This document shows positions 1-64,000 of a stretch of 64,000 nt of DNA, in pieces. The notes under the pieces are model-generated. The model was not told the origin of the DNA. It did not search any database and worked only from the letters and a program-made list of their open reading frames with translations. Both the position numbers and the translations under genes were made by a program. Position 1 is the first letter of the stretch, and each line of letters starts with the position of its first letter. The DNA is from Croceicoccus sp. Ery15 (GTDB lineage Bacteria; Pseudomonadota; Alphaproteobacteria; Sphingomonadales; Sphingomonadaceae): assembly GCF_020985305.1 (NCBI RefSeq), contig NZ_CP087588.1:1550001-1614000 (forward strand), read 5' to 3'.

Positions 1-1
1 C

Positions 2-229
2 GACCGCTATCCCAAGGCGCAGATCCGCGATTTCGACGGCAATCCGCAGCGCCTGACCGAGATGGATGCGGTCATCGCCTATCTGCAGATGCTGGGCACT
101 CTGGTCGATTTCGAAAGCGCCGCCGCGATGGAGGAAATCGCCGTGGATGACCCCGCCCTGCGCACCCCCGCGAACGAAGCGGAGCAAGCCGGTATCGAAG
201 GCCAAGTGGAAGGGGAGCAACCGCGATGA
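2..229 (+). CDS. ccoO: cbb3-type cytochrome c oxidase subunit II, C-terminal part
   Basis: Only the last 75 residues are in the window; the frame is open from the first base to TGA at 227-229. The translated end contains [15 protein letters not shown], typical of the C-terminus of CcoO, the membrane-anchored monohaem cytochrome c subunit of cbb3 oxidase. The heme-binding motif lies upstream, outside the window. After that motif comes a short acidic tail ([17 protein letters not shown]). The stop overlaps the ATG of the next gene (ATGA), so it is translationally coupled to ccoQ. The following ccoQ, ccoP and assembly genes make the assignment firm although it is partial. Confidence 0.9.
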
Positions 230-390
230 GCACCTATGACACGCTGCGCCATTTCGCGGACGGCATCGGGCTGGTCGTGATGTTCGCGATCTTTGTCACC
301 CTGTGCGCATGGCCGTTCCGCCCCGGCGCAAAGAAGCACAACCGGACGGCTGCAAACTCGATCTTCGAGGAGAATGACGGTGGAGAATAA
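226..390 (+). CDS. ccoQ: cbb3-type oxidase small subunit CcoQ
   Basis: A 54-residue protein, the usual size of CcoQ/FixQ. It has one hydrophobic segment (about residues 14-30, [19 protein letters not shown]) followed by a basic Arg-Pro-Gly-Ala-Lys-Lys stretch and a polar tail, as in the family. CcoQ is a single-span accessory subunit that stabilises the cbb3 complex in the inner membrane. It overlaps ccoO by 4 nt at its start and ccoP by 17 nt at its end, the canonical ccoNOQP order. Identification rests on size, topology and position, since the family has little sequence conservation. Confidence 0.88.
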
Positions 391-1303
391 ACGGTTCGAC
401 GAGCCCACCGGCACCCACACCGTCGGGCATGAATGGGACGGTATCGAGGAGCTGGACACCCCCCTGCCCCGCTGGTGGCTGTGGGTGTTCTATGCGACCA
501 TCGTGTTTTCGATCGGCTATGTCATTGCCTATCCGGCATGGCCGATGATCGACAGCGCGACCAAGGGCTATCTGGGATGGAGCAGCCGCGGCGAGCTGCA
601 AAAGGAACTGGCCGCGGTGGAAGACGGGCGCAGCGCCTTTCGCGCGCAACTGGCCCGCATTCCGATCGAGCGGCTGCCCGAGGATTCGACCATGATGGCG
701 CAGGCCGTGGCCGGTGGCCGCGCCGCGTTTCAGGTGAATTGCGTGCAGTGTCACGGCTCGGGCGCAGCGGGCAGCGCGGCTGGCGGGGCCAAGGGCTATC
801 CCAATCTGAACGACGACGACTGGCTGTGGGGCGGCGATCTGAAAGCGATCGAACGCACGATCCGGCACGGCATCCGCCATCCGGGCGACGATGAAACCCA
901 TCTGTCGGTCATGCCCGCCTTTGCCGGCATGTTCGAAGCGCCGCAGCTGGCCGCGCTGACCGATCAGGTGTTGTCGTTCAGCGGGCGGGGTAAGGCGAAT
1001 GCGACAGGCGCGCAGCTCTATGCCGATAATTGCGCGGCCTGCCATGGCCCGACCGGACAGGGCATGCGCGAATTCGGCGCGCCCGATCTGGGCGATGCGA
1101 TCTGGATCTATGGCGACAGCCGGGAGGATATTGCCGCGCAGATCCTGAATCCGCGCATGGGCGTCATGCCCGCGTGGCAGGGCAGGCTCGATCCGGTGAC
1201 GATCAAGATGCTGGCTGCCTATGTCCACTCGCTGGGCGGGGGCGAGGATGTCGTGCCCGAAACTGCGCCAGCTACCCCGGACGAGGCCGATGCAGCACGG
1301 TGA
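374..1303 (+). CDS. ccoP: cbb3-type cytochrome c oxidase dihaem subunit III
   Basis: A 309-residue membrane-anchored dihaem cytochrome c that passes electrons to the CcoN/CcoO core. One membrane segment lies at about residues 34-57. Two c-type heme sites are visible, CVQCH at 123-127 and CAACH at 220-224, with likely axial Met residues in SVMPAF (M180) and GVMPAW (M265). The start at 374 was chosen because the conserved N-terminus begins [23 protein letters not shown] in part; the frame is open further upstream only through ccoQ. It overlaps ccoQ upstream and ccoG downstream (14 nt), so all are probably one transcript. Confidence 0.95.
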   Translation: MTVENKRFDEPTGTHTVGHEWDGIEELDTPLPRWWLWVFYATIVFSIGYVIAYPAWPMIDSATKGYLGWSSRGELQKELAAVEDGRSAFRAQLARIPIERLPEDSTMMAQAVAGGRAAFQVNCVQCHGSGAAGSAAGGAKGYPNLNDDDWLWGGDLKAIERTIRHGIRHPGDDETHLSVMPAFAGMFEAPQLAALTDQVLSFSGRGKANATGAQLYADNCAACHGPTGQGMREFGAPDLGDAIWIYGDSREDIAAQILNPRMGVMPAWQGRLDPVTIKMLAAYVHSLGGGEDVVPETAPATPDEADAAR

Positions 1304-2786
1304 CGGCGATCTGAAGCGGCCCGACAAGGGCACACAAAGCGGGGCATCTTCGGCAGATGCCCCGCCGCTCCAGCTCTATGAAAAGCACAATGTCGTCCAT
1401 AACAAGCGCATCGACGGCCCGTTCCGGCGCTTCAAATGGTTCGTCATGGTCGTCACGCTGGCGATTTACTACATCACGCCCTGGCTGCGCTGGGACCGCG
1501 GTCCCTATGCACCCGATCAGGCAGTGCTGGTCGATCTGGCCAATCGCCGCTTCTATATGTTCGGCATAGAGATCTGGCCGCACGAATTCTATTACGTCGC
1601 GGGGCTGCTGATCATGGCGGGGATCGGCCTGTTCCTCGTCACCAGCGCGGTGGGGCGCGCGTGGTGCGGCTATGCCTGTCCGCAAACCGTGTGGACCGAC
1701 CTGTTCCAGCATATCGACCGGCTGGTCGATGGCGACCGCAATGCACGCATCCGGCTGGACAAGGCGCCGTGGGGCCCTGCCAAGATCGCGCGGCGCGCGT
1801 TCAAATGGACGATCTATCTGGCCATTGCCTTTGCCACCGGCGGCGCGTGGATCCTGTATTTTGCCGATGCGCCCACATTGCTGCGCGAATTCTTTACGGG
1901 AACCGCCGATCCGGTCGCCTATGCCACGGTGGCGGTGCTGACCTTTACCACATTCGCGCTGGGCGGTTTCATGCGCGAACAGGTGTGCATCTATATGTGC
2001 CCATGGCCGCGCATCCAGACCGCGATGCTGGACGAGAAATCGCTGATCGTCACATATAAGGACTGGCGCGGGGAACCGCGCGGAAGCGTGAAGAAGGCCG
2101 CGAAAGCGCCCGACGCGTTCGGGGACTGCATCGATTGCAACCAGTGCGTTGCGGTATGCCCCACCGGCATCGACATCCGCGAAGGGCCGCAGATCGGCTG
2201 CATCACCTGCGCGCTGTGCATCGATGCGTGCGACCGCGTGATGAAGGATGTGGGCCGCCCGCGCGGTCTGATCGATTACGCCACGCTGGAAGATTGCAAG
2301 GCCGAGGCCGAAGGCGCGCCGCCGCGCCCGATCCTGAAAACTCTGCTGCGACCGCGCACCATCGTCTATTTCGGCATCTGGGTCGCCATCGGCCTTGTCA
2401 TGTTGTTCGCGCTGGGCAATCGCAGCCATACCGGCCTGACCGTATCGCCCGATCGCAACCCGCCCTTCATGGTGCTGTCCGACGGCACGATCCGCAATGC
2501 CTATACGCTGAAACTGCGCAATATGGAGAGCAGGCCGCGCGACATGGAAGTCGCGGTACAGGGCCTGCCCGGCGCGGTGATGTGGACCGATACGATCATG
2601 CGCGACAATGCCGCCCCCACGCAAATCGTGCATGTCGATGCCGACCAGACGCAGACGGTGCGCGCCTATATCGCCGCGCCTGCCGGCACCGGGGAACAGG
2701 AATTCCGCATCCTCGTCACCTCTCAGGACGAACAGCGCGAACAGGATGCGGAAGAAACGCGGTTCTCCGCGCCGGGGGGGCAATGA
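1290..2786 (+). CDS. ccoG: cytochrome c oxidase accessory protein CcoG (polyferredoxin)
   Basis: A 498-residue membrane iron-sulfur protein of the CcoG/RdxA/FixG family, implicated in copper reduction during cbb3 maturation. It has several membrane segments in the first half (for example around the residues for FVMVVTLAIYYITPWL) and the conserved WCGYACPQTVWTD and CIYMCPWPR stretches. Two ferredoxin-type cysteine clusters follow (CIDCNQCVAVCP and CITCALCIDAC). A further membrane span precedes a C-terminal Ig-like FixG domain. The ATG at 1290 lies inside the end of ccoP. It sits in the usual ccoGHIS assembly order directly after the structural genes. Confidence 0.95.
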   Translation: MQHGDGDLKRPDKGTQSGASSADAPPLQLYEKHNVVHNKRIDGPFRRFKWFVMVVTLAIYYITPWLRWDRGPYAPDQAVLVDLANRRFYMFGIEIWPHEFYYVAGLLIMAGIGLFLVTSAVGRAWCGYACPQTVWTDLFQHIDRLVDGDRNARIRLDKAPWGPAKIARRAFKWTIYLAIAFATGGAWILYFADAPTLLREFFTGTADPVAYATVAVLTFTTFALGGFMREQVCIYMCPWPRIQTAMLDEKSLIVTYKDWRGEPRGSVKKAAKAPDAFGDCIDCNQCVAVCPTGIDIREGPQIGCITCALCIDACDRVMKDVGRPRGLIDYATLEDCKAEAEGAPPRPILKTLLRPRTIVYFGIWVAIGLVMLFALGNRSHTGLTVSPDRNPPFMVLSDGTIRNAYTLKLRNMESRPRDMEVAVQGLPGAVMWTDTIMRDNAAPTQIVHVDADQTQTVRAYIAAPAGTGEQEFRILVTSQDEQREQDAEETRFSAPGGQ

Positions 2787-2802
2787 TGGCGGGAAGCAAG
2801 CA

Positions 2803-3249
2803 ATGAAGGGCGAATTCACCGGAAAACACATGCTGGCGGTGCTGGTCACCGGCTTTGGCATCGTGGTCGCGGTCAATTTCACCATGGCCGCATTCGCGGT
2901 AAAGGGGTTCAACGGCGTGGTCGTCGAAAACTCCTATGTCGCCAGCCAGAATTATAACGGCTGGCTGGATCGCGCCCGCGCGCAGGAAGCGCTTGGCTGG
3001 TCCGCCACCATGGCGCGGGCACCGGACGGCAGGCTGGCGATTGCAACCGGCGGCGTGCCCGCCAGTGCGAAGGTCGATGCCATGCTGCGCCGCCCGATGG
3101 GCGACAGCACGGTCACGCATCTGGCGTTGCGGCCGCGCGGGGATGGCGCCTATGCCAGTGCCGATCCCTTGCCCGGGGGGCGCTGGATCGTGCGGCTGAC
3201 CGTCAGCGCGCATGGCGATGAATGGAAAGGCGAAGGGGAAGTCGATTGA
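2803..3249 (+). CDS. ccoH: FixH/CcoH family cbb3 assembly protein
   Basis: A 148-residue protein with one N-terminal membrane span (about residues 11-33) and a periplasmic domain containing VENSYVASQNYNGWL, a hallmark of FixH. CcoH/FixH is needed for assembly and stability of cbb3 oxidase, probably with CcoI in copper delivery. The ATG at 2803 gives the membrane span near the N-terminus; the frame is open upstream only through ccoG. The 16-nt gap after ccoG contains a seven-codon frame (2783-2806) that I regard as chance. The TGA at 3247-3249 overlaps the TTG start of the next gene. Confidence 0.93.
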   Translation: MKGEFTGKHMLAVLVTGFGIVVAVNFTMAAFAVKGFNGVVVENSYVASQNYNGWLDRARAQEALGWSATMARAPDGRLAIATGGVPASAKVDAMLRRPMGDSTVTHLALRPRGDGAYASADPLPGGRWIVRLTVSAHGDEWKGEGEVD

Positions 3250-5399
3250 CCGGCACGCTCTCCGCCAATGCCGTTTTTGACGACCCGACCGCGACCGGGC
3301 TTCCTCTGTTCGATACGCGGCTGACCGTGCCCGGCATGCGCTGCGCGGGCTGCATCGCCAAGATCGAGCGCGGGCTGGGCGGGCTGGACGGGGTGGCATC
3401 GGCGCGGGTCAATTTCTCGGCCAAGCGGGTCGCGGTGCGCCACGATGCACGGCTGGATGAAAGCGATCTGGTCGACGCGCTGCGGCATCTGGGGTTCGAG
3501 GCGCAGGCACTGGCCGATAATCCGCTGGGCCGCGACGACCGCGATACCAAACGCCTGCTGCGCGCCCTTGCCGTGGCGGGGTTCGGCATGATGAACATCA
3601 TGCTCTTTTCGGTCAGCGTATGGGCAGGCGCAGAGGGTGTGAACCGCGACATGTTCCACTGGATCAGCGCGCTGATCGCGCTGCCGGTGGTCGCCTATGC
3701 GGGCCAGCCGTTCTTCGCATCGGCATGGATGGCGCTGCGGTATCGCCGGACGAACATGGACGTGCCCATTTCCATTGGCGTGCTGCTCGCCACGGGATTA
3801 AGCCTGTATGAGACGCTGACGGGCGGCGAACATGCGTTTTTCGACAGCGCGGTGATGCTGCTGTTCTTCCTTTTGGCGGGCCGCGTGCTGGATGCGATGA
3901 TGCGCGACCGGACGCGCGCGGGCATCGGGGCGCTGCTGGGCCGGATGGGCCGCAGCGCCAGCGTGATCCAGCCCGACGGCTCCTCGCGCCGTGTCGCGGC
4001 AGAGCGGCTGGAGCCGGGCATGCTGATGCTGGTCGCGGCGGGAGAGGCACTGGCCGCCGACGGCATCGTCGAAGGCTGTGCCGCGACGGTCGACAATTCC
4101 ATGCTGACCGGCGAAAGCGCCCCCGAACGCATCGGTGCGGGCGGCACGGTCCATGCGGGCGCGATCAATATGATGGACCCGGTCAGGGTGCGCGTTACCG
4201 CCGCCGGACCGGACACGGCCATTGCCGAAATCGCGCGGCTGATGGACGAGGCGGGGCAGTCGCGTTCGCGCTATGTGCGGATCGCCGACCGTGCCTCGCG
4301 CCTCTATGCCCCTGCCGTGCATTCGCTGGCGGCGCTGGCGTTCACCGGCTGGATGATCGCGGGCGCAGGCTGGTATCAATCGGCCGTGATCGCGATTGCC
4401 GTGCTGATCATCACCTGCCCCTGCGCGATGGGGCTGGCCGTGCCTGCCGCGCAGGTCGTGGCCAGCAATGCGCTGATCCGGCGCGGCCTGCTGGTGAAAG
4501 ACGGCAGCGCGCTGGAACGTCTGGCAGAGGTGGACGTGGCGATTTTCGACAAGACCGGCACGCTGACCCTTGGCGAACCGCGCCCCGATGTGACGGCGCT
4601 GGACGCAGAGCAAAAACCGGTCGCGCTGGCGCTGGCGCAGCACAGCCGCCACCCGCTCAGCCGCGGGCTGGTCGCTGCCTTGCAGGCCGAAGGGGTCGAA
4701 CCCGCCGCCCTGACCGATGTGGTCGAAAGCGGCGGGCGCGGGCTTTCCGGAATGCTCGGCGATGTCGGGGTCGCGCTGGAACGGGTGGAGGATGCAGGTG
4801 CCGCCATGGCCAGTTCGCTGCGGATCGGCGACGCGCGCATCACGATCCGTTTCCGCGATCCGCTGCGCCGCGACGCACGGCAGGCAATCGGCGCGCTGGA
4901 AGCGATGGGCATCGCATCGCGCATCGTGTCGGGCGACCGGAACGCGGTGGTCGCCCCGCTTGCCGCGCAGCTGGGCATCGACGGCGCGGGCGGCCAGTTG
5001 CCCGCGGACAAGCTGGCGGTGCTATCCGCATTGAAAGATCAAGGGCGTTTTCCGCTGATGGTTGGCGACGGGCTGAACGACGGGCCAGCCCTTGCCGCCG
5101 CCCATGCATCCATCGCGCCCGGCACGGCCAGCGATGCCAGCCAGCAGGCCGCCGACGCGGTCTTCGTGGGCGAAAGGCTGATGCCCGTGGTCGCGGCGCT
5201 GCGCGTGGCGCGCGCGACCATGCGGGTCGTGCGGCAGAACTTCGGCGTTGCGGTGCTGTATAATATCTGCGCGGTCCCGCTGGCGCTGGCAGGCATGGTT
5301 ACGCCCCTGATCGCGGCCATCGCCATGTCGCTCAGCTCTCTGGTCGTGGTCGGCAATTCGCTGCGACTGGCCCGCGCGGCAAAGGCAGACGCGGCATGA
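3246..5399 (+). CDS. ccoI: cbb3 copper-transporting P1B-type ATPase CcoI/FixI
   Basis: Heavy-metal P-type ATPase exporting Cu(I) for cbb3 oxidase assembly. An N-terminal metal-binding domain has GMRCAGC (Cys33 and Cys36). The membrane metal site is CPC at 391-393, the phosphorylation loop DKTGTLT begins at Asp435, the HP motif is SRHPLSRG, and the hinge is GDGLNDGP at about 607-614. I prefer the TTG start at 3246 (717 aa) because AAGGGG lies 7 nt upstream and the codon overlaps the ccoH stop. An ATG at 3222, inside ccoH, would add eight residues but has no ribosome-binding site. Confidence 0.93.
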   Translation: MTGTLSANAVFDDPTATGLPLFDTRLTVPGMRCAGCIAKIERGLGGLDGVASARVNFSAKRVAVRHDARLDESDLVDALRHLGFEAQALADNPLGRDDRDTKRLLRALAVAGFGMMNIMLFSVSVWAGAEGVNRDMFHWISALIALPVVAYAGQPFFASAWMALRYRRTNMDVPISIGVLLATGLSLYETLTGGEHAFFDSAVMLLFFLLAGRVLDAMMRDRTRAGIGALLGRMGRSASVIQPDGSSRRVAAERLEPGMLMLVAAGEALAADGIVEGCAATVDNSMLTGESAPERIGAGGTVHAGAINMMDPVRVRVTAAGPDTAIAEIARLMDEAGQSRSRYVRIADRASRLYAPAVHSLAALAFTGWMIAGAGWYQSAVIAIAVLIITCPCAMGLAVPAAQVVASNALIRRGLLVKDGSALERLAEVDVAIFDKTGTLTLGEPRPDVTALDAEQKPVALALAQHSRHPLSRGLVAALQAEGVEPAALTDVVESGGRGLSGMLGDVGVALERVEDAGAAMASSLRIGDARITIRFRDPLRRDARQAIGALEAMGIASRIVSGDRNAVVAPLAAQLGIDGAGGQLPADKLAVLSALKDQGRFPLMVGDGLNDGPALAAAHASIAPGTASDASQQAADAVFVGERLMPVVAALRVARATMRVVRQNFGVAVLYNICAVPLALAGMVTPLIAAIAMSLSSLVVVGNSLRLARAAKADAA

Positions 5400-5578
5400 G
5401 CGGCATGGTCTTCCTGATCCCGATTGCCCTGCTGATGGGCGCATGCGGGCTGGCGGCGTTCTTCTGGGCGATGCGCAGCGGGCAGTTCGACGATCTGGAC
5501 GGAGCGGCCAATCGCATCCTGATCGATGAGGATGAGGATGGTGCCAATGCCGCCGATTCAGGGGGAGAACACCCGTGA
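5396..5578 (+). CDS. ccoS: cbb3-type cytochrome oxidase assembly protein CcoS
   Basis: A 60-residue protein with one N-terminal membrane span and the CcoS hallmark of an aromatic/Arg stretch (FFWAMRSGQFDDLDGAANRIL) right after it. CcoS is required for insertion of heme and copper cofactors into CcoN. The ATG overlaps the ccoI stop (ATGA), and its own stop overlaps the GTG start of the following small gene. The acidic tail (DEDEDGANAADSGGEHP) is longer than in minimal CcoS proteins but unremarkable. Confidence 0.92.
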   Translation: MSGMVFLIPIALLMGACGLAAFFWAMRSGQFDDLDGAANRILIDEDEDGANAADSGGEHP

Positions 5579-5805
5579 AGGCCGAAATCCTTGCGCTGAC
5601 CGCGTTGGTCCCGTTGATGGCGGGCACCGGCCCTGCGCGCGCGGGCGATACGATCACGGTCGCCCTATGCGATGGCGGCACCGTCTCCATCCCCCTGAAC
5701 CGCAAGGACAGGCACGAACCCGCTCCCTGCCATCCCAAGGGCTGCCATGGCGGCGCATGCCGGAACGAAGCGGCCAAAAAGAAGGGCGCGCGCGGGAAAG
5801 TTTGA
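5575..5805 (+). CDS. small Cys/His-rich secreted protein, unknown function
   Basis: A 76-residue frame starting with GTG that overlaps the ccoS stop (GTGA), so it is probably co-translated with the cbb3 assembly genes. The first 23 residues look like a Sec signal peptide ending in Ala-Arg-Ala-Gly. The mature part is about 50 residues and carries a compact PCHPKGCHGGAC cluster plus one more Cys (ALCDGG), then a lysine-rich tail. The Cys/His spacing suggests metal binding, and the position suggests a role in periplasmic copper handling or oxidase assembly; both are inference. I recognise no named family. Confidence 0.7.
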   Translation: MKAEILALTALVPLMAGTGPARAGDTITVALCDGGTVSIPLNRKDRHEPAPCHPKGCHGGACRNEAAKKKGARGKV

Positions 5806-5815
5806 TCCAGCGCAA
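5802..5815 (+). promoter_or_regulatory. candidate FNR/FixK-type binding site upstream of hemN
   Basis: TTGATCCAGCGCAA matches the FNR/FixK consensus TTGAT-N4-ATCAA perfectly in the first half and as CGCAA in the second. The site centre lies 41.5 nt before the ATG of hemN, the normal activator distance to a transcription start rather than to a start codon. An oxygen-responsive activator upstream of the anaerobic coproporphyrinogen dehydrogenase is expected. The half-site mismatch and the short distance keep this tentative. Confidence 0.5.
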
Positions 5816-5849
5816 GGACACCTATCCTGCTGCGTGAAACAAAGGCCTC

Positions 5850-7163
5850 ATGTGGCCTTATCATCCCGATCTGCTGGCAACGCCGGTGCCGCGTTACACC
5901 AGCTTTCCGACCGCGGCCGAATTCGGCCCGCTATCGCCCGATGTCACGCGTGACGCGATCCAGCGCGCAGAGGGCGATGTTTCGCTCTATGTCCATATCC
6001 CCTTTTGCGAGAAGATCTGTTTTTACTGCGGCTGCAACACCGGCGCATCGGGCCGCCGCCAGCGGCTCGATTCCTATCTGACGGCGCTCTATCGCGAAAT
6101 CGCGCTGACGGCCTCGCTATTGCCGCGCCATGCCCGGGTGCGGCGTGTGTCGTTCGGCGGGGGCAGTCCCAATGCGCTCGACCCCGTCGATTTCGTGCGG
6201 CTGATGGACCGGCTGACGCTGGAATTCGCGCTGGTCGATCCGGTGCTGTCGATCGAACTGGACCCCCGTTCGATGACGGCGGACTGGGCGCATGTGATCG
6301 GCCATGTCGGGATAGAGCGCGCCAGCCTTGGCGTGCAGACATTTGCCCCCCATTGCCAAAAGGCGATCGGCCGCGTCCAGGCCGAGGACGAGATCGTCCG
6401 CGCGGTCGACTGGCTGCGCGATGCGGGGGTCGGATCGCTGAATTTCGACCTGATGTACGGGCTGCCGATGCAGACGCAGGAAGATCTGGTCGATTCCATG
6501 CACCGCACCCGCGTTCTCGGCGCGGACCGGGTGGCGCTGTTCGGCTATGCCCATGTGCCGCATATCGTAAAGCGGCAGGCGGCCATCGACGACAGCCGGT
6601 TGCCCGACGGCGGCGCGCGCTTTGCCATGGCCTCGCTCGGCTACAGCTATTTCTGTACCCATGGCTATGCCCCCGTCGGCTTCGACCATTTCGCCAAGCC
6701 GGGGCACGACCCGCTGGCCCGCGCGGCCCTGTCGGGCACGCTGCGCCGGAATTTTCAGGGCTTTACCGATGACGAGGCCCCCGTTCTGATCGGGCTTGGC
6801 GCATCGGCGATCAGCAGCTTTCCCGATCTGCTGTCGCAGAACGAGAAGAACAGCGGGCGTTACCGCATGATCGCAGGCGAAGGGCGGCTGCCGGTCGAAC
6901 GCGGCATTGCCCGCAGCGATGACGACCGCCGGCGCGCATCGGTGATCGAAGGGCTGCTGTGCCAACAGGCCGCATGGGTGCCCCCTGCCCTGCGCGCCGA
7001 AGTCAGCGACCGGCTGGCCGTGTTCGAGGATCGCGGCCTTGCCGCCATGCAGGGCGAGCATCTGCATATCACACCCGAAGGCCTGCCCTATGCACGCGGA
7101 ATCGCGGCGCTGTTCGATCCCTATCGCCAGCAATCGCCGCGGCGGTTCAGCTCGGCGATATGA
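5850..7163 (+). CDS. hemN: oxygen-independent coproporphyrinogen III oxidase (dehydrogenase)
   Basis: A 437-residue radical SAM enzyme that converts coproporphyrinogen III to protoporphyrinogen IX without oxygen in heme synthesis. The N-terminal PVPRYTSFPTA and the cluster CEKICFYCGC (Cys53, 57, 60, 62; CX3CX2CXC) are diagnostic of true HemN rather than HemW. Other conserved stretches are SFGGGSPNAL and the SIELDPR region. It follows the cbb3 assembly genes, sits 35 nt after an FNR/FixK-like site, and ends 6 nt before the convergent purU. Low-oxygen induction alongside the high-affinity oxidase would be logical. Confidence 0.95.
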   Translation: MWPYHPDLLATPVPRYTSFPTAAEFGPLSPDVTRDAIQRAEGDVSLYVHIPFCEKICFYCGCNTGASGRRQRLDSYLTALYREIALTASLLPRHARVRRVSFGGGSPNALDPVDFVRLMDRLTLEFALVDPVLSIELDPRSMTADWAHVIGHVGIERASLGVQTFAPHCQKAIGRVQAEDEIVRAVDWLRDAGVGSLNFDLMYGLPMQTQEDLVDSMHRTRVLGADRVALFGYAHVPHIVKRQAAIDDSRLPDGGARFAMASLGYSYFCTHGYAPVGFDHFAKPGHDPLARAALSGTLRRNFQGFTDDEAPVLIGLGASAISSFPDLLSQNEKNSGRYRMIAGEGRLPVERGIARSDDDRRRASVIEGLLCQQAAWVPPALRAEVSDRLAVFEDRGLAAMQGEHLHITPEGLPYARGIAALFDPYRQQSPRRFSSAI

Positions 7164-7169
7164 CCGCAA

Positions 7170-8024
7170 TCAGTCGCTGAACACAACCGTGCGTTCGCCG
7201 TTCAGGAACACGCGGTCTTCCAGATGCGCCTTGACCGCGCGGGCCAGCACGCGGCGTTCCACATCGCGCCCGCGCGCGACCATGTCCTCGGCCGTGTCCT
7301 TGTGGGTAATCGCCTGCACGTCCTGCACGATGATCGGCCCTTCATCCAGATCGGCAGTCACGTAATGGCTGGTCGCGCCGATCATCTTCACCCCGCGATC
7401 ATGCGCCTGGTGATAGGGTTTGGCCCCCTTGAACCCCGGCAGGAACGAATGGTGGATATTGATGCACCGCCCCGACAGGAACGCCGCCATGTCATCGGAC
7501 AATATCTGCATATAGCGCGCCAGAACGACCAGTTCGGCCCCCGTTGCCGTGACCAGCGCCTTGACCTGCGCCTCCTGCTGCGCCTTCGTCTCGCGCGATA
7601 CGGGCAGATGATGGAACGGGATATCGCCGATCAGCGAACCGGCCAAGGCTTCTTTCGGATGGTTCGACACGATGGCGACCACATCCATCACCAGCTCGCC
7701 CGAACGCTTGCGGTTCAAAAGGTCGGCAAGGCAATGGTCGAACTTGCTGACCATCAACAGCACCTTGGGCCGGTACGCAGGCGCGCGCAAACGCCAGTCC
7801 ATTCCCAGTTTCGCCGCCAGCGGACCGAATCCACTGTGATAATCGGCAGGATCGGTCGGCCCGTGGTCAAATGCGACGCGCATGAAGAAACGGCCCGTCG
7901 AAGCATCGTTATATTGTTCGGCATCGGTGATATTGCCGCCGCGTTCGGCCAGAAAGCCCGCGATGGCGGCGACCAGCCCCGGCCTGTCGTCGCATGACAG
8001 GCTGAGCACGCAATTCCTGTTCAA
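7170..8024 (-). CDS. purU: formyltetrahydrofolate deformylase
   Basis: PurU hydrolyses 10-formyl-THF to formate and THF, balancing one-carbon pools. An N-terminal ACT domain (about residues 5-85, beginning [13 protein letters not shown]) is followed by a formyltransferase-fold domain. The catalytic block [20 protein letters not shown] and the Asp in [14 protein letters not shown] supply the Asn-His-Asp set. The frame opens at a GTG (8033), but AAGGAG overlaps that codon; the TTG at 8024 lies 8 nt downstream of AAGGAG and gives 284 residues with the usual N-terminus, so I chose it. It stands alone and converges with hemN. Confidence 0.93.
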
Positions 8025-8101
8025 CTCTACCACTCCTTCGGCGCAATATGTCGCGCCGCATGGGGGGCAGACGCGCGTTAGTCCAGCATTTCCGTCACGA
8101 A

Positions 8102-9205
8102 CTATTCCAGTTTGCCGGAAACAAGGCGCGCAATCGCCATCGACGAAGTCAGCCCCGGGCTTTCGATGCCGAACAGATTGACCAGTCCCGCGCAGCCATG
8201 GTCGGCGGGGCCGGAAATCACGAAATCGCCCGCCGCCTCGCCCGGCCCGGTGATCTTGGGCCGCACGCCCGCATATCCGGCCTGCAGGCGCGTGGGATCA
8301 AGCGCGGGCCAGATGCGCCGTGCAGCGGCGGCGAACCTGGCATGGCGCGCAGGATCGACGGTGTAATCAACCGCCTCGATCCATTCGACATCGGGGCCAA
8401 AGCGCGCCTGCCCGTTCATATCCAGCGTCAGATGCGTGCCCAGCCCGCCGGGTTCGGGCACCGGATAGATCAGATGGCGGAACGGCACCTTGCCGCCATA
8501 GGTGAAATAGACGCCGCGCGCATAAAAGGCGGGCGGCACATGGGCGGGGTCCAGCGTTTCTGTTGCCAGCGCCAGTTCCTGCGCCGCCAGCCCTGCCGAA
8601 TTGACCAGCACGGGCGATGCCACCACCGCGTCGTCCGCACCGTCCAGAAAAACCTGCCACAAGCCGCCAGCCTGCGCGATCCGCGCCACGCGGCTGCCCG
8701 TGACCAGCATGGCGCCATGTGCCTCCGCCTCGCCCAGCAGGGCCAGCATTAATGCGTGGCTGTCGACAATGCCGGTCGACGGCGACAGCAGCGCGCCCGC
8801 GCAGGCGAGTTCTGGTTCCAGCGCCAGCACAGCATCGCGGTCCAGCCTGACCAGATCGCGAACGCCCGCCTGCCGGCCCCGCGCCTCGATCGCGTCCAGT
8901 TCGCCCGTTTGCGCAGCATCATGCGCGAATATGATCTTGCCTGTCCGGCGATGCGGCACGCCGCGCGCCTTGCAGAAATCGTACAGCAAGCCGCGCCCTT
9001 CGACGCACAGGCGCGCTTTCAGCGAACCTTCGGGATAATACAGGCCGGCATGGATTACTTCGGAATTGCGGCTGCTGGTCCACGATCCGAACTGCGCTTC
9101 GCCATCCAGCACCAGCGGCGCTCGGCCCGCCAGCGCCAGATCGCGCGCAATGGCAAGGCCGACCACCCCTGCCCCGACGACAATCGCATCGACTGTTCCG
9201 ACCAC
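8102..9205 (-). CDS. FAD-dependent oxidoreductase, L-2-hydroxyglutarate oxidase-like
   Basis: A DAO-family flavoprotein with the N-terminal dinucleotide fold [20 protein letters not shown], then [27 protein letters not shown], characteristic of the L2HGDH/LhgO group that oxidises L-2-hydroxyglutarate or related 2-hydroxy acids. The C-terminal [13 protein letters not shown] and [17 protein letters not shown] also fit. The frame is open to a TTG at 9244, but the family start lies close to VDAIVV, so I place the start at GTG 9205 (367 aa). Exact substrate cannot be settled from sequence; L-2-hydroxyglutarate is the best guess. Confidence 0.85.
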
Positions 9206-9287
9206 TGCTTCGCCCCATCCCGATTGGCCGCATTTGCCCGCCAAGCCTCGGGACTAGACCGCTGACCGCCACAAAGTCACGGCAGCA

Positions 9288-10337
9288 ATGGGATTAGCGC
9301 CCTATCGCGATACGCGCTATCGGATCGGTCCCGCCATTGATATCGGGTGCCGATTGTTCAGAATTCTCCGCAAGATCGACCGTTTCAGCATCGCCATTCT
9401 GGTCAGCGTGATCGTCGCCAGCCTGCTTCCGGTATCGGGCATGGCGGCGGTCTGGCTGGGCTGGATCGTCAAGGCGGCGATTGCGCTGCTGTTCTTTCTG
9501 CACGGGGCAAAGCTGTCGCGCGCGGCCATCCTGTCGGGGCTGACCAGCTGGAAGCTGCATATCACCGTGTTTCTGGCGACCTTTGCGCTGTTTCCGCTGC
9601 TGGGTCTGGGCGCGTCGGCATTGGCGGCGCTGTTCCTGCCGGGCATATTGGCGACGGGATTCCTGTTCCTCACGCTGCTGCCGTCGACGGTGCAATCCTC
9701 CATCGCCTTTACCTCCATCGCGCGGGGCAATGTTCCGGCGGCAGTCTGCGCGGCGTCGTTTTCGAACTTTGCGGGCATTTTCATCACCCCGCTGCTGACC
9801 GCCCTGCTGATCGGGGCGCGAGGCGCGTCGGGCGATACGCTCGCCTCGATAGAGGCGATCGTGGTGCAATTGCTGCTGCCCTTTCTGGCGGGCCATCTCT
9901 CTCGCCCCATCACGGCGGGCTTCATCGACCGGCACAAGGCGCTGGTCGGCTTTACCGATCGCGGGTCGATCCTGCTGGTGGTCTATGCCGCGTTCAGCGC
10001 GGCGGTGGTCGACGGTTTGTGGCGCCAGATCGATCCATGGCAACTGGCCGCGATCATTGCGCTATGCTGCGTGCTGCTGGCGCTGGTGCTGGGCATCGTC
10101 GCCTTTACCGCGCACAAGGCGGGGTTCGACAGGGCCGACCGCGCCACGATCCTGTTCTGCGGTTCGAAAAAGAGCCTGGCCTCGGGCGTGCCCATGGCGG
10201 GCGTGCTGTTTCCGGCGGCGCTGGTCGGGCCGGTCATCCTGCCGCTGATGATCTTTCACCAGCTGCAATTGCTGGCCTGCGCCGCGATTGCCCAACATCT
10301 TTCAACCAGGCATGTTTCGACTCATTCCGACGACTGA
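9288..10337 (+). CDS. bile acid:sodium symporter-family transporter (YfeH type)
   Basis: A 349-residue integral membrane protein with about nine or ten hydrophobic segments. It contains FLFLTLLPSTVQSSIAFTSIARGN and FCGSKKSLASGVPMA, both typical of the SBF-like/YfeH branch of the bile acid:sodium symporter family. The substrate of this branch is not established. The N-terminal 28 residues before RKIDRFSIAIL are atypical, so the real start may be a few codons downstream, for example the TTG before FRILRKIDRF. It is divergent from the flavoprotein gene and converges with the phosphatase gene. Confidence 0.85.
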   Translation: MGLAPYRDTRYRIGPAIDIGCRLFRILRKIDRFSIAILVSVIVASLLPVSGMAAVWLGWIVKAAIALLFFLHGAKLSRAAILSGLTSWKLHITVFLATFALFPLLGLGASALAALFLPGILATGFLFLTLLPSTVQSSIAFTSIARGNVPAAVCAASFSNFAGIFITPLLTALLIGARGASGDTLASIEAIVVQLLLPFLAGHLSRPITAGFIDRHKALVGFTDRGSILLVVYAAFSAAVVDGLWRQIDPWQLAAIIALCCVLLALVLGIVAFTAHKAGFDRADRATILFCGSKKSLASGVPMAGVLFPAALVGPVILPLMIFHQLQLLACAAIAQHLSTRHVSTHSDD

Positions 10338-10342
10338 TCGGG

Positions 10343-10372
10343 CGGCTGGCAGGGCATCCACCCCACCAGCCG
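10343..10372. repeat. inverted repeat between convergent genes
   Basis: CGGCTGG (10343-10349) and CCAGCCG (10366-10372) form a 7-bp stem with a 16-nt loop between the convergent transporter and phosphatase genes. Neither side is followed by a T run, so it is a terminator-like hairpin only by position. Confidence 0.35.
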
Positions 10373-10381
10373 ACCTGTCAA

Positions 10382-11293
10382 TCAGACCGTCTCGGTCATA
10401 TTGGCGCGGATCTTCGCCTTCATTTCGGGCGTGACGCCCAGTTCCTGTTCGATGAACGCATCGACCGATCCGTATTTCTCTTCCAAAGCGGCCAGCGCGC
10501 TTTTGATATAGGCCGGGTCCGACGCCACCAGCGGTGCGACCAGTTCCCACGGCATTTGCGCCAGCGCGGCATAGGCAGGGTTCTTCGCCGCCGTTTCCTG
10601 CATTTGCGCGCGGTAATCGACGATATCGTCCGACATCGCATAATCGGCCACCACCGTTTCGCGCGGAACACCCAGCAGGGTCAGCAGCAACGCCGCCCCC
10701 GTGCCCGCACGATCCTTGCCCGCGGTGCAATTGAACGTCAGCGGGGTGGCGCCTTCGGCCAGAAAGCGGAACATCGCGCGATAGCTGTCGGCATTGGCCT
10801 CGGGCAGGTCGCGGTACATGGCGATCATGGTCGCGCGGGTCTTCTCGGGGCTCGCGTCCTCTCCGCCCAGAACCGCCGAAAGATCGCCGCTGGCGCTTTC
10901 GCTGGAATAGTTGCGGGTCCAGTATTCGACATCCGAATTGGCCTCGACAAAGCGGTTCGGCTCGGCCTCGCGCTCGTCATTGGCGCGGAAATCGCAGAAG
11001 GTGCGGATACCGCGCCGCTTCAGCTCGGCCACATCGGCATCGGTCAACCCTGCGGGAGAGCCGGAGCGATAGACCGTTTCCCATTTGGTGATCCGCCCGT
11101 CGTCGGTGCGATAGCCGCCCAGATCGCGGAAATTGACCCCGCCTTCCAGATCGAGCACGCGGCGCGCATCGGCCAGCGCAATCTCGTTCGCGGCAACGGG
11201 CGAGAGGGTTTCGGCGGTCGCTTCGGGGGTTGCCGCCTGCTCGCAAGCGGGCAGCAGGAACAGGGCTGCCAGCGGCAGTGCAATCTTACGCAT
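10382..11293 (-). CDS. tyrosine-protein phosphatase lipoprotein (Y_phosphatase3-like)
   Basis: A 303-residue protein whose N-terminus (MRKIALPLAALFLLPACE) is a lipoprotein signal with lipobox LPAC, Cys17 being the lipidation site. The mature part has NFRDLGGY and the phosphatase P-loop CTAGKDRAG (CX5R), typical of the bacterial MptpB/Y_phosphatase3 group acting on phosphotyrosine, phosphoinositides or other phosphoesters. It is the last gene of a minus-strand unit with a TonB-dependent receptor and a SurE-type nucleotidase, 13 nt after the latter. An exported location and this context suggest substrate dephosphorylation rather than signalling, but that is inference. Confidence 0.85.
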   Translation of the reverse strand: MRKIALPLAALFLLPACEQAATPEATAETLSPVAANEIALADARRVLDLEGGVNFRDLGGYRTDDGRITKWETVYRSGSPAGLTDADVAELKRRGIRTFCDFRANDEREAEPNRFVEANSDVEYWTRNYSSESASGDLSAVLGGEDASPEKTRATMIAMYRDLPEANADSYRAMFRFLAEGATPLTFNCTAGKDRAGTGAALLLTLLGVPRETVVADYAMSDDIVDYRAQMQETAAKNPAYAALAQMPWELVAPLVASDPAYIKSALAALEEKYGSVDAFIEQELGVTPEMKAKIRANMTETV

Positions 11294-11306
11294 CGAACAG
11301 TTTCCC

Positions 11307-12305
11307 TTATTCGGCGGGCGCGGTCAGGAAACCGGCCAGTTTTTCGGCAATCAGCGCTTCGTCCGCCGCACCGGCAGCATAGCCCGCCTGCATCGGGCTG
11401 ACGGCGATGGCGCTGCGATAGACGATGGATTCGTCCGAAGCCTGCTCCTGGGTCGACTTGGCCGTGTTCATGCCAAAGGACAGACCCGGCAGGGCGGGAA
11501 TTTCCATGCCGCGCTCTGCCGCCATCGCCTTCATCACCGGCGTGGCGCTGGCGGCCATGTCGTCGCTAAAGCTCATGGCATAGGCGTTATAGGTGCCGAT
11601 GCGGGAAAGCCGCCATTCCGCCCCGTCCAGCCTGTCGGGGAAATTGACGTTCAGCGCGATTCCCGCGGGCAGCATCGGGCCATCGCCCGCACGTTCTGCC
11701 AGTGCCTCGACCAGATCTGCCGACAATGCGGCGACGGTGGCGGAATCGGGATGGTCCAGCCCTTCCTCGTCCACGGTGCGCGCACCCGCGCTCAGCGCGA
11801 TGGCTGGATGGCCCAGCACGGCGGCATATTGCGCATTGCTGACCGTCCCCGAACTCAGCACGATCGCGCCCACGTTCTGCCCTTCGTTCGGGCCCGACAG
11901 CACCAGATCGGGCGCCCTGCCCCAACGCTTCTGGCCCAGCACGTCGACGCCGTACAGCATCGACATCACCGGCGTACCGTCGACGTAAAAGAAGTCGCCC
12001 CCGGGCAACCCCTCGCGCGTCATCGGACCGGCAGCGGGCGCGCCTGCTTCGGCCGCATCGGCAAGGCAGTTCTGCTTCAGCGGGGTCAGCGGACGTCCGA
12101 CCAGAATGGCCGCGCCCATGCCGCTCTGGTTCTGGCAGGGAACGGACACGATCACGTCATGCCCGTCCTCTTTCAGCGCCTTGTACAGGGCCAGCACATT
12201 GCTGGTCAGCCCGTCGTCGTTCGACAGGACGATATTCCTGGCCGATGCCGCCCCCGCCTGCACGAACAGGCCAAGGGTAGCGATTGCGATTGCGGTCTTG
12301 CGCAT
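11307..12305 (-). CDS. exported SurE-like 5'/3'-nucleotidase
   Basis: A 332-residue SurE-fold metal-dependent phosphatase. The SurE motif NIVLSNDDGLTSN follows immediately after a cleavable signal peptide (MRKTAIAIATLGLFVQAGAASA), so the enzyme should work in the periplasm, unlike classical cytoplasmic SurE. LVLSGPNEGQNVG matches the second SurE metal/phosphate motif. The ATG at 12305 has GAGG 5 nt upstream; a GTG two codons earlier is also in frame. It begins 7 nt after the TonB receptor stop and precedes a phosphatase lipoprotein, suggesting uptake coupled to dephosphorylation of a nucleotide or organophosphate. Confidence 0.88.
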   Translation of the reverse strand: MRKTAIAIATLGLFVQAGAASARNIVLSNDDGLTSNVLALYKALKEDGHDVIVSVPCQNQSGMGAAILVGRPLTPLKQNCLADAAEAGAPAAGPMTREGLPGGDFFYVDGTPVMSMLYGVDVLGQKRWGRAPDLVLSGPNEGQNVGAIVLSSGTVSNAQYAAVLGHPAIALSAGARTVDEEGLDHPDSATVAALSADLVEALAERAGDGPMLPAGIALNVNFPDRLDGAEWRLSRIGTYNAYAMSFSDDMAASATPVMKAMAAERGMEIPALPGLSFGMNTAKSTQEQASDESIVYRSAIAVSPMQAGYAAGAADEALIAEKLAGFLTAPAE

Positions 12306-12312
12306 GGTCACC

Positions 12313-14871
12313 TCAAAAGCTGAAACGGATGCCGAACATGTAACGCGAACCGATCTGTTCGACTTCGGTGGGATGAGCCATCGTATCGGAATAGGCGATG
12401 TATTTCTCGTCAGTCAGATTGGCCAGATCGGCGTAAAGCGTGAACGCATCGGTCACCGCATAGCGCAGCGACACGTCGAGGTTTTCGTAACCCTTGCGGT
12501 TCTCGCCCGCGCCCATGCCGCCCAGCGTATCGGTCCAGTCCGAACGCCATTGATAGCTGACGCGCGCCGAAATGCCGTATTTCTCGTAAAACAGCGAGGC
12601 ATTGGCGATGGTGTCCGACATGCCCTGAAACGGCAGCCCGCTTTCGGTGGGCGTATCGAAATCACCGTCGAGCAGCGTCAGATTCCCCTGAAAACCCAAT
12701 CCGTCCAGCGGTCCGGGCAGGAAATCGAACTGCTTCAGCGCGTTGAATTCCAAGCCATACAGCGTCCCGCTTTCCCCGTTATAGGTGCCGCCAAGGAGAT
12801 AGCCGGTGCGGTCGAACCCGTCGCTGTCATAGAAATCCGACGTGACGAATTCGGCCGAGCTGTAGAACACATTGTCGACCCAGCGATAGAAACCGGCGAC
12901 CGACAGCAGGCCGTTGCCCGGCAGGTAATATTCGACGCTGGCATCCGCGCCCCAGGTATATTCTGGCTTCAACGCCGGATTGCCGCCCGAAATCGTACCC
13001 GGCGTCGCCGTATCGTTGATGCTGGCCCCTACGCGGATCGCGCCATAGGCCGGGCGCGAGACGCCGCGCTGACCCGCCAGACGCAGGACCACATCGTCGC
13101 TCGCCTCGAACTTCAGGTTCAGGCTGGGGAAGAAATCGGTCTTGTCGAAATCATAGGTCTGGGGCGTGAAGACCGTCGACCCGTCGGTGGCGACCGACTG
13201 AAGCTGGCCGGTGTTCTCCATCGAATATTTCTCGATCCTCAGGCCGCCGATCACAGTCAGCGGGCCGCTGGCATATTGCGCCATGCCGTACCCCGCCAGC
13301 GTGCGTTCCTTTTGCCCGTAAAGCGTGGTGGGCGCGATGGCGCTGGACGGATCCCACAGCCCCGCGGCGGCCAGCCCGTCGAGCAGGTCCATCGCATCGC
13401 CCGTCATCGCCTTGTTATCGGCATAGTTCAGCGCAAGGCCGGAGGGGAAATTCGTCTCCCACGGGCGGTCGGTGATATAGGAATTGATGTCGAACGGCTG
13501 CCCGATCGCCATGCCATAGGCAAGCGGCACATAGCTCGACTGCGACATGGTGTTGCCCTGAATATCGCGGTCGGCGAACAGCATGCCCGCAAAGAGGGTC
13601 AGATCGCCCGCTTCCTTGGAAATATCGCCCTTCAGCGTATAGCTGTCGGATGTTGTTTCCTGAATCAGCGGCAGCAGGATCGCACTGGTCGTCGACAGGC
13701 CGGCCTGTTCGAAAGTGCCGCTTTCCACGGTGAAGATCGGGAATTCGGGGTTGGAATAATCGACCGTCATCTCGGGCAGGGCCGAAGCGCTCGACATGAT
13801 CAGCGGCAGGTCGGTGGTGTTTTCGGTGCGCGTATAGTTGAGCTTGAACGAAGCGGTGAACCCGTCGAGATCGTCGTAATCTCCGCCGATCGTGCCGATG
13901 TAGTTGCGGTTGCGGTATTCGCCATAGTTGAAACTGCCGCGCATGCTGACGACATCGTTGCCGCTGACGCCAAAGTCATACTGGTTGCGCTGTTCGTCAT
14001 CGCTGAATTCGGAATAGATGAATTTGGCGAACACGCGCTGGCCTGCATCGGGGCTCCATTCCAGCCCGCCGAACAGGCCGTTGTTCCAGCGTTCCAGCTT
14101 GTAATTGCGGACGGAGAAGCTGGTCGGGTCCATCGTCTCGCTGTCATACGATGCCTCGCGATTGTCGGTCACCTGCTTGCGGCGGTAATGCGATCCGCCG
14201 ACCACCACGCCAAAGCTTTCGTTCGACCATGACGCGCGCAGCGAACCCTGACGCTGTTCGCCGTCGCCCAGATCCATGAAGCCGTAACCGACATCGCCGT
14301 CGACGTGGAAGCCCGTGCGGTCCAGCGGGGAATAGGTTTTGAGGTTGATGGTCGCGACGACCGAATCGGCCTGCAGGTCCGACGTCAGCGACTTGTTGAT
14401 CGCCATTTCCGACAGCATCACGGCGGGGATTGCGTCAAAGCGGAAGGCGCGGCTTTCGCCCCCTTCGTCCACGCCGATCATCGGCACCCCATCGATGCTG
14501 ACCGAAGTCCAGCGGTTGGGCGCGCCGCGCACCTGGATATAGCGCTCCTGCCCCTGATCGCGCTGCACCGCGACCGCAGGCAGGCGCGCCAACGCGGCGG
14601 CGGCGTTCTGATCGGGGAAGCGGGCGGCGGCGTCGGCGGAGGCGATATCGGTCACGTTCACCGCCTTGCGCTTGGCCTCGATCGAATCTTCCTGCGCCTG
14701 AACGATCGAACCGCTGACGACGATATCCGCACCGGCATATTCGATTTCGCTGACCGTTTCGGCAGCGATTGTTTCGGCTTCCTCTGCCGATGCCTGGCCG
14801 GCGGCGAAGAACGAGACGACAGCAGCGCTGTACAGCAGACGACGGCGCGTGGACGGAACGGTAAGACGCAT
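12313..14871 (-). CDS. TonB-dependent receptor
   Basis: An 852-residue outer-membrane active transporter. The signal peptide (RRRLLYSAAVVSFFAAGQASA) is followed by a TonB-box-like stretch ADIVVSGSI, and a plug domain with FPDQNAAAALARLPAVAVQRDQG and RYIQVRGAPNRWTSVSIDGVPM. A beta-barrel ends in ...YMFGIRFSF with terminal Phe. It resembles the Caulobacter/sphingomonad group that imports carbohydrates and other nutrients rather than classic siderophores. The ATG at 14871 was chosen over 14892 because it begins the signal peptide. It heads a unit with SurE and a phosphatase, so the ligand may be phosphorylated (inference). Confidence 0.92.
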   Translation of the reverse strand: MRLTVPSTRRRLLYSAAVVSFFAAGQASAEEAETIAAETVSEIEYAGADIVVSGSIVQAQEDSIEAKRKAVNVTDIASADAAARFPDQNAAAALARLPAVAVQRDQGQERYIQVRGAPNRWTSVSIDGVPMIGVDEGGESRAFRFDAIPAVMLSEMAINKSLTSDLQADSVVATINLKTYSPLDRTGFHVDGDVGYGFMDLGDGEQRQGSLRASWSNESFGVVVGGSHYRRKQVTDNREASYDSETMDPTSFSVRNYKLERWNNGLFGGLEWSPDAGQRVFAKFIYSEFSDDEQRNQYDFGVSGNDVVSMRGSFNYGEYRNRNYIGTIGGDYDDLDGFTASFKLNYTRTENTTDLPLIMSSASALPEMTVDYSNPEFPIFTVESGTFEQAGLSTTSAILLPLIQETTSDSYTLKGDISKEAGDLTLFAGMLFADRDIQGNTMSQSSYVPLAYGMAIGQPFDINSYITDRPWETNFPSGLALNYADNKAMTGDAMDLLDGLAAAGLWDPSSAIAPTTLYGQKERTLAGYGMAQYASGPLTVIGGLRIEKYSMENTGQLQSVATDGSTVFTPQTYDFDKTDFFPSLNLKFEASDDVVLRLAGQRGVSRPAYGAIRVGASINDTATPGTISGGNPALKPEYTWGADASVEYYLPGNGLLSVAGFYRWVDNVFYSSAEFVTSDFYDSDGFDRTGYLLGGTYNGESGTLYGLEFNALKQFDFLPGPLDGLGFQGNLTLLDGDFDTPTESGLPFQGMSDTIANASLFYEKYGISARVSYQWRSDWTDTLGGMGAGENRKGYENLDVSLRYAVTDAFTLYADLANLTDEKYIAYSDTMAHPTEVEQIGSRYMFGIRFSF

Positions 14872-14959
14872 GACCCAAAGACCCCTAAGCATTGATTTCG
14901 GGGCGGCGGCTAGAACGTCTGTATGTAACTTTTGTGACGCAAAGACCCTATATTGATAA

Positions 14960-14988
14960 GCGACTGTATAGAGAGGTTGATTAGTCGC
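14960..14988. promoter_or_regulatory. candidate operator (inverted repeat) in the TonB receptor/TetR divergent region
   Basis: GCGACT (14960-14965) and AGTCGC (14983-14988) form an inverted repeat with 17 nt between the arms, in the 161-bp region between the divergent TonB receptor and tandem-TetR genes. TetR-family regulators usually control a divergent neighbour through such repeats. The arms are only 6 bp, so this is suggestive only. Confidence 0.35.
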
Positions 14989-15032
14989 GAATTGGGCGGC
15001 ACAATTGCCATAAGAGACAAGCAGACATCAAA

Positions 15033-16247
15033 ATGAAGTCAGAAAAAATACACAATTCTGTCACTTTTGAGACTTTCGACCGTCTTCTGGCCGCGACACT
15101 GGCCAGCTGGAGCGATTCTTCGAGTGCGAATGTCTCGGTCCGCACGATTGCGGCCCGCGCCGGTTGCGCGGCATCCGCGATCGATTATCACTTCGGAAAT
15201 CTGGAACACTTGTATGCGGCGGCGCAGCAAGAGGCGTTGCAGCAGGCCGAAGCATGGGTGAAAGACCGGCTGGACGGGCTGGAGTGGGTCCGCGAAAGGC
15301 CGCTCGACACGTCTGCCCGCGCCGCGCTCGTGGCCGGTCTGATCGACGACTGGTGCGAAGGGCAGCGGCCGCTCGCCATGGCCATGCGCGAGGCGTGCAG
15401 CGCTGCTCCGAACGGCGGCAACGGGCAGGCGCATGGCGCATGGATGGCGCTATGGCGTCGCTTCTGGACGCAATTTGCCGCCATTACCGGCATGGAGGCG
15501 CACGCCGCGATGCTGGCGCTCTATTTCGATGGAGAGGTTTCGCAGCATGTCCTGCGCTGGAACCGCCCGCTCGACCGCGCCCTGACCGGAGAGACGGCGC
15601 AGGTCCTGTTCGCCTTTGTCGAGAACCATCCCCTGCCCCGCCCGCAGATCCGGCAAGCCTTCCGCGATATGGCAGCACGCGAATTCGGAGTGGCGGAGGA
15701 CGGGGCCGAGCCCGACCCGCTCGATCAGGCGGCTGCGCGCATCCTGCTGCAATCGGGCTTTGCCGCCCTCACCTTCCGCAATGTCGCGCGCGAAGCGGGC
15801 ACGACGCTGGGCAGCACGTCCTATCACTTTGGGTCGAAATCCAGCCTGATCCGGCGCGCCTTCGAAATGCTTTATCGCAGCAATGCAGGCACGGCGGAAC
15901 GGTTGACGGGCCTTGCCGGCAATCTACGCCACGCCATCGTGCAGGTACTGGTGAACGAGCGGCAACCGATCCTGCGCGCCTATGACGAGCTGATCCTGCA
16001 TATTTCGCGCGATCCGGAATTCATCGATCTGCGCGGCGCGATCCGGGGTTATCATGATCCGGCAGCGGGGTGGAGCGTTGCCAGCATGATCGGATCGGAC
16101 GAACCCGTCAGCCCCGCCCTGGCGGCGGCCTATTCGTCGATCTGTCGCGGGATCGATCATCTGGCGCTGGCCGTGCCTGCAGGTGAAGCGCTGCAAGCCG
16201 GTATCGCCGCGCTTGCCCCGTTCGACCGCGCTTCGGGCGCGGAATAG
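15033..16247 (+). CDS. tandem TetR-type regulator with two DNA-binding domains
   Basis: A 404-residue protein with two TetR_N-like helix-turn-helix segments in one chain. The first is at about residues 16-60 (VRTIAARAGCAASAIDYHFGN), the second at about 232-278 (FRNVAREAGTTLGSTSYHFGS). Each ends in the YHFG signature and is followed by a helical region, the first of about 150 residues. Typical TetR regulators are about 200 residues, so this looks like an internal duplication/fusion. It is divergent from the TonB receptor gene, its likely target, and it may act as a pseudo-dimer within one polypeptide (inference). Confidence 0.88.
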   Translation: MKSEKIHNSVTFETFDRLLAATLASWSDSSSANVSVRTIAARAGCAASAIDYHFGNLEHLYAAAQQEALQQAEAWVKDRLDGLEWVRERPLDTSARAALVAGLIDDWCEGQRPLAMAMREACSAAPNGGNGQAHGAWMALWRRFWTQFAAITGMEAHAAMLALYFDGEVSQHVLRWNRPLDRALTGETAQVLFAFVENHPLPRPQIRQAFRDMAAREFGVAEDGAEPDPLDQAAARILLQSGFAALTFRNVAREAGTTLGSTSYHFGSKSSLIRRAFEMLYRSNAGTAERLTGLAGNLRHAIVQVLVNERQPILRAYDELILHISRDPEFIDLRGAIRGYHDPAAGWSVASMIGSDEPVSPALAAAYSSICRGIDHLALAVPAGEALQAGIAALAPFDRASGAE

Positions 16248-16259
16248 GGGCCCTATTCC
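16241..16259. repeat. palindrome spanning two convergent stop codons
   Basis: GGAATAGGG-G-CCCTATTCC is a 9-bp perfect inverted repeat with a one-base centre. It contains the TAG of the TetR-type gene on the plus strand and the TAG of the EEP-family gene on the minus strand. No T run follows on either strand. Confidence 0.6.
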
Positions 16260-17404
16260 TCGCGGGCGGCGATGCGGCTTTCGATCAGGCTGCCGTCGCT
16301 CTGCGTCAGACGGTATTCGATGGTATAGCCGAAGTGGTCGGACAACGGCTTGCCCCGCGTTTCGCTGCCAAAGGGGATGCTGGCTGCCACGGGGGCCAGC
16401 GTCCTGCCGCTGCCGGGCAGCACATATTGCATGTCGCGCGCGCGTTCGACCACCCATTGCGCATCGCTGGACCGTGCAAGATGCGTGTCCGCAGCCTCGA
16501 CAAAATGGCGCAGGGGTTCGGCGGGCGCATTCCCGCCGTTCAGCCCCAGCAGCGCGGGCGGCAGGATGGCCAGCCGTTCGGCGCGGTCACCCAGATTGAA
16601 ATCGCCTGCCAGTACCAGCGGCACCGAATGATCGCGCTTGTCCGCCAGAAATTCGACCAGAAACTCCACCTGCTCGCGATAGGCGCGTTCGGTTTCCTTT
16701 TCCGATGCCCATGACGCGCCCTTGCTGTTCAGATGGGTGGTCGCCACTTCGATCCGGCCCTTGCCCGGCAGGGCCAGCGTGACCAGCACCACGCCCTTGG
16801 CGGCATAGCAATCGATCCCCGCACAGGCGCTTTCGGGAAAGCTGGCGCGGTTGACGTCGAGGATGGGGTAATCGCTGAGCACCACCAGCCCGCTATCCAG
16901 TTGCGGCGCGTTTGCGCGCCGACGAAATGGGGAGCGTCTGGATACGGGCGAGGTCGTGCGCGACAAGGTCTCTCCGCCGATCTGAAAGCGGTAACCGGCA
17001 CGGTCGCCGATCTCTTTCGCCTCTGACCGGAAAGCTTCCTGCAAAACGACCACGGCAGGCTGCACTCCGCCCTTGCGCATCCATGCCAGCCGGTCCGCGA
17101 TCCGTTCCAGCGCGGCGGCGCGGCCGGTGGCGATCGGCCATGGCAGGCCCTTTACATTATAGGTCATCACCGAAAAGTCGGCGGGCGGCAGATTGGCCAG
17201 CGGCGGTTTAGGAAGGGCCACATCGATCTGCGGCAATCCGGTGGCCGGCAGATCGACGCGCTTGATAGGCGGAATATCGGGCTTGGGGATCGCCACTTCC
17301 AGCGTGGAAAGCGGCGCGGTCGGCTGCGCAATCGAAGCCCCTGCGAAGAGCAACGATCCGGCCAGGAATAAGGCCAATCGCGGTCGGCGAGCCAGTATGC
17401 GCAT
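16253..17404 (-). CDS. secreted endonuclease/exonuclease/phosphatase (EEP) family protein
   Basis: A 383-residue protein with an N-terminal signal peptide (LALFLAGSLLFAGASIAQ) and an EEP fold. The metal and catalytic motifs are in order: MTYNVKG, VVLQEAF (metal-binding Glu), VLAGDFNLGDRAE (Asp/Asn) and a terminal LSDHFGYTIEY (Ser-Asp-His). The family includes DNases, sphingomyelinases, inositol phosphatases and phosphodiesterases, and the substrate cannot be chosen from sequence. It is immediately convergent with the tandem-TetR gene, and with the exported nucleotidase and phosphatase nearby a phosphate-scavenging role is plausible. Confidence 0.87.
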   Translation of the reverse strand: MRILARRPRLALFLAGSLLFAGASIAQPTAPLSTLEVAIPKPDIPPIKRVDLPATGLPQIDVALPKPPLANLPPADFSVMTYNVKGLPWPIATGRAAALERIADRLAWMRKGGVQPAVVVLQEAFRSEAKEIGDRAGYRFQIGGETLSRTTSPVSRRSPFRRRANAPQLDSGLVVLSDYPILDVNRASFPESACAGIDCYAAKGVVLVTLALPGKGRIEVATTHLNSKGASWASEKETERAYREQVEFLVEFLADKRDHSVPLVLAGDFNLGDRAERLAILPPALLGLNGGNAPAEPLRHFVEAADTHLARSSDAQWVVERARDMQYVLPGSGRTLAPVAASIPFGSETRGKPLSDHFGYTIEYRLTQSDGSLIESRIAAREE

Positions 17405-17540
17405 CAGTCCCCTTCGATGCCCCCGTGTCGATAATGTCCCTGTTAAAGCATATGACAGCGAAAAGCTGCAAGTTGATGCGATTTTCGGGGCATTTTCGTG
17501 GCAAGCGCCGACTGGCGGTCAGAATTCCGCAACCGGACGC

Positions 17541-18356
17541 CTATTCGCCCGACGCCAGATCGGGCAGACGGCTGGCATGCACCGTCCGGGACTTGCGGTC
17601 GATCGACCAGATCAGGCCGGTGTCCACGGGATCGATATCGATCGCCTGCCCGTGCGAGATGATCGGGATCGTCGCCACATGGCGCAGCACACCGCCCGCG
17701 ACCGGCAGCGCAACGACATAAAGCTCGGGCCGGTCATGCCCGCTGAGGTACAGCAATCCGTCCTCGCTCCAGCTTGCGCCCGAAACGCTGCTGGGTGCCA
17801 GCCGTTCGAGCACGGCTTCGGGCAGGCCCCACATGCGGACGATGCGGAAATCATCGTCCATCTGCGCCAGAAAGCTGTCGCGATGGTCGCGGCCAACGGG
17901 CGTGCCGCGATTGTCGTAATTGGCGAAAGTCGCCCACCATTTGCCGTCATGCCGGTCAAGCGCGGTCAGAGATCCCGGCATTGCACCCAGCACGACCGAG
18001 CGCGTGTGATCCAGCGAAGCCAAATCATAGATCTCGACCGTCGATAGCTGCGGCACGGCCGGATAGTTGGACGAGGCGCAGACCAGCTCTGCCTTTACCA
18101 CCGTACAGCTGTTGAGATGGGGAAACAGCGCGGGATCGCCCGTCCATTCGCCGGTCACCCGCCGATCCGCGATGGCGATGCGGGTGATGGCGTTATTGTC
18201 GATGACATAGATCGAGGTTCCGTCGGATGCGACGCCCTGCCGCGCATGATCGGCGGCGATCACCTGTTCCGATACCGCCTCTTGCGCAGCAGCGGGAAAC
18301 ACGGCGAAAGCGGTGGCGGCAGCAGCAAGGGCAAGGGCCCCTTTGAGCAATGTCAT
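17541..18356 (-). CDS. exported protein with propeller-like repeats, unknown function
   Basis: A 271-residue protein with a clear signal peptide (MTLLKGALALAAAATAFAVFPAAAQ). The mature part has repeating short beta-rich blocks such as GVASDGTSIYVIDNNAITRI, GSLTALDRHDGKWWATF and GASWSEDGLLYLSGHDRPELYVV, resembling a small beta-propeller or quinoprotein-like fold. I recognise no named family. It is on the same strand as the EEP protein and the GT4 gene but separated by 136 nt and 36 nt respectively, so it may belong with either or neither. Confidence 0.75.
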   Translation of the reverse strand: MTLLKGALALAAAATAFAVFPAAAQEAVSEQVIAADHARQGVASDGTSIYVIDNNAITRIAIADRRVTGEWTGDPALFPHLNSCTVVKAELVCASSNYPAVPQLSTVEIYDLASLDHTRSVVLGAMPGSLTALDRHDGKWWATFANYDNRGTPVGRDHRDSFLAQMDDDFRIVRMWGLPEAVLERLAPSSVSGASWSEDGLLYLSGHDRPELYVVALPVAGGVLRHVATIPIISHGQAIDIDPVDTGLIWSIDRKSRTVHASRLPDLASGE

Positions 18357-18392
18357 GTCGGAAATCTCTCGATGTGTTGGCGTATGGCTATA

Positions 18393-19568
18393 TCAGGCTG
18401 CACGGCGGCGGGCGAAACAGCTTTCGTATCGGGTGAACAGCTCTTCGAAATGGCGGTCCATGGTGCGAACATCCGCAGCCGCCAGTTCCGAACGCGCGCG
18501 CGTCGGCGCGATCAGTCCGCGCCCCAGCACCTTGCGCAGCCGCGATGTCAGCGCAGGGCCGTTGCCGGACTTATAGCTCCATCCCATGCCGCCCGCGGCC
18601 TGATCGGTCATGCCGCCGCGATCGGGCACGATCAGCGGCAGGCCGCTGGCCCGCGCCTCGGCCCCGACCATGCCAAAGCTCTCGCTCTCGCTGCCGTGGA
18701 CCATGCAATCCGCACTTGCCAGCAGCCGCGCCATCGCCGCGCGGTCGCGGGTGGGTTCCAGCAAGCGGATATGCGGATTGCCCGCGATGGATTTCCGAAT
18801 GCGCGGCGTATCGCGCCCCTCGCCGATGATGACCATGCCGACATCGTGGTCATATCCCACGGCCGTCACCGCATCGACGATCATCGGCCAGCGCTTTTCG
18901 GGCGAATGACGGCCCACGCCCACCAGCAGGGTCGCCGTATCGGGCAGGCCGCAACTGGCCAGAACCTGCGCGCGAAATGGCATGTCGCGCCGGTCCGGTC
19001 CGAACACGCCCGGTTCCACCCCCATAGGTTCGATCACCACATTCGGCACGCCACCGTTCGCGGTGCGGGTGCCCAGTTCATTGTTTGCGCAGACCACGAA
19101 ATCATATTCGCGGCCCAGACGCCGCAGCCGCCGCCAGAACCAGTCGAACCCGCGATCGATGGATTTCTGGTCCATCATCTTGCCCAGCCACCGATAGGGA
19201 TAGGTCGCGAACACATCCAGATGCATAATCAGCGCGCGAGGCGCATCGCCGCGCCAGTTGGCGACCATGTCGGCACTGCTCCACGGCGTGCCGCATTCGA
19301 CGAAATCGGGCCGCAATTCGTCCAGCGCGGCGTGAAGCTGCGTCTCGCTGTGAAAATAGCGGTATCGCGGGTCCAGCGGAAATGTCGGCGTCGCCAGCGA
19401 GCGGATCCACGCATTGGGCGCGACTTGCACCATGCTGTCGCTTTCGCCGGGGACCAGCGCGATCAGTTCCTGCCCCATGCGACCGGCGGCTTGCAGCTTG
19501 CGGTCGATATAGGTGCGCACGCCGCCGCCGCGCGGCGTGTAAAAGGCGCAGACATCGACGATCCGCAT
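18393..19568 (-). CDS. GT4-type glycosyltransferase
   Basis: A 391-residue GT-B glycosyltransferase. The N-terminus MRIVDVCAFYTPRGGGVRTYI is the glycine-rich acceptor-side loop, and the C-terminal half has LLVGVGRHSPEKRWPMIVDA and the nucleotide-sugar site HGSESESFGMVGAEARASGLPLIVPDRGG (the E-x7-E region). The ATG at 19568 overlaps the stop of the flippase-like gene (ATGA), so the two are co-translated. The pairing with a lysylphosphatidylglycerol-synthase-type membrane protein suggests synthesis of a glycolipid or envelope glycan. Donor and acceptor are unknown. Confidence 0.9.
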   Translation of the reverse strand: MRIVDVCAFYTPRGGGVRTYIDRKLQAAGRMGQELIALVPGESDSMVQVAPNAWIRSLATPTFPLDPRYRYFHSETQLHAALDELRPDFVECGTPWSSADMVANWRGDAPRALIMHLDVFATYPYRWLGKMMDQKSIDRGFDWFWRRLRRLGREYDFVVCANNELGTRTANGGVPNVVIEPMGVEPGVFGPDRRDMPFRAQVLASCGLPDTATLLVGVGRHSPEKRWPMIVDAVTAVGYDHDVGMVIIGEGRDTPRIRKSIAGNPHIRLLEPTRDRAAMARLLASADCMVHGSESESFGMVGAEARASGLPLIVPDRGGMTDQAAGGMGWSYKSGNGPALTSRLRKVLGRGLIAPTRARSELAAADVRTMDRHFEELFTRYESCFARRRAA

Positions 19569-20539
19569 CAGCTCTCTCCCTCTTTCTCGACCAATGCGTA
19601 GATGCCTGTGCCCGCCGCGACGGCCAGATGCATCACCAGCACCAGACCCGCGACCAGCGCCATCAGCGCGGGGATCATGGTTTCGCCGCCGACGAAAAAG
19701 ATCGCCATGCTGGCAAAGACCACATCCTTGTTCGCAACGAACGGCAGGCGCGTGACCAGCTGGCGCAGCAGCGACAGCAGCACCCACCACACCAGCCCGA
19801 CCTGCGGCAGCGCCAGATGCCACATCAATGCCAGCACGCCCGCCCCCGCCACGATGCGGATCGAATGCATGGCAAGCACAAAGACAAGCTCGTCCCTTGG
19901 CAGGCTGAGCACGCGGCGGCGCAGGGCCAGCACCATGATCGAGCTGACCGCCATGAAGGCGACCGAAAACGCCAGTGTCCGCTGGCTGAGATCGAGGTCG
20001 AGCCCGTCGGCCAGACCGTAAAGCAGCGGAAAGCCGACTGCCATCATGACCAGCGTGATCGCATTGCCTGCCATGGCCGACAGGATCGCCACATCCTTGA
20101 TCGCCCCGAACGGTGCCGCCGTCAGATTGCCGTGGCGCCGCGCCCAGCTATAGAAATAGACTTCGCCCAGATAGCCCAGCACCAGCTCGTTCGAGACTTT
20201 CTTGCGCAGCAGCGGCACGATACCGGCGGGCGGCAATCGCCACAGGCGGCGAAAAATCAGCCACTCGCTGACCGGACCCAGCATGTAATAGACGACAAAG
20301 GCGATCCAGAACGCGAAAGACGTGGGCAACAGGGTGCGCAGCGTCGCAAAATCCAGTTGCTGCCACTGCGAAAGCGCGGCCACCAGTACCGCCAGCGAAA
20401 TCAGCGATCCGAGCCATCTGGCCCAGTGGCGCTTGCCCGCACGGATGATCTGGTCGCCGCTGGGGATCGACGGCGCGATGGCCGTGTCCGCCGCCAGAAC
20501 GGGTGCGGCGGCCGATTGTCCCTGTGCTGTCGGTTTCAC
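19568..20539 (-). CDS. flippase-like/lysylphosphatidylglycerol synthase TM-domain membrane protein
   Basis: A membrane protein with about seven hydrophobic segments of the UPF0104/LPG_synthase_TM type (for example FWIAFVVYYMLGPVSEWLIF and the basic LLRKKVSNELVLGYLGEVYF). No catalytic synthase domain follows, so it is likely a transporter or scaffold for a lipid-linked product. The frame is open to 20653, but its first 38 residues are low complexity; GTG at 20539 has a G-rich site about 7 nt upstream and gives 323 residues, near family size. It overlaps the GT4 gene by 1 nt in ATGA fashion. Confidence 0.8.
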   Translation of the reverse strand: MKPTAQGQSAAAPVLAADTAIAPSIPSGDQIIRAGKRHWARWLGSLISLAVLVAALSQWQQLDFATLRTLLPTSFAFWIAFVVYYMLGPVSEWLIFRRLWRLPPAGIVPLLRKKVSNELVLGYLGEVYFYSWARRHGNLTAAPFGAIKDVAILSAMAGNAITLVMMAVGFPLLYGLADGLDLDLSQRTLAFSVAFMAVSSIMVLALRRRVLSLPRDELVFVLAMHSIRIVAGAGVLALMWHLALPQVGLVWWVLLSLLRQLVTRLPFVANKDVVFASMAIFFVGGETMIPALMALVAGLVLVMHLAVAAGTGIYALVEKEGES

Positions 20540-20765
20540 GCTTTGGCCACCCTCGATTCCGCCCTGTGGAAGCCCGCCCTTGCATCGCTTTCGTGACGGT
20601 GTTGCGACTGGATTACCGCAATGTTTCAGTCCGCCCCGGCGACGGAGCGGCAAAGGTTTCAGTCATGCGACGGCCTGGCCGGAACTGTCCCGTCGATGTC
20701 GCAAATTGCTGTCATGGGGTGGCGTGAATCCTTGGCCCGAACGACCATGCAGGTGATCACAAGCA

Positions 20766-21557
20766 ATGCGCTGGACCGTCGTCATACCCGTTTTCAACGA
20801 ACGCGATTTTTTACCCGCCACGCTTCGTTCGCTGGCGCAGCAATCACTGCCGTTCCGGCTGGTGCTGGTCGATAACGGATCGACCGACGGCTGCATCAGT
20901 GATGCCCGCGCGATCATCGCCCAAACCGGCATCGACGCGCAGATCATTACCGAACCGACGCCCGGACAGGTTCATGCGTTAAAGGCCGGTATCGACGCCG
21001 CCGATAGCGAGCTTGTGGCGATTTGCGATGCCGACACATTCTATCCGCCGCATTATCTGAAACGCGCGGGCGAATTGTTCGACGCGGGCGGCATGGACCG
21101 CGTGGCGACGGCGGCACTGCTGCTTCCCGAAAATCCGCACGGGTTCAGGGCAACGCTGGCCCGCTGGCACAAGCTGGGCGCGGCAAGGCTGATGCCGCGG
21201 CAGAACCATACCAGCGGCGCGGGCCAATGCTTTCGCCTGAACGCGCTGCGCGCGGCGGGCGGTTATGACGCGGCGATCTGGCCCTATGTGCTGAAAGACC
21301 ACGAGATGATGCATCGCGTGCTGCAACTGGGCACGCAGGCCTATGACCGCGACTTCTGGTGCATTTCGTCCGACCGGCGGACCAGCCGCAGGAATGTGCG
21401 CTGGACGCTGGGCGAACGGATTGCCTATCACCTGACCCCCTTCTCGATGAAAACACGGTTTTTCAATAATTTCCTTGCCCCGCGCTTTGCCGCGCGCGCG
21501 CTGGGAGACACGGTGCTGCGCCAGAGGGCGTGGGAAGCGGAGGGAGCCGGAGCATGA
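20766..21557 (+). CDS. GT2-family glycosyltransferase
   Basis: A 263-residue GT-A glycosyltransferase with the N-terminal MRWTVVIPVFNERDFLPATL, the nucleotide-binding LVDNGSTDG and the metal-binding DAD in LVAICDADTFYPPHYL. There is no membrane segment apart from possible amphipathic stretches, so it is probably cytoplasmic or peripheral. It starts a four-gene set whose members overlap by 1-4 nt (GT2, DUF2141, HTTM-like, DCC). It is divergent from the GT4/flippase pair, with 226 nt between, and both glycosyltransferases may serve one glycolipid or envelope product. Confidence 0.88.
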   Translation: MRWTVVIPVFNERDFLPATLRSLAQQSLPFRLVLVDNGSTDGCISDARAIIAQTGIDAQIITEPTPGQVHALKAGIDAADSELVAICDADTFYPPHYLKRAGELFDAGGMDRVATAALLLPENPHGFRATLARWHKLGAARLMPRQNHTSGAGQCFRLNALRAAGGYDAAIWPYVLKDHEMMHRVLQLGTQAYDRDFWCISSDRRTSRRNVRWTLGERIAYHLTPFSMKTRFFNNFLAPRFAARALGDTVLRQRAWEAEGAGA

Positions 21558-22120
21558 ATGCGTTCTTCGCCCATGCGGGCCTGTTCATGGGCCTTGCCGT
21601 GGTCACTGCCACGGTCGCGCCCATTGTCGCCTGGGCTGCCCCGCCTTTCCCCGTCCCCCCGCGCGAGGAACGCGGGCGCGAAGGGGCCGATTGCCGCAGC
21701 CCCGAACCGGGCCCCGCCGTGCGCCTGACGGTCAAGGGGCTGAAGGACCGCGAGGGCCGCCTTCAGGTCGAACTTTATCCCGCGAACGACAGCGATTTCC
21801 TGGCTGCCGACAAAAAGCTGATTGCCGAGGGCAAGCCGTTCAAACGCGTGCGTTACAATATGCCCGCCAGCGGCGATCCCGTCGTCTGCATCCGCGCGCC
21901 CGAGGCGGGCCGCTATGCCATCGTGGTGCTGCACGACCGCGACAGGAACGGCAAGTTCGGATATTTGCGCGATGGCGTCGCCTTTCCCAACGATCCCAAT
22001 ATCGTGCGCAGCAAGCCCAAGGCATCCGCCGCCAGCGTGCAGATCGGCAGCGGCACGGTGGTGCGCGAAACGGTCACCATGCAATATCTGCGGGGTCTGC
22101 AATTCGGACCGGTGGGCTGA
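21554..22120 (+). CDS. DUF2141-family exported protein
   Basis: A 188-residue protein with a signal peptide-like N-terminus (LFMGLAVVTATVAPIVAWA) and a DUF2141-type domain: VRLTVKGLKDREGRLQVELYP, AGRYAIVVLHDRDRNGKFGY and a GVAFPNDP stretch. DUF2141 proteins are periplasmic beta-sandwich proteins of unknown function, often beside envelope-lipid or carotenoid genes. The ATG at 21554 overlaps the GT2 stop and its TGA overlaps the next ATG, so translation is coupled on both sides. The role in the cluster is unknown. Confidence 0.82.
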   Translation: MNAFFAHAGLFMGLAVVTATVAPIVAWAAPPFPVPPREERGREGADCRSPEPGPAVRLTVKGLKDREGRLQVELYPANDSDFLAADKKLIAEGKPFKRVRYNMPASGDPVVCIRAPEAGRYAIVVLHDRDRNGKFGYLRDGVAFPNDPNIVRSKPKASAASVQIGSGTVVRETVTMQYLRGLQFGPVG

Positions 22121-23769
22121 TGGCCAGCCTTGCCGACGCGTCCTTTCGCGCCCGCGACGGGGGCACGGAGTTCACCTCGACACGGCTGACGACCGCGCTA
22201 CTGGCGCTGTTCGCGACCTTGCTGGGCTTTACGCTGCTGAAGCATGGCACCGATTTCATCGCGGTCGAACGACCCGAACTGGTGTTCGTCTGGGTCGGCG
22301 TGGTCGGGTCGCTGGCCGCGCTTTTTCTGCCCGCAGGCTATCGCCCGCTGCCCCGCTTCGCATCGCGCGGCCTGCGCGCGGGCGCGGTGTTTCTGGCGCT
22401 GTATATGGCGGTCGAGCCTTTCGCCATTCCCTATGCCGCCATGCCTGCCGACCATCCGGCGGTGCTGTTCCACAGCCATGCGCGCTGGTTCGGCGTTGCG
22501 CTGGCACTGGCTGGATTGTGGCGTCCCAGCCTTGTCTTTGCCGCCGCCATGCTGCTGTGGATGATCCGCGAATTGCAGACGGGGCTGACGGGTTTCTATT
22601 TCTCCACCCTCGACATCCGCAATATTGCCGAGGTACTGGCATTCTGGGCCATCGGCTATGCGCTTTTGTCCGCCGCCGACCGGATCGGCACGCTGCGCAA
22701 GGCAGTCGGGCTGGATGCCGATGCGTTGAAACTGGCCGCGCTGATGCTGTTCGCGGCGGGCGTGGGCGCGCATCTGGCGAATTATTTCTGGTCGGGCCTT
22801 GCCAAGCTGGCGATGGATGGCGGGGTAACCTCGTGGCTGTTCGACAATCGGCTGTATGACGGCATTCCCGCCGCGCTGGAAAAGGGCACGCTGCCACTGG
22901 CCGCCTTTCCATGGGCGGTCGAATGGCTGGATGCGGTCCTGCAATTTCTTTTTCTGCCGATGAACCTGTTCGCGTTCGGCGTGCAGATTTTCGCGCTGGT
23001 CGCCCCGCTGCGCCGCCGCTGGCTGATCGCGTCGATCGTGCTGTTCGACCTGTTCCATCTGGCGGTCTGGTTCACCCTTGGGCTGCTGTTCTGGAAATGG
23101 ATCGCGCTGAACATGATCCTGCTGGTCGCACTGGCCGCGATCAGCGACGCGGAATGGACCCGCCCTGCCCGCTATACCGCGCTGGCATTCGTGATCGTCG
23201 GCATGGCGACATTCCGCACCGCATCGCTGGCATGGTACGACACGCCGGGTTTCGCCTCTCCGCATTTCGAGGCGGAGATGGACGACGGCACACGGATGAA
23301 AGTGCCCAATGCGTTCTTCCTCTCGTCATCCTATCAGGTGTCGCAGGGGCGCATCTGGTGGCCGGGCGGGCGGGGCCATTTCAATCCGTCGATCTGGGGA
23401 TCGGTGCTGCATCACGACGATCTGGTCGCAGGTCGCGAATGCCGCGCGCCCGCCCGCACAGAGCCTGCCGCCGAGGAATGGGGCCCGTTAGAAAACGTCG
23501 GCCGATTTGTTCAGGCGCATCACCGGCAGATCACCTCGCGGCTGAATGACAAGGGGCAGCTCAATTACTATCTTGTTCCGCACCACCACGTGCCAAGCCC
23601 GATCCTGCCGGACCCGTTCTATGAAACGGACAAGCGCCGGATCGTGCGATACTGGTTCGTGATCGACTCCGTCTGCCTGTCGTTGCAGGACGGCGGACTG
23701 GACCGGCGGGTGATCGGGCATACCGAGCGTCCCGTCTATGACGTAAAGGCCGACCGGATCATCGCATGA
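22120..23769 (+). CDS. HTTM-like (gamma-carboxylase-like) membrane protein
   Basis: A 549-residue protein with about ten hydrophobic segments in the first 370 residues and a soluble C-terminal half. Segments such as YFWSGLAKLAMDGG and FDLFHLAVWFTLGLLFWKWIALNMILL resemble the HTTM domain shared with vitamin K-dependent gamma-carboxylases. In bacteria such proteins are commonly adjacent to DCC/DUF393 proteins, as here (4-nt overlap downstream). The ATG at 22120 overlaps the DUF2141 stop. Function in bacteria is undetermined, and the assignment rests on pattern and context more than on catalytic residues. Confidence 0.7.
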   Translation: MASLADASFRARDGGTEFTSTRLTTALLALFATLLGFTLLKHGTDFIAVERPELVFVWVGVVGSLAALFLPAGYRPLPRFASRGLRAGAVFLALYMAVEPFAIPYAAMPADHPAVLFHSHARWFGVALALAGLWRPSLVFAAAMLLWMIRELQTGLTGFYFSTLDIRNIAEVLAFWAIGYALLSAADRIGTLRKAVGLDADALKLAALMLFAAGVGAHLANYFWSGLAKLAMDGGVTSWLFDNRLYDGIPAALEKGTLPLAAFPWAVEWLDAVLQFLFLPMNLFAFGVQIFALVAPLRRRWLIASIVLFDLFHLAVWFTLGLLFWKWIALNMILLVALAAISDAEWTRPARYTALAFVIVGMATFRTASLAWYDTPGFASPHFEAEMDDGTRMKVPNAFFLSSSYQVSQGRIWWPGGRGHFNPSIWGSVLHHDDLVAGRECRAPARTEPAAEEWGPLENVGRFVQAHHRQITSRLNDKGQLNYYLVPHHHVPSPILPDPFYETDKRRIVRYWFVIDSVCLSLQDGGLDRRVIGHTERPVYDVKADRIIA

Positions 23770-24143
23770 ACGCGCCTGTGATCATCGTATATGACGGCGA
23801 ATGCCCGTTCTGTTCGGCCTATGTGTCGATGCTGCGGCTGAAACGGGCAGCGGGCGATGTCGAACTGGTCGATGCACGGTCCGGCCATCCCGCCGTGGCG
23901 CGGTTGCGGGCGCTGGATATCGACCTTGACGAAGGCATGGCCGTGATCGCCGGCGATGCGGTGCATCATGGCGCAGCGGCGATGCAATGGCTGTCGATGA
24001 TGACCACGCCGTCGGCCACGCTGAACGGGTTGATGGCGCGGGTGCTGCGGCACGAGCGGCTGGCGCGCGCGGCCTATCCGTTTCTGCGCGGCGGTCGCAA
24101 TGCAGCGCTGGCACTGATGGGACGCCGCAAGATCGCCGACTGA
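23766..24143 (+). CDS. DCC (DUF393) family thiol-disulfide oxidoreductase-like protein
   Basis: A 125-residue protein beginning MNAPVIIVYDGECPFCSAYV, where DGECPFC is the diagnostic DCC motif with a CxxC redox-type pair at residues 14 and 17. The fold is thioredoxin-like. It overlaps the HTTM-like gene by 4 nt (ATGA), a pairing seen widely, sometimes as a fusion, which implies a joint function. It ends 4 nt before the convergent PiT gene. Redox activity is inferred from the motif only. Confidence 0.88.
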   Translation: MNAPVIIVYDGECPFCSAYVSMLRLKRAAGDVELVDARSGHPAVARLRALDIDLDEGMAVIAGDAVHHGAAAMQWLSMMTTPSATLNGLMARVLRHERLARAAYPFLRGGRNAALALMGRRKIAD

Positions 24144-24151
24144 CGCGTCAG
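24140..24151. repeat. palindrome spanning two convergent stop codons
   Basis: CTGACGCGTCAG is a perfect 12-bp palindrome containing the TGA of the DCC gene (24141-24143) and the TGA of the PiT gene on the minus strand (24148-24150). Confidence 0.6.
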
Positions 24152-25749
24152 AACGCCGCGTTCAGGATCAGGAAGCACGCTGCCGACAGGCTGGCCGCGG
24201 CAGGCAGGGTGATCACCCATGCCATGGCGATGGGCTTCATCAGCGCCCAGTTCGTCTGCTTGTTCACCAGCCCGATGCCCAGCACCGCGCCGATCAGTAT
24301 GTGCGTGCTGGAAACCGGCAGGCCCAGCGTGCTGGCCATCATCACCACCGCGGCCGCCGCCAGTTCTGCCGAAAAGCCCGACGCGGGGTGCATCTCGGTC
24401 AGATTATGGCCAACGGTCGCGATCACTTCCTTGCCGATAAACCACAGCCCGACGATCAGCGCGACGCCGAATGCCATCATCGCCGCAGGGGGCACCGCCG
24501 CTTCTGTCCCGACGGTGCCGGTCTTCAGCACGTCGAGGATCGCGGCAAACGGTCCGATGGCATTGGCGATGTCGTTCGCCCCGTGGCTGAATGCAAAGCC
24601 GCTGGCGGTGAAGACCTGCAGCCAGCTGAAGATCAGGAAGGTCGACCGGTCCAGCGAATCCCCGCGCAGCGTGCGCGCGAAAATATAGGTCGCCATCCAC
24701 GCCGCCGCCCCGATCATGCCCATGATCAGATAGTTGTTCAGCGTGGTCAGCCCCAGATCCATGTGCTTCAGCCCCTTGAACAGAAGCATGGCCGAAATCA
24801 CCGCCGCACCGAACGCCGCGACCAGCGGCACCCAGTTCTGCAACGCCTTGTGCGCCGCCAGTTCGGTGCGCTGCGTGCGCAGATCGTGCAGTCTGCGGTA
24901 ATATTCGGTTTCCAGATCGTCGGGTGTGAACCCCTCTTCGTCCAGCGCCTCGGCATCGCGGACCATCATGTGGGTATAGCTGATCTTCTGAATGTCGGAG
25001 AGGCGTTCGAACCGGCTCTTGTGTTCGTCGCGCAGCTTGCGGCGCTGGTTCTGCAAATGGTGCAGTTGTTCCTTCATCCGGTCGTTGAACAGCAGGATAT
25101 GTTCCTTGATCAGCCAATACAGGCCATAGGACACCAGCCCGCCCAGCACCGGCGACAGCACCCACGAAATCATGATGGTGCCGATCTTGTCCCACTGCAC
25201 CAGTGCCAGCGCCGCATCCCCGCCGCTAAGCAATACGCCCAGCGCGATCGAACTGCCAACGATGCCGCCGACGATCGAATGGGTCGTCGATACCGGCCAG
25301 CCGCGCTTTGTCGCGAACAGCAGCCATAATGCCGCCGCCAGCAGCGCGGCCATCATGATGAACACGAATTGCATCGGTTCGACCGACATGGCGCCCAGAT
25401 CGACGATGCCCGACCGGATCGTATCGGTAACCTCTCCGCCCGCGATCACCGCACCGCTGACTTCGAAAATGGCCGCGATGGCCAGTGCCTGCTTGATCGT
25501 GATCGTGCCCGCGCCGACGCTTGTGCCGAAACTGTTGGCGACATCGTTGCCGCCGATATTGAACGCCATGAACAGGCCGAACGCGGTTGCCAGCAGGAAT
25601 ATCGCGATCTGCGAGGTGTTGGTGTAATCCAGCCCCCAGATCAGGAAACCGATGCTGGCAATGGCGAACAACAGGCCGAAACCCAGATCGGCCACGCCGA
25701 TTTTCAAGCCGAAACTGCCCGAAACGGGTTCGCTTGCCCCAGTCGCCAT
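24148..25749 (-). CDS. pit: PiT-family inorganic phosphate transporter
   Basis: A 533-residue inner-membrane phosphate permease. It has two PHO4-type repeats, each with a [14 protein letters not shown] signature: [21 protein letters not shown] near the N-terminus and [17 protein letters not shown] in the second half. A long hydrophilic cytoplasmic loop (rich in Arg, Lys, Glu; about residues 225-320) separates them. The ATG at 25749 begins [16 protein letters not shown]; the frame extends upstream without a convincing start. It lies alone between the DCC gene (convergent) and a divergent hydrolase gene. The motor is expected to be the proton or metal-phosphate gradient. Confidence 0.93.
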
Positions 25750-25958
25750 GAATTGCCCCTTTTCGGCTGCCGCCCCCGCCCGCGGGCGATTGCCGTAAAG
25801 GCAGCACAAATTGATCGATCGGTGGTGGCGCTATCGCCGGTTTGCTGCAAACTTGTGACAAGATCGCACCGCTTGCCGGTCGGGCGGGGCATACCCCTTT
25901 CTCGCAAAATTTCCGGCGCTGCCATAATGGCTAAGGAATTGCAGGGCATAGGGACCGG

Positions 25959-26909
25959 ATGACTGCCGAACTGCCTTCAATACCGCCCTCTTTCCCGGCC
26001 CCCTCCCTCCGCCGCAGCCTGCCCGGCGGCATGGCGATCGACCGTTGGCACGCGCCCGATGGCTGGCCCCTGCGCCGCTTTGCCCTGCCGCATCGCGGCG
26101 AATGGCGCGGCAGCGTGCTGTTTCTGGGCGGACGGGCCGACTTCCTTGAAAAATATCTGGAGGCGTTCGACGACTGGGCAGGCGCAGGATGGGCTGTCGC
26201 GGGGTTTGACTGGCGCGGTCAGGGCGCATCGGGCCTGCTGCATCCGGCGGGCGGCTGCCACATCGACGATTTCGCGGTGTTTGCGGACGATCTGGCAGCC
26301 TTCGTCGCGGACTGGCAGCGCGAAAACCCTGCGCCGCATGTGGTGATCGGCCATTCGCTGGGCGGGCATATCCTGCTGCGCGCGGTGGTCGAACGGCGCA
26401 TTGGGCCCGACGGCATCGTGCTGCTGGCGCCGATGCTGGGCATACGCGCCGGCCCCTTGCGCGGGCGCGCCATCGGTGCGCTGGGACAGATCGGGCGCGT
26501 GCCCGCCCTGCGCCGCCGCACGATATGGAGCCGGTCGCGCAGCCCCGGCCCCGGTCGCATCACATCCTGCCCCGACCGCGATGAAGACAAGCGCTGGTGG
26601 AAAGAGGCCTGCCCCGAACTCGCGCGGTCGGGCCCGACATGGGGCTGGCTGTCCGCCGCAACGCGCTCCATCGCGCATGTCGAACGGATGCTGGACGAAT
26701 ATCCCGCCGGTCTGCGCGGCTTGACGGTGACGGCAGGGCTGGACCCCGTGGTCGACAATACCGCCATCGCCCGCGTGCTCGCCCGCCTGCCCGCAATGGA
26801 GCATGCGGACATCGCCGGTGCCGGTCATGAAATCCTGCGCGAGCGGGACGAATTGCGCATCGCGGCGCTGGACTGCATCCGCAGGTTCCTGTCCGAAACC
26901 GCGATTTGA
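25959..26909 (+). CDS. alpha/beta hydrolase, lysophospholipase/monoacylglycerol lipase-like
   Basis: A 316-residue serine hydrolase with the nucleophile elbow GHSLGGH at about residues 131-137, an oxyanion-side FDWRGQGASGLL block, an acid in GLDPVVDNTAI and a catalytic His in GAGHEIL. The pattern is that of the PldB/monoacylglycerol lipase group, acting on lysophospholipids or acylglycerols. No signal peptide is seen. The following genes (phosphatidylethanolamine methyltransferase and a membrane protein) make a lipid substrate likely, though the 106-nt gap means it may be transcribed separately. Confidence 0.85.
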   Translation: MTAELPSIPPSFPAPSLRRSLPGGMAIDRWHAPDGWPLRRFALPHRGEWRGSVLFLGGRADFLEKYLEAFDDWAGAGWAVAGFDWRGQGASGLLHPAGGCHIDDFAVFADDLAAFVADWQRENPAPHVVIGHSLGGHILLRAVVERRIGPDGIVLLAPMLGIRAGPLRGRAIGALGQIGRVPALRRRTIWSRSRSPGPGRITSCPDRDEDKRWWKEACPELARSGPTWGWLSAATRSIAHVERMLDEYPAGLRGLTVTAGLDPVVDNTAIARVLARLPAMEHADIAGAGHEILRERDELRIAALDCIRRFLSETAI

Positions 26910-27015
26910 CCCGCGATTTATCGACAGGCAATCGCATCAATGACGCGCTTCTGTCGTGTTGCTGAAACAATTTCAATCCAATCAGGCCGCTCTACGGGAT
27001 CTGGGTGGTATCGAA

Positions 27016-27645
27016 ATGCAGACTGCAAGTGTTGCGGCGGCCTATGACAAATGGGCCCCGATTTATGATCTGGTCTTCGGCAATGTTTTTGCCACCGGCC
27101 GCGCGCTGTCGATTGCCGCTGCCGAACAGGTCGGCGGGCGTATTCTGGAAGTGGGCGTCGGCACCGGTATTTCGCTGCCCCGTTACAGCAAGGACGTGCG
27201 CCTTGTGGGTGTCGATATTTCGGATTCCATGCTGGACAAGGCACGCGAACGCACGCGCCGGCTGAACCTTGAAAATGTCGAACAGATCCGCGTGATGGAC
27301 GCCGAAGCGATGGATTTCGCCACGGGCGAATTCGACGTGGTGGTCGCACAATATGTCGTGACCGCCGTTCCCAATCCCGAAAAGGCGCTGGACGAATTCC
27401 TGCGCGTTCTGCGCCCCGGGGGCGAGATTGTGATCACCACCCGCATCAGCGCCGACAAGGGCGTACGCGACCGGATCGAAAAAATGCTGATGCCCGTCAC
27501 AAGCAAGCTGGGCTGGCGCACCGAATTCCCCTGGGAGCGATATGAGGCATGGGCGGCCAGGACCCCCGGTGTCCAGCTTGTCGAACGGCGGGCGCTGCCC
27601 CCGCTCGGCCATTTCTCTCTCGTCCGCTATCAGAAAGTGGCCTGA
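27016..27645 (+). CDS. pmtA: phosphatidylethanolamine N-methyltransferase (Rhodobacter-type PmtA)
   Basis: A 209-residue SAM-dependent methyltransferase that makes phosphatidylcholine from phosphatidylethanolamine. The N-terminus MQTASVAAAYDKWAPIYDLVFG is characteristic of the Rhodobacter-type PmtA group; SAM motif I is ILEVGVGTGISLPRY, followed by GVDISDSML and the VVAQYVVTAVPNPEKALDE stretch. I chose ATG 27016 because it gives this N-terminus; the frame is open to 26956. The next gene, a membrane protein, starts 4 nt after its stop. A phosphatidylserine decarboxylase gene, supplying the substrate PE, is 2.4 kb downstream. Confidence 0.9.
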   Translation: MQTASVAAAYDKWAPIYDLVFGNVFATGRALSIAAAEQVGGRILEVGVGTGISLPRYSKDVRLVGVDISDSMLDKARERTRRLNLENVEQIRVMDAEAMDFATGEFDVVVAQYVVTAVPNPEKALDEFLRVLRPGGEIVITTRISADKGVRDRIEKMLMPVTSKLGWRTEFPWERYEAWAARTPGVQLVERRALPPLGHFSLVRYQKVA

Positions 27646-27649
27646 AGAC

Positions 27650-28294
27650 ATGAACAGTTTCAAACCGAATGGCGAACACGGCAGCGAACTGACCGGCATC
27701 GCCCGTTTCCGCGACCAGCTGCGCGAACAGCGCTGGGACGACCATCGCTATTACCATCACTCGATCATCAACCAGAGCCTGCATTTCGTCAGCGCCTGCA
27801 CCTTCCTTGTCGCCTATGCGATGCTGTGGACCAATCCGGCGCTGGCGGCCCTGCTGGCGTGGGGCGTGGCGATGACCAGCCGTCAGGCGGGCCATTTCTT
27901 TTTCGAACCCAAGGACTACGACTACGTCAACGATGCGACGCACGAGTATAAGGAAGACATCAAGGTCGGCTATAATCTGCGGCGCAAAGTGGTGCTGATG
28001 GGCCTGTGGGCATTGAGCCCGCTGCTGCTGCTGGCACAGCCCTCGCTGTTCGGGCTGATGCAGCCGCACACCGGCGCGGAAAGCTTTTTACGCAATGTCG
28101 GCCTGATGTGGCTGGTGCTGGGCATAGCGGGCATCGCGTTCCGCACCGTCCAACTGTTCTTTATCCGCGACGTGGAAACGGGCCTTGTCTGGGCGACGAA
28201 GATCGTCACCGACCCGTTTCACGACTTCAGGATCTATCGCGGGGCCCCTGCCAAGCTGGCCAAATCCGCGATGGCATGGCGTCCGGCGCGCTAG
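27650..28294 (+). CDS. conserved-looking membrane protein, unknown function
   Basis: A 214-residue protein with four likely membrane spans (for example FVSACTFLVAYAMLW and VVLMGLWALSPLLLLA) and short hydrophilic stretches rich in His/Asp (DDHRYYHHSIINQSLHF, FFEPKDYDYVNDATHEYKEDIKVG). The aromatic/His-rich loops recall lipid-modifying membrane enzymes with HxxxH-like motifs, but I see no assured active site. It is 4 nt downstream of pmtA, so it is probably in the same operon and linked to phospholipid metabolism (inference). Confidence 0.8.
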   Translation: MNSFKPNGEHGSELTGIARFRDQLREQRWDDHRYYHHSIINQSLHFVSACTFLVAYAMLWTNPALAALLAWGVAMTSRQAGHFFFEPKDYDYVNDATHEYKEDIKVGYNLRRKVVLMGLWALSPLLLLAQPSLFGLMQPHTGAESFLRNVGLMWLVLGIAGIAFRTVQLFFIRDVETGLVWATKIVTDPFHDFRIYRGAPAKLAKSAMAWRPAR

Positions 28295-28309
28295 GCAGCG
28301 CCTGTTTTT
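28285..28309 (+). terminator. intrinsic terminator after the pmtA unit
   Basis: GGCGC (28285-28289) and GCGCC (28298-28302) form a 5-bp stem around the stop codon, followed by TGTTTTT (28303-28309). The short stem but good T run gives moderate support. Confidence 0.5.
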
Positions 28310-28339
28310 CAGCCGGTTCAACCTTTCCTGAACCGGCTG
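28310..28339. repeat. 11-bp inverted repeat at the aminotransferase end
   Basis: CAGCCGGTTCA (28310-28320) and TGAACCGGCTG (28329-28339) form a perfect 11-bp stem with an 8-nt loop that covers the stop codon of the class III aminotransferase. There is no T run after it on the minus strand. A hairpin protecting or terminating the transcript is possible. Confidence 0.6.
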
Positions 28340-29991
28340 CGCAGCATTTCCCGCATCAGGCGATGGCGCAATGCCTTGCCCGCATCGCCCCGTGGCCGCC
28401 ACCACCAGCCATCGCGCTGCATCGCCCGCGCCGCGGCCATGAAACGGTTCGCCACCTCGGTGAATTCATCGTCGCCAAAGGCAAGGCTGAAGATGAAGCG
28501 ACCCGTGCCGACCCAGCTCAATGCCAGCCCCTCGGCCCGCAGGTAATATTGGAGCATCCAGTGATAGCGGCCGGGTTCGAGGAAATTGACGGTCCAGATC
28601 GTGCCCAGATTGCCGATGGCGACGGGCAACCCCTCGGCATCCAGCCGCGCGTTCAGACTGGCGGCGCGTTCGTTCCATGCCTCGTCCACCCCAACGTACA
28701 GCGCCTGCCCCTCGGCCGTTTCCATGCGGCGCAGGAATGCATCCATCGCGCCCATGACATAGGGGTGCGAATTGAACGTGCCGCGCGCGAAACAGATGTC
28801 AGCGGGCCGGTCGTCGCGATACCGCTTCATCAGATCGGCCCTGCCGCACAACACGCCCACCGGCAGCCCCCCGCCCAGCGTTTTGCCATAGGTGACCATG
28901 TCGGGCCTGATACCGCCGAAATATTCGCATGCTCCACGCGGGGCGAGGCGGAAGCCGGTGAAAATCTCGTCCATGATCAGCACGATCCCCGCCTTGCGGC
29001 AGGTGTCCTGCAAACGCCGCAGCCAGTCGGCATAGGCAGCGCGGTCCGTTTTCGCCCCCGCGCGCCGCGACACCAGCGTCGAATCCCCCGGTGCATTGCG
29101 ATTGGGGTGCAGCGCCTGAAGCGGGTTCACCAGCACGCAGGCGATATCCTTGCGGCTGGCCAGCACGGCAAGGCTGCGCTCGCTCATATCCGCCAGAGTA
29201 TAGGTCCGTTCGGCCGCGACCGGATTGCCGACGCCCGGCTGCACATCGTCCCACCATCCGTGATAGGCGCCCGCGAACCGCACCAGATGGCTGCGCCCCG
29301 TGTGATAGCGTGCCAGCCGCACAGCCTGCATCACCGCCTCTGTCCCCGACATGTGGAACGACACGGCGTCGAGGCCCGATATCGCCTGCAACCGGCGCGC
29401 ATTATCCGCGACCACCGGATGCAGCCCCGCCAGCGTCGGCCCCAGTTCGCGGGTCGCGGCGATGCCGGCGTCGGTCAATGCGCGATAGGCATCGACCCCC
29501 AGCAGGTTGACGCCATAGGAACCGGTCAGGTCATAGAATTCGTTCCCGTCCAGATCGGTCAGCATCACGCCGCTGGCCGCACAATAGAAGCTGCCCGCCG
29601 ACAGATGTTCGCGCACCACGGGGCTGAACTGGAACGGCACGCGATAGCTGCCGGTGAAACGGACATCGGGGATCGCATCCGCCGCTGCGCCGGTATAGGC
29701 CGCCGTTTTGGCGAACCGCTGCCGGTAAAGTGCCGAAAGCGCGTCAAAACCGGCACGCCGCTGCGCCACCACGTCACCCGGCGCGCCATCGGCGGCGAAG
29801 AATTCGTCGCCCACGAAATGATAGTTCGCCACTTGTCGCGCCATGCGCCGCGCCATGCGCGAATGGCCTGCCAGCGAACGGTGCTTGGCCCGCGACAATT
29901 GCACGCGCTGGCGGATTTTTTGCGCCGAAAGCACGCCTGCCAGAACCGTGGCCACACTCAACGTCAAACGCTTCAACTCATTGCTCCCCAC
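28318..29991 (-). CDS. class III PLP-dependent aminotransferase, long form
   Basis: A 557-residue fold-type I PLP enzyme of the ornithine/GSA-aminomutase class. It has the SGTEAVMQAVRLAR phosphate-binding segment, MDEIFTGFR (the Asp contacting the PLP pyridine nitrogen), and the Schiff-base Lys in TYGKTLGGGLPVG. Best resemblance is to the glutamate-1-semialdehyde aminomutase-like branch, which typically has about 430 residues. Here about 100 extra N-terminal residues are basic and helical (QKIRQRVQLSRAKHRSLAGHSRMA). It is divergent from phosphatidylserine decarboxylase (14 nt between starts). The substrate is unknown. Confidence 0.85.
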   Translation of the reverse strand: MGSNELKRLTLSVATVLAGVLSAQKIRQRVQLSRAKHRSLAGHSRMARRMARQVANYHFVGDEFFAADGAPGDVVAQRRAGFDALSALYRQRFAKTAAYTGAAADAIPDVRFTGSYRVPFQFSPVVREHLSAGSFYCAASGVMLTDLDGNEFYDLTGSYGVNLLGVDAYRALTDAGIAATRELGPTLAGLHPVVADNARRLQAISGLDAVSFHMSGTEAVMQAVRLARYHTGRSHLVRFAGAYHGWWDDVQPGVGNPVAAERTYTLADMSERSLAVLASRKDIACVLVNPLQALHPNRNAPGDSTLVSRRAGAKTDRAAYADWLRRLQDTCRKAGIVLIMDEIFTGFRLAPRGACEYFGGIRPDMVTYGKTLGGGLPVGVLCGRADLMKRYRDDRPADICFARGTFNSHPYVMGAMDAFLRRMETAEGQALYVGVDEAWNERAASLNARLDAEGLPVAIGNLGTIWTVNFLEPGRYHWMLQYYLRAEGLALSWVGTGRFIFSLAFGDDEFTEVANRFMAAARAMQRDGWWWRPRGDAGKALRHRLMREMLRSRFRKG

Positions 29992-30005
29992 ATGCAGAGA
30001 CCGAC

Positions 30006-30887
30006 ATGATGCTTCGCTCCGCCGTCCAGCGCCTTGCCATGCAAGAGGAACTCAACTTCCTATTGACCAACCGCATCCCGCGCCATGCGCTCACCCGTTT
30101 CATGGGCTGGTTCAGCAAGATCGAGAATCCGGTTGTCAGCAGCGCCTCGATCGCCCTTTGGCGCTTCTTTTGTGACGTTGATCTGACAGATGCGCCCGAA
30201 AAGCGCTTTCGCAGCCTGCATGCGGCCTTTACGCGCCCGTTAAAGCCGGGCGCGCGGGTCGTGGATGCCGATCCAGCCATCGTCGCCTCGCCCTGCGATG
30301 CCATTGTCGGCGCGCATGGCCGGGTGAAGGACGGACAGGCCTATCAGATCAAGGGGCTGGAGTATTCGCTGGCCGAGCTGCTTGGCGATGCGGCGACGGC
30401 AGCTGCATTCGCGGACGGCTGGTTCGTTACATTGCGGCTGACGGCAGGCATGTATCACCGCTTTCACGCGCCGCACGACCTGACGGTCGATAGCGTACGC
30501 TATATCTCGGGCGATACGTGGAACGTGAACCCGGTCGCGCTGAAACGGATCGAAAAGCTCTATTGCCGAAACGAACGCGCGCCGATCATCGCACGGCTGA
30601 ACGCGGGCGGCGCGCGCATCGCGCTGGTGCCCGTCGCCGCCGTGCTGGTCGCCAGCATCCGTCTGCCGTTCCTCGACAGCGAAAAACCTGTCCGCGACGG
30701 GGGCACAGGCGTCCGCCCCGTTTCAGCCCGTTTCGCCAAGGGAGAGGAAATGGGCTGGTTCGAACACGGATCGACCATCGTGGTCCTGTCGCCCCCCGAT
30801 TGCCCGCCGGTCGCACTGGAACAGGGCGCGCAGATCCGCATGGGCCAGCCGCTGATGCGCGTGCCCCGAAACAGCGATCCGGACTAG
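30006..30887 (+). CDS. psd: phosphatidylserine decarboxylase
   Basis: A 293-residue pyruvoyl-type decarboxylase converting phosphatidylserine to phosphatidylethanolamine. The conserved LRLTAGMYHRFHAPHD contains the His pair of the active site, and EMGWFEHGSTIVV contains the self-cleavage site (Gly-Ser in HGST, the Ser becoming the pyruvoyl group). The pre-protein has VVSPCDA-like SPCDAIVGAHGRV upstream. The first ATG at 30006 was used. Its TAG overlaps the stop of the convergent efflux lipoprotein (CTAG). Together with pmtA it supplies the PE-to-PC route. Confidence 0.92.
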   Translation: MMLRSAVQRLAMQEELNFLLTNRIPRHALTRFMGWFSKIENPVVSSASIALWRFFCDVDLTDAPEKRFRSLHAAFTRPLKPGARVVDADPAIVASPCDAIVGAHGRVKDGQAYQIKGLEYSLAELLGDAATAAAFADGWFVTLRLTAGMYHRFHAPHDLTVDSVRYISGDTWNVNPVALKRIEKLYCRNERAPIIARLNAGGARIALVPVAAVLVASIRLPFLDSEKPVRDGGTGVRPVSARFAKGEEMGWFEHGSTIVVLSPPDCPPVALEQGAQIRMGQPLMRVPRNSDPD

Positions 30888-32257
30888 GCCGCCCCCTCAC
30901 CCTCCGGCCCCGGCGATGCGGCGGCCAGATGCAGCGCGATATAGGCCCCCGACAGATCGGCCATATTGTCGAGCAAGTCCTCGCGGCTGCCGATCAGCTG
31001 GCGCTGGGCATCCAGCACGTCGAACAGAGAGGCCAGCCCCTCGCGATAGAGCGCGTTCGATTGCTCCAGCGCGGCCTCGCTCTGCTCGATGGCGGCGGAC
31101 AGGGCAACCTCCCGCTGCCCGAAAGCATCGATGGCGACCAGCGCGTTTTCGGTTTCGCCCAGCGCGTCCAGAAACGCATAGCGATATTCGGCATAGCGCG
31201 CGCCCAGTTCGGCATCGGCGGCGTCGACCTCGGCGCGGCGGCGACCTCCGTCGAACAGGGGTATGTCCAGCGCTGCACCGACACTGGCAAGGAAATCGTC
31301 GAAGAAATCGCCCAGATTGCCCCCGCCCAGCACGATAGAGGCAGGCACGGTCAGCGACGGGCGCAGATCGGCCTGTTCGATGCCGACATTGGCCGCGGCC
31401 TCTTGCAAGCGGGCTTCGGCAGCAAGAATATCGGTGCGCCTCCGCAACAGATCGACCGGCTGGCCCAATGCCGGTCCGCCGCGATAGGCCGGAATCGCGT
31501 CGATGCCGCTGGCCCCGTCGGGTGCGAAGGTGCCCGGCACCTCGCCCAGCAACAGCGCCAGTGCATGCACCGCCTGCGCGCGCTGGATTTCCAGAATGCC
31601 GCGCCGCGCCCGCGTTTGCGCCAGATCGGCGGCGGCGCGGCGCACATCCAGATTGGCGGACAGCCCCGCCTCATACCGCAGGGTCACGACATCCAGCGTC
31701 TGTTCCTGCAGTCCCGTCGATTCTTCCAGCAATTCCAGCTGCGCGCCGGTGCGGCGATATTCGACATATTGGCGCGCGATGGCGGCGGCCACGATGCGGC
31801 GCTGGTCAGCGCGCAGATAATCCGCCTCGGCATAGCGGGCGGCGGCGGCGCGGATTTCCGCGCCCATCCGGCCGTTGATATCGGGGTCGAATTCCAAAAA
31901 CAGCCCCGCACTGGCGCTGCTGCGGCTGTTGTCGCCGGTCGCGGTGCCGATATCGGCCGCGCCGTCGATCGCGGGCAGACGGTCGCCCCGCTCGGCGCGC
32001 AACAGCGCCTCTGCCGCACGCATGCGTTCGCGCGCAGCCGCAATGTCGAGATTGGCGGTCAGCCCCCTCTCGACCAGCGTGTCCAGCACCGGATCGCCGA
32101 ACCCCTTCCACCAGTCGTCGTTCGTTCCGGCATCGGGCAAATCGGCCGCGAATACCGGCGGCGCGACGATATCCGCCTGCGGCTCGACCTGCGGACCGGC
32201 GGCGCATGCCGACAGCGCGGCCGCGCACAGAAGCAATGCAGGCAAACGGACCCTCAT
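30884..32257 (-). CDS. outer-membrane efflux lipoprotein of an RND pump (NodT/OprM-like)
   Basis: A 457-residue TolC-type channel subunit. The N-terminus MRVRLPALLLCAAALSACAAG is a lipoprotein signal with lipobox LSAC. The remainder is two alpha-helical OEP repeats with typical GLTANLDIAAARERMRAAEALLRAERGDRLP and RYEAGLSANLDVRRAAADLAQTRA stretches. It starts with an ATG overlapping the RND permease stop (ATGA) and so completes the tripartite pump made by the next two genes. Substrates are unknown. Confidence 0.92.
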   Translation of the reverse strand: MRVRLPALLLCAAALSACAAGPQVEPQADIVAPPVFAADLPDAGTNDDWWKGFGDPVLDTLVERGLTANLDIAAARERMRAAEALLRAERGDRLPAIDGAADIGTATGDNSRSSASAGLFLEFDPDINGRMGAEIRAAAARYAEADYLRADQRRIVAAAIARQYVEYRRTGAQLELLEESTGLQEQTLDVVTLRYEAGLSANLDVRRAAADLAQTRARRGILEIQRAQAVHALALLLGEVPGTFAPDGASGIDAIPAYRGGPALGQPVDLLRRRTDILAAEARLQEAAANVGIEQADLRPSLTVPASIVLGGGNLGDFFDDFLASVGAALDIPLFDGGRRRAEVDAADAELGARYAEYRYAFLDALGETENALVAIDAFGQREVALSAAIEQSEAALEQSNALYREGLASLFDVLDAQRQLIGSREDLLDNMADLSGAYIALHLAAASPGPEGEGAA

Positions 32258-35200
32258 GCCGGTGCCATCGTCATGTCTTCGTCGACTTGCCCGATCTCTT
32301 CATTCAGGCGCGCCAGATCCACGCTGCGCGGCTTGCCGAAACGCGCGATGCCCAGATAGATCACGGGGGTCAGGAACAGGGTGAAGACGCCCGCGATGCC
32401 CAGCCCGCCGAAAATCACCCAGCCGATCGACTGGCGCGCTTCCGCCCCCGCGCCGCCCGCAAGGATCAGCGGCACTGCGCCGACCACGGTGGATATCAGC
32501 GTCATCGCAATCGGGCGCAGGCGGATCGCGGCGGCCTCTTCCACCGCTTCGCGCACGCTGCGGCCCTGATGGCGAAGCTGGTCGGCGAATTCGACCACCA
32601 GAATGCCGTTCTTGGCCATCAGCCCGATCAGCATCACCAGACCGATCTGCGAATAGATGTTGAGCGACACGCCCGACAGATACAGCGCAAGGATCGCCGC
32701 CGCCAAGGCGAAGGGCACGGTCAGCAACACGACCAATGCGCTGGTCAGGCTTTCGAACTGGGCGACCAGCACAAGGAACACGATCACCAGCGCGAACAGA
32801 TAGGTGACGAGCACGTCGCTCGACGTTTCATTCAGGCTTTCGGCATCGCCCTGCAGGATCATGTCGATATCGTCGGCCACGGTTTCGTCGGCCAGCCGCT
32901 CCATCTCCACGATCGCGTCGCGCAGCGATACGCCCGATGCGATATCGGCCCCCACTTCGATCGCGCGGCGCTGTTCGGTGCGGTCAAGCTGCGCGGCGAC
33001 GCCCTGTTCCACCACTTCGGTCACCAGCGACAGCGGCACCATTCCGCCCGATGCGGTGCGGACATACAGGTTCGACAGATCGGCGGAATTGGTGATCGAC
33101 ACCGCGCGCGATGTCAGGAAGATCGGCACGGCCTGATCGCCCACGTTCAGATCGGCAATCTCCTCGCCCCCGACCATCGCGCTTAACGTCTGCGACAGAT
33201 CGTCGAGGTCGATGCCAAGGTCGGACGCGCGCTGGCGGTCGATCCTCAGCGACAATTGCGGCTGGGTCGGCTGATACGAGATATCGGGGTTCGACAATAT
33301 GTCGGACCTTGTATCGATCGCCTCTGCCAGGGCCAGCGCGGAACGGTAGATATTGGCATATTCGCCGCCGGTCAGCGCGACTTCCAGCCCTTCGCCCCCG
33401 CCCCCGAAGCTGAGCGTGCCGCGCCCGCGCGCATTGGTGCGAGAGCCGGGAATCTCGCGCAGCGGCGGATTAAGCGCGTCCACGATCTCGCTCTGGCTGC
33501 GGCTGCGATCGTCCCAGTCGGCCAGCTGCGCGGTGACACGCACACGATTGGGATCGTAACGGCCGACGACCGAGAAGGTGCTCTCGATCTCTCCGCTGTC
33601 GAGATAGGGCTGCAAGACTCGCTCGATCTCGTCCAGCTCGCGGTCCATAAAGGCAAGGCCCACCCCGTCGGGACCGGTCGCATCCACCTCGATCACGCCG
33701 CGATCCTCGTCGGGCACCAGCTCGTTATCCAGTTGCGTATAGAGAAGGCCGGTCAGCACGGCGAGCAGCACGGCAGCGCCCACCACCAGCCTGCCGCGGT
33801 CGAGGCACCAGACCAGCATCGCCATATAGCGGTCGCGCGCCTTGCCGCCCCAGCGGGTCAGCGCATCATCCTCTGCCGCGCCATTGGTCAGATCGATGCG
33901 CGCCGCCAGCGCAGGAACAAGCGACAGGGCGATGAACGAGGAAATCACCACCGCGACCGACAGCACGAACCCGAATTCGCGGAACAGGCGGCCCGTTTCC
34001 GATGGCAGAAAGCTGATCGGCACGAACACCGATACCAGCACGGCCGTGGTGGCTACCACGGCGAAGAACACCTGCCGCGTTCCCACGACCGCCGCCGCGC
34101 GCCGCCCCAGACCCTTGTTCTGCAGGCGCTGTGTGTTTTCCAGCACCACAATGGCATCGTCCACGATCAGCCCCGTCGCCAGCACCAGTGCCAGCAACGT
34201 CAGCAGGTTGATCGAAAATCCCATCGCCCAGATGCCCGCGATCACGCCGACCAGCGCGATGGGGATGGTGGTGCTGGGAACGACGGTGGGCCGCCATGCG
34301 CGGAAAAAGACCAACATGGTGCCGATGACGACCAGAATGGTGAAGCCCAGCGTGATCAGCACTTCGCGCACCGAAATCTCGATAAATTCGGCATCGTCCG
34401 AAATCACCTCGACCCGCACATCGTCGAACCGCGCGTTCACCCGTTCGACCGATGCGCGGATGGCATTGGATATCTGGATCGTGTTCGAACTGGCCTGTCG
34501 CACCACGCCCATGCCGATCACGCGCTTGCCGTCCAGCCGGACGAAGTTGCTGGCATCGGCGGGGGCGAAATCGACATCGGCCACGTCGCCCACCCGCGTA
34601 TTGCCGGTGATCACCAGATCGCGCAGCAATTGCGGATCGGTGGCGCTGGCCTCTGCCCGCACGACCAGTTCCTGCGCGTTCGACCGGAACGATCCGACCG
34701 GCACGTCATAGGGCGCGCGGCGCAGCGCATCGGCGACATCGGTGATGGTAAGGCCGAACCGGTTAAGCCGCGCCGGATCGATCGCCACGCGCATTTGCAA
34801 CGCGCGCTCGCCGAACAGGTCGATGCTGGCCACGCCCTCGGCCGTCAGCAGTTCGGGGACGATATCGTTTTCGACCAGACGGGTCAGCTCCGCCTCGCCC
34901 AGATGATCGCTCAACACCACCAGCCGCATGATCGGCTGCGCATCGGCATCGGCCTTGACGATATTCACCTGCTCCACACGCTCGGGCAAGTCGCGGGTCA
35001 CGCGGCTTACTGCCTCGCGCACGTCGGACGCCGCGGTGTCCAGATCGACACCCGGATTGAATTCGGCCCGCACGCGCGTGTTGTTTTCTTCACTGGAAGA
35101 CCGGATCTGCCGCACGCCGGTGACGCGGGCGACCGCGTCTTCCAGAATGCTCGTCACCTCGGCATCCATGGTTTCGGGCGCGCCGCCGGGCAGGACGGCA

Positions 35201-35355
35201 GACACCGACACGATCGGGCGGTCTACATTGGGCAATTCGCGCACTTCGACGCCGAATACCGCCGCCAGACCCGCCAGCAGGATCAGCAGGTTGAGCACGC
35301 CCACCAATAACGGCCGCTTGACCGCCAGCATGGGCAGGTCGGTCTTATGCTCCAT
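32254..35355 (-). CDS. RND-family multidrug efflux permease
   Basis: A 1033-residue inner-membrane proton-driven transporter of the AcrB/MdtB type. It has the usual two large periplasmic loops and 12 membrane spans. Visible are VRQIRSSSEENNTRVRAEF, the TM4 Asp-rich LATGLIVDDAIVVLEN (proton relay Asp residues) and the second-half FEGL-like VFLVLVAQFESLTSALVVLLTVPFA. I chose the ATG at 35355 (MEHKTDLPMLAVKRPLLVG); the frame extends further upstream. Its 5' end overlaps the membrane-fusion protein by 11 nt, and its stop overlaps the outer-membrane channel start. Confidence 0.95.
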   Translation of the reverse strand: MEHKTDLPMLAVKRPLLVGVLNLLILLAGLAAVFGVEVRELPNVDRPIVSVSAVLPGGAPETMDAEVTSILEDAVARVTGVRQIRSSSEENNTRVRAEFNPGVDLDTAASDVREAVSRVTRDLPERVEQVNIVKADADAQPIMRLVVLSDHLGEAELTRLVENDIVPELLTAEGVASIDLFGERALQMRVAIDPARLNRFGLTITDVADALRRAPYDVPVGSFRSNAQELVVRAEASATDPQLLRDLVITGNTRVGDVADVDFAPADASNFVRLDGKRVIGMGVVRQASSNTIQISNAIRASVERVNARFDDVRVEVISDDAEFIEISVREVLITLGFTILVVIGTMLVFFRAWRPTVVPSTTIPIALVGVIAGIWAMGFSINLLTLLALVLATGLIVDDAIVVLENTQRLQNKGLGRRAAAVVGTRQVFFAVVATTAVLVSVFVPISFLPSETGRLFREFGFVLSVAVVISSFIALSLVPALAARIDLTNGAAEDDALTRWGGKARDRYMAMLVWCLDRGRLVVGAAVLLAVLTGLLYTQLDNELVPDEDRGVIEVDATGPDGVGLAFMDRELDEIERVLQPYLDSGEIESTFSVVGRYDPNRVRVTAQLADWDDRSRSQSEIVDALNPPLREIPGSRTNARGRGTLSFGGGGEGLEVALTGGEYANIYRSALALAEAIDTRSDILSNPDISYQPTQPQLSLRIDRQRASDLGIDLDDLSQTLSAMVGGEEIADLNVGDQAVPIFLTSRAVSITNSADLSNLYVRTASGGMVPLSLVTEVVEQGVAAQLDRTEQRRAIEVGADIASGVSLRDAIVEMERLADETVADDIDMILQGDAESLNETSSDVLVTYLFALVIVFLVLVAQFESLTSALVVLLTVPFALAAAILALYLSGVSLNIYSQIGLVMLIGLMAKNGILVVEFADQLRHQGRSVREAVEEAAAIRLRPIAMTLISTVVGAVPLILAGGAGAEARQSIGWVIFGGLGIAGVFTLFLTPVIYLGIARFGKPRSVDLARLNEEIGQVDEDMTMAPA

Positions 35356-36427
35356 CGCGGCTGTCCGCCTTGCGCAATTGCGCCTTGCCCGCGGGCGGGG
35401 CCTCAGGCGCGACAAGGCGGATCGCCTGACCGTCGCGGATTTTCTGTACCCCTTCGACGATCACGCGATCGCCGCGAGCCAGCTCTCCGTCGACAAAGGC
35501 CAGTCCTTCGCGCCGCGCGGTGATGGTGACGGGCACTTCATGCGCCTTCCCCTCGCGCAGGACGAACAGATGCGAACCTTCGCCGCCCCAGACGATGGCC
35601 TCTTCGGGTACGGCGGGTCGCGGCTCTCCGCTACGGGCGACGGTGACGCGAAAGCTCATCCCCGGGCGCAGGCTGTCGTCGCTGTTGGGCACCGATGCGC
35701 GCACGGTGAAATCGCGACTGTCCTGAGCGACGCGGCTGTCGGTGGCGATGATGGTCGCCGCGATCCGGCGGTCGGGCTGTGCAAAGGGCGTGATCGTCAC
35801 GGATTGCCCCGGTTGCAGCGCGCTGAACACGGTTTCGGGCGCGGGGAAATCCACGAACAGCGTGCCGCGCCGGTCAAGCTGGGCAATCGGCGTCGCATCG
35901 CTGACGCGGTCGCCCACATCGACTTCGGTCAGCCCGATATGGCCCGAAAAGGGCGCGCGGATCGTGCGGTCGGCCAATTGGGTGCGGGCCTGTTCCAGCG
36001 CAACGCGCGCCGATGCCAGCGCGGTCTCTCCCGCCTCGATCTGGCTTTCCGAAATCGCGCCCGTATCCTCGATCCGGCGATAGCGTCCCAGCAACTGGTC
36101 CGCTTCGCGCAATTCGACCTCGGCCGCCTCGACCGCCAGCCGCTCGCGCCTTGCGTCCAGTTCGACCAGCACTTGCCCCTTGCGCACGTAATCGCCCGCG
36201 GCAAAGCGCACGCGGGTCACCCTGCCCGCCGATTCCGGAAAGAGCTCGGCACTGACCGACGCGCGCGCAGTGCCGATCATCTCGGTGTCGATCCGTTGCG
36301 GCAGAAAGCGCAAATCCTCGGCAATCACGGGCACGGGGGCCGGTTCGCGATCGCCCTCAGCGCCCGAACATCCCCCCAAAAAAAGCGCGGCAAACAGGGG
36401 CAGTAACGGGGCAAGACGCTGATTCAT
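35345..36427 (-). CDS. RND efflux periplasmic adaptor (membrane-fusion lipoprotein)
   Basis: A 360-residue HlyD/AcrA-type adaptor linking the RND permease to the outer-membrane channel. The N-terminus has a lipoprotein signal with lipobox LGGC (MNQRLAPLLPLFAALFLGGC). The lipoyl-like halves are ARASVSAELFPESAGRVTRVRFAAGDYVRKGQVLVELD and DRTIRAPFSGHIGLTEVDVGD, with a coiled coil between. The ATG at 36427 begins the signal peptide; the frame is open to 36469. It is the first gene of the three-gene pump operon. No dedicated regulator gene is adjacent. Confidence 0.93.
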   Translation of the reverse strand: MNQRLAPLLPLFAALFLGGCSGAEGDREPAPVPVIAEDLRFLPQRIDTEMIGTARASVSAELFPESAGRVTRVRFAAGDYVRKGQVLVELDARRERLAVEAAEVELREADQLLGRYRRIEDTGAISESQIEAGETALASARVALEQARTQLADRTIRAPFSGHIGLTEVDVGDRVSDATPIAQLDRRGTLFVDFPAPETVFSALQPGQSVTITPFAQPDRRIAATIIATDSRVAQDSRDFTVRASVPNSDDSLRPGMSFRVTVARSGEPRPAVPEEAIVWGGEGSHLFVLREGKAHEVPVTITARREGLAFVDGELARGDRVIVEGVQKIRDGQAIRLVAPEAPPAGKAQLRKADSRDGA

Positions 36428-36493
36428 CGGCACTGCATAACGGGTAAGAACCGTTCGCAAAAGCGCCATATGCCCCCTTTTGACGGGTGGTAA

Positions 36494-37870
36494 TTACTGA
36501 TACTGCGCTGCGCCCGTCGCGGCTGGGTCCAAAGACACCGGTTTGCGCGCCATCGGCTGCCATCGCCAATATGTCAGCGTGCGCCACACCCATTCCAGCG
36601 GGCCAAATCGGAAATGCCGCAGCCACAGCACGCTCCACACCATTTCGACGACCGCAATGGCCAGAACGATCAGGTAAAGCTGATAGCGTTCGAACATATT
36701 ATACAGGCCAAAACCAAAGCCATAGAACAGCAGCGTGCAGATCAGTGTCTGCGCGATATAATTGGTCAGCGCCATCTGACCCGCCGCCGCAAAGCCGCGC
36801 ATCAGCCATCGGCACAGCCCCAGCCTGATCACGCAAAGCACCAGCCCCAGATGGCCGAACACCATGGCAAGGCGGCTGAATTGATAGGTTCGCCCTGCCT
36901 CGGCCGATGCCAACGGCCCGTATTCGCCCGCTTGCAACAGGCCCAGCTCGTACAGGCCCAGCGGGATGCCGATGGCATAGCCCGCCCCCATCAGCGCGGC
37001 ATAGAACCGCGTGCTGCGCCCTGCTGTCAGAACGTCCGATTTCAGCAGCGCCATACCGATCAGCATGAACGGCATCATGTCGAACACCAGCCAAAAGGGC
37101 GCCTCTACCCATTGAAACTGATAGCTGAACGACAATTGCCCCGTCACCGCGTCGAGATAGGAACCGCTGTGCCAGCCGGTGAACATCGCGGTCGTTTCCT
37201 CGGTCGGGATCGCGAAGGACGATGCTTCCTGCCAGCCTTCCAGCGCCTCGGCCTGCTCCTCGTCGGGTGTCCCACCGCCATCGACAATCGCCTGCGCCGC
37301 GGCAGCCTTGTGCGACAGTTCCAGCGTGCCGTGATAGCGCATGTTCGACAGGCCCGCCGCGATCAGCAAGGCCGCGATCCCGATGGCGAATTGCCAGCGC
37401 GCCGGTATCTTGCGCAACGCGAACAGGAAAAACCCGCACAGTGCATAGGCAAACAGGATTTCGCCCGTCCACAAAAGCAATGTCCAATGAATGATCCCCG
37501 CCAGCAGCAGCCAGCTCATCCGGCGGAAGTGGATTTCGGCCGTCGCCAGCCCCGCGCCCGCCTTTTCCATCCGTTCGGTCATCAGCACGATGCCCGCGCC
37601 GAACAGCATGGAGAATATGCCGCGCATCGTTCCTTCGAAACCGACATTCATGATTTCGAACAGGCGCAGGTTCAGCCCCGTGCTGCCCCCGGCCGCCATC
37701 GGATTGCCATAGGCCTGCCAGATCAGCCCGAAGGCCGAGATATTCATCAGCAATATGCCGAACACCGCGATTCCGCGAAGAATGTCGAGTGAATCGATGC
37801 GGTCGGCTTTCGTAACGGGCGCGGCGTCAACCGGCGCGCTTACGCCTTCCGTCAGGACGGTAGCGGTCAT
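36494..37870 (-). CDS. DUF418-family membrane protein
   Basis: A 458-residue protein with about ten membrane segments and the DUF418 signatures RIDSLDILRGIAVFGILLMNI near the N-terminus and, in the C-terminal half, GQMALTNYIAQTLICTLLFYGFG and VWRTLTYWRWQPM. DUF418 proteins resemble membrane acyltransferase-like proteins, but their function is not defined. The ATG at 37870 (MTATVLTEG) was chosen over the frame start at 37897. It is upstream of the RND operon on the same strand, with 66 nt between; whether it belongs to the operon is unclear. Confidence 0.88.
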   Translation of the reverse strand: MTATVLTEGVSAPVDAAPVTKADRIDSLDILRGIAVFGILLMNISAFGLIWQAYGNPMAAGGSTGLNLRLFEIMNVGFEGTMRGIFSMLFGAGIVLMTERMEKAGAGLATAEIHFRRMSWLLLAGIIHWTLLLWTGEILFAYALCGFFLFALRKIPARWQFAIGIAALLIAAGLSNMRYHGTLELSHKAAAAQAIVDGGGTPDEEQAEALEGWQEASSFAIPTEETTAMFTGWHSGSYLDAVTGQLSFSYQFQWVEAPFWLVFDMMPFMLIGMALLKSDVLTAGRSTRFYAALMGAGYAIGIPLGLYELGLLQAGEYGPLASAEAGRTYQFSRLAMVFGHLGLVLCVIRLGLCRWLMRGFAAAGQMALTNYIAQTLICTLLFYGFGFGLYNMFERYQLYLIVLAIAVVEMVWSVLWLRHFRFGPLEWVWRTLTYWRWQPMARKPVSLDPAATGAAQYQ

Positions 37871-38037
37871 AAAGACCCCCTTCCCAGGGCAGCACATATG
37901 GCCGCGACCCGCATGTGTCGGCGCCGCCCCCGGTTACCGGCGCCCGAGTGGCAAACCGTAATACGGCCTGTCCCGATTGGCAATTGACGCCATATCGGGC
38001 CAATCGTCCCGAAAGAGCTTGCCGTAGAATCCCCTGA

Positions 38038-39162
38038 TTAATCCGCGCGTGTCTTGTGCACGCGGCGCACGACGGCGCGATGCTGCGTCCGCTCCAGCCA
38101 TTCCTCCACGCTCAGATTGCCTTCTTCCAGATCGGCCAGCACCGCCCCGCGCTCACCCATCGGGCGGTCGGGGCCGACGGTGGTATCGCAGCGGACCTGC
38201 CGCTCCATCTCGGCATTCAACAGCGCACCCAAAAGCACGCCATAGGCCGACAGGAACAGCCACATCAGGAACACCACAATGGCCGAAAGCGAGCCATAGG
38301 TGGCGTTATAATCGCTGACATAGGCGACATAGGCGGAAAATCCGAAAGAGATCATCAGCCAGACCATCGTCGCGCACAAAGCCCCAGGCGCCAGCCAGCG
38401 CCAGCGCGCAGGGCGGCGGTCGGGCGCGTAACGCATCACCACCGCAAAGCCGAGGCTGCCCAGCGATATCGCCGCAACCCACGCGACCGCCTTGAAGGTC
38501 AGCCCCATGCCCACGCCCAGAAACGCTTCTGAATGGCGTTGCAACCACGCGAACGCGCCCCCGCTGGCAACGCCGGTAATCGCGATGCCGATGGCCGCCA
38601 GCGTCAGCAGCAGACCGCGCAGGGTCAGCTTGATAAAGCCCCTGCTCTCATGCTCTTCATTGATGACGTTCAGTGCGCCGATAAAGCCATTCGCGGCGCG
38701 CATCGCGCCATAGATCGCGAAAAACAGCGCAATCGCAAGCGCCACGCCGGTCACGCCCTTGCTGGTGCTGACGGCGGCCATCATCTGCCGCTCGATCATG
38801 CTGGCGGCATCGGCGGGCAGCACTTCGACCAGGCTGAGCATCTGGCGTTCCACCGTCGATACATCGCCCACCAGACCATAGATCATGACCATCGCGGCCA
38901 GCATCGGGGTAATTGCCAGAAAGGTGAAAAATGCCACACCCGCGCCAAGAAGTGACAAATTATGGAAACCCCACATGGTATATACGCGTTTAGCGATCTG
39001 CAGCCATGCCGCGCGCGGCAGTTGCAAGGGGGATTTGGCCGCAGCGCCGGGCGCGTCTTCCTTTGAATTCTCCGGGGTGCCGCTTGCCGGTGCCACGGGA
39101 TCGACACGGTCGGCATTCGGGCCGTCCGTGCTGTCATAAGGGATTGTTTTGCCGGTATCCAA
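38038..39162 (-). CDS. YihY/BrkB-family membrane protein
   Basis: A protein of about 374 residues with six membrane spans and the BrkB-family hallmarks: HNLSLLGAGVAFFTFLAITPMLA at the start of the membrane domain, SGGAFAWLQRHSEAF, and LMWLFLSAYGVLLGALLNAEMERQ near the end. The function of the family is not settled. There is no ATG at the right place; candidates are TTG 39162 (GGAGAGG upstream; MDTGKTIPYDS) and GTG 39096. The TTG start overlaps the divergent TamA frame by 14 nt, so the true start is uncertain by up to 22 codons. Confidence 0.85.
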   Translation of the reverse strand: MDTGKTIPYDSTDGPNADRVDPVAPASGTPENSKEDAPGAAAKSPLQLPRAAWLQIAKRVYTMWGFHNLSLLGAGVAFFTFLAITPMLAAMVMIYGLVGDVSTVERQMLSLVEVLPADAASMIERQMMAAVSTSKGVTGVALAIALFFAIYGAMRAANGFIGALNVINEEHESRGFIKLTLRGLLLTLAAIGIAITGVASGGAFAWLQRHSEAFLGVGMGLTFKAVAWVAAISLGSLGFAVVMRYAPDRRPARWRWLAPGALCATMVWLMISFGFSAYVAYVSDYNATYGSLSAIVVFLMWLFLSAYGVLLGALLNAEMERQVRCDTTVGPDRPMGERGAVLADLEEGNLSVEEWLERTQHRAVVRRVHKTRAD

Positions 39163-41563
39163 TGCGTCTCGCCTCTCCAGCCTGCGGAACGGAGTTGATG
39201 TCCCCCTAACGGAGCATCGCGGATTTTGTGCCGGTGGAATTGCCGTTCCGGCCGCCAGATCGCGCCTGCTGACCGGCATTTCCGCGATGGCCGCCATGGG
39301 GAGCCTGCTCGCCTTCAGCATGCCTGCTGCGGCGCAGGATGCAACCGGCGATGATTTCCCTGCCCCTCCCCCCGGCATCACCCTGCCAGTGGTTGAACCC
39401 GTCATCAGCGACGAGGAATTCGACAGCACCGTGCCCGCTCTGGACAGCGACGATCCGGCCATGGACGCCCCGCTGGAATCGATCGAGGCGTTCGAGCGCC
39501 GCATCGCCGCCGAACAGGGTGACGAGGCGCAGATTCCCCCCCAGACCACAGAAGGCCCCCAGACCACAGAGGGACAGGCCGCCCCGCTGGACGATCCCGC
39601 GCTGGCCGATGGCGATACGGTCGAGGAAATCGGCGATGCCCCCGTGCGCGACAGCGAACTGGCAGCCCCGCTCCCTCCGCTTGAGACATTCGACATCGAA
39701 CCGGTCGAACTGGCCGAAGAAGCGCCATCGGCGGACGAGCCGGTCGAGATCACCTATGGCATACAGATCAACGGGCTGGAGGACGCCGACAGCGAAACCG
39801 ATACCGACATGGAGGGCATGTTCAACGGCCTCGCGTCGCTACGCGAAGACGGGCGCAAGGCGGCGAATATGGCGCAGGTTTCCGCGCGGCTGACCGAGGA
39901 TAGCGCCCTGCTGCAACAGATCCTCAATTCCGAAGGGTGGTATTCGGCAGAAGTGACTACACGGCTCGACCGCGACGATGCGGGCGTGACCGCCGTGCTC
40001 GACGTTGCCGCGGGGCAGCGGTTCAACTTCTCCGACATCGTGATAGACGCTCCGCCAGTGGTGCCCGAAACGCTGCTGGCCGATAATTTCCCGCTGCAAA
40101 CCGGTGAACCCATCGTCGCCGCCCGCGTCCAGGGGGCAGAGGCAGGTCTGGCCGTCGCGCTGCCGCAGAACGGCTATCCCTTTGCCAACATCGGCCAGCG
40201 CGATATCTTGCTCGACCAGTATGAAGGCACGGGGCTTTACACCCTGCCCGTCGATCCCGGTCCGCGCACGGCGTTCGGCGGGATCGAAACGACGGGCAAC
40301 CTTGCCTTCGATGCCGATCACGTCGCCACGCTGGCGCGTTTCGAACAGGGTGAACTCTACAACAGCGACGATGTCGACGATCTGCGCAAGGCACTGGTCG
40401 CGACCGGCCTGTTCAATACCGTTTCGGTCACCGCCCAACCTGCCGGCGAAGATGCGGGCACGGTCGAAGGGCCCGATGGCAACGTAGCCCCCGCGCAATA
40501 TGCCACGATCCTTGTCGAACAGGACGCCGGCCCTGCCCGCACCATCGCGGGCGGCGCGGGTTACGGCACCGATCAGGGCATTCGCGTGCAAGGCAGCTGG
40601 ACCCATCGCAACATGTTCCCGCCCGAAGGCGCGCTGTCGTTCAATGCCATACTCGGCACCAGCGAACAGGGCGTGGGCGCCAGTTTCCGCCGGTCGAACG
40701 CGGGGCAGCGCGACCGGACCTTTGCGCTGACCGCGGACCTCAACCATTCCGACTACGACGCGTTCGAGGCGTTCACCGGCAGGCTGGGCATCAACTGGAG
40801 CTATGGCTCCACCCCGCTGTGGCAAAAACGGCTGAGCTATGCCTATGGCGCGCAGATCATCGGCACGGTCGAGGAATCGTGGGACCCCGATCTGGGCGAG
40901 CGTGTGCAGCGCACCTATTTCATCGGCGGGCTGACGGGGCAATTGGGCCTCGACACGACCAACGACCTGCTCGACGCGACGCGCGGTTTCCGGCTGACCA
41001 CGCTGATCGAACCCGAAGGTTCGCTGCAAGGCAGCTTTACCCCCTATGTCCGCGCGCGGATCGACGGTTCGGCCTATTTCCCCGCCACCGATTCCATCGT
41101 GCTGGCCGGTCGCATCGCGCTGGGATCGATACAGGGTATCGCGCGCGGCGATCTGGCCCCTTCGCGGCGGTTCTATTCGGGCGGCGGCGGTTCGGTGCGC
41201 GGCTTCGGCTATCAGCAACTGGGCCCGCGTTCGCAGGAACCCAATCCCGATTACGATCCGACCGATCCCGATAATGACGAGGACGAGTTCGATTATTATC
41301 CCATCGGCGGGCGCAGCATGAACGAGGCTTCGGCCGAAGTCCGCTATCGCTGGGGCAATTTCGGCGTGGTCGGCTTTGTCGATGCCGGACAGGTTTACGA
41401 GGAAACCATGCCGCAGTTTTCCGATATCCGTTACGGCGTCGGTATCGGGGGGCGATATTACACCAATTTCGGGCCGATGCGGCTGGACGTCGCCATGCCG
41501 CTGAACCGGCGCGAGGGCGAGAGCAGGTTCGGCCTCTATCTCTCGATCGGACAGGCGTTCTGA
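39149..41563 (+). CDS. tamA: TamA-like outer-membrane assembly protein (BamA/Omp85 family)
   Basis: Omp85-family protein pairing with TamB. After an unusually long N-terminus the signal peptide ends at about residue 63 (SLLAFSMPAAAQ). Then comes an acidic Pro-rich segment (about 64-215), POTRA-type domains (about 215-440) and a C-terminal D15 beta-barrel with GGGSVRGFGYQQLGPR (VRGF motif). It ends FGLYLSIGQAF. TTG 39149 has AAGGGA 5 nt upstream and gives 804 residues; ATG 39287 is the next in-frame ATG but makes a weak signal. A tandem 18-nt repeat encodes PQTTEG twice. Its TGA overlaps the tamB start by 1 nt. Confidence 0.88.
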   Translation: MPVSNASRLSSLRNGVDVPLTEHRGFCAGGIAVPAARSRLLTGISAMAAMGSLLAFSMPAAAQDATGDDFPAPPPGITLPVVEPVISDEEFDSTVPALDSDDPAMDAPLESIEAFERRIAAEQGDEAQIPPQTTEGPQTTEGQAAPLDDPALADGDTVEEIGDAPVRDSELAAPLPPLETFDIEPVELAEEAPSADEPVEITYGIQINGLEDADSETDTDMEGMFNGLASLREDGRKAANMAQVSARLTEDSALLQQILNSEGWYSAEVTTRLDRDDAGVTAVLDVAAGQRFNFSDIVIDAPPVVPETLLADNFPLQTGEPIVAARVQGAEAGLAVALPQNGYPFANIGQRDILLDQYEGTGLYTLPVDPGPRTAFGGIETTGNLAFDADHVATLARFEQGELYNSDDVDDLRKALVATGLFNTVSVTAQPAGEDAGTVEGPDGNVAPAQYATILVEQDAGPARTIAGGAGYGTDQGIRVQGSWTHRNMFPPEGALSFNAILGTSEQGVGASFRRSNAGQRDRTFALTADLNHSDYDAFEAFTGRLGINWSYGSTPLWQKRLSYAYGAQIIGTVEESWDPDLGERVQRTYFIGGLTGQLGLDTTNDLLDATRGFRLTTLIEPEGSLQGSFTPYVRARIDGSAYFPATDSIVLAGRIALGSIQGIARGDLAPSRRFYSGGGGSVRGFGYQQLGPRSQEPNPDYDPTDPDNDEDEFDYYPIGGRSMNEASAEVRYRWGNFGVVGFVDAGQVYEETMPQFSDIRYGVGIGGRYYTNFGPMRLDVAMPLNRREGESRFGLYLSIGQAF
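39540..39575 (+). repeat. 18-nt tandem duplication inside tamA
   Basis: Two adjacent 18-nt units (39540-39557 and 39558-39575) share 16 of 18 bases and begin CCCAGACCACAGA. They encode the two PQTTEG repeats in the acidic linker of the TamA-like protein, a recent in-frame duplication. Confidence 0.75.
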
Positions 41564-44500
41564 TGGCGGAGGAAGCGACCCCGATGACCGAAACCACGCC
41601 CGAGACGATCCCAACCGGCCATCGCGGGCGGCGCATTGCGAAATGGGCGGCGATCGCGGTGGCGGCGCTGGTCGCACTGGTCGCGGCCCTGCTGCTGCTG
41701 ATCAATACCGGCCCGGGCAAGCGTTTCCTGATCGGCCAGCTGGAAGCGATGGAATTCGAAAGCGGGATGGAGATCGGCATCGGCGCGATCGACGGATCGC
41801 TCTATGGCGCGATGGTGGTGCGCGATCTGGAATTGCGCGACCCCAAGGGCGTGTTCCTGACGTCCCCCGAAATCGCGGTCGACTGGCGCCCGTTTCACTT
41901 CATCGGCAATCATGTCGATGTCCGCTCGCTGACCAGCCCGCTCGTAACCTTGCAGCGACTGCCCGAATTCAACGAAACCCCGACCAGCAACGAACCGCTG
42001 CTGCCCGACCTCGATATCGATGTGAACGAATTGCGCGTCGAGCGTTTCGTGGCCGAGGCGCCCGTCGCGGGCGAACGCCGCGTGGTCGGCATGGCGGGCA
42101 ATGTGCATATCGCCGATGGCCGCGCGCAGGTGAAATTCGATGCCGACACAATGCGCGAGGCCGGATCGAACGCGCCGGGTGGCGACCGGCTGGCGTTGCT
42201 GCTGGACGCAGTGCCCGAACAGAACCGGCTGGATTTCGACCTGACGCTGGACGCGCCCGGTGACGGGGTGATCGCGGCCATGGCGGGCCTGACCGAGCCA
42301 TTGGCCGTGCGTGCGGGCGGCGAAGGCGATTGGCAAAGCTGGACCGGAAAGCTCGACGCCGATCTGGCGGGCAGCGAATTCGCGCGGCTTGGCATCACGG
42401 CGCGCGACGGCACGTTCGCGGTCGAGGGGCCCACCCGCATCGCCCGCCTGTTCGATGGGCCGACCGCCGCCCTGCTGGGGCCGGTCATGTTCATCGACCT
42501 AACCGCCGACTTGCAGGACCGCCGCGCGCAATTGTCGGGCGGCGTGGGCAGCGACGCATTCCGGCTGGATACCGATGGCGGGATCGACCTGTCGGACAAT
42601 CGTTTCGACGGGCTGAACCTGCAATTCGTGCTGTTCAAGCCATCCGCCCTTGCCGAAAATCTGTCTGGGCGCGGCATGAATGCAAAGCTGGCTCTGGACG
42701 GCGCGTTCGCTGCCCCTGCCGTCGATTACGACATCACCGCGGCCCAAATCGCGATGAACGACATGGGGGTCGAGAATTTCGTCGCCAGCGGCGCGGCGCG
42801 CGTGGATGCGGACCAGATCCTGATCCCCGTCAGCGCCAGCGTAGGCCGGATTACCGGCGTCGACACGGTCGCAGGCGGAAAGCTGGAGAATGTCCGCCTG
42901 GCAGGCGATATCGCGATCGAGGGCACGCGCATCCTGTCGGACAATATGATGATCCGGTCGGACAGGCTGAATGCCGATCTGACGCTGCTGGCCGATACGT
43001 CCACCGGCATCTATACCGGTGCGATCGACGGGCGGCTCGACGATTACCGCATCGAAAGCGTCGGCATTTTCGACATCAACACCGACATGGACCTGACGAC
43101 CGACCGCGACGGCAGCTATGCGCTGGCAGGGCGCGTGGGCGTGCGGTCGCAGCGGATCGACAATGAAAGCCTTGCCGGTTTTCTGGGCGGACAGGCCGTG
43201 GCGGGCGCCGACATACGCTATGGCGGCGACGGAACGCTGCGGTTCCGCAATCTGCAATTGCAGGCACCCGCCGCACAGATCAGGGGCGGCTATGGCTCAT
43301 ATTCTCCCGACGGGAAGATCGCGCTGAATGCCGATGCGACGACCGATGCCTATGGCGCGGTGGGCGTGCGCGTGGCGGGCACGATCAGCGATCCCGACGC
43401 GCGCATCACGGCTGAACGGCCCGGACTTGGCATCGGCCTTGCCAATCTGAACGCGCGGGTTACCGGCGCACGGGTTAATGGCGCAGGGAGCGGCTATCGC
43501 CTCGTCGCCGATGGCGATACCGATTACGGCCCGCTGACCGCCGATGTGGTGCTGGGCGTGGGCGACGTGACCACGCTGGACATTACGCGCGCCGATCTGG
43601 GCGGGATCGGGTTTGCCGGATCGCTGCGCCAGACCCCTTCCGGCCCCTTTGCGGGACAGTTGACGGCCAATGGGCAGGGGCTGGGCGGCGTGGTCCGCCT
43701 GTCGGCAGCGGGAGAATATCAACAGGCGCTGATCAACCTGCGCGCAAAGGATACGCAGCTTCCCGGCCCCGGCAATTTCGCGGTGGGATCGGCCATCGTG
43801 GATGCGCGGGTCGTGCTGTACGACCAGCCACTGGTAAAGGCCGATGCCCAGCTTTCAGGCTTTACCTATGGCACCACGCGGCTGGCCGCGGGGCGGGTCA
43901 AGGTCGATTACCGCGACGGACGCGGCAATGCGCAACTGCTGGCCGAAGGGGTCGCCGGCGTGCCGTTCAGGCTATCGGCAAATGCCGATCTGCAACCCGA
44001 AATGTGGCGCATTGCCGCCAAAGGGCGCGCACGCGGGATCGATTTCGCAACCGCCAGCCCGCTGCGCATCGTGCCCGGTAAGGCCAGCTATGAACTGTTG
44101 CCCGGCAAGATCGATGTCGGTGGCGGCCATATCCAACTGGCGGGCGAATATGGCACCGGCATGAAACTGCAAAGCCGGATGGAAGGGATCGACATATCGC
44201 TTGCCAATGCATTCTCCCCCGCATTGGGCGTAGGCGGCAAGGCCAGCGGCAGTTTCGATTTCCAGCAAGCATCAAGCGGCGCATTCCCGCGGGCCGATGC
44301 GCGCATGCGGATCGACGGTTTCACCCGCACGACCGCCGCCGCCGTCAGCCAGCCGGTCGATATCAATTTTGTCGGCAAGCTGCTGCCCGACGGGGGAGAG
44401 GCACGCGCCGTCCTGCGCAGCCGTGGCACGGTGATCGGCCGCCTCGTCACCTCGCTTCGCCCGCTGCCCCCAGGTTCGGGAGATTGGGTCACACGGCTGA

Positions 44501-45816
44501 TGTCGGCTCCGCTGGGCGGCGGTTTCCGGTATAACGGCCCCGCGACTACGCTGTTCTCCTTCGCGGGCATGGCGGACCAGACGCTGACCGGACCTATCGC
44601 AGTCGCGGCCGATTTCTCGGGCCGGGTCAGCCAGCCGCAACTGGCAGGCATCGTGCGCGGCAAGGATCTGGTCTATGAAAACCACACCTATGGCACGCGC
44701 CTGTCGCGCATGGCCCTCAACGGACGGTTCACCGGCAGCCGGTTCGAGATCGAGAGCTTTAACGCGCGCGCGGGTGACGGGACGGTTTCGGCCAAGGGCT
44801 TTGTCAGCCTGGCCGAGGCAGAGGGCTATCCCATGGATATCGCGGTCGACATGGACCGCGCGCAACTGGCCGATAGCAATGCGCTGGCCGCGACGGCCAC
44901 GGGCAATATCGCGCTGACCAAGCAGGCGGGGCAATCCGCGCTGCTGGCGGGTACGATCCGCCTGCCCGAAACGCGTTACCAGATCGTCACGCAGGCCGCT
45001 GCCGAGGTGCCCACGTTAAAGGGCGTGCGTTTCAAACCACCGCGTGGTCCGGTGCGGATCACCGGCGACGAACCTGCCGAACCGCAGCCGGGCATGTTCG
45101 ATCTGGTGCGTCTGGACCTGTCGGTGAAAGCGCCCGAAAAGCTGTATGTCTCGGGCATGGGGCTGGAGAGCGAGTGGAGCGCCGATCTGAAGCTGTCGGG
45201 CACCAGCGCGGCCCCGCGCCTTGCCGGTAGTGTCGAGCTGGTGCGCGGCACATTGGGCTTTGCGGGCCGGTCGTTCGAGCTGGAGAACGGGGACATCGAC
45301 TTTACCGGCGGCACCACGATCGACCCGACGATCGACATCGCCGCCAGCGACGAGATCGAGGATGTGACCGTGCGCGTGAACGTTACCGGCCGCGCCTATG
45401 ATCCGCAGATCGCGTTCAGCAGCACGCCCGGCCTGCCGCAGGACGAGATCGTGTCGCGCATCCTGTTCGGAAGCTCGGTCGGGAACCTGTCGACCATACA
45501 GGCCGTGCAACTGGCCGCCTCGCTCAATTCGCTGCGCGGCGGGGGTGGCGGGCTGAACCCGCTGGGCACATTGCGGTCGGCCACCGGCGTTGATCGTCTG
45601 CGAATTCTGGGCGGCGACGACGATACCGGCCGCGGCACCGCGCTGGCGGCGGGGCAGTATTTGACCGACGACATCTATGTCGAGCTGATCACCGACGCAC
45701 GCGGCTTTACCGCGACCCAGCTGGAAGTGGCGCTGACCCCTGCCCTGTCGGTGCTGAGCCAGGCAGGCGGATCGTCGGCGGTCGATGTGTCGGTGCAATA
45801 TCGAAAGGATTACTGA
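41563..45816 (+). CDS. tamB: translocation and assembly module protein TamB
   Basis: A 1417-residue inner-membrane-anchored periplasmic protein that spans the envelope and works with TamA in outer-membrane protein insertion and lipid transport. It has one N-terminal membrane span (about residues 26-48, IAKWAAIAVAALVALVAALLLLI), a very long beta-rich region of repeated strands, and a C-terminal DUF490/TamB domain with SLAEAEGYPMDIAVDMDRAQLADS and DPTIDIAASDEIEDVTVRVNVTGRA then GLPQDEIVSRILFG. Length fits the family. The ATG overlaps the tamA stop (ATGA-like), and its stop overlaps the next small lipoprotein gene. Confidence 0.93.
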   Translation: MAEEATPMTETTPETIPTGHRGRRIAKWAAIAVAALVALVAALLLLINTGPGKRFLIGQLEAMEFESGMEIGIGAIDGSLYGAMVVRDLELRDPKGVFLTSPEIAVDWRPFHFIGNHVDVRSLTSPLVTLQRLPEFNETPTSNEPLLPDLDIDVNELRVERFVAEAPVAGERRVVGMAGNVHIADGRAQVKFDADTMREAGSNAPGGDRLALLLDAVPEQNRLDFDLTLDAPGDGVIAAMAGLTEPLAVRAGGEGDWQSWTGKLDADLAGSEFARLGITARDGTFAVEGPTRIARLFDGPTAALLGPVMFIDLTADLQDRRAQLSGGVGSDAFRLDTDGGIDLSDNRFDGLNLQFVLFKPSALAENLSGRGMNAKLALDGAFAAPAVDYDITAAQIAMNDMGVENFVASGAARVDADQILIPVSASVGRITGVDTVAGGKLENVRLAGDIAIEGTRILSDNMMIRSDRLNADLTLLADTSTGIYTGAIDGRLDDYRIESVGIFDINTDMDLTTDRDGSYALAGRVGVRSQRIDNESLAGFLGGQAVAGADIRYGGDGTLRFRNLQLQAPAAQIRGGYGSYSPDGKIALNADATTDAYGAVGVRVAGTISDPDARITAERPGLGIGLANLNARVTGARVNGAGSGYRLVADGDTDYGPLTADVVLGVGDVTTLDITRADLGGIGFAGSLRQTPSGPFAGQLTANGQGLGGVVRLSAAGEYQQALINLRAKDTQLPGPGNFAVGSAIVDARVVLYDQPLVKADAQLSGFTYGTTRLAAGRVKVDYRDGRGNAQLLAEGVAGVPFRLSANADLQPEMWRIAAKGRARGIDFATASPLRIVPGKASYELLPGKIDVGGGHIQLAGEYGTGMKLQSRMEGIDISLANAFSPALGVGGKASGSFDFQQASSGAFPRADARMRIDGFTRTTAAAVSQPVDINFVGKLLPDGGEARAVLRSRGTVIGRLVTSLRPLPPGSGDWVTRLMSAPLGGGFRYNGPATTLFSFAGMADQTLTGPIAVAADFSGRVSQPQLAGIVRGKDLVYENHTYGTRLSRMALNGRFTGSRFEIESFNARAGDGTVSAKGFVSLAEAEGYPMDIAVDMDRAQLADSNALAATATGNIALTKQAGQSALLAGTIRLPETRYQIVTQAAAEVPTLKGVRFKPPRGPVRITGDEPAEPQPGMFDLVRLDLSVKAPEKLYVSGMGLESEWSADLKLSGTSAAPRLAGSVELVRGTLGFAGRSFELENGDIDFTGGTTIDPTIDIAASDEIEDVTVRVNVTGRAYDPQIAFSSTPGLPQDEIVSRILFGSSVGNLSTIQAVQLAASLNSLRGGGGGLNPLGTLRSATGVDRLRILGGDDDTGRGTALAAGQYLTDDIYVELITDARGFTATQLEVALTPALSVLSQAGGSSAVDVSVQYRKDY

Positions 45817-46010
45817 TGCGCGCCGCTGCCTGCATCGCCCTGCTGGCCCTGTGCGCCTGTAGCGCGGAGCCCGACTTCGACGAACGCTTCGAAAAGGCCG
45901 ACGCCGAAACGCGACAGCTGGCGCAGGAGATCGACGGCCAGTTGGAGGCGTCGCCCGTGGAACCGGTCGGGGACGCGGAGGCGGCGCAATCCGGCCGAGG
46001 CTTGCGGTAA
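45816..46010 (+). CDS. small predicted lipoprotein
   Basis: A 64-residue frame starting at the ATG that overlaps the tamB TGA (ATGA). The first 15 residues form a lipoprotein signal (MRAAACIALLALCAC, lipobox LCAC) and the mature 50 residues are mostly acidic and helical (DFDERFEKADAETRQLAQEIDG). I recognise no family. Coupling to tamA/tamB suggests an envelope-assembly partner, but no function can be claimed. Confidence 0.72.
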   Translation: MRAAACIALLALCACSAEPDFDERFEKADAETRQLAQEIDGQLEASPVEPVGDAEAAQSGRGLR

Positions 46011-46112
46011 AGCACACTGGCGGACAACAATTCCGGTCCCGGCAATCTAGACTGAGCTTGCCAAATCCGCCTGCACCCGTAAGCTTTCACAATGGATCCG
46101 GCAGGTCACAAA

Positions 46113-46493
46113 ATGCGGCGATCAGCTTACGACCAGCCCCCCGCCAAACGGGGGCTGTTGCTGGGCCTGTGGTTGATGGTCGCGGTGGTCGTGCTATCGG
46201 CCCTGCCGACGCAGGCGCAGCCGCGCAGCCGGATTGTCGGATCGGCATTCGACCCCGGTTCGGTGTCGGTCCTCGTCAAGACGCGCGACGAACATCCTGC
46301 CGCCAGATCCGAACAAAGGCGCAAGCAGGATCCCGATACGTCATCGGGTGCAGCGGTCCCCGTATCGTCGCGATCCGCAGCCCGGCCTTTTGCAGCGGGT
46401 CCGGTTCTCCATGAGATTGCCGCCGCAGCGCCGCCGCATACACCGCGCCTGACGGCCAATGCGCCGCGGGCACCGCCTTTCCGCAAAGCCTGA
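46113..46493 (+). CDS. hypothetical protein with N-terminal membrane/signal segment
   Basis: A frame of 126 residues from ATG 46113 (133 from ATG 46092). It begins with a basic stretch, then GLLLGLWLMVAVVVLSALPTQAQ, a signal peptide or anchor. The rest is low in hydrophobic residues and rich in Pro, Ala and Arg, with no recognised motif and probably unstructured. Codon choice looks like the region in general. It may be a real small exported protein, but the C-terminal composition resembles an out-of-frame translation, so confidence is modest. Confidence 0.5.
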   Translation: MRRSAYDQPPAKRGLLLGLWLMVAVVVLSALPTQAQPRSRIVGSAFDPGSVSVLVKTRDEHPAARSEQRRKQDPDTSSGAAVPVSSRSAARPFAAGPVLHEIAAAAPPHTPRLTANAPRAPPFRKA

Positions 46494-46648
46494 TACCGGC
46501 AAGACTGCACCGTCCTGCCGGATAGTCGCGCGCGGCCCGTTCCGGCCCCCGCGATGGCCCCCTTATATCCGCCGCACACTGTCCAAGGGGTTCGACGCCC
46601 CCTTACGGCAGTGGCGGCACCCCGTCTCCTATCTGGCAGGAGATTACA

Positions 46649-48286
46649 TTGCCCCATTATACGCCCCTGATCGGCACCATCGTGGCCGGTCTCGTCACTG
46701 CATTCATCATGGGTGCGCTTGCCCAACGCCTGCGTATCTCGCCCATCGCGGGCTATCTGTTCGCGGGCGTATTGATCGGCCCGTTTACCCCCGGCTTCGT
46801 CGCCGATATCTCGCTGGCGAACGAGCTGGCCGAAATCGGCGTGATCCTGCTGATGTTCGGGGTCGGGTTGCATTTCTCTTTGCGGGACCTGCTATCGGTC
46901 AGGAAGATCGCGGTTCCCGGTGCGCTGGTGCAAATCGTGACCGCCACACTGCTCGGCCTTGGCCTTTCGCACTGGATGGGCTGGCCGCTGATTGCGGGCC
47001 TGATCTTCGGCCTTGCGCTTTCGGTGGCCAGCACGGTCGTGCTGCTGCGCGCCATCCAGTCGCGCGACCTCGTCAACACCGATCGCGGACGGATCGCGGT
47101 GGGTTGGTTGATCGTCGAGGATCTGGCGATGGTCGTCGCGCTTGTCCTGCTGCCGCCCGTGGCGCAATTGATGGAGGGCGGCGGTTCGGCATCGGGCATT
47201 GTCGCCGTTCTGGGGCTGACCACCGTGAAGGTCGGCGGCTTCGTCGCCTTTATGCTGATCGTGGGGCGGCGACTGATCCCGTCGGGCCTGCACTGGGTCG
47301 CGCATAGCGGTTCGCGCGAATTGTTCCGTCTGGCGGTGCTTGCCATCGCACTGGGCGTGGCCTTTGGCGCGGCGCATATCTTTGGTGTGTCCTTTGCGCT
47401 GGGCGCGTTTTTCGCCGGCATGATCCTTGGCGAAACCCCGCTCAGCAAACGGGCCGCAGAGGAAACGCTGCCCCTGCGCGATGCCTTTGCCGTGCTGTTC
47501 TTCGTGTCGGTGGGCATGCTTTTCGACCCGTCGGTGATCGTGGAAAGGCCCCTGCCCTTGCTGGCCACGGTGGCAATCATCCTGCTGGGAAAATCGCTGG
47601 CTGCCTATGCCATCACCCGCGCCTTCGGCTATGAAAACCGCACGGCGCTGACAGTGTCGATCAGCCTTGCGCAGATCGGCGAATTCTCGTTCATTCTTGC
47701 CGGTCTGGGCACCGATCTTGGCGTCCTGCCTGATGAAGCACGCGACCTGATCCTTGCGGGCGCCATTCTGTCGATCTTTGCCAATCCGATCCTGTTTACG
47801 CTGGTATCGAACCACATTGCTGGCGGCGCGCATTCGCGGCGCTCTGCCAGCGGTGCACATGGCAAGCAGGTCGAACGGATCGTGCTTGTCGGCCATGGCC
47901 GCGTCGGCAGCCTGCTGGCCCGCGACCTGCGTTCGGCCGATCGGCACATGCTGGTTATCGAGGACCGGTCCGAAACCGCCGAGGCCGCCTCGCAAGAAGG
48001 GTATGAGGTGATCATCGGCAATGCCGTCAACTGGCAAGTGCTGGCCGAGGCCCGCATCGAAAGCGCCGACGTGCTGATCATCGCCATTCCCGAGGGATAC
48101 GAAGCGGGAGCCATCGCCGAAACAGCGCGCGGGATGAACCCCGCGATCACCATTCTGGCGCGCGCCCATTCGGAACAGGAAGTGAAACATCTGGAACGGC
48201 TGGGCGTCGATCACATCATCATGGGCGAGCGCGAGATCGCCCGTGGCCTGTTCGATCATATGCGACGGCGGCGCGAGACCGTCTGA
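46649..48286 (+). CDS. CPA2-family cation/proton antiporter (Kef/YbaL type) with RCK domain
   Basis: A 545-residue membrane protein with a Na_H_Exchanger-type N-terminal part (about 12 spans; LANELAEIGVILLMFGVGLHFSLRDL and the GWLIVEDLAMVVAL ion-site segment) and a C-terminal RCK/TrkA-N domain (about 410-540) with the dinucleotide motif VLVGHGRVGSLLARDL. It resembles YbaL/KefB in E. coli, K+/H+ exchange regulated by nucleotide. The start is TTG 46649, 5 nt downstream of AGGAGA. It stands alone and converges with a small minus-strand gene. Confidence 0.92.
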   Translation: MPHYTPLIGTIVAGLVTAFIMGALAQRLRISPIAGYLFAGVLIGPFTPGFVADISLANELAEIGVILLMFGVGLHFSLRDLLSVRKIAVPGALVQIVTATLLGLGLSHWMGWPLIAGLIFGLALSVASTVVLLRAIQSRDLVNTDRGRIAVGWLIVEDLAMVVALVLLPPVAQLMEGGGSASGIVAVLGLTTVKVGGFVAFMLIVGRRLIPSGLHWVAHSGSRELFRLAVLAIALGVAFGAAHIFGVSFALGAFFAGMILGETPLSKRAAEETLPLRDAFAVLFFVSVGMLFDPSVIVERPLPLLATVAIILLGKSLAAYAITRAFGYENRTALTVSISLAQIGEFSFILAGLGTDLGVLPDEARDLILAGAILSIFANPILFTLVSNHIAGGAHSRRSASGAHGKQVERIVLVGHGRVGSLLARDLRSADRHMLVIEDRSETAEAASQEGYEVIIGNAVNWQVLAEARIESADVLIIAIPEGYEAGAIAETARGMNPAITILARAHSEQEVKHLERLGVDHIIMGEREIARGLFDHMRRRRETV

Positions 48287-48320
48287 ACCCGATTGCGGCA
48301 GGCGGCCCCCACCTGTCGCA

Positions 48321-48367
48321 GGAACGGCGTGCCCGAACCCCTCCCCACCAAAAGGGCACGCCGTTCC
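48321..48367. repeat. long perfect inverted repeat between convergent genes
   Basis: Arms of 14 bp, GGAACGGCGTGCCC (48321-48334) and GGGCACGCCGTTCC (48354-48367), flank a 19-nt loop between the antiporter gene and a convergent small gene. Position suggests a bidirectional terminator or RNA-stabilising hairpin, but neither strand has a T run after it. Confidence 0.7.
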
Positions 48368-48374
48368 ATTCCCG

Positions 48375-48689
48375 TCAGCCGAAGCCGCTTCCCCACAACA
48401 GGAAGCACGCCAGAGGTATTCCGGCGATTACGCCCAGAAAGACCGCCGCGTTGCGCAGATCCCGCAGGCCAAAGCGGTCGATGTGGTCGCTGCGGAACTG
48501 GCGATATTGCGGGGCGATGTCCTCCTCGCAGGACAGCATGGCGACATCCATGGCAGTGGCTTCCTTGCGGAACCAGCGCAGCACGCGCTGCAACTCGGCG
48601 TCGGTCAGATCGGGGTAACGGGCAAGGATCGCGGCAATTTCCGCACGCAGCATTATGCACGCCGGTTGGCGCGTTGTTTCGTTGGTCAT
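48375..48689 (-). CDS. small membrane-anchored protein, unknown function
   Basis: A 104-residue protein with a mostly helical soluble N-terminal part (residues 1-75, MLRAEIAAILARYPDLTDAELQRVLRWFRKEATAMD) and one membrane span at the C-terminus (AAVFLGVIAGIPLACFLLW), so tail-anchored in appearance. The ATG at 48689 has AGGTG 4 nt upstream. A zinc-finger/anti-sigma-like look is possible, but the expected Cys/His cluster is missing (one Cys near residue 54). I recognise no family. Confidence 0.7.
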   Translation of the reverse strand: MTNETTRQPACIMLRAEIAAILARYPDLTDAELQRVLRWFRKEATAMDVAMLSCEEDIAPQYRQFRSDHIDRFGLRDLRNAAVFLGVIAGIPLACFLLWGSGFG

Positions 48690-48742
48690 ATTTCACCTGA
48701 TGAACGATGGGGATTATGGCCCGACCGTGCGGGCCCGTTCGA

Positions 48743-49081
48743 TCAGACGCGAGGGGGTGCCCGTGCCCGGTTGGCCTGTGCGGCGGACTGGCGCATGCCA
48801 GCCGCCGGTTTGCTGTGCCATCGGGTCGTCCCGGACATATCCGGCTGAGCGTGGTGCGATGCAGGCCAGACCGGCACCGGCGCTTTGCCGCCACCGCCCG
48901 TCTTGGAATCCCCGTCACGCCAAGCGTTCTGCAACGCAGGTATAACCGCCTTGCGCAATTCCAGAGGCCCGCCCGCCGCCGCGCTGCGTTCGCCGGTACT
49001 GGTGACCGAGACTGCTTGTCCGCCTTGCGCAGGGGCAGCCGACGCCAATGCCAGCGCGACCAGCGCAAGCAGCCGGAACAT
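48743..49081 (-). CDS. small exported protein, unknown function
   Basis: A 112-residue frame with a good signal peptide (MFRLLALVALALASAAPAQ) from ATG 49081; a GTG at 49117 would add 12 residues and break the typical signal. The mature part has an Ala/Gly/Pro-rich tail and no motif I recognise. It lies between the tail-anchored small gene and the divergent siderophore receptor, 190 nt from the receptor start. Existence is uncertain, as the tail looks low complexity. Confidence 0.45.
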   Translation of the reverse strand: MFRLLALVALALASAAPAQGGQAVSVTSTGERSAAAGGPLELRKAVIPALQNAWRDGDSKTGGGGKAPVPVWPASHHAQPDMSGTTRWHSKPAAGMRQSAAQANRARAPPRV

Positions 49082-49222
49082 CAGGAGGGGCAGGATTCGC
49101 ACCTTTCGCCCATCCACCGAATCTCGCTGCGGCGCAAGATCGCATTGCGTCGCACGTCAAAAGCGAATGGCAGACTTCGCACCCCGGCGTTCTCGACAAT
49201 AGCCCAGAATGCCCCTTGCAAA

Positions 49223-49237
49223 TGCGAATGCCTATCA
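49223..49237. promoter_or_regulatory. candidate Fur box upstream of the siderophore receptor
   Basis: TGCGAAT-G-CCTATCA matches the 7-1-7 Fur consensus TGATAAT-N-ATTATCA at 10 of 14 bases, 35 nt before the receptor ATG. Iron repression of a siderophore receptor is expected, but the match is partial. Confidence 0.4.
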
Positions 49238-49271
49238 TTAACGGGGTTCGCGCAAATCTTGAGGGGACCCC

Positions 49272-51398
49272 ATGCGACTGCTGAAATACTCCATCCTGAC
49301 GGCCACCATGCTTGTGCCGGTGACCGCTTTTGCCAACGACGATGCCGCCGGGGCAGAGCAGCCGCGCGACATCGTCGTGTCGGGAATGATGGAAGAAAGC
49401 GCGACGGCCACAAAAACCGATACGCCGGTGATCGAGGTTCCGCAGCCCGTGACCATCGTGGATGACGAAGTGTTCGAGGCGCAGGGCGCCGTGTCGGTTA
49501 GCGATACGCTGAACTATGTCGCGGGCGTGACTGCCAATCCCTATGGTCCCGACAGCCGCGTCGACGGCGCGCTGGTGCGCGGGATCAGCGCGCTGCAATT
49601 CCGCGACGGCATGCGCGATATCTTCAGCTATTACGCCAGCATCCGCGCCGACCCGTATAATTTCGACCGCATCGAACTGGTGCGCGGTCCCGCGTCGGTC
49701 CTGTTTGGACAGGGTTCGCTGGGCGGCATCGTCAATATGGTGTCCAAGACCCCGCAATTCGAAACCGGCGGCGAATTCTCGCTGCGCTATGGCTCTTTCG
49801 ATCGCAAGGAGGCGCTGGCCGACATTACCGGCCCCGTCACCGACACGCTGGCGGCGCGCGTCGTGGCGCGGGTGCGCGATTCAGGGTCGCAGACCGATCA
49901 CGTACCCGATGACCGCGTGATGTTCTCCCCCTCCGTCACCTTCGCGCCGGCCGACACCACGCAGATCACGCTGATCGGCCTGTATCAAGAGGACGATGGC
50001 GGTTCGACCTCGCAGTTCCTGCCGCTGGTCGGCACCATTCTGCCCAATCCCAACGGGCAGCTCGACAATGATCTGTTTATCGGAAAGCCCGGATGGGACC
50101 GCTATGACGGGCGCCTGCTGCAAGGCACGATCATCGCCAGCCACGAATTCTCGCCGGAGCTGACGGTGAATGCCAAGGCGCGCTATATCGACAGCGACCT
50201 CACCTATCTGACCCATTATCCCAACAGCTATTCCAACCCGCAGAACCCCTATGTCGATGCGGATCAGCGCCAGATCTATAATTATGCCAGCGGCAGCCTT
50301 GCCCGCATGGAGATCTTTTCGACTGACAATAATGTGCAATATGACTTCCGCACCGGCGACGCGATCGAACACACGCTGCTGGCGGGCATCGATTACAGCT
50401 GGAACCGCGTGCGCAAGGACAGCGGCTATGCGCTGGAGCTGATCAATATTTACGACATCGATTACGACAGCCTGTCGGATTTCAACGGCACCATCCCGAT
50501 GCCGGGCGATGCGGGCTATCTTTATGGCTTTGCCGAAGATGTGAAGCAGACGCAGATCGGCTTTTACCTGCAGGACCAGATCCGCATGTGGGACCGCGTG
50601 TCGATCGTGCTGGGCGTCCGGAGGGACGAGGCGCGATCGACCTCTTATGGCGAGGAAGTCTATGATCAGGGCGCGACCACGTTCCGCGCCGGTATCATCG
50701 GTGAAGTCGTCGACGGCGTATCGCCCTTCTTCAGCTATACCGAGAGTTTCGAGCCGATCAGCGGTTCCGACCTCTACGGCGACCCCTTCGTGCCCAAGAC
50801 GGGCCGCCAGTTCGAGGCGGGGGTCAAGTTCCATCCTGCCGACCAGATCATCGTGACCGCCACGGCCTATCACATCAAAGAGGCGAACCGCCCAGTCGCT
50901 GCGGTGGTGCCCAGCCCCGACGATCCGAACGTGATCCTGAACGGCCAGTTGCAAATCGGCTCGCTGACGTCGAAGGGCGTCGAGTTCGAGGCCAATGCCA
51001 CCCTGCCCGGCAATCTGCTGCTGATCGCCAACGCCAGCTATAACGAGGCGGAGATCGAGGATACGGGCCAGCAGCTCGACAATGTGCCCAAGTTCAATGC
51101 CTCGCTATGGGCGATGAAGGATTTCGCCCTGTCGGACAGCACCGGCGCGCGGATCGGCGCGGGCGTACGCCATGTGGGCAAGAACAAATCATACGGCGCG
51201 GCCTTCCCCGACGGGCTGACCACGCCTGCCTTCACACTGGTCGACGCGGTCGCCGAAGTCAGCTGGGAAAGCTGGAGCCTTGCGCTGAACGCCACCAACC
51301 TGCTGGGCAAGGACTATTATTCCGCCTGCCTTGCTCGGGGCGATTGCTTCATGGGAAGCGAACGCAATGTGTATGGCACGCTGAGCTATCGGTTCTGA
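49272..51398 (+). CDS. TonB-dependent siderophore receptor
   Basis: A 708-residue outer-membrane receptor. The signal peptide (MRLLKYSILTATMLVPVTAFA) is followed by the TonB-box-like RDIVVSGM, a plug with QPVTIVDDEVFEAQGAVSVSDTLNYVAGV and DRIELVRGPASVLFGQGSLGGIVNMVSK, and a barrel ending in ...VYGTLSYRF. The plug patterns are those of the FhuA/hydroxamate-type siderophore receptors. Its TGA overlaps the next ATG, and downstream genes encode a membrane protein and a PepSY reductase, the usual companions for siderophore iron release at the inner membrane. Confidence 0.92.
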   Translation: MRLLKYSILTATMLVPVTAFANDDAAGAEQPRDIVVSGMMEESATATKTDTPVIEVPQPVTIVDDEVFEAQGAVSVSDTLNYVAGVTANPYGPDSRVDGALVRGISALQFRDGMRDIFSYYASIRADPYNFDRIELVRGPASVLFGQGSLGGIVNMVSKTPQFETGGEFSLRYGSFDRKEALADITGPVTDTLAARVVARVRDSGSQTDHVPDDRVMFSPSVTFAPADTTQITLIGLYQEDDGGSTSQFLPLVGTILPNPNGQLDNDLFIGKPGWDRYDGRLLQGTIIASHEFSPELTVNAKARYIDSDLTYLTHYPNSYSNPQNPYVDADQRQIYNYASGSLARMEIFSTDNNVQYDFRTGDAIEHTLLAGIDYSWNRVRKDSGYALELINIYDIDYDSLSDFNGTIPMPGDAGYLYGFAEDVKQTQIGFYLQDQIRMWDRVSIVLGVRRDEARSTSYGEEVYDQGATTFRAGIIGEVVDGVSPFFSYTESFEPISGSDLYGDPFVPKTGRQFEAGVKFHPADQIIVTATAYHIKEANRPVAAVVPSPDDPNVILNGQLQIGSLTSKGVEFEANATLPGNLLLIANASYNEAEIEDTGQQLDNVPKFNASLWAMKDFALSDSTGARIGAGVRHVGKNKSYGAAFPDGLTTPAFTLVDAVAEVSWESWSLALNATNLLGKDYYSACLARGDCFMGSERNVYGTLSYRF

Positions 51399-51985
51399 TG
51401 GGCGGCGATGCCCCGCTGCTGACCGGCAGTGCGCTGGCGGTCCTCGGCGTTGTCATGCTGCGCTGGTCATGGGGGCGGCCCCGGCGGGCCACCTTGCCCA
51501 ATCTGGCGGGCTGGGCATCGCTTGCCGCTGCCGTGATCTGCGGCGCGGCTGCGGCGGGCGCGTGGGGCATTGCGGTCGCTTCGCTATGGGCGATGGGCGC
51601 GGCGTGCGCCTTGCTGGCATGGGCGGGCCTGACCGCTGCACCGCCCGCGACCAATGCGCGGCGCGCGTCCGATCGGCGCGCGGGCATGCTGCCGCAGGGT
51701 GACGAGCCCTTGCGCCTTGGCGGGCGAGTGCTGACCTTCCTGCTGGTGGCGGTGTTGTCGATGGCGGCGTCCATCGCCATCGCGCTTGGCATGCGCTGGA
51801 TCGCGCTGCTGTGCGGCACGGCAGAGGGCAATGCGTCGGTGCTGGCGCTGTTTGCGGCGCCGCTGGCGTGGACGATCCTTGCCTATGCGCTGCTGATGAC
51901 AGCCAGCCGCAAGCGGCAGTTCGCGATGATCGCGTGCAGCCTGCTGGCCGTCCTGCCCCCCGTTCTGACAGGAATCATGGTATGA
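51398..51985 (+). CDS. membrane protein, possible DUF3325-DUF3649 fusion
   Basis: A 195-residue hydrophobic protein with about six membrane segments in two groups. The first (residues 1-77) resembles DUF3325-type small proteins, and the second (about 108-195, GRVLTFLLVAVLSMAASIAIALG...) resembles DUF3649. These two families are normally separate small genes beside PepSY proteins in siderophore clusters, so a fusion is plausible but is my inference. It overlaps the receptor by 1 nt and the PepSY gene by 4 nt. Function: probably iron release or membrane support of the reductase. Confidence 0.65.
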   Translation: MGGDAPLLTGSALAVLGVVMLRWSWGRPRRATLPNLAGWASLAAAVICGAAAAGAWGIAVASLWAMGAACALLAWAGLTAAPPATNARRASDRRAGMLPQGDEPLRLGGRVLTFLLVAVLSMAASIAIALGMRWIALLCGTAEGNASVLALFAAPLAWTILAYALLMTASRKRQFAMIACSLLAVLPPVLTGIMV

Positions 51986-53268
51986 GCCGGACAATCGAAG
52001 CGGGCACGGTCAAACGCGCCCTTTCCGCCCACGCCGCCACCGGGCTGATCGCGGGGGCCTTGCTCTATCTCGTCTCGCTGACGGGCACGATCGCGGTGTT
52101 CTATGCCGAATTACAGCGTATCGAGCAGCCTAACGCGCCTGAAATGACCGCAATTGCGCCCGAAGCGGTGCAGAACGGTGTCGAACATGCGCTGAAGCAG
52201 CCATCGGGCGATGCGCCGACGACGCATCTTTACGTGCATATGCCGGTCGACGATCTGCCCCGCACAACGATCACCACCGATAACGATGCGTGGCATCTGG
52301 ATATCGACGGCAATATCGCCATGCCCGAGGAAATCGCATGGTCCGACTTCCTCGTCGCGCTGCATTACACGCTGAACCTGCCCGCGCTGGTCGGCATCAC
52401 CATCGTCGGCATTCTGGGCGTGATGATGCTGGCATTGTCGCTGTCGGGCGTGGTCGCCCTGCCGCGCATATTCCGCGATGCGTTCCGCCTACGCGCGCGT
52501 AGTCCGGGCGGCGTGGCGCTGGCTGACTGGCATAACCGGCTGAGCGTGTGGACACTGCCGTTCGGCATCGCCATCGCACTGACCGGAGCATTGATAGGAC
52601 TGGCGACGGTCACGGCCTATGGCATTGCGGCCAATGATTACGGCGGCGATGTCGGGGCAGTTTACGAACCCATATTCGGCGGAGAACCGGTGGGCGACGA
52701 TGCGCCTGCCCCTGCGCCCGATGTCGCGGCGGCCTTGCGCTATATGGCCAGCCACTACCCGCAGGTCGAACCCAGCTATGCGATCCTGCACGATCCGCTG
52801 ACGCGCGGTCAGCATATTCAGATCGTGGGGCTGCACGATAAACGGCTGATCTTCGGCGAATATTACAGCTTCGACGCCAGCGGGAAATTCACCGGCACGG
52901 CGGGCCTGTCCGATGGCGACTGGGGCCAGCAGGCCGCCGCATCGACCTATCAGCTGCATTTCGGCACCTTTGGCGGAATCTGGGTCAAGATCGCCTATGC
53001 GCTGTTCGGCGCGGCGCTGACGGCGGTTTGCGCGACAGGCACCTATATCTGGCTGGGCAAACGGCGCCGCCGCGGGTTTGACGAACCGAAGCTGAGGGCA
53101 TTGTGGAACGGCGTGGTGATCGGCGCCCCGGTCGCGCTTGCACTTAGCTTCGCTGGCAGGCTGCTGATCGGCAATGCGGCCCCTCTCTTGGCGATTTTCT
53201 GGGTTTCCTATGCGCTTCTTATCGCCCTGTGCCTTGCGCGATGCCGCACGCGTGGCAGCATTGTCTGA
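51982..53268 (+). CDS. PepSY-associated membrane protein, putative ferric-siderophore reductase
   Basis: A 428-residue inner-membrane protein with four main spans and PepSY_TM features: LHYTLNLPALVGITIVGILGVMMLALSLSGVV and the heme-binding-type His in DWHNRLSVWTLPF plus STYQLHFGTFGGIWVKI. Such proteins reduce ferric siderophores after uptake. The ATG at 51982 overlaps the preceding stop; the frame opens upstream at 51811 only by chance. It is the third gene of the receptor unit and ends 95 nt before nasT, which starts a separate system. Confidence 0.88.
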   Translation: MSRTIEAGTVKRALSAHAATGLIAGALLYLVSLTGTIAVFYAELQRIEQPNAPEMTAIAPEAVQNGVEHALKQPSGDAPTTHLYVHMPVDDLPRTTITTDNDAWHLDIDGNIAMPEEIAWSDFLVALHYTLNLPALVGITIVGILGVMMLALSLSGVVALPRIFRDAFRLRARSPGGVALADWHNRLSVWTLPFGIAIALTGALIGLATVTAYGIAANDYGGDVGAVYEPIFGGEPVGDDAPAPAPDVAAALRYMASHYPQVEPSYAILHDPLTRGQHIQIVGLHDKRLIFGEYYSFDASGKFTGTAGLSDGDWGQQAAASTYQLHFGTFGGIWVKIAYALFGAALTAVCATGTYIWLGKRRRRGFDEPKLRALWNGVVIGAPVALALSFAGRLLIGNAAPLLAIFWVSYALLIALCLARCRTRGSIV

Positions 53269-53297
53269 CAGCTAGACCCTGGGTTCAATCGTCGCGT

Positions 53298-53325
53298 TGC
53301 AAATCGGGCGGGGCGATGCAAATCG
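53298..53325 (+). repeat. direct repeat TGCAAATCG upstream of nasT
   Basis: TGCAAATCG occurs at 53298-53306 and 53317-53325, about two helical turns apart (19 nt), 38-65 nt before the nasT start. Same-face spacing suggests a possible binding site for a regulator of nasT, but two 9-mers could also be chance. Confidence 0.35.
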
Positions 53326-53362
53326 CTTGCCTCTGTCCATGCTGCGATGCAGTAGAGGGCGC

Positions 53363-53938
53363 ATGCGGATCGCCATCATCGACGAAAGCGCCTCGCGCGC
53401 ATCGATTATCGAAGAAGGCCTGTCGCAACTTCCCGATTGCCAGATTTCGGTGATCACCAGTCGTCACGGCCTGCTGGCCCGCATGGCCGAGATCGATCCC
53501 GAAATCGTGCTGATGGATCTGGGCAATCCGTCGCGCGACGTGCTGGAAGAATATTTCGCGGTCAGCCGCGCGCTGTCGCGCCCCATCGCCATGTTCGTCG
53601 ACCAGTCGGACGACGATGCCATCGCGGCCAGCATCGATGCGGGCGTATCGGCCTATGTCGTCGACGGGCTTGCCGCCAATCGCATCCGCCCGCTGATCGA
53701 AATGGCGGTGCGCCGGTTCAACGCCTTTGCCCGCCTGCAATCCGATCTGGACGAGGCGAACAGCAAGCTGGCCGAACGCGCCAATATCGACAAGGCGAAA
53801 CGCATATTGATGGACACGCGCGGCATTACCGAGCCCGAGGCCTATGCCGAATTGCGACGAAAGGCGATGTCGTCATCCAAGCGGATCGCCGATATTGCCG
53901 AGGCGCTTGTCACCGCCCATGATCTGATGCGCGAATGA
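53363..53938 (+). CDS. nasT: NasT-type response regulator with ANTAR RNA-binding domain
   Basis: A 191-residue two-domain protein: a receiver-like domain (about 1-120, MRIAIIDESASRASIIEEGL, with the Asp in VLMDLG) and a C-terminal ANTAR domain (about 130-185, KLAERANIDKAKRILMDTRGITEPEAYAELRRKAM). NasT binds hexaloop hairpins in leader RNAs and prevents transcription termination; NasS holds it inactive without nitrate or nitrite. I chose ATG 53363 over the frame start at 53297. It is followed by nasS and two leaders with matching hairpins further downstream. Confidence 0.93.
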   Translation: MRIAIIDESASRASIIEEGLSQLPDCQISVITSRHGLLARMAEIDPEIVLMDLGNPSRDVLEEYFAVSRALSRPIAMFVDQSDDDAIAASIDAGVSAYVVDGLAANRIRPLIEMAVRRFNAFARLQSDLDEANSKLAERANIDKAKRILMDTRGITEPEAYAELRRKAMSSSKRIADIAEALVTAHDLMRE

Positions 53939-53972
53939 AGCGGGGGATGGAGATGCAGACGGGGGCCGCCCT

Positions 53973-55187
53973 GTGACCGAGGAACTGAATGTCGGCTTTT
54001 TGCCGCTGGTCGATGCGTGCCTGCCGATCATCGCGCAAGAGGCGGGTTTCGCCGAAGAGGAAGGGCTGAACCTGCGCTTTGTGCGCGATGTCAGCTGGGC
54101 GACGGTGCTGGACCGGCTGTTATACGGGCATAGCGATGTCGCCCATATGCTGGCCCCGCTGGCGATTGCGACCACACTGGGACGGGGCCGCCCCGCCCAG
54201 CCGCTGGCCGCGCCTTTCGTGCTGGGCCTCAACGGCAATGCGGTCACATTATCGAACGAGCTGGCCGATATTCTGATACCGGACGAATCCGATAAATTAA
54301 GCGATCCCAAGGTCTTGGGCGCGCGACTGCGTGAGGAAGCGCTGCGGCGGAGCGCGGCGGGCAGGCCGATCCGCTTTGGCGTGGTGCATCGCTATTCCAG
54401 CCATAATTACATGCTGCGTTACTGGCTGGCGGGCTGCGGCATCCGGCCCGATTCCGATGTAGAAATCGTGACCGTCGCCCCACCCTTCACCGCCGATGCG
54501 CTGGCAGGCGGAGAGATCGACGGAACATGCGTGGGCGAGCCGTGGAATTCGGTCGCGGTGGACCGCGGGGTAGGCCGCATCGTACTGGCGACGGCGCAAA
54601 TCTGGCGCCGCGGTGTCGAAAAAGTGCTCGCCATGCGCGAAAACGTGCTGGAAGAGCGGCGCGACGCGGTCGAACGGCTGATCCGGGCGATGCGGTGTGC
54701 GGGCGAACATTTCACCGATCCCGCCCATTGGGAGGCCAGCGCCGAATTGCTGGCGCGGCCCGAATATCTGGCATCCGATCCCAAGCTGATCCTTGCCGCC
54801 ATTTCCGACCGTCTGGTGCTGCGTCAGGATGGCGCGCCGGTGCATTATTCGGACTTCATGTTCCAGTACCGCGAGGCCGCGAACTTCCCGTGGATCAGCC
54901 AGGCGCAATGGCTCTATACCCAGATGGTCCGCTGGGACGGCATGGCGTTCGACGCGGGCGATGCGGCAAAGGCCGCGCGCGTGTTCCGGCCCGATATCTA
55001 TCGCAGCGCCTTGCGCGGCGCCGATTCGCCGCTTCCCGGCGCAAGCAGCAAGGTCGAAGGCGCAGTCAGGGGCACCATCGGCGCGGGGACGGAGCAAGGC
55101 CGGTTGGTCATGGAACCCGACGCATTTTTCGATGGCAAAACCTTTGATCCAGAGAAACTTGAGGAATATCTGGCCAGCCAGAACTGA
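53973..55187 (+). CDS. nasS: NasS-type cytoplasmic nitrate/nitrite sensor
   Basis: A 404-residue protein of the NrtA/CmpA/NasS substrate-binding family. It starts directly with the fold (LNVGFLPLVDACLPIIAQEAGFAEEEGLNLRFVRD) and has no signal peptide or lipobox, so it is the cytoplasmic NasS sensor rather than a transporter subunit. In NasS-NasT pairs the ligand-free protein sequesters NasT, and nitrate or nitrite releases it. The start is GTG 53973. It lies 34 nt after nasT. Family motifs such as HMLAPLAIATTLGRG and GEPWNSVA are present. Confidence 0.92.
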   Translation: MTEELNVGFLPLVDACLPIIAQEAGFAEEEGLNLRFVRDVSWATVLDRLLYGHSDVAHMLAPLAIATTLGRGRPAQPLAAPFVLGLNGNAVTLSNELADILIPDESDKLSDPKVLGARLREEALRRSAAGRPIRFGVVHRYSSHNYMLRYWLAGCGIRPDSDVEIVTVAPPFTADALAGGEIDGTCVGEPWNSVAVDRGVGRIVLATAQIWRRGVEKVLAMRENVLEERRDAVERLIRAMRCAGEHFTDPAHWEASAELLARPEYLASDPKLILAAISDRLVLRQDGAPVHYSDFMFQYREAANFPWISQAQWLYTQMVRWDGMAFDAGDAAKAARVFRPDIYRSALRGADSPLPGASSKVEGAVRGTIGAGTEQGRLVMEPDAFFDGKTFDPEKLEEYLASQN

Positions 55188-55252
55188 ACGAAATTTCATG
55201 GTGCAGTGCAAAAACCGCTTTACGCATCTGCCGCGAATCGGTTAGGACAAAG

Positions 55253-55375
55253 GCACAGCGCACGGATCGCCGCCCACGGACGGGTGACCCAGCGAACCGC
55301 GCTGCACTTACGAAATTGCGTGGCAACGTCGCCGCCCGAACCTTCCCTGTGGGGATGTTTCGAGGCGGCTTTTTT
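55253..55375 (+). promoter_or_regulatory. NasT (ANTAR) leader RNA upstream of nrtA
   Basis: A leader in the 214-nt gap after nasS. A 5-bp hairpin CGCCC/GGGTG (55271-55275 with 55282-55286) has the hexaloop ACGGAC (55276-55281), with A at position 1 and G at position 4 as in ANTAR targets. A second ACGGAT hexamer is at 55262-55267. CAGCGC (55256-55261) pairs with GCGCTG (55299-55304) as an outer stem. The terminator follows at 55331-55375. NasT binding is expected to favour antitermination when nitrate or nitrite is present. The transcription start was not identified. Confidence 0.75.
55331..55375 (+). terminator. attenuator terminator in the nrtA leader
   Basis: GCCGCC (55331-55336) pairs with GGCGGC (55364-55369), followed by six T (55370-55375); the inner part also pairs (CGAA with TTCG, TCCC with GGGA). 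It precedes the nrtA start by about 30 nt, so without antitermination the operon would be turned off. Confidence 0.88.
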
Positions 55376-55401
55376 GCGTTGTCCGACGACAGAGGGATCG
55401 A

Positions 55402-56841
55402 TTGGCGATGTTCGGACGTGATGGAAAGATTTCGGGTTTCAACCGGCGCTCTGTGATGGCGGCGATGCTGGCATCGGTCGCGCTGGCGGGGTGCGGCGGC
55501 GGCGGCGATAATGGCGCCAGCGACGCGGTCGTGGCCGCATCGGTCGACGGGCAGCCGGAAAAGCCGAACCTGAAGCTGGGCTTCATCAAGCTGACCGACA
55601 TGGCCCCGCTCGCCATTGCGAAGGAAAAGGGCTTCTTTGCCGAAGAAGGCCTGAACGTAGAGCTTGAACCGCAGGCGAACTGGAAGGTCCTGCTCGACGG
55701 GGTGATCGGCGGGCAGCTCGACGGCGCGCATATGCTGGCGGGCCAGCCGATTGCCGCGACCATCGGCTATGGCACCAAGGCCGATCTGATCGCGCCGATC
55801 TCGCTCGACCTCAACGGCAATGCGATCACCCTGTCGAACAAGACATGGGCCGCGATCAAGCCGACGCTTCCCGTTGAAGGCGGCAAGATCAAACACCCGA
55901 TCAGCGCATCGGCGCTGAAGCCGGTGGTCGACAGCTATGCCGCGCAGGGCAAGCCGTTCAACATGGGCATGGTCTTCCCCGTTTCCACCCATAACTACGA
56001 ACTGCGTTACTGGCTGGCGGCAGGCGGGCTGAACCCGGGTTATTACACCGACGGCGATGTGTCGGGCACGGTCGATGCCGATGTGAAACTGTCGGTCACC
56101 CCGCCCCCGCAAATGCCCGCCACGCTGGAAGCCGGCACCATCGAAGGATATTGCGTGGGCGAGCCGTGGAACCAGGCCGCTGTGCAAAAGGGCATTGGCG
56201 TTCCCGTCATCACCGACGACGAAATCTGGCACGACAATCCCGAAAAGGTCTTTTCGATCCGCAAGGATTTTGCCGAAAAATACCCCGCCACCACCGCCGC
56301 CATGCTGCGCGCCATCATCAAGGCGCAGCAATGGCTGGACGCCGACAATGGCGCGAACCGGGCCGAAGCGGTGAAGATCCTGTCGCAGCCCAATTACGTG
56401 GGTGCGGACGAAGAAGTCATTGCCGCATCGATGACGGGCAAGTTCACATTCGAAAAGGGCGACACCCGCGATGCCATGGGCTTCAACATCTTCTTCGATA
56501 AATATGCAGGCTATCCCTATTACTCGGATGCCGTCTGGTATCTGACGCAGATGCGCCGCTGGGGCCAGATCCCCGTCGATCATCCCGACGACTGGTATAT
56601 CGCACAGGCCAAGGCCGTGTACCGCCCCGACCTCTATCTTGCCGCTGCGCAAAAGCTGGTCGACGATGGCGTGATCCCCGCCGATGCCGTGCCCGAAACC
56701 GACGGTTTCAAGGGCGAACAGGCAGGCTTTATCGACAGCATCACTTTCGACGGTTCCGCGCCCAACGCCTATCTGGCGAAGTTTCCCATCGGCCTGAAGC
56801 AGGGCCAGCGGGTCACTGCATCGGGCGTGAGCAGCCAGTAA
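55402..56841 (+). CDS. nrtA: nitrate ABC transporter substrate-binding lipoprotein
   Basis: A 479-residue NrtA-type protein. The N-terminus has a lipoprotein/Tat-like signal ([19 protein letters not shown], lipobox LAGC), so the mature protein is anchored on the periplasmic side. The nitrate-binding fold has [43 protein letters not shown] and [24 protein letters not shown] 55402 (AGGG about 5 nt upstream) and ATG 55408 are both possible starts. It is downstream of the NasT leader and is the first gene of nrtABC. It resembles the adjacent NasS but is exported. Confidence 0.92.
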
Positions 56842-56884
56842 TTCCGATCAAGACACCGATATGACCGCGAACAGGAGCGATCAG

Positions 56885-57946
56885 ATGGCGACCGTATTTG
56901 CAGACGAGTTCGAATCCGTGAATGATGCGAACATGCCCGACCAGACGGCAAAAACGGCGCCGGTCGCGGCGCCCGCTGCCCCCAAGGCGCAGGCAGCGAA
57001 GCAATCCGCTTCGCCGCTGGCGGGGATCATGGCGAAATGGGGTCAGACCATCATCGCGCCGGTTCTGGGCATTCTGGCCTTTCTGGGCCTGTGGGCGGCG
57101 CTGGCCCCGCAAGTCGATACCTCTCTGGGCGCGCTGCCCGGCCCGGTCGAGGTGGCCGAACAAGGCGTCAGCCTGTTCGAGGAATGGCAAGCCGCCAAGG
57201 CGACCGAAGCGCAATTCTATGCCGATCAGGATGCCCGCAACGCGGAGGCCTTGTCAGCGGGCAATCCGGCGGCAGTGCGCAATTTCGAATATGCGGGGCC
57301 GCCCACATTTCTGGACCAGATCTTCACCTCGCTGAAAACCGTGGCGCTGGGCTTTGGCCTTGCCACGCTGGTCGCGGTGCCGCTGGGGCTGGCGGCGGGC
57401 CTGTCGCCCCTGTTCAACGCGGCGATCAACCCGCTGATCCAGATCATGAAGCCGGTCAGCCCGCTGGCATGGCTTCCCATCGTGACCATGGTGATTTCGG
57501 CCACCATCACCAGCGCCGATCCGCTGCTGGCCAAGGCCTTCGTCATCTCCGCGCTGGTGGTGATGCTCTGCTCGCTGTGGCCCACGCTGATCAATACCGC
57601 CGTGGGCACGGCCAGCATCGACAAGGATTTGCTGAACGTGGGCCGCGTGCTGAAACTGGGCTGGTTTGCAAAGCTCACCCGCCTCGTCCTGCCTGCCTCG
57701 CTGCCCTATATCTTCACCGGTATGCGCCTGTCGCTGGGCGTGGGCTGGATGGTGCTGATCGCGGCGGAAATGCTGGCGCAGAACCCCGGCCTTGGCAAAT
57801 TCGTGTGGGATGAATTCCAGAACGGATCGTCGCAATCGCTGGCCCGCATCATGTTCGCGGTGGTGGTGATCGGCTTCATCGGCTTTGGTCTCGACCGGAT
57901 CATGATGGCGCTGCAGTCGCTCGTTTCCAAGAACCACAAGATCTGA
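56885..57946 (+). CDS. nrtB: nitrate ABC transporter permease
   Basis: A 353-residue inner-membrane permease of the NrtB/SsuC/TauC type. The first 45 residues are hydrophilic and Ala/Pro-rich; then membrane segments and an inserted soluble stretch (about residues 95-145) precede the permease core with FLDQIFTSLKTVALGFGLATLVAVPLG and the EAA-loop-like VLPASLPYIFTGMRLSLGVGWMVLIAAEML. The start at ATG 56885 has AGGAG 7 nt upstream; an earlier ATG at 56861 is in frame. It is 43 nt after nrtA and 29 nt before nrtC. Confidence 0.92.
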   Translation: MATVFADEFESVNDANMPDQTAKTAPVAAPAAPKAQAAKQSASPLAGIMAKWGQTIIAPVLGILAFLGLWAALAPQVDTSLGALPGPVEVAEQGVSLFEEWQAAKATEAQFYADQDARNAEALSAGNPAAVRNFEYAGPPTFLDQIFTSLKTVALGFGLATLVAVPLGLAAGLSPLFNAAINPLIQIMKPVSPLAWLPIVTMVISATITSADPLLAKAFVISALVVMLCSLWPTLINTAVGTASIDKDLLNVGRVLKLGWFAKLTRLVLPASLPYIFTGMRLSLGVGWMVLIAAEMLAQNPGLGKFVWDEFQNGSSQSLARIMFAVVVIGFIGFGLDRIMMALQSLVSKNHKI

Positions 57947-57975
57947 GCCTGCGCGGCAAACAAGGAGGACAGGAC

Positions 57976-59655
57976 ATGCAGCCGATCCTTTCCCTGAAGA
58001 ACGTGACCAAGAGCTATACGGGTAAAACCGGCGGGACGACCGAGGTTCTGGGCGGCATCGACCTTGACGTCGAAGAGGGCGAGTTCATCGCGATCCTCGG
58101 CTTTTCGGGCGCGGGCAAGACCACGCTGATCAGCACGATCGCCGGTCTGGTAGAGGCCGATGGCGGCGAGGTTCTGCTGCGCGGCAAGCCCGTCGACGGT
58201 CCGGACCGCGACCGCGGGCTGGTGTTCCAGTCCTACTCTCTGTTTCCGTGGCTGAGTGTGCAGCAGAATGTCGCGCTGGCGGTGGATGCCGTGCACAAGG
58301 ACCGGTCCAAGGCCGAGCGCGCAGCCCTTGTGAAGCAAAAGGTCGAGCTGGTCGGTCTGGGCCATGCGATGGATCGCAAGCCCGCGCAATTGTCGGGGGG
58401 GATGCGCCAGCGCGTTTCGGTCGCCCGTGCGCTGGCGATGGAGCCGGAAATCCTGCTGCTGGACGAGCCCTTGTCGGCGCTCGATGCCCTGACCCGCGCG
58501 AAATTGCAGGACGAGATCGAGCGTATCCGCGAAGAGGAAAAGCGCACCATCATCCTCGTCACCAACGATGTGGACGAGGCCCTGCTTCTGGCCGATCGCG
58601 TGGCGGTCCTCTCTCCCGCGCCTGCCGCGACGATCGGCCGGATCTTCGACGTCGATATCGACCGCCCGCGCGAGCGCGAGGCGATGAACGACGACGATCA
58701 TTACAAGAGCCTGCGCGGCAAGATCGTCAACTATCTCGCCAATCTGAACGATGCGGCCTCCAGCGTGGGCGAAAGCGCGACCGAATTGCCCGGCGTGATC
58801 CCGCTCGACCTCGCCCCTCCCCCGCAGGCCTATCGCGAGGCGGGGCACAGCGCGGTCGAGAACCGCTATCTGGAATTCTTCAAGCTCGACAAGGTGTACC
58901 CGACGCCCAAAGGCCCGCTGACCGTGGTCGAGGATTTCAACCTGATCATGGACAAGGGCGAGTTCGTGTCGCTGATCGGCCATTCGGGCTGCGGCAAATC
59001 GACCGTGCTGACCATGGCGGCGGGGCTGAACGAGATTTCGAAGGGCGGCATCGTCCTCGACAATCGCGAGATCAGCGCGGCGGGGCCGGACAAGGCGGTG
59101 GTGTTTCAGGCCCCCAGCCTGATGCCATGGCTGACCGCACGGCAGAACGTGGCGCTGGGCGTGGAGCGGGTCTATCCGCATGCACAGCGCAGCGAACGCC
59201 GCGATATCGTCGATTATTACCTCGACCGAGTGGGACTGGCCGATGCCAGGGACAAGATGGCGGCGGAAATGTCGAATGGAATGCGCCAGCGTGTCGGCAT
59301 TGCGCGTGCCTTTGCGCTGTCCCCGCGCCTGCTGCTGCTCGACGAACCCTTCGGCATGCTCGACAGCCTGACCCGCTGGGACCTGCAGGACGTGCTGGTC
59401 GAAGTGTGGAACCGCACCAAAGTTACCGCGATCATGGTGACGCATGACGTGGACGAGGCGATCCTGCTGGCCGATCGCGTGGTGATGATGACCAACGGGC
59501 CACGCGCCACCATCGGCAAGGTGCTGAAGGTCGACCTGCCCCGCCCGCGCGACCGCAAGGCGCTGCTGGAGGATCCGAAATTCTACCAATACCGGCAAGA
59601 GGTGCTGCACTTCCTGGCCGAATATGATCACGGTCCCTCGGCCAAGGCGGCCTGA
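57976..59655 (+). CDS. nrtC: nitrate ABC transporter ATPase, two ATP-binding domains in one chain
   Basis: A 559-residue protein with two complete ABC ATPase domains. Domain 1 (about 1-250) has Walker A GFSGAGKTT, signature LSGGMRQRVSVARAL and Walker B EILLLDEPLSALD. Domain 2 (about 295-550) has GHSGCGKST, signature MSNGMRQRVGIARAF and LLLLDEPFGMLD. The signature of domain 2 is MSNGM rather than LSGGM. Cyanobacterial systems have separate NrtC (with a substrate-binding-like C-terminus) and NrtD; here the pair is fused and the regulatory domain absent. The ATG is 29 nt after nrtB with AGGAGG-like spacing. Confidence 0.93.
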   Translation: MQPILSLKNVTKSYTGKTGGTTEVLGGIDLDVEEGEFIAILGFSGAGKTTLISTIAGLVEADGGEVLLRGKPVDGPDRDRGLVFQSYSLFPWLSVQQNVALAVDAVHKDRSKAERAALVKQKVELVGLGHAMDRKPAQLSGGMRQRVSVARALAMEPEILLLDEPLSALDALTRAKLQDEIERIREEEKRTIILVTNDVDEALLLADRVAVLSPAPAATIGRIFDVDIDRPREREAMNDDDHYKSLRGKIVNYLANLNDAASSVGESATELPGVIPLDLAPPPQAYREAGHSAVENRYLEFFKLDKVYPTPKGPLTVVEDFNLIMDKGEFVSLIGHSGCGKSTVLTMAAGLNEISKGGIVLDNREISAAGPDKAVVFQAPSLMPWLTARQNVALGVERVYPHAQRSERRDIVDYYLDRVGLADARDKMAAEMSNGMRQRVGIARAFALSPRLLLLDEPFGMLDSLTRWDLQDVLVEVWNRTKVTAIMVTHDVDEAILLADRVVMMTNGPRATIGKVLKVDLPRPRDRKALLEDPKFYQYRQEVLHFLAEYDHGPSAKAA

Positions 59656-59765
59656 CCGTTTCGCCCGGACCGGAAACATCCGGCCGGGCCATTCCCCGCG
59701 TATGAGAGGATGACGCAGGGCGCGCGACACGGGCAAGGATGCCCGGCGCGGCAGTGATTTACACC

Positions 59766-59791
59766 GCAGGCCCGATGATGAGGGGGCCTGC
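59766..59791 (+). terminator. hairpin between nrtC and the porin gene
   Basis: GCAGGCCC (59766-59773) pairs with GGGCCTGC (59784-59791) over an 8-bp stem with a 10-nt loop, followed by CTTTCC. A weak T run makes it a probable partial terminator or processing site in the 226-nt gap before the porin. Confidence 0.5.
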
Positions 59792-59881
59792 CTTTCCAGC
59801 CACATTGGCGGGCGATGAAGCCTGCCCTTCGTTCACGGACACCGGACGCCCCCCATGCGTCCGGCAGGGAGGTCATGTTTG

Positions 59882-61111
59882 ATGAAGAAAATTGCTCTGC
59901 TTTGCGCCGCATCAGCCGCCGGCATCGCCGCGCCCGCATTTGCGCAGTCGTCCGGCCCGATCGAGATTGCCGATGCGACCACACTGGACGTGATCGTCGA
60001 TGGCACGCTGCGTTACGAAACCGTCAGCCAGCCTGACACCGCCGCCGACGATGCCGATGCGCTGACCTTTCGCATGCGCTCGGGCATCGAACTCGTCAGC
60101 CACGGGTTCTTTGCGCTGGGCGAAATGGAAGCGACAATGGCCATCGTCGACGATTACAACGATACTATTCCCGGCAATGGCATCGAACCCTATTCGGTGA
60201 TCCCCGACCCCGAGAATGTCGAGCTGAACCGCTTGCAGATCGGGTACAAGAGCAAGGCCGCCACCGTCACGCTGGGCCGCCAGCGGATCGCTCTCGACGA
60301 TCACCGTTTTGTCGGCAATGTCGGCTGGCGGCAAAATGAACAGACCTTCGATGCCGTGCGCGGACAGGGTAAAATCGGGCCGGTCGCGCTGGACGCCACC
60401 TATGCGATTTCGCAGCGCACGATTTTCGGCGTCGACAGCCCCAATGCGCATTTCGATGGCGACATGATCCTGCTGAATGGCGGGATCGATGTGAAATTCG
60501 CGCAGATCAAGGCATTCGCCTATCTGCTCGACTTTGACGACGAGAAGCCCCTGCGCCTCCCCTTCTCCAGCCAGAGCTATGGCCTGCGGGCGGCGGGCGC
60601 GATGCCGATCGGCGAGAGCTTCAAGATCAACTATGCCGCCAGCTATGCGCGTCAGAGCGATTATGGCGACAATCCGGTGTCCTATTCCGCCGATTTCATC
60701 AATGGCGAGGCGGGCTTTGCGATTGGCCCCGTCGGCCTGACCGGCGGCTATGAATTGCTGGGCAGCGACGATGGCATCGCCGCGTTCCAGACCCCGCTGG
60801 CGACGCTCCACAAGTTCAACGGCTTTGCCGATCTGTTCCTGACGACCCCCGCGAACGGTCTGCAGGACTATTACGGCACCGCCAGCATCAAGGCGGGCGA
60901 TGTGGCGATGATGAAGGGGCTGAACGCCAGCGTCACCTATCACCAGTTCGACAGCGATGTCGGCGGCATGGATTACGGCAGCGAGTGGGACGCGGCATTG
61001 GCGTTCAAGATAGGCAAGATCGGCCTGCTGGCGAAATACGCCAATTACAAGGCCGATGAATTCGGCACCGATACCGAGAAATTCTGGCTGCAGGCCAGCT
61101 TCGGCTTCTAG
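59882..61111 (+). CDS. alginate-export-type outer-membrane porin
   Basis: A 409-residue protein with signal peptide MKKIALLCAASAAGIAAPAFA and a beta-barrel (alternating strands; LQIGYKSKAATVTLGRQRIALDDHRFVGNVGWRQNEQTFDAV is typical of the alginate_exp/DcaP-like porins), ending in the terminal Phe ...WLQASFGF. It lies between nrtC and nasA on the same strand, so a channel for nitrate or another nitrogen source across the outer membrane is likely; that is inference from position. Starts at ATG 59882, after an RBS-like GGAGGTCATG region. Confidence 0.85.
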   Translation: MKKIALLCAASAAGIAAPAFAQSSGPIEIADATTLDVIVDGTLRYETVSQPDTAADDADALTFRMRSGIELVSHGFFALGEMEATMAIVDDYNDTIPGNGIEPYSVIPDPENVELNRLQIGYKSKAATVTLGRQRIALDDHRFVGNVGWRQNEQTFDAVRGQGKIGPVALDATYAISQRTIFGVDSPNAHFDGDMILLNGGIDVKFAQIKAFAYLLDFDDEKPLRLPFSSQSYGLRAAGAMPIGESFKINYAASYARQSDYGDNPVSYSADFINGEAGFAIGPVGLTGGYELLGSDDGIAAFQTPLATLHKFNGFADLFLTTPANGLQDYYGTASIKAGDVAMMKGLNASVTYHQFDSDVGGMDYGSEWDAALAFKIGKIGLLAKYANYKADEFGTDTEKFWLQASFGF

Positions 61112-61124
61112 GGGCAGGAGAGTC

Positions 61125-61154
61125 TTGCCGCAGTGCAATAAATCGCGTTATAAT
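61125..61154 (+). promoter_or_regulatory. sigma-70-type promoter for the nasA leader
   Basis: TTGCCG (61125-61130) and TATAAT (61149-61154) are separated by 18 nt. The -10 is a perfect consensus. The element GCAGTGCAA (61130-61138) lies within the spacer and also occurs at 55203-55211 upstream of nrtA. Predicted start near 61161, at the base of the leader stem. Confidence 0.65.
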
Positions 61155-61157
61155 GCA

Positions 61158-61283
61158 GGGTCGATGCCGGGGAATCCATGGATGGATTCCGCAATCGCAA
61201 GGCATCGACCCGATATCGCAACTCGCGTGGCAAAGGCGCCGCCCGAACCTGCCCCATGGGCGCAGGATCGTGGCGGCTTTTTT
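61158..61283 (+). promoter_or_regulatory. NasT (ANTAR) leader RNA upstream of nasA
   Basis: The nasA leader has a perfect 11-bp outer stem (GGGTCGATGCC 61158-61168 with GGCATCGACCC 61201-61211). Inside is a 7-bp hairpin GGAATCC/GGATTCC (61171-61177 with 61184-61190) with hexaloop ATGGAT (61178-61183): A1 and G4 as in ANTAR target loops. A terminator follows at 61238-61283. The sequence GCGTGGCAA (61225-61233) is shared with the nrtA leader (55318-55326). It should respond to the same NasT. Confidence 0.8.
61238..61283 (+). terminator. attenuator terminator in the nasA leader
   Basis: GCCGCC (61238-61243) pairs with GGCGGC (61272-61277), followed by six T (61278-61283); the inner part pairs CCTGC (61248-61252) with GCAGG (61262-61266). 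The 5' arm context CGCCGCCCGAACCT and the 3' end GGCGGCTTTTTTGCG are shared with the nrtA leader. Confidence 0.88.
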
Positions 61284-61314
61284 GCGTGCGCATGACGGAA
61301 AGGTTGGCGTGACA

Positions 61315-63879
61315 ATGTCCGAATTACGCACCACCTGCGCCTATTGCGGTGTCGGCTGCGGCATTGCCGCGCGCGTCACCGGCCCGCGCAGCATCGAGGT
61401 GAAGGGCGATCCCGACCACCCCGCCAACCATGGCCGCCTGTGTTCCAAGGGCACATGGCTGAGCGAAACCGTCGGGCTGGAGGGCCGGCTGCTGTACCCG
61501 ATGATCGGCGATGCGCGAGCCGATTGGGACGACGCGCTCGACCTTGTGGCGCAGAAGATGCGCGACACGATCGCCGAACATGGCCCCGACAGCGTGGCAT
61601 TCTACGTGTCGGGCCAGCTGCTGACAGAGGATTACTACGTCGCCAACAAGCTGCTGAAGGGCTTTGTCGGGACGGCGAATATCGACACCAATTCACGGCT
61701 GTGCATGGCAAGCGCCGTCGCCGCGCATAACCGCGCCTTTGGCGAGGATGTGGTGCCGTGCAGCTATACCGATCTTGAACAGGCCGATCTGGTCCTGTTG
61801 GTCGGTTCGAACACCGCATGGTGCCATCCCGTCATCTGGCAGCGGATCGAAAAGGCGCGGGAAGAGCGTGGCACAACGCTGGTGGTGATCGATCCGCGCC
61901 GCACCGAAACCGCCGAGCGGGCCGATCTGCACGTTGCGGTCGCGCCCGATGGCGATGTCGCGCTGTTCAATGCGCTGCTGGCCGCGATGCGGACACGCGG
62001 GGCGCTGGACGAAGCCTATATGGCCGAACATTGCGTCAGGCCCGACGGTTACATCGATGCGCTGAAAACGCAGGCACACGGAATCGACGACGCCTGTTTC
62101 GCGCAGCTTTGCGATCTGGTCGCCGCCCATCCGCGCATGGTGACCCTGTTCAGCCAGGGCGCGAACCAGTCCGTCTGCGGGACGGACAAGGGCAATGCGA
62201 TCATCAACCTGCATCTGGCGACGGGCCGGATCAATTGCGCGGGCAGCGGGCCGTTCAGCATGACGGGCCAGCCCAATGCGATGGGCGGGCGCGAAGTGGG
62301 CGGGCTTGCCAATATGCTGGCCTGCCATCTGGGGTTCGACGCGGACGAGCGGGCATCGGTCGCCGCGTTCTGGAACGCGCCGAACCTGTGCACCGGACCG
62401 GGCCAAAAGGCGGTGGAGATGTTTCGCGCCGTGCATGACGGCCGCATCAAATTCCTGTGGGTGATGGGCACCAATCCCGCCGTTTCCATGCCTGACGCGG
62501 GCTTTGTGCGCGAGGCGCTGTCACGGTGCGAAACGCTGGTCGTGTCCGAAGTGATGGCCGAAACCGATACCGCCCAATTCGCCCATATCCGCCTGCCCGC
62601 CATGGGCTGGGGCGAGAAGGACGGCACGGTTACCAATTCCGAACGCCGCATCAGCCGCCAGCGCCCGATCCTGCCCCCGCCGGGCGAAGCGCGGGCCGAT
62701 TGGCGGATCATAAGCGACGTTGCGCAGCGGCTGGGCCATGGCGCGGCCTTTGCCTTTGACCATCCGGCTGATATCTTTGCCGAATATGCGGCAATGACGC
62801 GGTTGAGCAAGAAGCACGGCAGGCTGCTCGACCTGACGCGTTGGGCCGGTTGCAGCCGCGCGGATTACGATGCGATGGAACCTTTCCGCTGGGGCGGCGA
62901 GCATCCGACGGCGGCGCGTTTTGCCCATGCCGATAGCAGGGCGCGCATCGTCGCGGTTCACACCCCCGCCCAGCCCCCCGTCGATCCCGATTTCCCTTTG
63001 CGGCTGAACACCGGACGCTATCGCGATCAGTGGCACACGATGACGCGCACGGGTCTAAGCCCGAAACTGTCGATCCACCGCCGCGAACCATTGGTCGAAA
63101 TCGCGCCGCAGGACGCGCAGGCATACGGGCTGACCGATGGCGGTTTCGCGCGGGTTTCGACGCCATGGGGTCACGCCGCCTTTCGCGTGGCGGTGACGGA
63201 CGGGCAGCGCAAGGGCGAGATTTTTGTGCCGATGCACTGGACCGACCTGACCGGCAGCGGGCGGACGGGCATGCTGGTTCATCCGGCGGTCGATCCGGTG
63301 TCGGGCCAGCCGGGGTTCAAGAATGTCGCGGCCCGCATCGCCCCCGTTACCCCCGACTGGCGCGGCTTTCTGGTCACGCGCGATGCCGTGCGCCCCGACA
63401 GCCTGTTCTGGGCTTTGGCCCGCGTCGAAGGGGGCTGGCTGACCGAGCTGGCGGGCATGGGCGCGGTCGATATCGATGCGCTGCTGCCCGGTGGCATCCG
63501 GTCGGAAGTTGCGGACAAGGCCCATGGCATGACCCGCATCGTCGTACGCGGCGATGATGGCGTTCTGGCTGCGGTGCTCTACCTCACCCGCAGCGGCACA
63601 CTGCCCGACCGCGACTGGATCGCGCGCCAGTTCGTAAGCGAGGATGCCAGCGCCATCGAATTGCTGGCGGGCCGCCCGGCGCAGCCCGCGCCCGATCGCG
63701 GGAAACTGGTGTGCCTGTGCCTTGACGTTGGCGAAACCACGGTGCGCGATGCCATCCGGCAGGGGTGCTGCAAGCTGAACGAGATTGCCGACAAGACCGG
63801 CGCGGGCAGCAATTGCGGATCGTGCCGCCCGCTGATCGCCCGCATGGTGGAGGAAGAAGCCGCAGCCAGCACCGCCTGA
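61315..63879 (+). CDS. nasA: assimilatory nitrate reductase catalytic subunit
   Basis: An 854-residue molybdopterin-dependent nitrate reductase. The N-terminal [4Fe-4S] site is Cys8, Cys11, Cys15 and Cys43 (CAYCGVGC then GRLCSKG). The Mo-bisMGD fold follows, with SGQLLTEDYYVANKLLKGFVGTANIDTNSRLCMASA (the Mo-ligand Cys region) and GTNPAVSMPDAGFVREALSRC. A C-terminal BFD-like [2Fe-2S] domain has Cys800, 802, 834 and 837 (CLC... CGSC). I chose ATG 61315; the frame is open upstream through the leader. Electron partners are not in the window. The reaction is nitrate to nitrite in the cytoplasm. Confidence 0.94.
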   Translation: MSELRTTCAYCGVGCGIAARVTGPRSIEVKGDPDHPANHGRLCSKGTWLSETVGLEGRLLYPMIGDARADWDDALDLVAQKMRDTIAEHGPDSVAFYVSGQLLTEDYYVANKLLKGFVGTANIDTNSRLCMASAVAAHNRAFGEDVVPCSYTDLEQADLVLLVGSNTAWCHPVIWQRIEKAREERGTTLVVIDPRRTETAERADLHVAVAPDGDVALFNALLAAMRTRGALDEAYMAEHCVRPDGYIDALKTQAHGIDDACFAQLCDLVAAHPRMVTLFSQGANQSVCGTDKGNAIINLHLATGRINCAGSGPFSMTGQPNAMGGREVGGLANMLACHLGFDADERASVAAFWNAPNLCTGPGQKAVEMFRAVHDGRIKFLWVMGTNPAVSMPDAGFVREALSRCETLVVSEVMAETDTAQFAHIRLPAMGWGEKDGTVTNSERRISRQRPILPPPGEARADWRIISDVAQRLGHGAAFAFDHPADIFAEYAAMTRLSKKHGRLLDLTRWAGCSRADYDAMEPFRWGGEHPTAARFAHADSRARIVAVHTPAQPPVDPDFPLRLNTGRYRDQWHTMTRTGLSPKLSIHRREPLVEIAPQDAQAYGLTDGGFARVSTPWGHAAFRVAVTDGQRKGEIFVPMHWTDLTGSGRTGMLVHPAVDPVSGQPGFKNVAARIAPVTPDWRGFLVTRDAVRPDSLFWALARVEGGWLTELAGMGAVDIDALLPGGIRSEVADKAHGMTRIVVRGDDGVLAAVLYLTRSGTLPDRDWIARQFVSEDASAIELLAGRPAQPAPDRGKLVCLCLDVGETTVRDAIRQGCCKLNEIADKTGAGSNCGSCRPLIARMVEEEAAASTA

Positions 63880-63928
63880 CCCGAAATCCCCGCAATTACC
63901 GGCGCTTGCGCCCGCCGTCCTTTTTGCA

Positions 63929-63957
63929 TTGCAGCAAAAGCCGAATCGCGGTAATAA
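63929..63957 (+). promoter_or_regulatory. candidate promoter after nasA
   Basis: TTGCAG (63929-63934) and TAATAA (63952-63957) with a 17-nt spacer form a sigma-70-like promoter 11 nt before an ATG at 63968. The predicted start would lie only a few bases before that ATG, which would make the transcript nearly leaderless. Confidence 0.4.
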
Positions 63958-63967
63958 TAATGCATTG

Positions 63968-64000
63968 ATGACAGGCGATCCGGTCATTCCGGGCCGTCCT
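63968..64000 (+). CDS. possible start of the next gene (11 codons in the window)
   Basis: ATG 63968 opens a frame (MTGDPVIPGRP) to the window edge, 88 nt after nasA. Too short to identify; another nitrogen-assimilation gene is likely only from position. Confidence 0.3.
   Translation, partial: MTGDPVIPGRP

Follow-up and report, generated by a model that had tools for sequence, protein, structure and literature searches.

Hexaloop leaders before the transport and reduction genes of a Croceicoccus nitrate locus as probable NasT-controlled attenuators

In Paracoccus denitrificans, release of NasT triggered by nitrate or nitrite has been reported, and NasT binds the nasA leader in the presence of nitrate (PMC3795266); when hairpin I was replaced in the chromosome, there was no growth on nitrate (PMC5424462). 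Leaders of the NasT type are described in Bradyrhizobium diazoefficiens before nirA, coxS, narK and bjgb, with nos and nap added from earlier work cited there (PMC6759348). For the hexaloop itself, SELEX on NasR is the source of the C:G closing-pair criterion (PMC7496416). The distance between paired hexaloops has been treated variously in the published passages we draw on: one curation of ANTAR-target RNAs accepts linkers of 2–25 nt (PMC8164766), the linker has been termed 'variable' (PMC3369931), and the structural account of EutV has the dimer on a single hexaloop at a time, with strict spacing (PMC8934654).

The nitrate locus

We analysed a 64,000-nt stretch of the Croceicoccus sp. Ery15 genome (contig NZ_CP087588.1, positions 1,550,001 to 1,614,000), referred to here as the window. 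The host of this nitrate locus is a marine bacterium. As a sequence-only reading of the window had stated, nasT and nasS lie upstream of both leaders considered below (leader A before nrtA, leader B before nasA; Table 1), and the ANTAR regulator NasT adjoins the NrtA-like NasS beside the nitrate genes. A genome-wide search found nasT as the sole match to an ANTAR gene. NasT residues R139, K146, Y161 and M169 align with EutV Arg142, Lys149, Tyr164 and Met172 (named as in PMC8934654) when the alignment is inspected visually, allowing for an offset of 2 residues; all four EutV contact residues that were checked are present in NasT. By analogy with the described NasS-NasT function (PMC3795266), the nasS product is presumably the partner of NasT that senses nitrate or nitrite.

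The same order recurs in relatives: nasT-nasS, leader A, transporter, porin, leader B and reductases. Uptake and reduction keep separate leaders even where the transporter type changes (ABC or MFS).

Table 1 Features of the nitrate locus, in window coordinates unless marked otherwise
Feature	Position	Strand	Details
nasT	53363..53938	+	Receiver-like domain and ANTAR RNA-binding domain; PF03861, 58.3 bits
nasS	53973..55187	+	NrtA-like protein; PF13379, 215 bits
Conserved promoter box	55199..55214	+	TGGTGCAGTGCAAAAA; upstream of nrtA leader
Putative promoter, leader A	55218..55247	+	CTTTAC ... GAATCGGTTAGGA; kept in relatives
Extended P1, leader A	55256..55304	+	Outer stem CAGCGC (55256-55261)/GCGCTG (55299-55304) bearing P1
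P1 hexaloop hairpin, leader A	55271..55286	+	cgccc[ACGGAC]gggtg, 5 bp
P2 antiterminator hexaloop hairpin, leader A	55320..55335	+	gtggc[AACGTC]gccgc, 5 bp
Intrinsic terminator, leader A	55331..55375	+	5' arm shared with P2; six T at 55370-55375; from sequence, predicted fold and script
nrtA	55408..56841	+	Nitrate ABC transporter substrate-binding protein; PF13379
nrtB	56861-57946	+	After nrtA; best NCBIfam match TIGR01183, below its cut-off
nrtC	57976-59655	+	After nrtB; NCBIfam TIGR01184, above cut-off
First hexaloop hairpin, probable porin leader	59730..59745	+	cgggc[AAGGAT]gcccg
Second hexaloop hairpin, probable porin leader	59807..59826	+	ggcgggc[GATGAA]gcctgcc
Porin	59882..61111	+	Alginate-export-like outer-membrane protein; PF13372, 32.3 bits over 59891-61108; no NCBIfam match
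Sigma-70-like promoter, leader B	61125..61154	+	TTGCCG-18-TATAAT; overlaps box-like TGCCGCAGTGCAATAA (61126-61141)
Extended P1, leader B	61158..61211	+	Outer stem GGGTCGATGCC/GGCATCGACCC bearing P1; 11 bp, 61158-61168/61201-61211
P1 hexaloop hairpin, leader B	61171..61190	+	ggaatcc[ATGGAT]ggattcc, 7 bp
P2 antiterminator hexaloop hairpin, leader B	61227..61242	+	gtggc[AAAGGC]gccgc, 5 bp
Intrinsic terminator, leader B	61238..61283	+	5' arm shared with P2; six T at 61278-61283; reported by simple terminator scan
nasA	61315..63879	+	Assimilatory nitrate reductase; molybdopterin oxidoreductase with BFD-like [2Fe-2S] domain (Pfam); NCBIfam matches NasC/NasA-type, all under their cut-offs
Start of probable nirB leader	63924..64000	+	Palindrome TTGCATTGCAGCAA, CGAATCGCGGTAATAAT, 5' arm of outer stem
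Two hexaloop hairpins, probable nirB leader	L180:301-316 (first base = window 64000) and L180:348-363		
nirB	Start 64180, outside window		Downstream of nasA

Anatomy of the nrtA and nasA leaders

The sequence-only reading had given each leader an ANTAR-type hexaloop with A1 and G4, a GC terminator with six T and a common GCGTGGCAA, with hairpin stems of 5 bp in one and 7 bp on an 11-bp stem in the other. Direct reading and a script agree on the loops, GCGTGGCAA occurs at 55318 and 61225, and the terminators and the stem difference are present in the window as described. Overlooked was a second A1/G4 hexaloop hairpin in each leader, P2, which lies on GCGTGGCAA and overlaps the 5' arm of the terminator. 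The nrtA and nasA leaders carry two ANTAR-type hexaloop hairpins each, with A1 and G4 in four of four loops, a C:G closing pair in all four hairpins and stems of at least 3 bp throughout (5 and 7 bp in P1, 5 bp in P2). In both, gccgc is the 3' arm of P2 and simultaneously the 5' arm of the terminator, with six T after it. Because the P2 3' arm serves in the terminator, the two structures are, on paper, mutually exclusive; such exclusion is the standard ANTAR antitermination device.

The leaders are not equally visible to general-purpose tools. Leader B folds more stably than its shuffles (z -5.30, 0 of 200 as stable), whereas leader A taken whole shows no such advantage (z -1.16, with 24 of 200 shuffles equally stable). 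The simple terminator scan reported no terminator in leader A, though the predicted fold contains the hairpin, and a sigma-70 consensus scan did not report the leader A promoter. The Rfam covariance search proposed in the sequence-only reading gave no match at gathering score in the 64 kb and none in either leader at E up to 10; this check is uninformative and not a negative result; Rfam 15 may hold no ANTAR-target family.

Another shared stretch, GCAGTGCAA, was considered as a part of the attenuator and rejected as promoter-proximal: in leader A it is a portion of the conserved promoter box, and in the window's leader B its letters overlap the -35 and are lost in related loci L032 and L034. 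Among A leaders 40 of 49 show the box pattern, among B leaders 24 of 37. Because a conserved box lies near both promoters, initiation is probably regulated too.

P1 and P2 are separated by 33 nt in leader A and 36 nt in leader B, outside the curated 2–25 nt, and by 29–40 nt among the leaders retained by our filter (76 of 86). Because a further stem raises P1, its base rather than its loop is close to P2; from the base of this outer stem to P2 there are 15 nt in both leaders. The arms of the leader A outer stem pair better with each other than when swapped across leaders. In Paracoccus, HI and HII precede nasA by 137 and 91 bp and so likewise lie far apart (PMC3795266, PMC5424462). The stretched shape of the nrtA and nasA leaders is unusual in that the P1–P2 gap exceeds the tolerance of EutV. 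Up to three hexaloops in a row occur in Sphingomonas relatives.

Conservation and competing explanations

The position and spacing of the hairpins are kept across the leaders of relatives. Among 26 aligned leaders, gathered with a search pattern that set the P2 loop letters and required none at P1, the P1 loop has A1 in 25 and G4 in all 26. P1 and P2 pairing occurs in 92.0% of cells versus 80.2% in shuffles, with a covariation score of 0.327 versus 0.112 (0 of 500 shuffles as high); both-sided changes are found in six of seven P1 pairs, and P2 is invariant. RNAalifold predicted P1 (5 pairs) and P2 unprompted. In 72 matches from 80 named loci, their alignment being fitted to the model, P1 has G4 and the closing C:G in all 72 and A1 in 60, the remaining 12 having G. 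Of 91 leaders, 5 gave no P1 to our picking script, and its choice was plainly wrong in several others.

We built a covariance model (R1) from 26 leaders, the nrtA and nasA leaders among them. Genome-wide it returned these two members of its own training set at E 3e-19 and 6e-14, respectively, and the next best match had E 1.02. Across 298 family genomes, R1 leaders occur in 42 (two or more in 34) and an ANTAR gene in 96; leaders and ANTAR gene coincide in 41, that is, in 41 of the 42 leader-bearing genomes (Fisher p 2e-22, relatedness not corrected). R1 had no match in 55 of the 96 ANTAR-bearing genomes. It found leaders in 14 of 23 related NasT loci and none in the other nine, of which a looser descriptor matched four.

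This anatomy, the P1 covariation, the conservation and the co-occurrence with ANTAR genes make transcription attenuation under NasT control very probable for both the nrtA and the nasA leader. Weighing against it are the lack of an Rfam match, the long P1–P2 gap, the P2 loop letters set by the search pattern, the ANTAR-bearing genomes and NasT loci without an R1 match, the unremarkable fold of leader A and the 12 P1 loops with G for A1. By homology with the systems above, NasT would be held by NasS when nitrate and nitrite are lacking, the terminator would form and transcription would stop ahead of nrtA or nasA. Once nitrate or nitrite is present, NasT would be released and would bind the hexaloops of P1 and P2 during their synthesis. 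With P2 (gtggc/gccgc) kept in place, the terminator would lack its 5' arm, and polymerase would therefore continue into nrtABC and the nasA-nirB reduction genes.

It is hardly credible that the terminators after nasS and porin are ordinary constitutive ones and that the hexaloop hairpins arose by chance from high GC content. Hairpins with an ANNGNN loop and at least 5 bp are indeed common (28 in 54 kb, one strand), but the complete P1-P2-terminator descriptor has one match in 2.8 million strand-bases of reversed sequence, and chance would not account for the covariation or for the conserved position and spacing. C:G-closed [A/G]NNGNN hairpins of at least 5 bp number 355 in 540 kb of background on the sense strand. 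The A leaders (7.35 kb) have 85 on the sense and 20 on the antisense strand, the B leaders (5.55 kb) 74 and 22; the leader segments are anchored on P2, which is counted by construction. It is also improbable, if less so, that hairpins and terminators are real while NasT acts on one leader only and termination is set by another factor, such as nitrogen status sensed via the promoter box that both leaders share. The box near both promoters and the rise of Bradyrhizobium narK and bjgb in a nasT mutant despite their NasT-type hairpins (PMC6759348) speak for this; however, both leader classes keep the A1/G4 loops, the C:G closing pairs and the P2–terminator overlap, and the leaders are almost confined to ANTAR-bearing genomes.

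Compatible with NasT-controlled attenuation is the further suggestion, made in the sequence-only reading, that the differing stems set different thresholds, with uptake and reduction switching at different nitrate levels. The window's stems do differ, and across 29 A/B pairs the terminators differ modestly, being stabler in A in 21 (p 0.004) and longer in A in 19, shorter in 5 and equal in 5 (p 0.0001). However, neither P1 length nor P1 energy differs systematically between A and B (Wilcoxon p 0.19 and 0.72; 29 pairs), 26 of the 29 have the same P2 energy in both leaders, and the difference in terminator stability is reversed in the four Croceicoccus, this window included. The 29 were the usable ones of 36 pairs; in the seven dropped (L137, L098, L103, L122, L130, L126 and L042), one leader or both did not pass the filter for gap, P1 loop or terminator, mostly through mis-picks. 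We consider this explanation unlikely: as a conserved design it is unsupported, P1 showing no systematic difference in 29 pairs, and different response thresholds for the nrtA and nasA leaders are speculation.

Probable further leaders and comparison with described systems

Two further leaders with hexaloop pairs probably precede porin and nirB; neither has a U-tract in this genome. In the window, the 3' arm of the second porin-leader hairpin can pair either with the linker (p 0.04) or in the vicinity of the Shine-Dalgarno (p 0.08). A conserved competitor for this hairpin was sought and none was found, most of 16 other leaders lacking the window's pairings. DNA similarity to the nirB leader across the 298 family genomes was strong only for the window's own copy and one other genome (G006); the other 28 matching genomes gave short pieces at E 1e-4 to 0.01 that look like chance. 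Of the proposal of two parallel NasT attenuators, the uptake/reduction pair, the sole ANTAR gene and recurrence in relatives stand, but the dual hexaloops had been missed and 'two' is likely an undercount because of these probable further leaders. A tentative extension, to which we give somewhat less than an even chance, is that one NasT serves at least four hexaloop leaders, those of nrtA and nasA based on terminators and those of porin and nirB acting on translation or RNA stability, and that an added stem lets it read hairpins separated by over 25 nt, with three hexaloops read in a row in Sphingomonas relatives. If so, the published rule of 'two hexaloops at short fixed spacing' would not be general for ANTAR proteins.

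Most likely, one nitrate-sensing protein pair opens both RNA switches. As in the NasS-NasT/nasA leader system of P. denitrificans, nasT-nasS lies upstream and two hairpins precede the nas genes; unlike in the Paracoccus accounts, which describe one leader, transport and reduction each have a leader here, with probable porin and nirB leaders besides (PMC3795266, PMC5424462). The locus shares with the B. diazoefficiens NasT regulon the use of one NasT for several hairpin-led genes, but there the operons are separate and the responses mixed, whereas here a compact cluster has leaders per module in an order that recurs across genera (PMC6759348). The split into uptake and reduction leaders shows a regulon built by one RNA device set at each module.

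Nitrate-controlled ANTAR antitermination with C:G-closed A1/G4 hexaloops is also described for Klebsiella oxytoca NasR/nasF, where the sensor is the one-component NasR in place of the two-component NasS-NasT (PMC7496416). The Enterococcus faecalis EutV RNAs resemble these leaders in their tandem A1/G4 hexaloops with P2 overlapping an intrinsic terminator, and in the eut locus one ANTAR protein acts on four leaders, as here a single ANTAR gene accompanies at least two (PMC3369931, PMC8934654). The EutV linker, however, is 5–12 nt, 14 nt impairing its action and 20 added nt (in eutP; PMC8934654) abolishing it, against 33 and 36 nt and a stem under P1 here (PMC3369931, PMC8934654). With these natural leaders, the use of two hexaloops by one ANTAR dimer can be tested directly; should it be the stem under P1 that permits the distance, spacing would be a matter of geometry and not of nucleotide count. 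The arrangement is of a known kind; the stretched leader shape is an unusual variant.

Two-hairpin leaders with a competing terminator

The sequence-only reading had proposed two NasT-responsive attenuators, upstream of nrtA (leader A, uptake) and nasA (leader B, reduction), each with one ANTAR-type hexaloop hairpin. Both hairpins are present, but a second hexaloop in each leader had been overlooked; we call the first P1 and the second P2. The P2 hairpins account for the GCGTGGCAA common to both leaders. P2 and the terminator (gccgcc ... ggcggc, followed by six T) compete for gccgc, which serves the former as its 3' arm and the latter as its 5' arm, so that only one of them can form at a time. 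Folded alone, each leader was predicted to form the terminator and not P2; the fold of leader B was far more stable than shuffles (z -5.30), and that of leader A was not (z -1.16). The P2 stem (GUGGC/GCCGC) contains a U-G wobble in 26/26 aligned leaders and 69/71 distinct rows of a larger set, where the window terminators pair the same arm with G-C or C-G. Because the terminator pairs the shared arm free of this wobble, the default should be tilted towards termination.

Features of the nitrate locus (window positions)
Feature	Position	Sequence	Basis or remark
nasT	53363-53938		Pfam + NCBIfam
nasS	53973-55187		Pfam + NCBIfam
Promoter box, leader A	55199-55214		
P2, leader A	55320-55335	gtggc[AACGTC]gccgc	
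nrtA, nrtB, nrtC	after nasS, before porin gene		Pfam + NCBIfam
First hexaloop, porin leader	59730-59745	[AAGGAT]	C:G-closed
Second hexaloop, porin leader	59807-59826	[GATGAA]	C:G-closed
Porin gene	start 59882		Pfam
P2, leader B	61227-61242	gtggc[AAAGGC]gccgc	
nasA	61315-63879		Pfam + NCBIfam
Perfect box copy, nasA-nirB gap	63921-63936		read on minus strand
nirB	start 300 bases 3' of nasA		just outside window

We fetched 23 stretches around NasT genes from related genomes, and gathered 26 leaders, the window's two included, by a P2 sequence search that fixed the letters of P2 (stem identical in 26/26) and left P1 free. In the alignment, the P1 loop had A1 in 25/26 and G4 in 26/26, and P1 stem sequences varied with pairing kept, 6 of the 7 pairs showing changes on both sides. 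The covariation score over P1 and P2 was 0.327 against 0.112 when shuffled (0/500 shuffles as high; maximum 0.115 for slid versions), and RNAalifold predicted both hairpins unprompted.

A covariance model built from these leaders (R1) gave 72 matches among 80 named loci. At least one match fell in 43 of the 46 loci L092-L137, a group that includes short loci, and at least two in 29; the other 34 loci (L138-L171), chiefly from Sphingomonas and Sphingobium, gave none. The 23 fetched stretches held 28 matches, spread over 14, with none in the other 9. Leaders with a tandem series of three hexaloop hairpins, all C:G-closed [A/G]NNGNN, were observed at Sphingomonas/Sphingobium NasT loci (L139-L171; for example, L142:13554, L166:14678 and L164:11897). 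Among such leaders, collected by P2 pattern, a proximal and a distal hexaloop both lay 5' of P2 in 20/28 A leaders and 9/22 B leaders (letter-shuffled upstream sequence, 0.0000 and 0.0002, respectively).

Across 298 family genomes, 42 had R1 matches at E up to 0.01, 34 of them two or more (the second weak in genomes G009 and G087); the single match was weak in G070, G193, G241 and G279. An ANTAR domain occurred in 96 genomes, 41 with an R1 leader and 55 without a match (Fisher p 2e-22, kinship ignored), and the sole leader-bearing genome without ANTAR, G302, is 78% complete. R1-type leaders were also seen far from nasT or on another contig (G026:C43:106324-106433; G134:C1:2115288-2115404 and 2118626-2118738).

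Locus order and comparison of the two leaders

In the whole genome, nasT was the only gene matched by the Pfam ANTAR model, and the closest named relatives by NasT were Croceicoccus sp. EAC98 (L092, 96%) and C. mobilis (L093, 91%). Using tblastn, we mapped gene order in 19 loci of our choosing. Twelve had the full order nasT, nasS, leader A, transporter, porin, leader B, nirB, nasA; L142, L147 and L149 gave no porin match between the leaders, L154 was without porin and leader B, L131 was without leader B, and the layouts of L094 and L123 were truncated by the locus end. Leader A is retained when the transporter type differs (nrtABC or an MFS protein), and in Croceicoccus nasA lies 5' of nirB, with leader B upstream of nasA. 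Thus, the pairing of an uptake leader with a reduction leader recurs across genera.

The stems of the two leaders differ in the window, and different response thresholds had been suggested as a speculative consequence. In 29 of 36 A/B pairs (7 removed by filter; p values uncorrected for multiple tests or relatedness), P1 length (p 0.19) and P1 energy (p 0.72) did not differ significantly; neither did gap (p 0.10) or T-tract (p 0.29). Of the 29 pairs, 21 had the more stable terminator in A (p 0.004), and the A terminator was the longer one in 19 pairs and the shorter one in 5 (p 0.0001). In the window (A -23.4, B -28.0) and three other Croceicoccus, the more stable terminator is instead that of B.

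Leaders of both types are preceded by a conserved box, approximately TGCTGC(A/G)NTGCAAAAA. Its pattern, GC-N2-3-(T/C)GCAAAA, was found 25-130 nt 5' of P1 in 40/49 A leaders and 24/37 B leaders, and is absent from window leader B; in the examples shown, the box mostly sits immediately 5' of a -35-like element, CTTTAC in A and CTTGCC in B. Similar palindromic boxes (approximately TTGC-N6-GCAA) occur at three nitrate transcription units, at 55199-55214 (left half imperfect), 61126-61141 and 63924-63937.

Probable leaders of the porin gene and nirB

A further NasT-type leader is probable upstream of the porin gene (59655-59881). Both hexaloops are kept between nrtC and porin in four Croceicoccus with stems and loops altered, and 21/45 transporter-porin stretches have at least two such hairpins, compared with 0.2% of letter shuffles. 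These pairs occurred in 21/29 stretches after nrtC and 0/16 after an MFS gene, the latter mostly shorter. In 17 of the 21, the hairpins are 36-61 nt apart, and these 17, selected for having hairpins, hold 37 sense and 4 antisense. We counted against this leader the 61 nt between the window's hexaloops, an R1 score of only 4.2 bits, the missing U-tract in the window and the failure to find a conserved competing pairing in porin leaders. In the fold predicted for the window's porin leader, the second hairpin is enclosed by a pairing of CCUUUCC with the Shine-Dalgarno GGGAGG.

Another probable leader lies between nasA and nirB. Four Croceicoccus share in this gap a palindrome resembling the box (imperfect in L033), the sequence CGAATCG..TA, similar to a -10 element, a P1-like hairpin whose loop has G1 and G4, and an unvarying P2-like gcagc[AATGGC]gctgc; 0/2000 letter shuffles reproduced the hairpin pair in each of the four, three of which are closely related. 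The R1 score here was a weak 10.1 bits (E 0.0086 in a search of 700 bases); across 11 kb, no other place outside leaders A and B exceeded 8.1 bits. The R1 alignment places the model P2, and not P1, on the hairpins. By eye, the P2-like 3' arm of C. mobilis (L033) can pair downstream, followed by TTTTT; the other three have no U-tract after the hairpins. Also by eye, the structured region conserved in the four (63880-64000 and L180:301-480) shows CCGTGTTC/GAACACGG pairing 3' of the two hexaloops, beside the Shine-Dalgarno, with an alternative in which upstream GGAACGCGG pairs with CCGTGTTCC.

Hairpin spacing and comparison with known ANTAR systems

The P1-P2 gap is 33 nt in leader A and 36 nt in leader B; the median was 33 and the range 29-40 in 76 of 86 script-measured leaders passing a filter (G4 and gap 24-42) that bounds this range. 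P1 sits within an outer stem in both window leaders, of 6 bp in A and 11 bp in B, and the base of this stem is 15 nt from P2. We compared how well the 5' flank of P1 pairs with the linker of its own leader and with linkers taken from other leaders: the mean was -16.4 kcal/mol for own and -12.7 for swapped linkers (76 leaders), and the own-linker rank had a median of 0.147 against 0.5 expected (69 less redundant leaders, KS p 4e-13). The window leaders ranked 0.08 (A) and 0.03 (B) in the former comparison. The outer stem is not universal, with best-tenth ranks in 24/69, and in several of the 26 aligned leaders the best outer helix formed no clean stem under P1. In Sphingomonas-type leaders, the nearest hexaloop 5' of P2 is often at 11-22 nt, otherwise at 37-54 nt.

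We found no description of Sphingomonadales NasT leaders in the openly licensed PubMed Central literature. Regulation of a nas leader by NasS-NasT has been described (passages of PMC3795266 and PMC5424462), as have several leaders per ANTAR protein: four in one locus for EutV, and NasT-type leaders at several genes in Bradyrhizobium (a passage of PMC6759348). By analogy with the homologous systems, NasT would be released, bind the window leaders and permit readthrough. The sequence-only reading was accurate in its observation and mostly right in its interpretation. As in EutV, NasR, AmiR and NasT leaders, in the passages cited (PMC3369931, PMC7496416), the second hairpin excludes the terminator. 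The window's gaps exceed both the 5-12 nt of EutV leaders, where a passage of PMC3369931 reports impairment at 14 nt and one of PMC8934654 loss of action with 20 extra nt, and the 2-25 nt accepted in a curated actinobacterial ANTAR-RNA set (PMC8164766, in part); we infer that the outer stem holds the base-to-base distance within the tolerated range.
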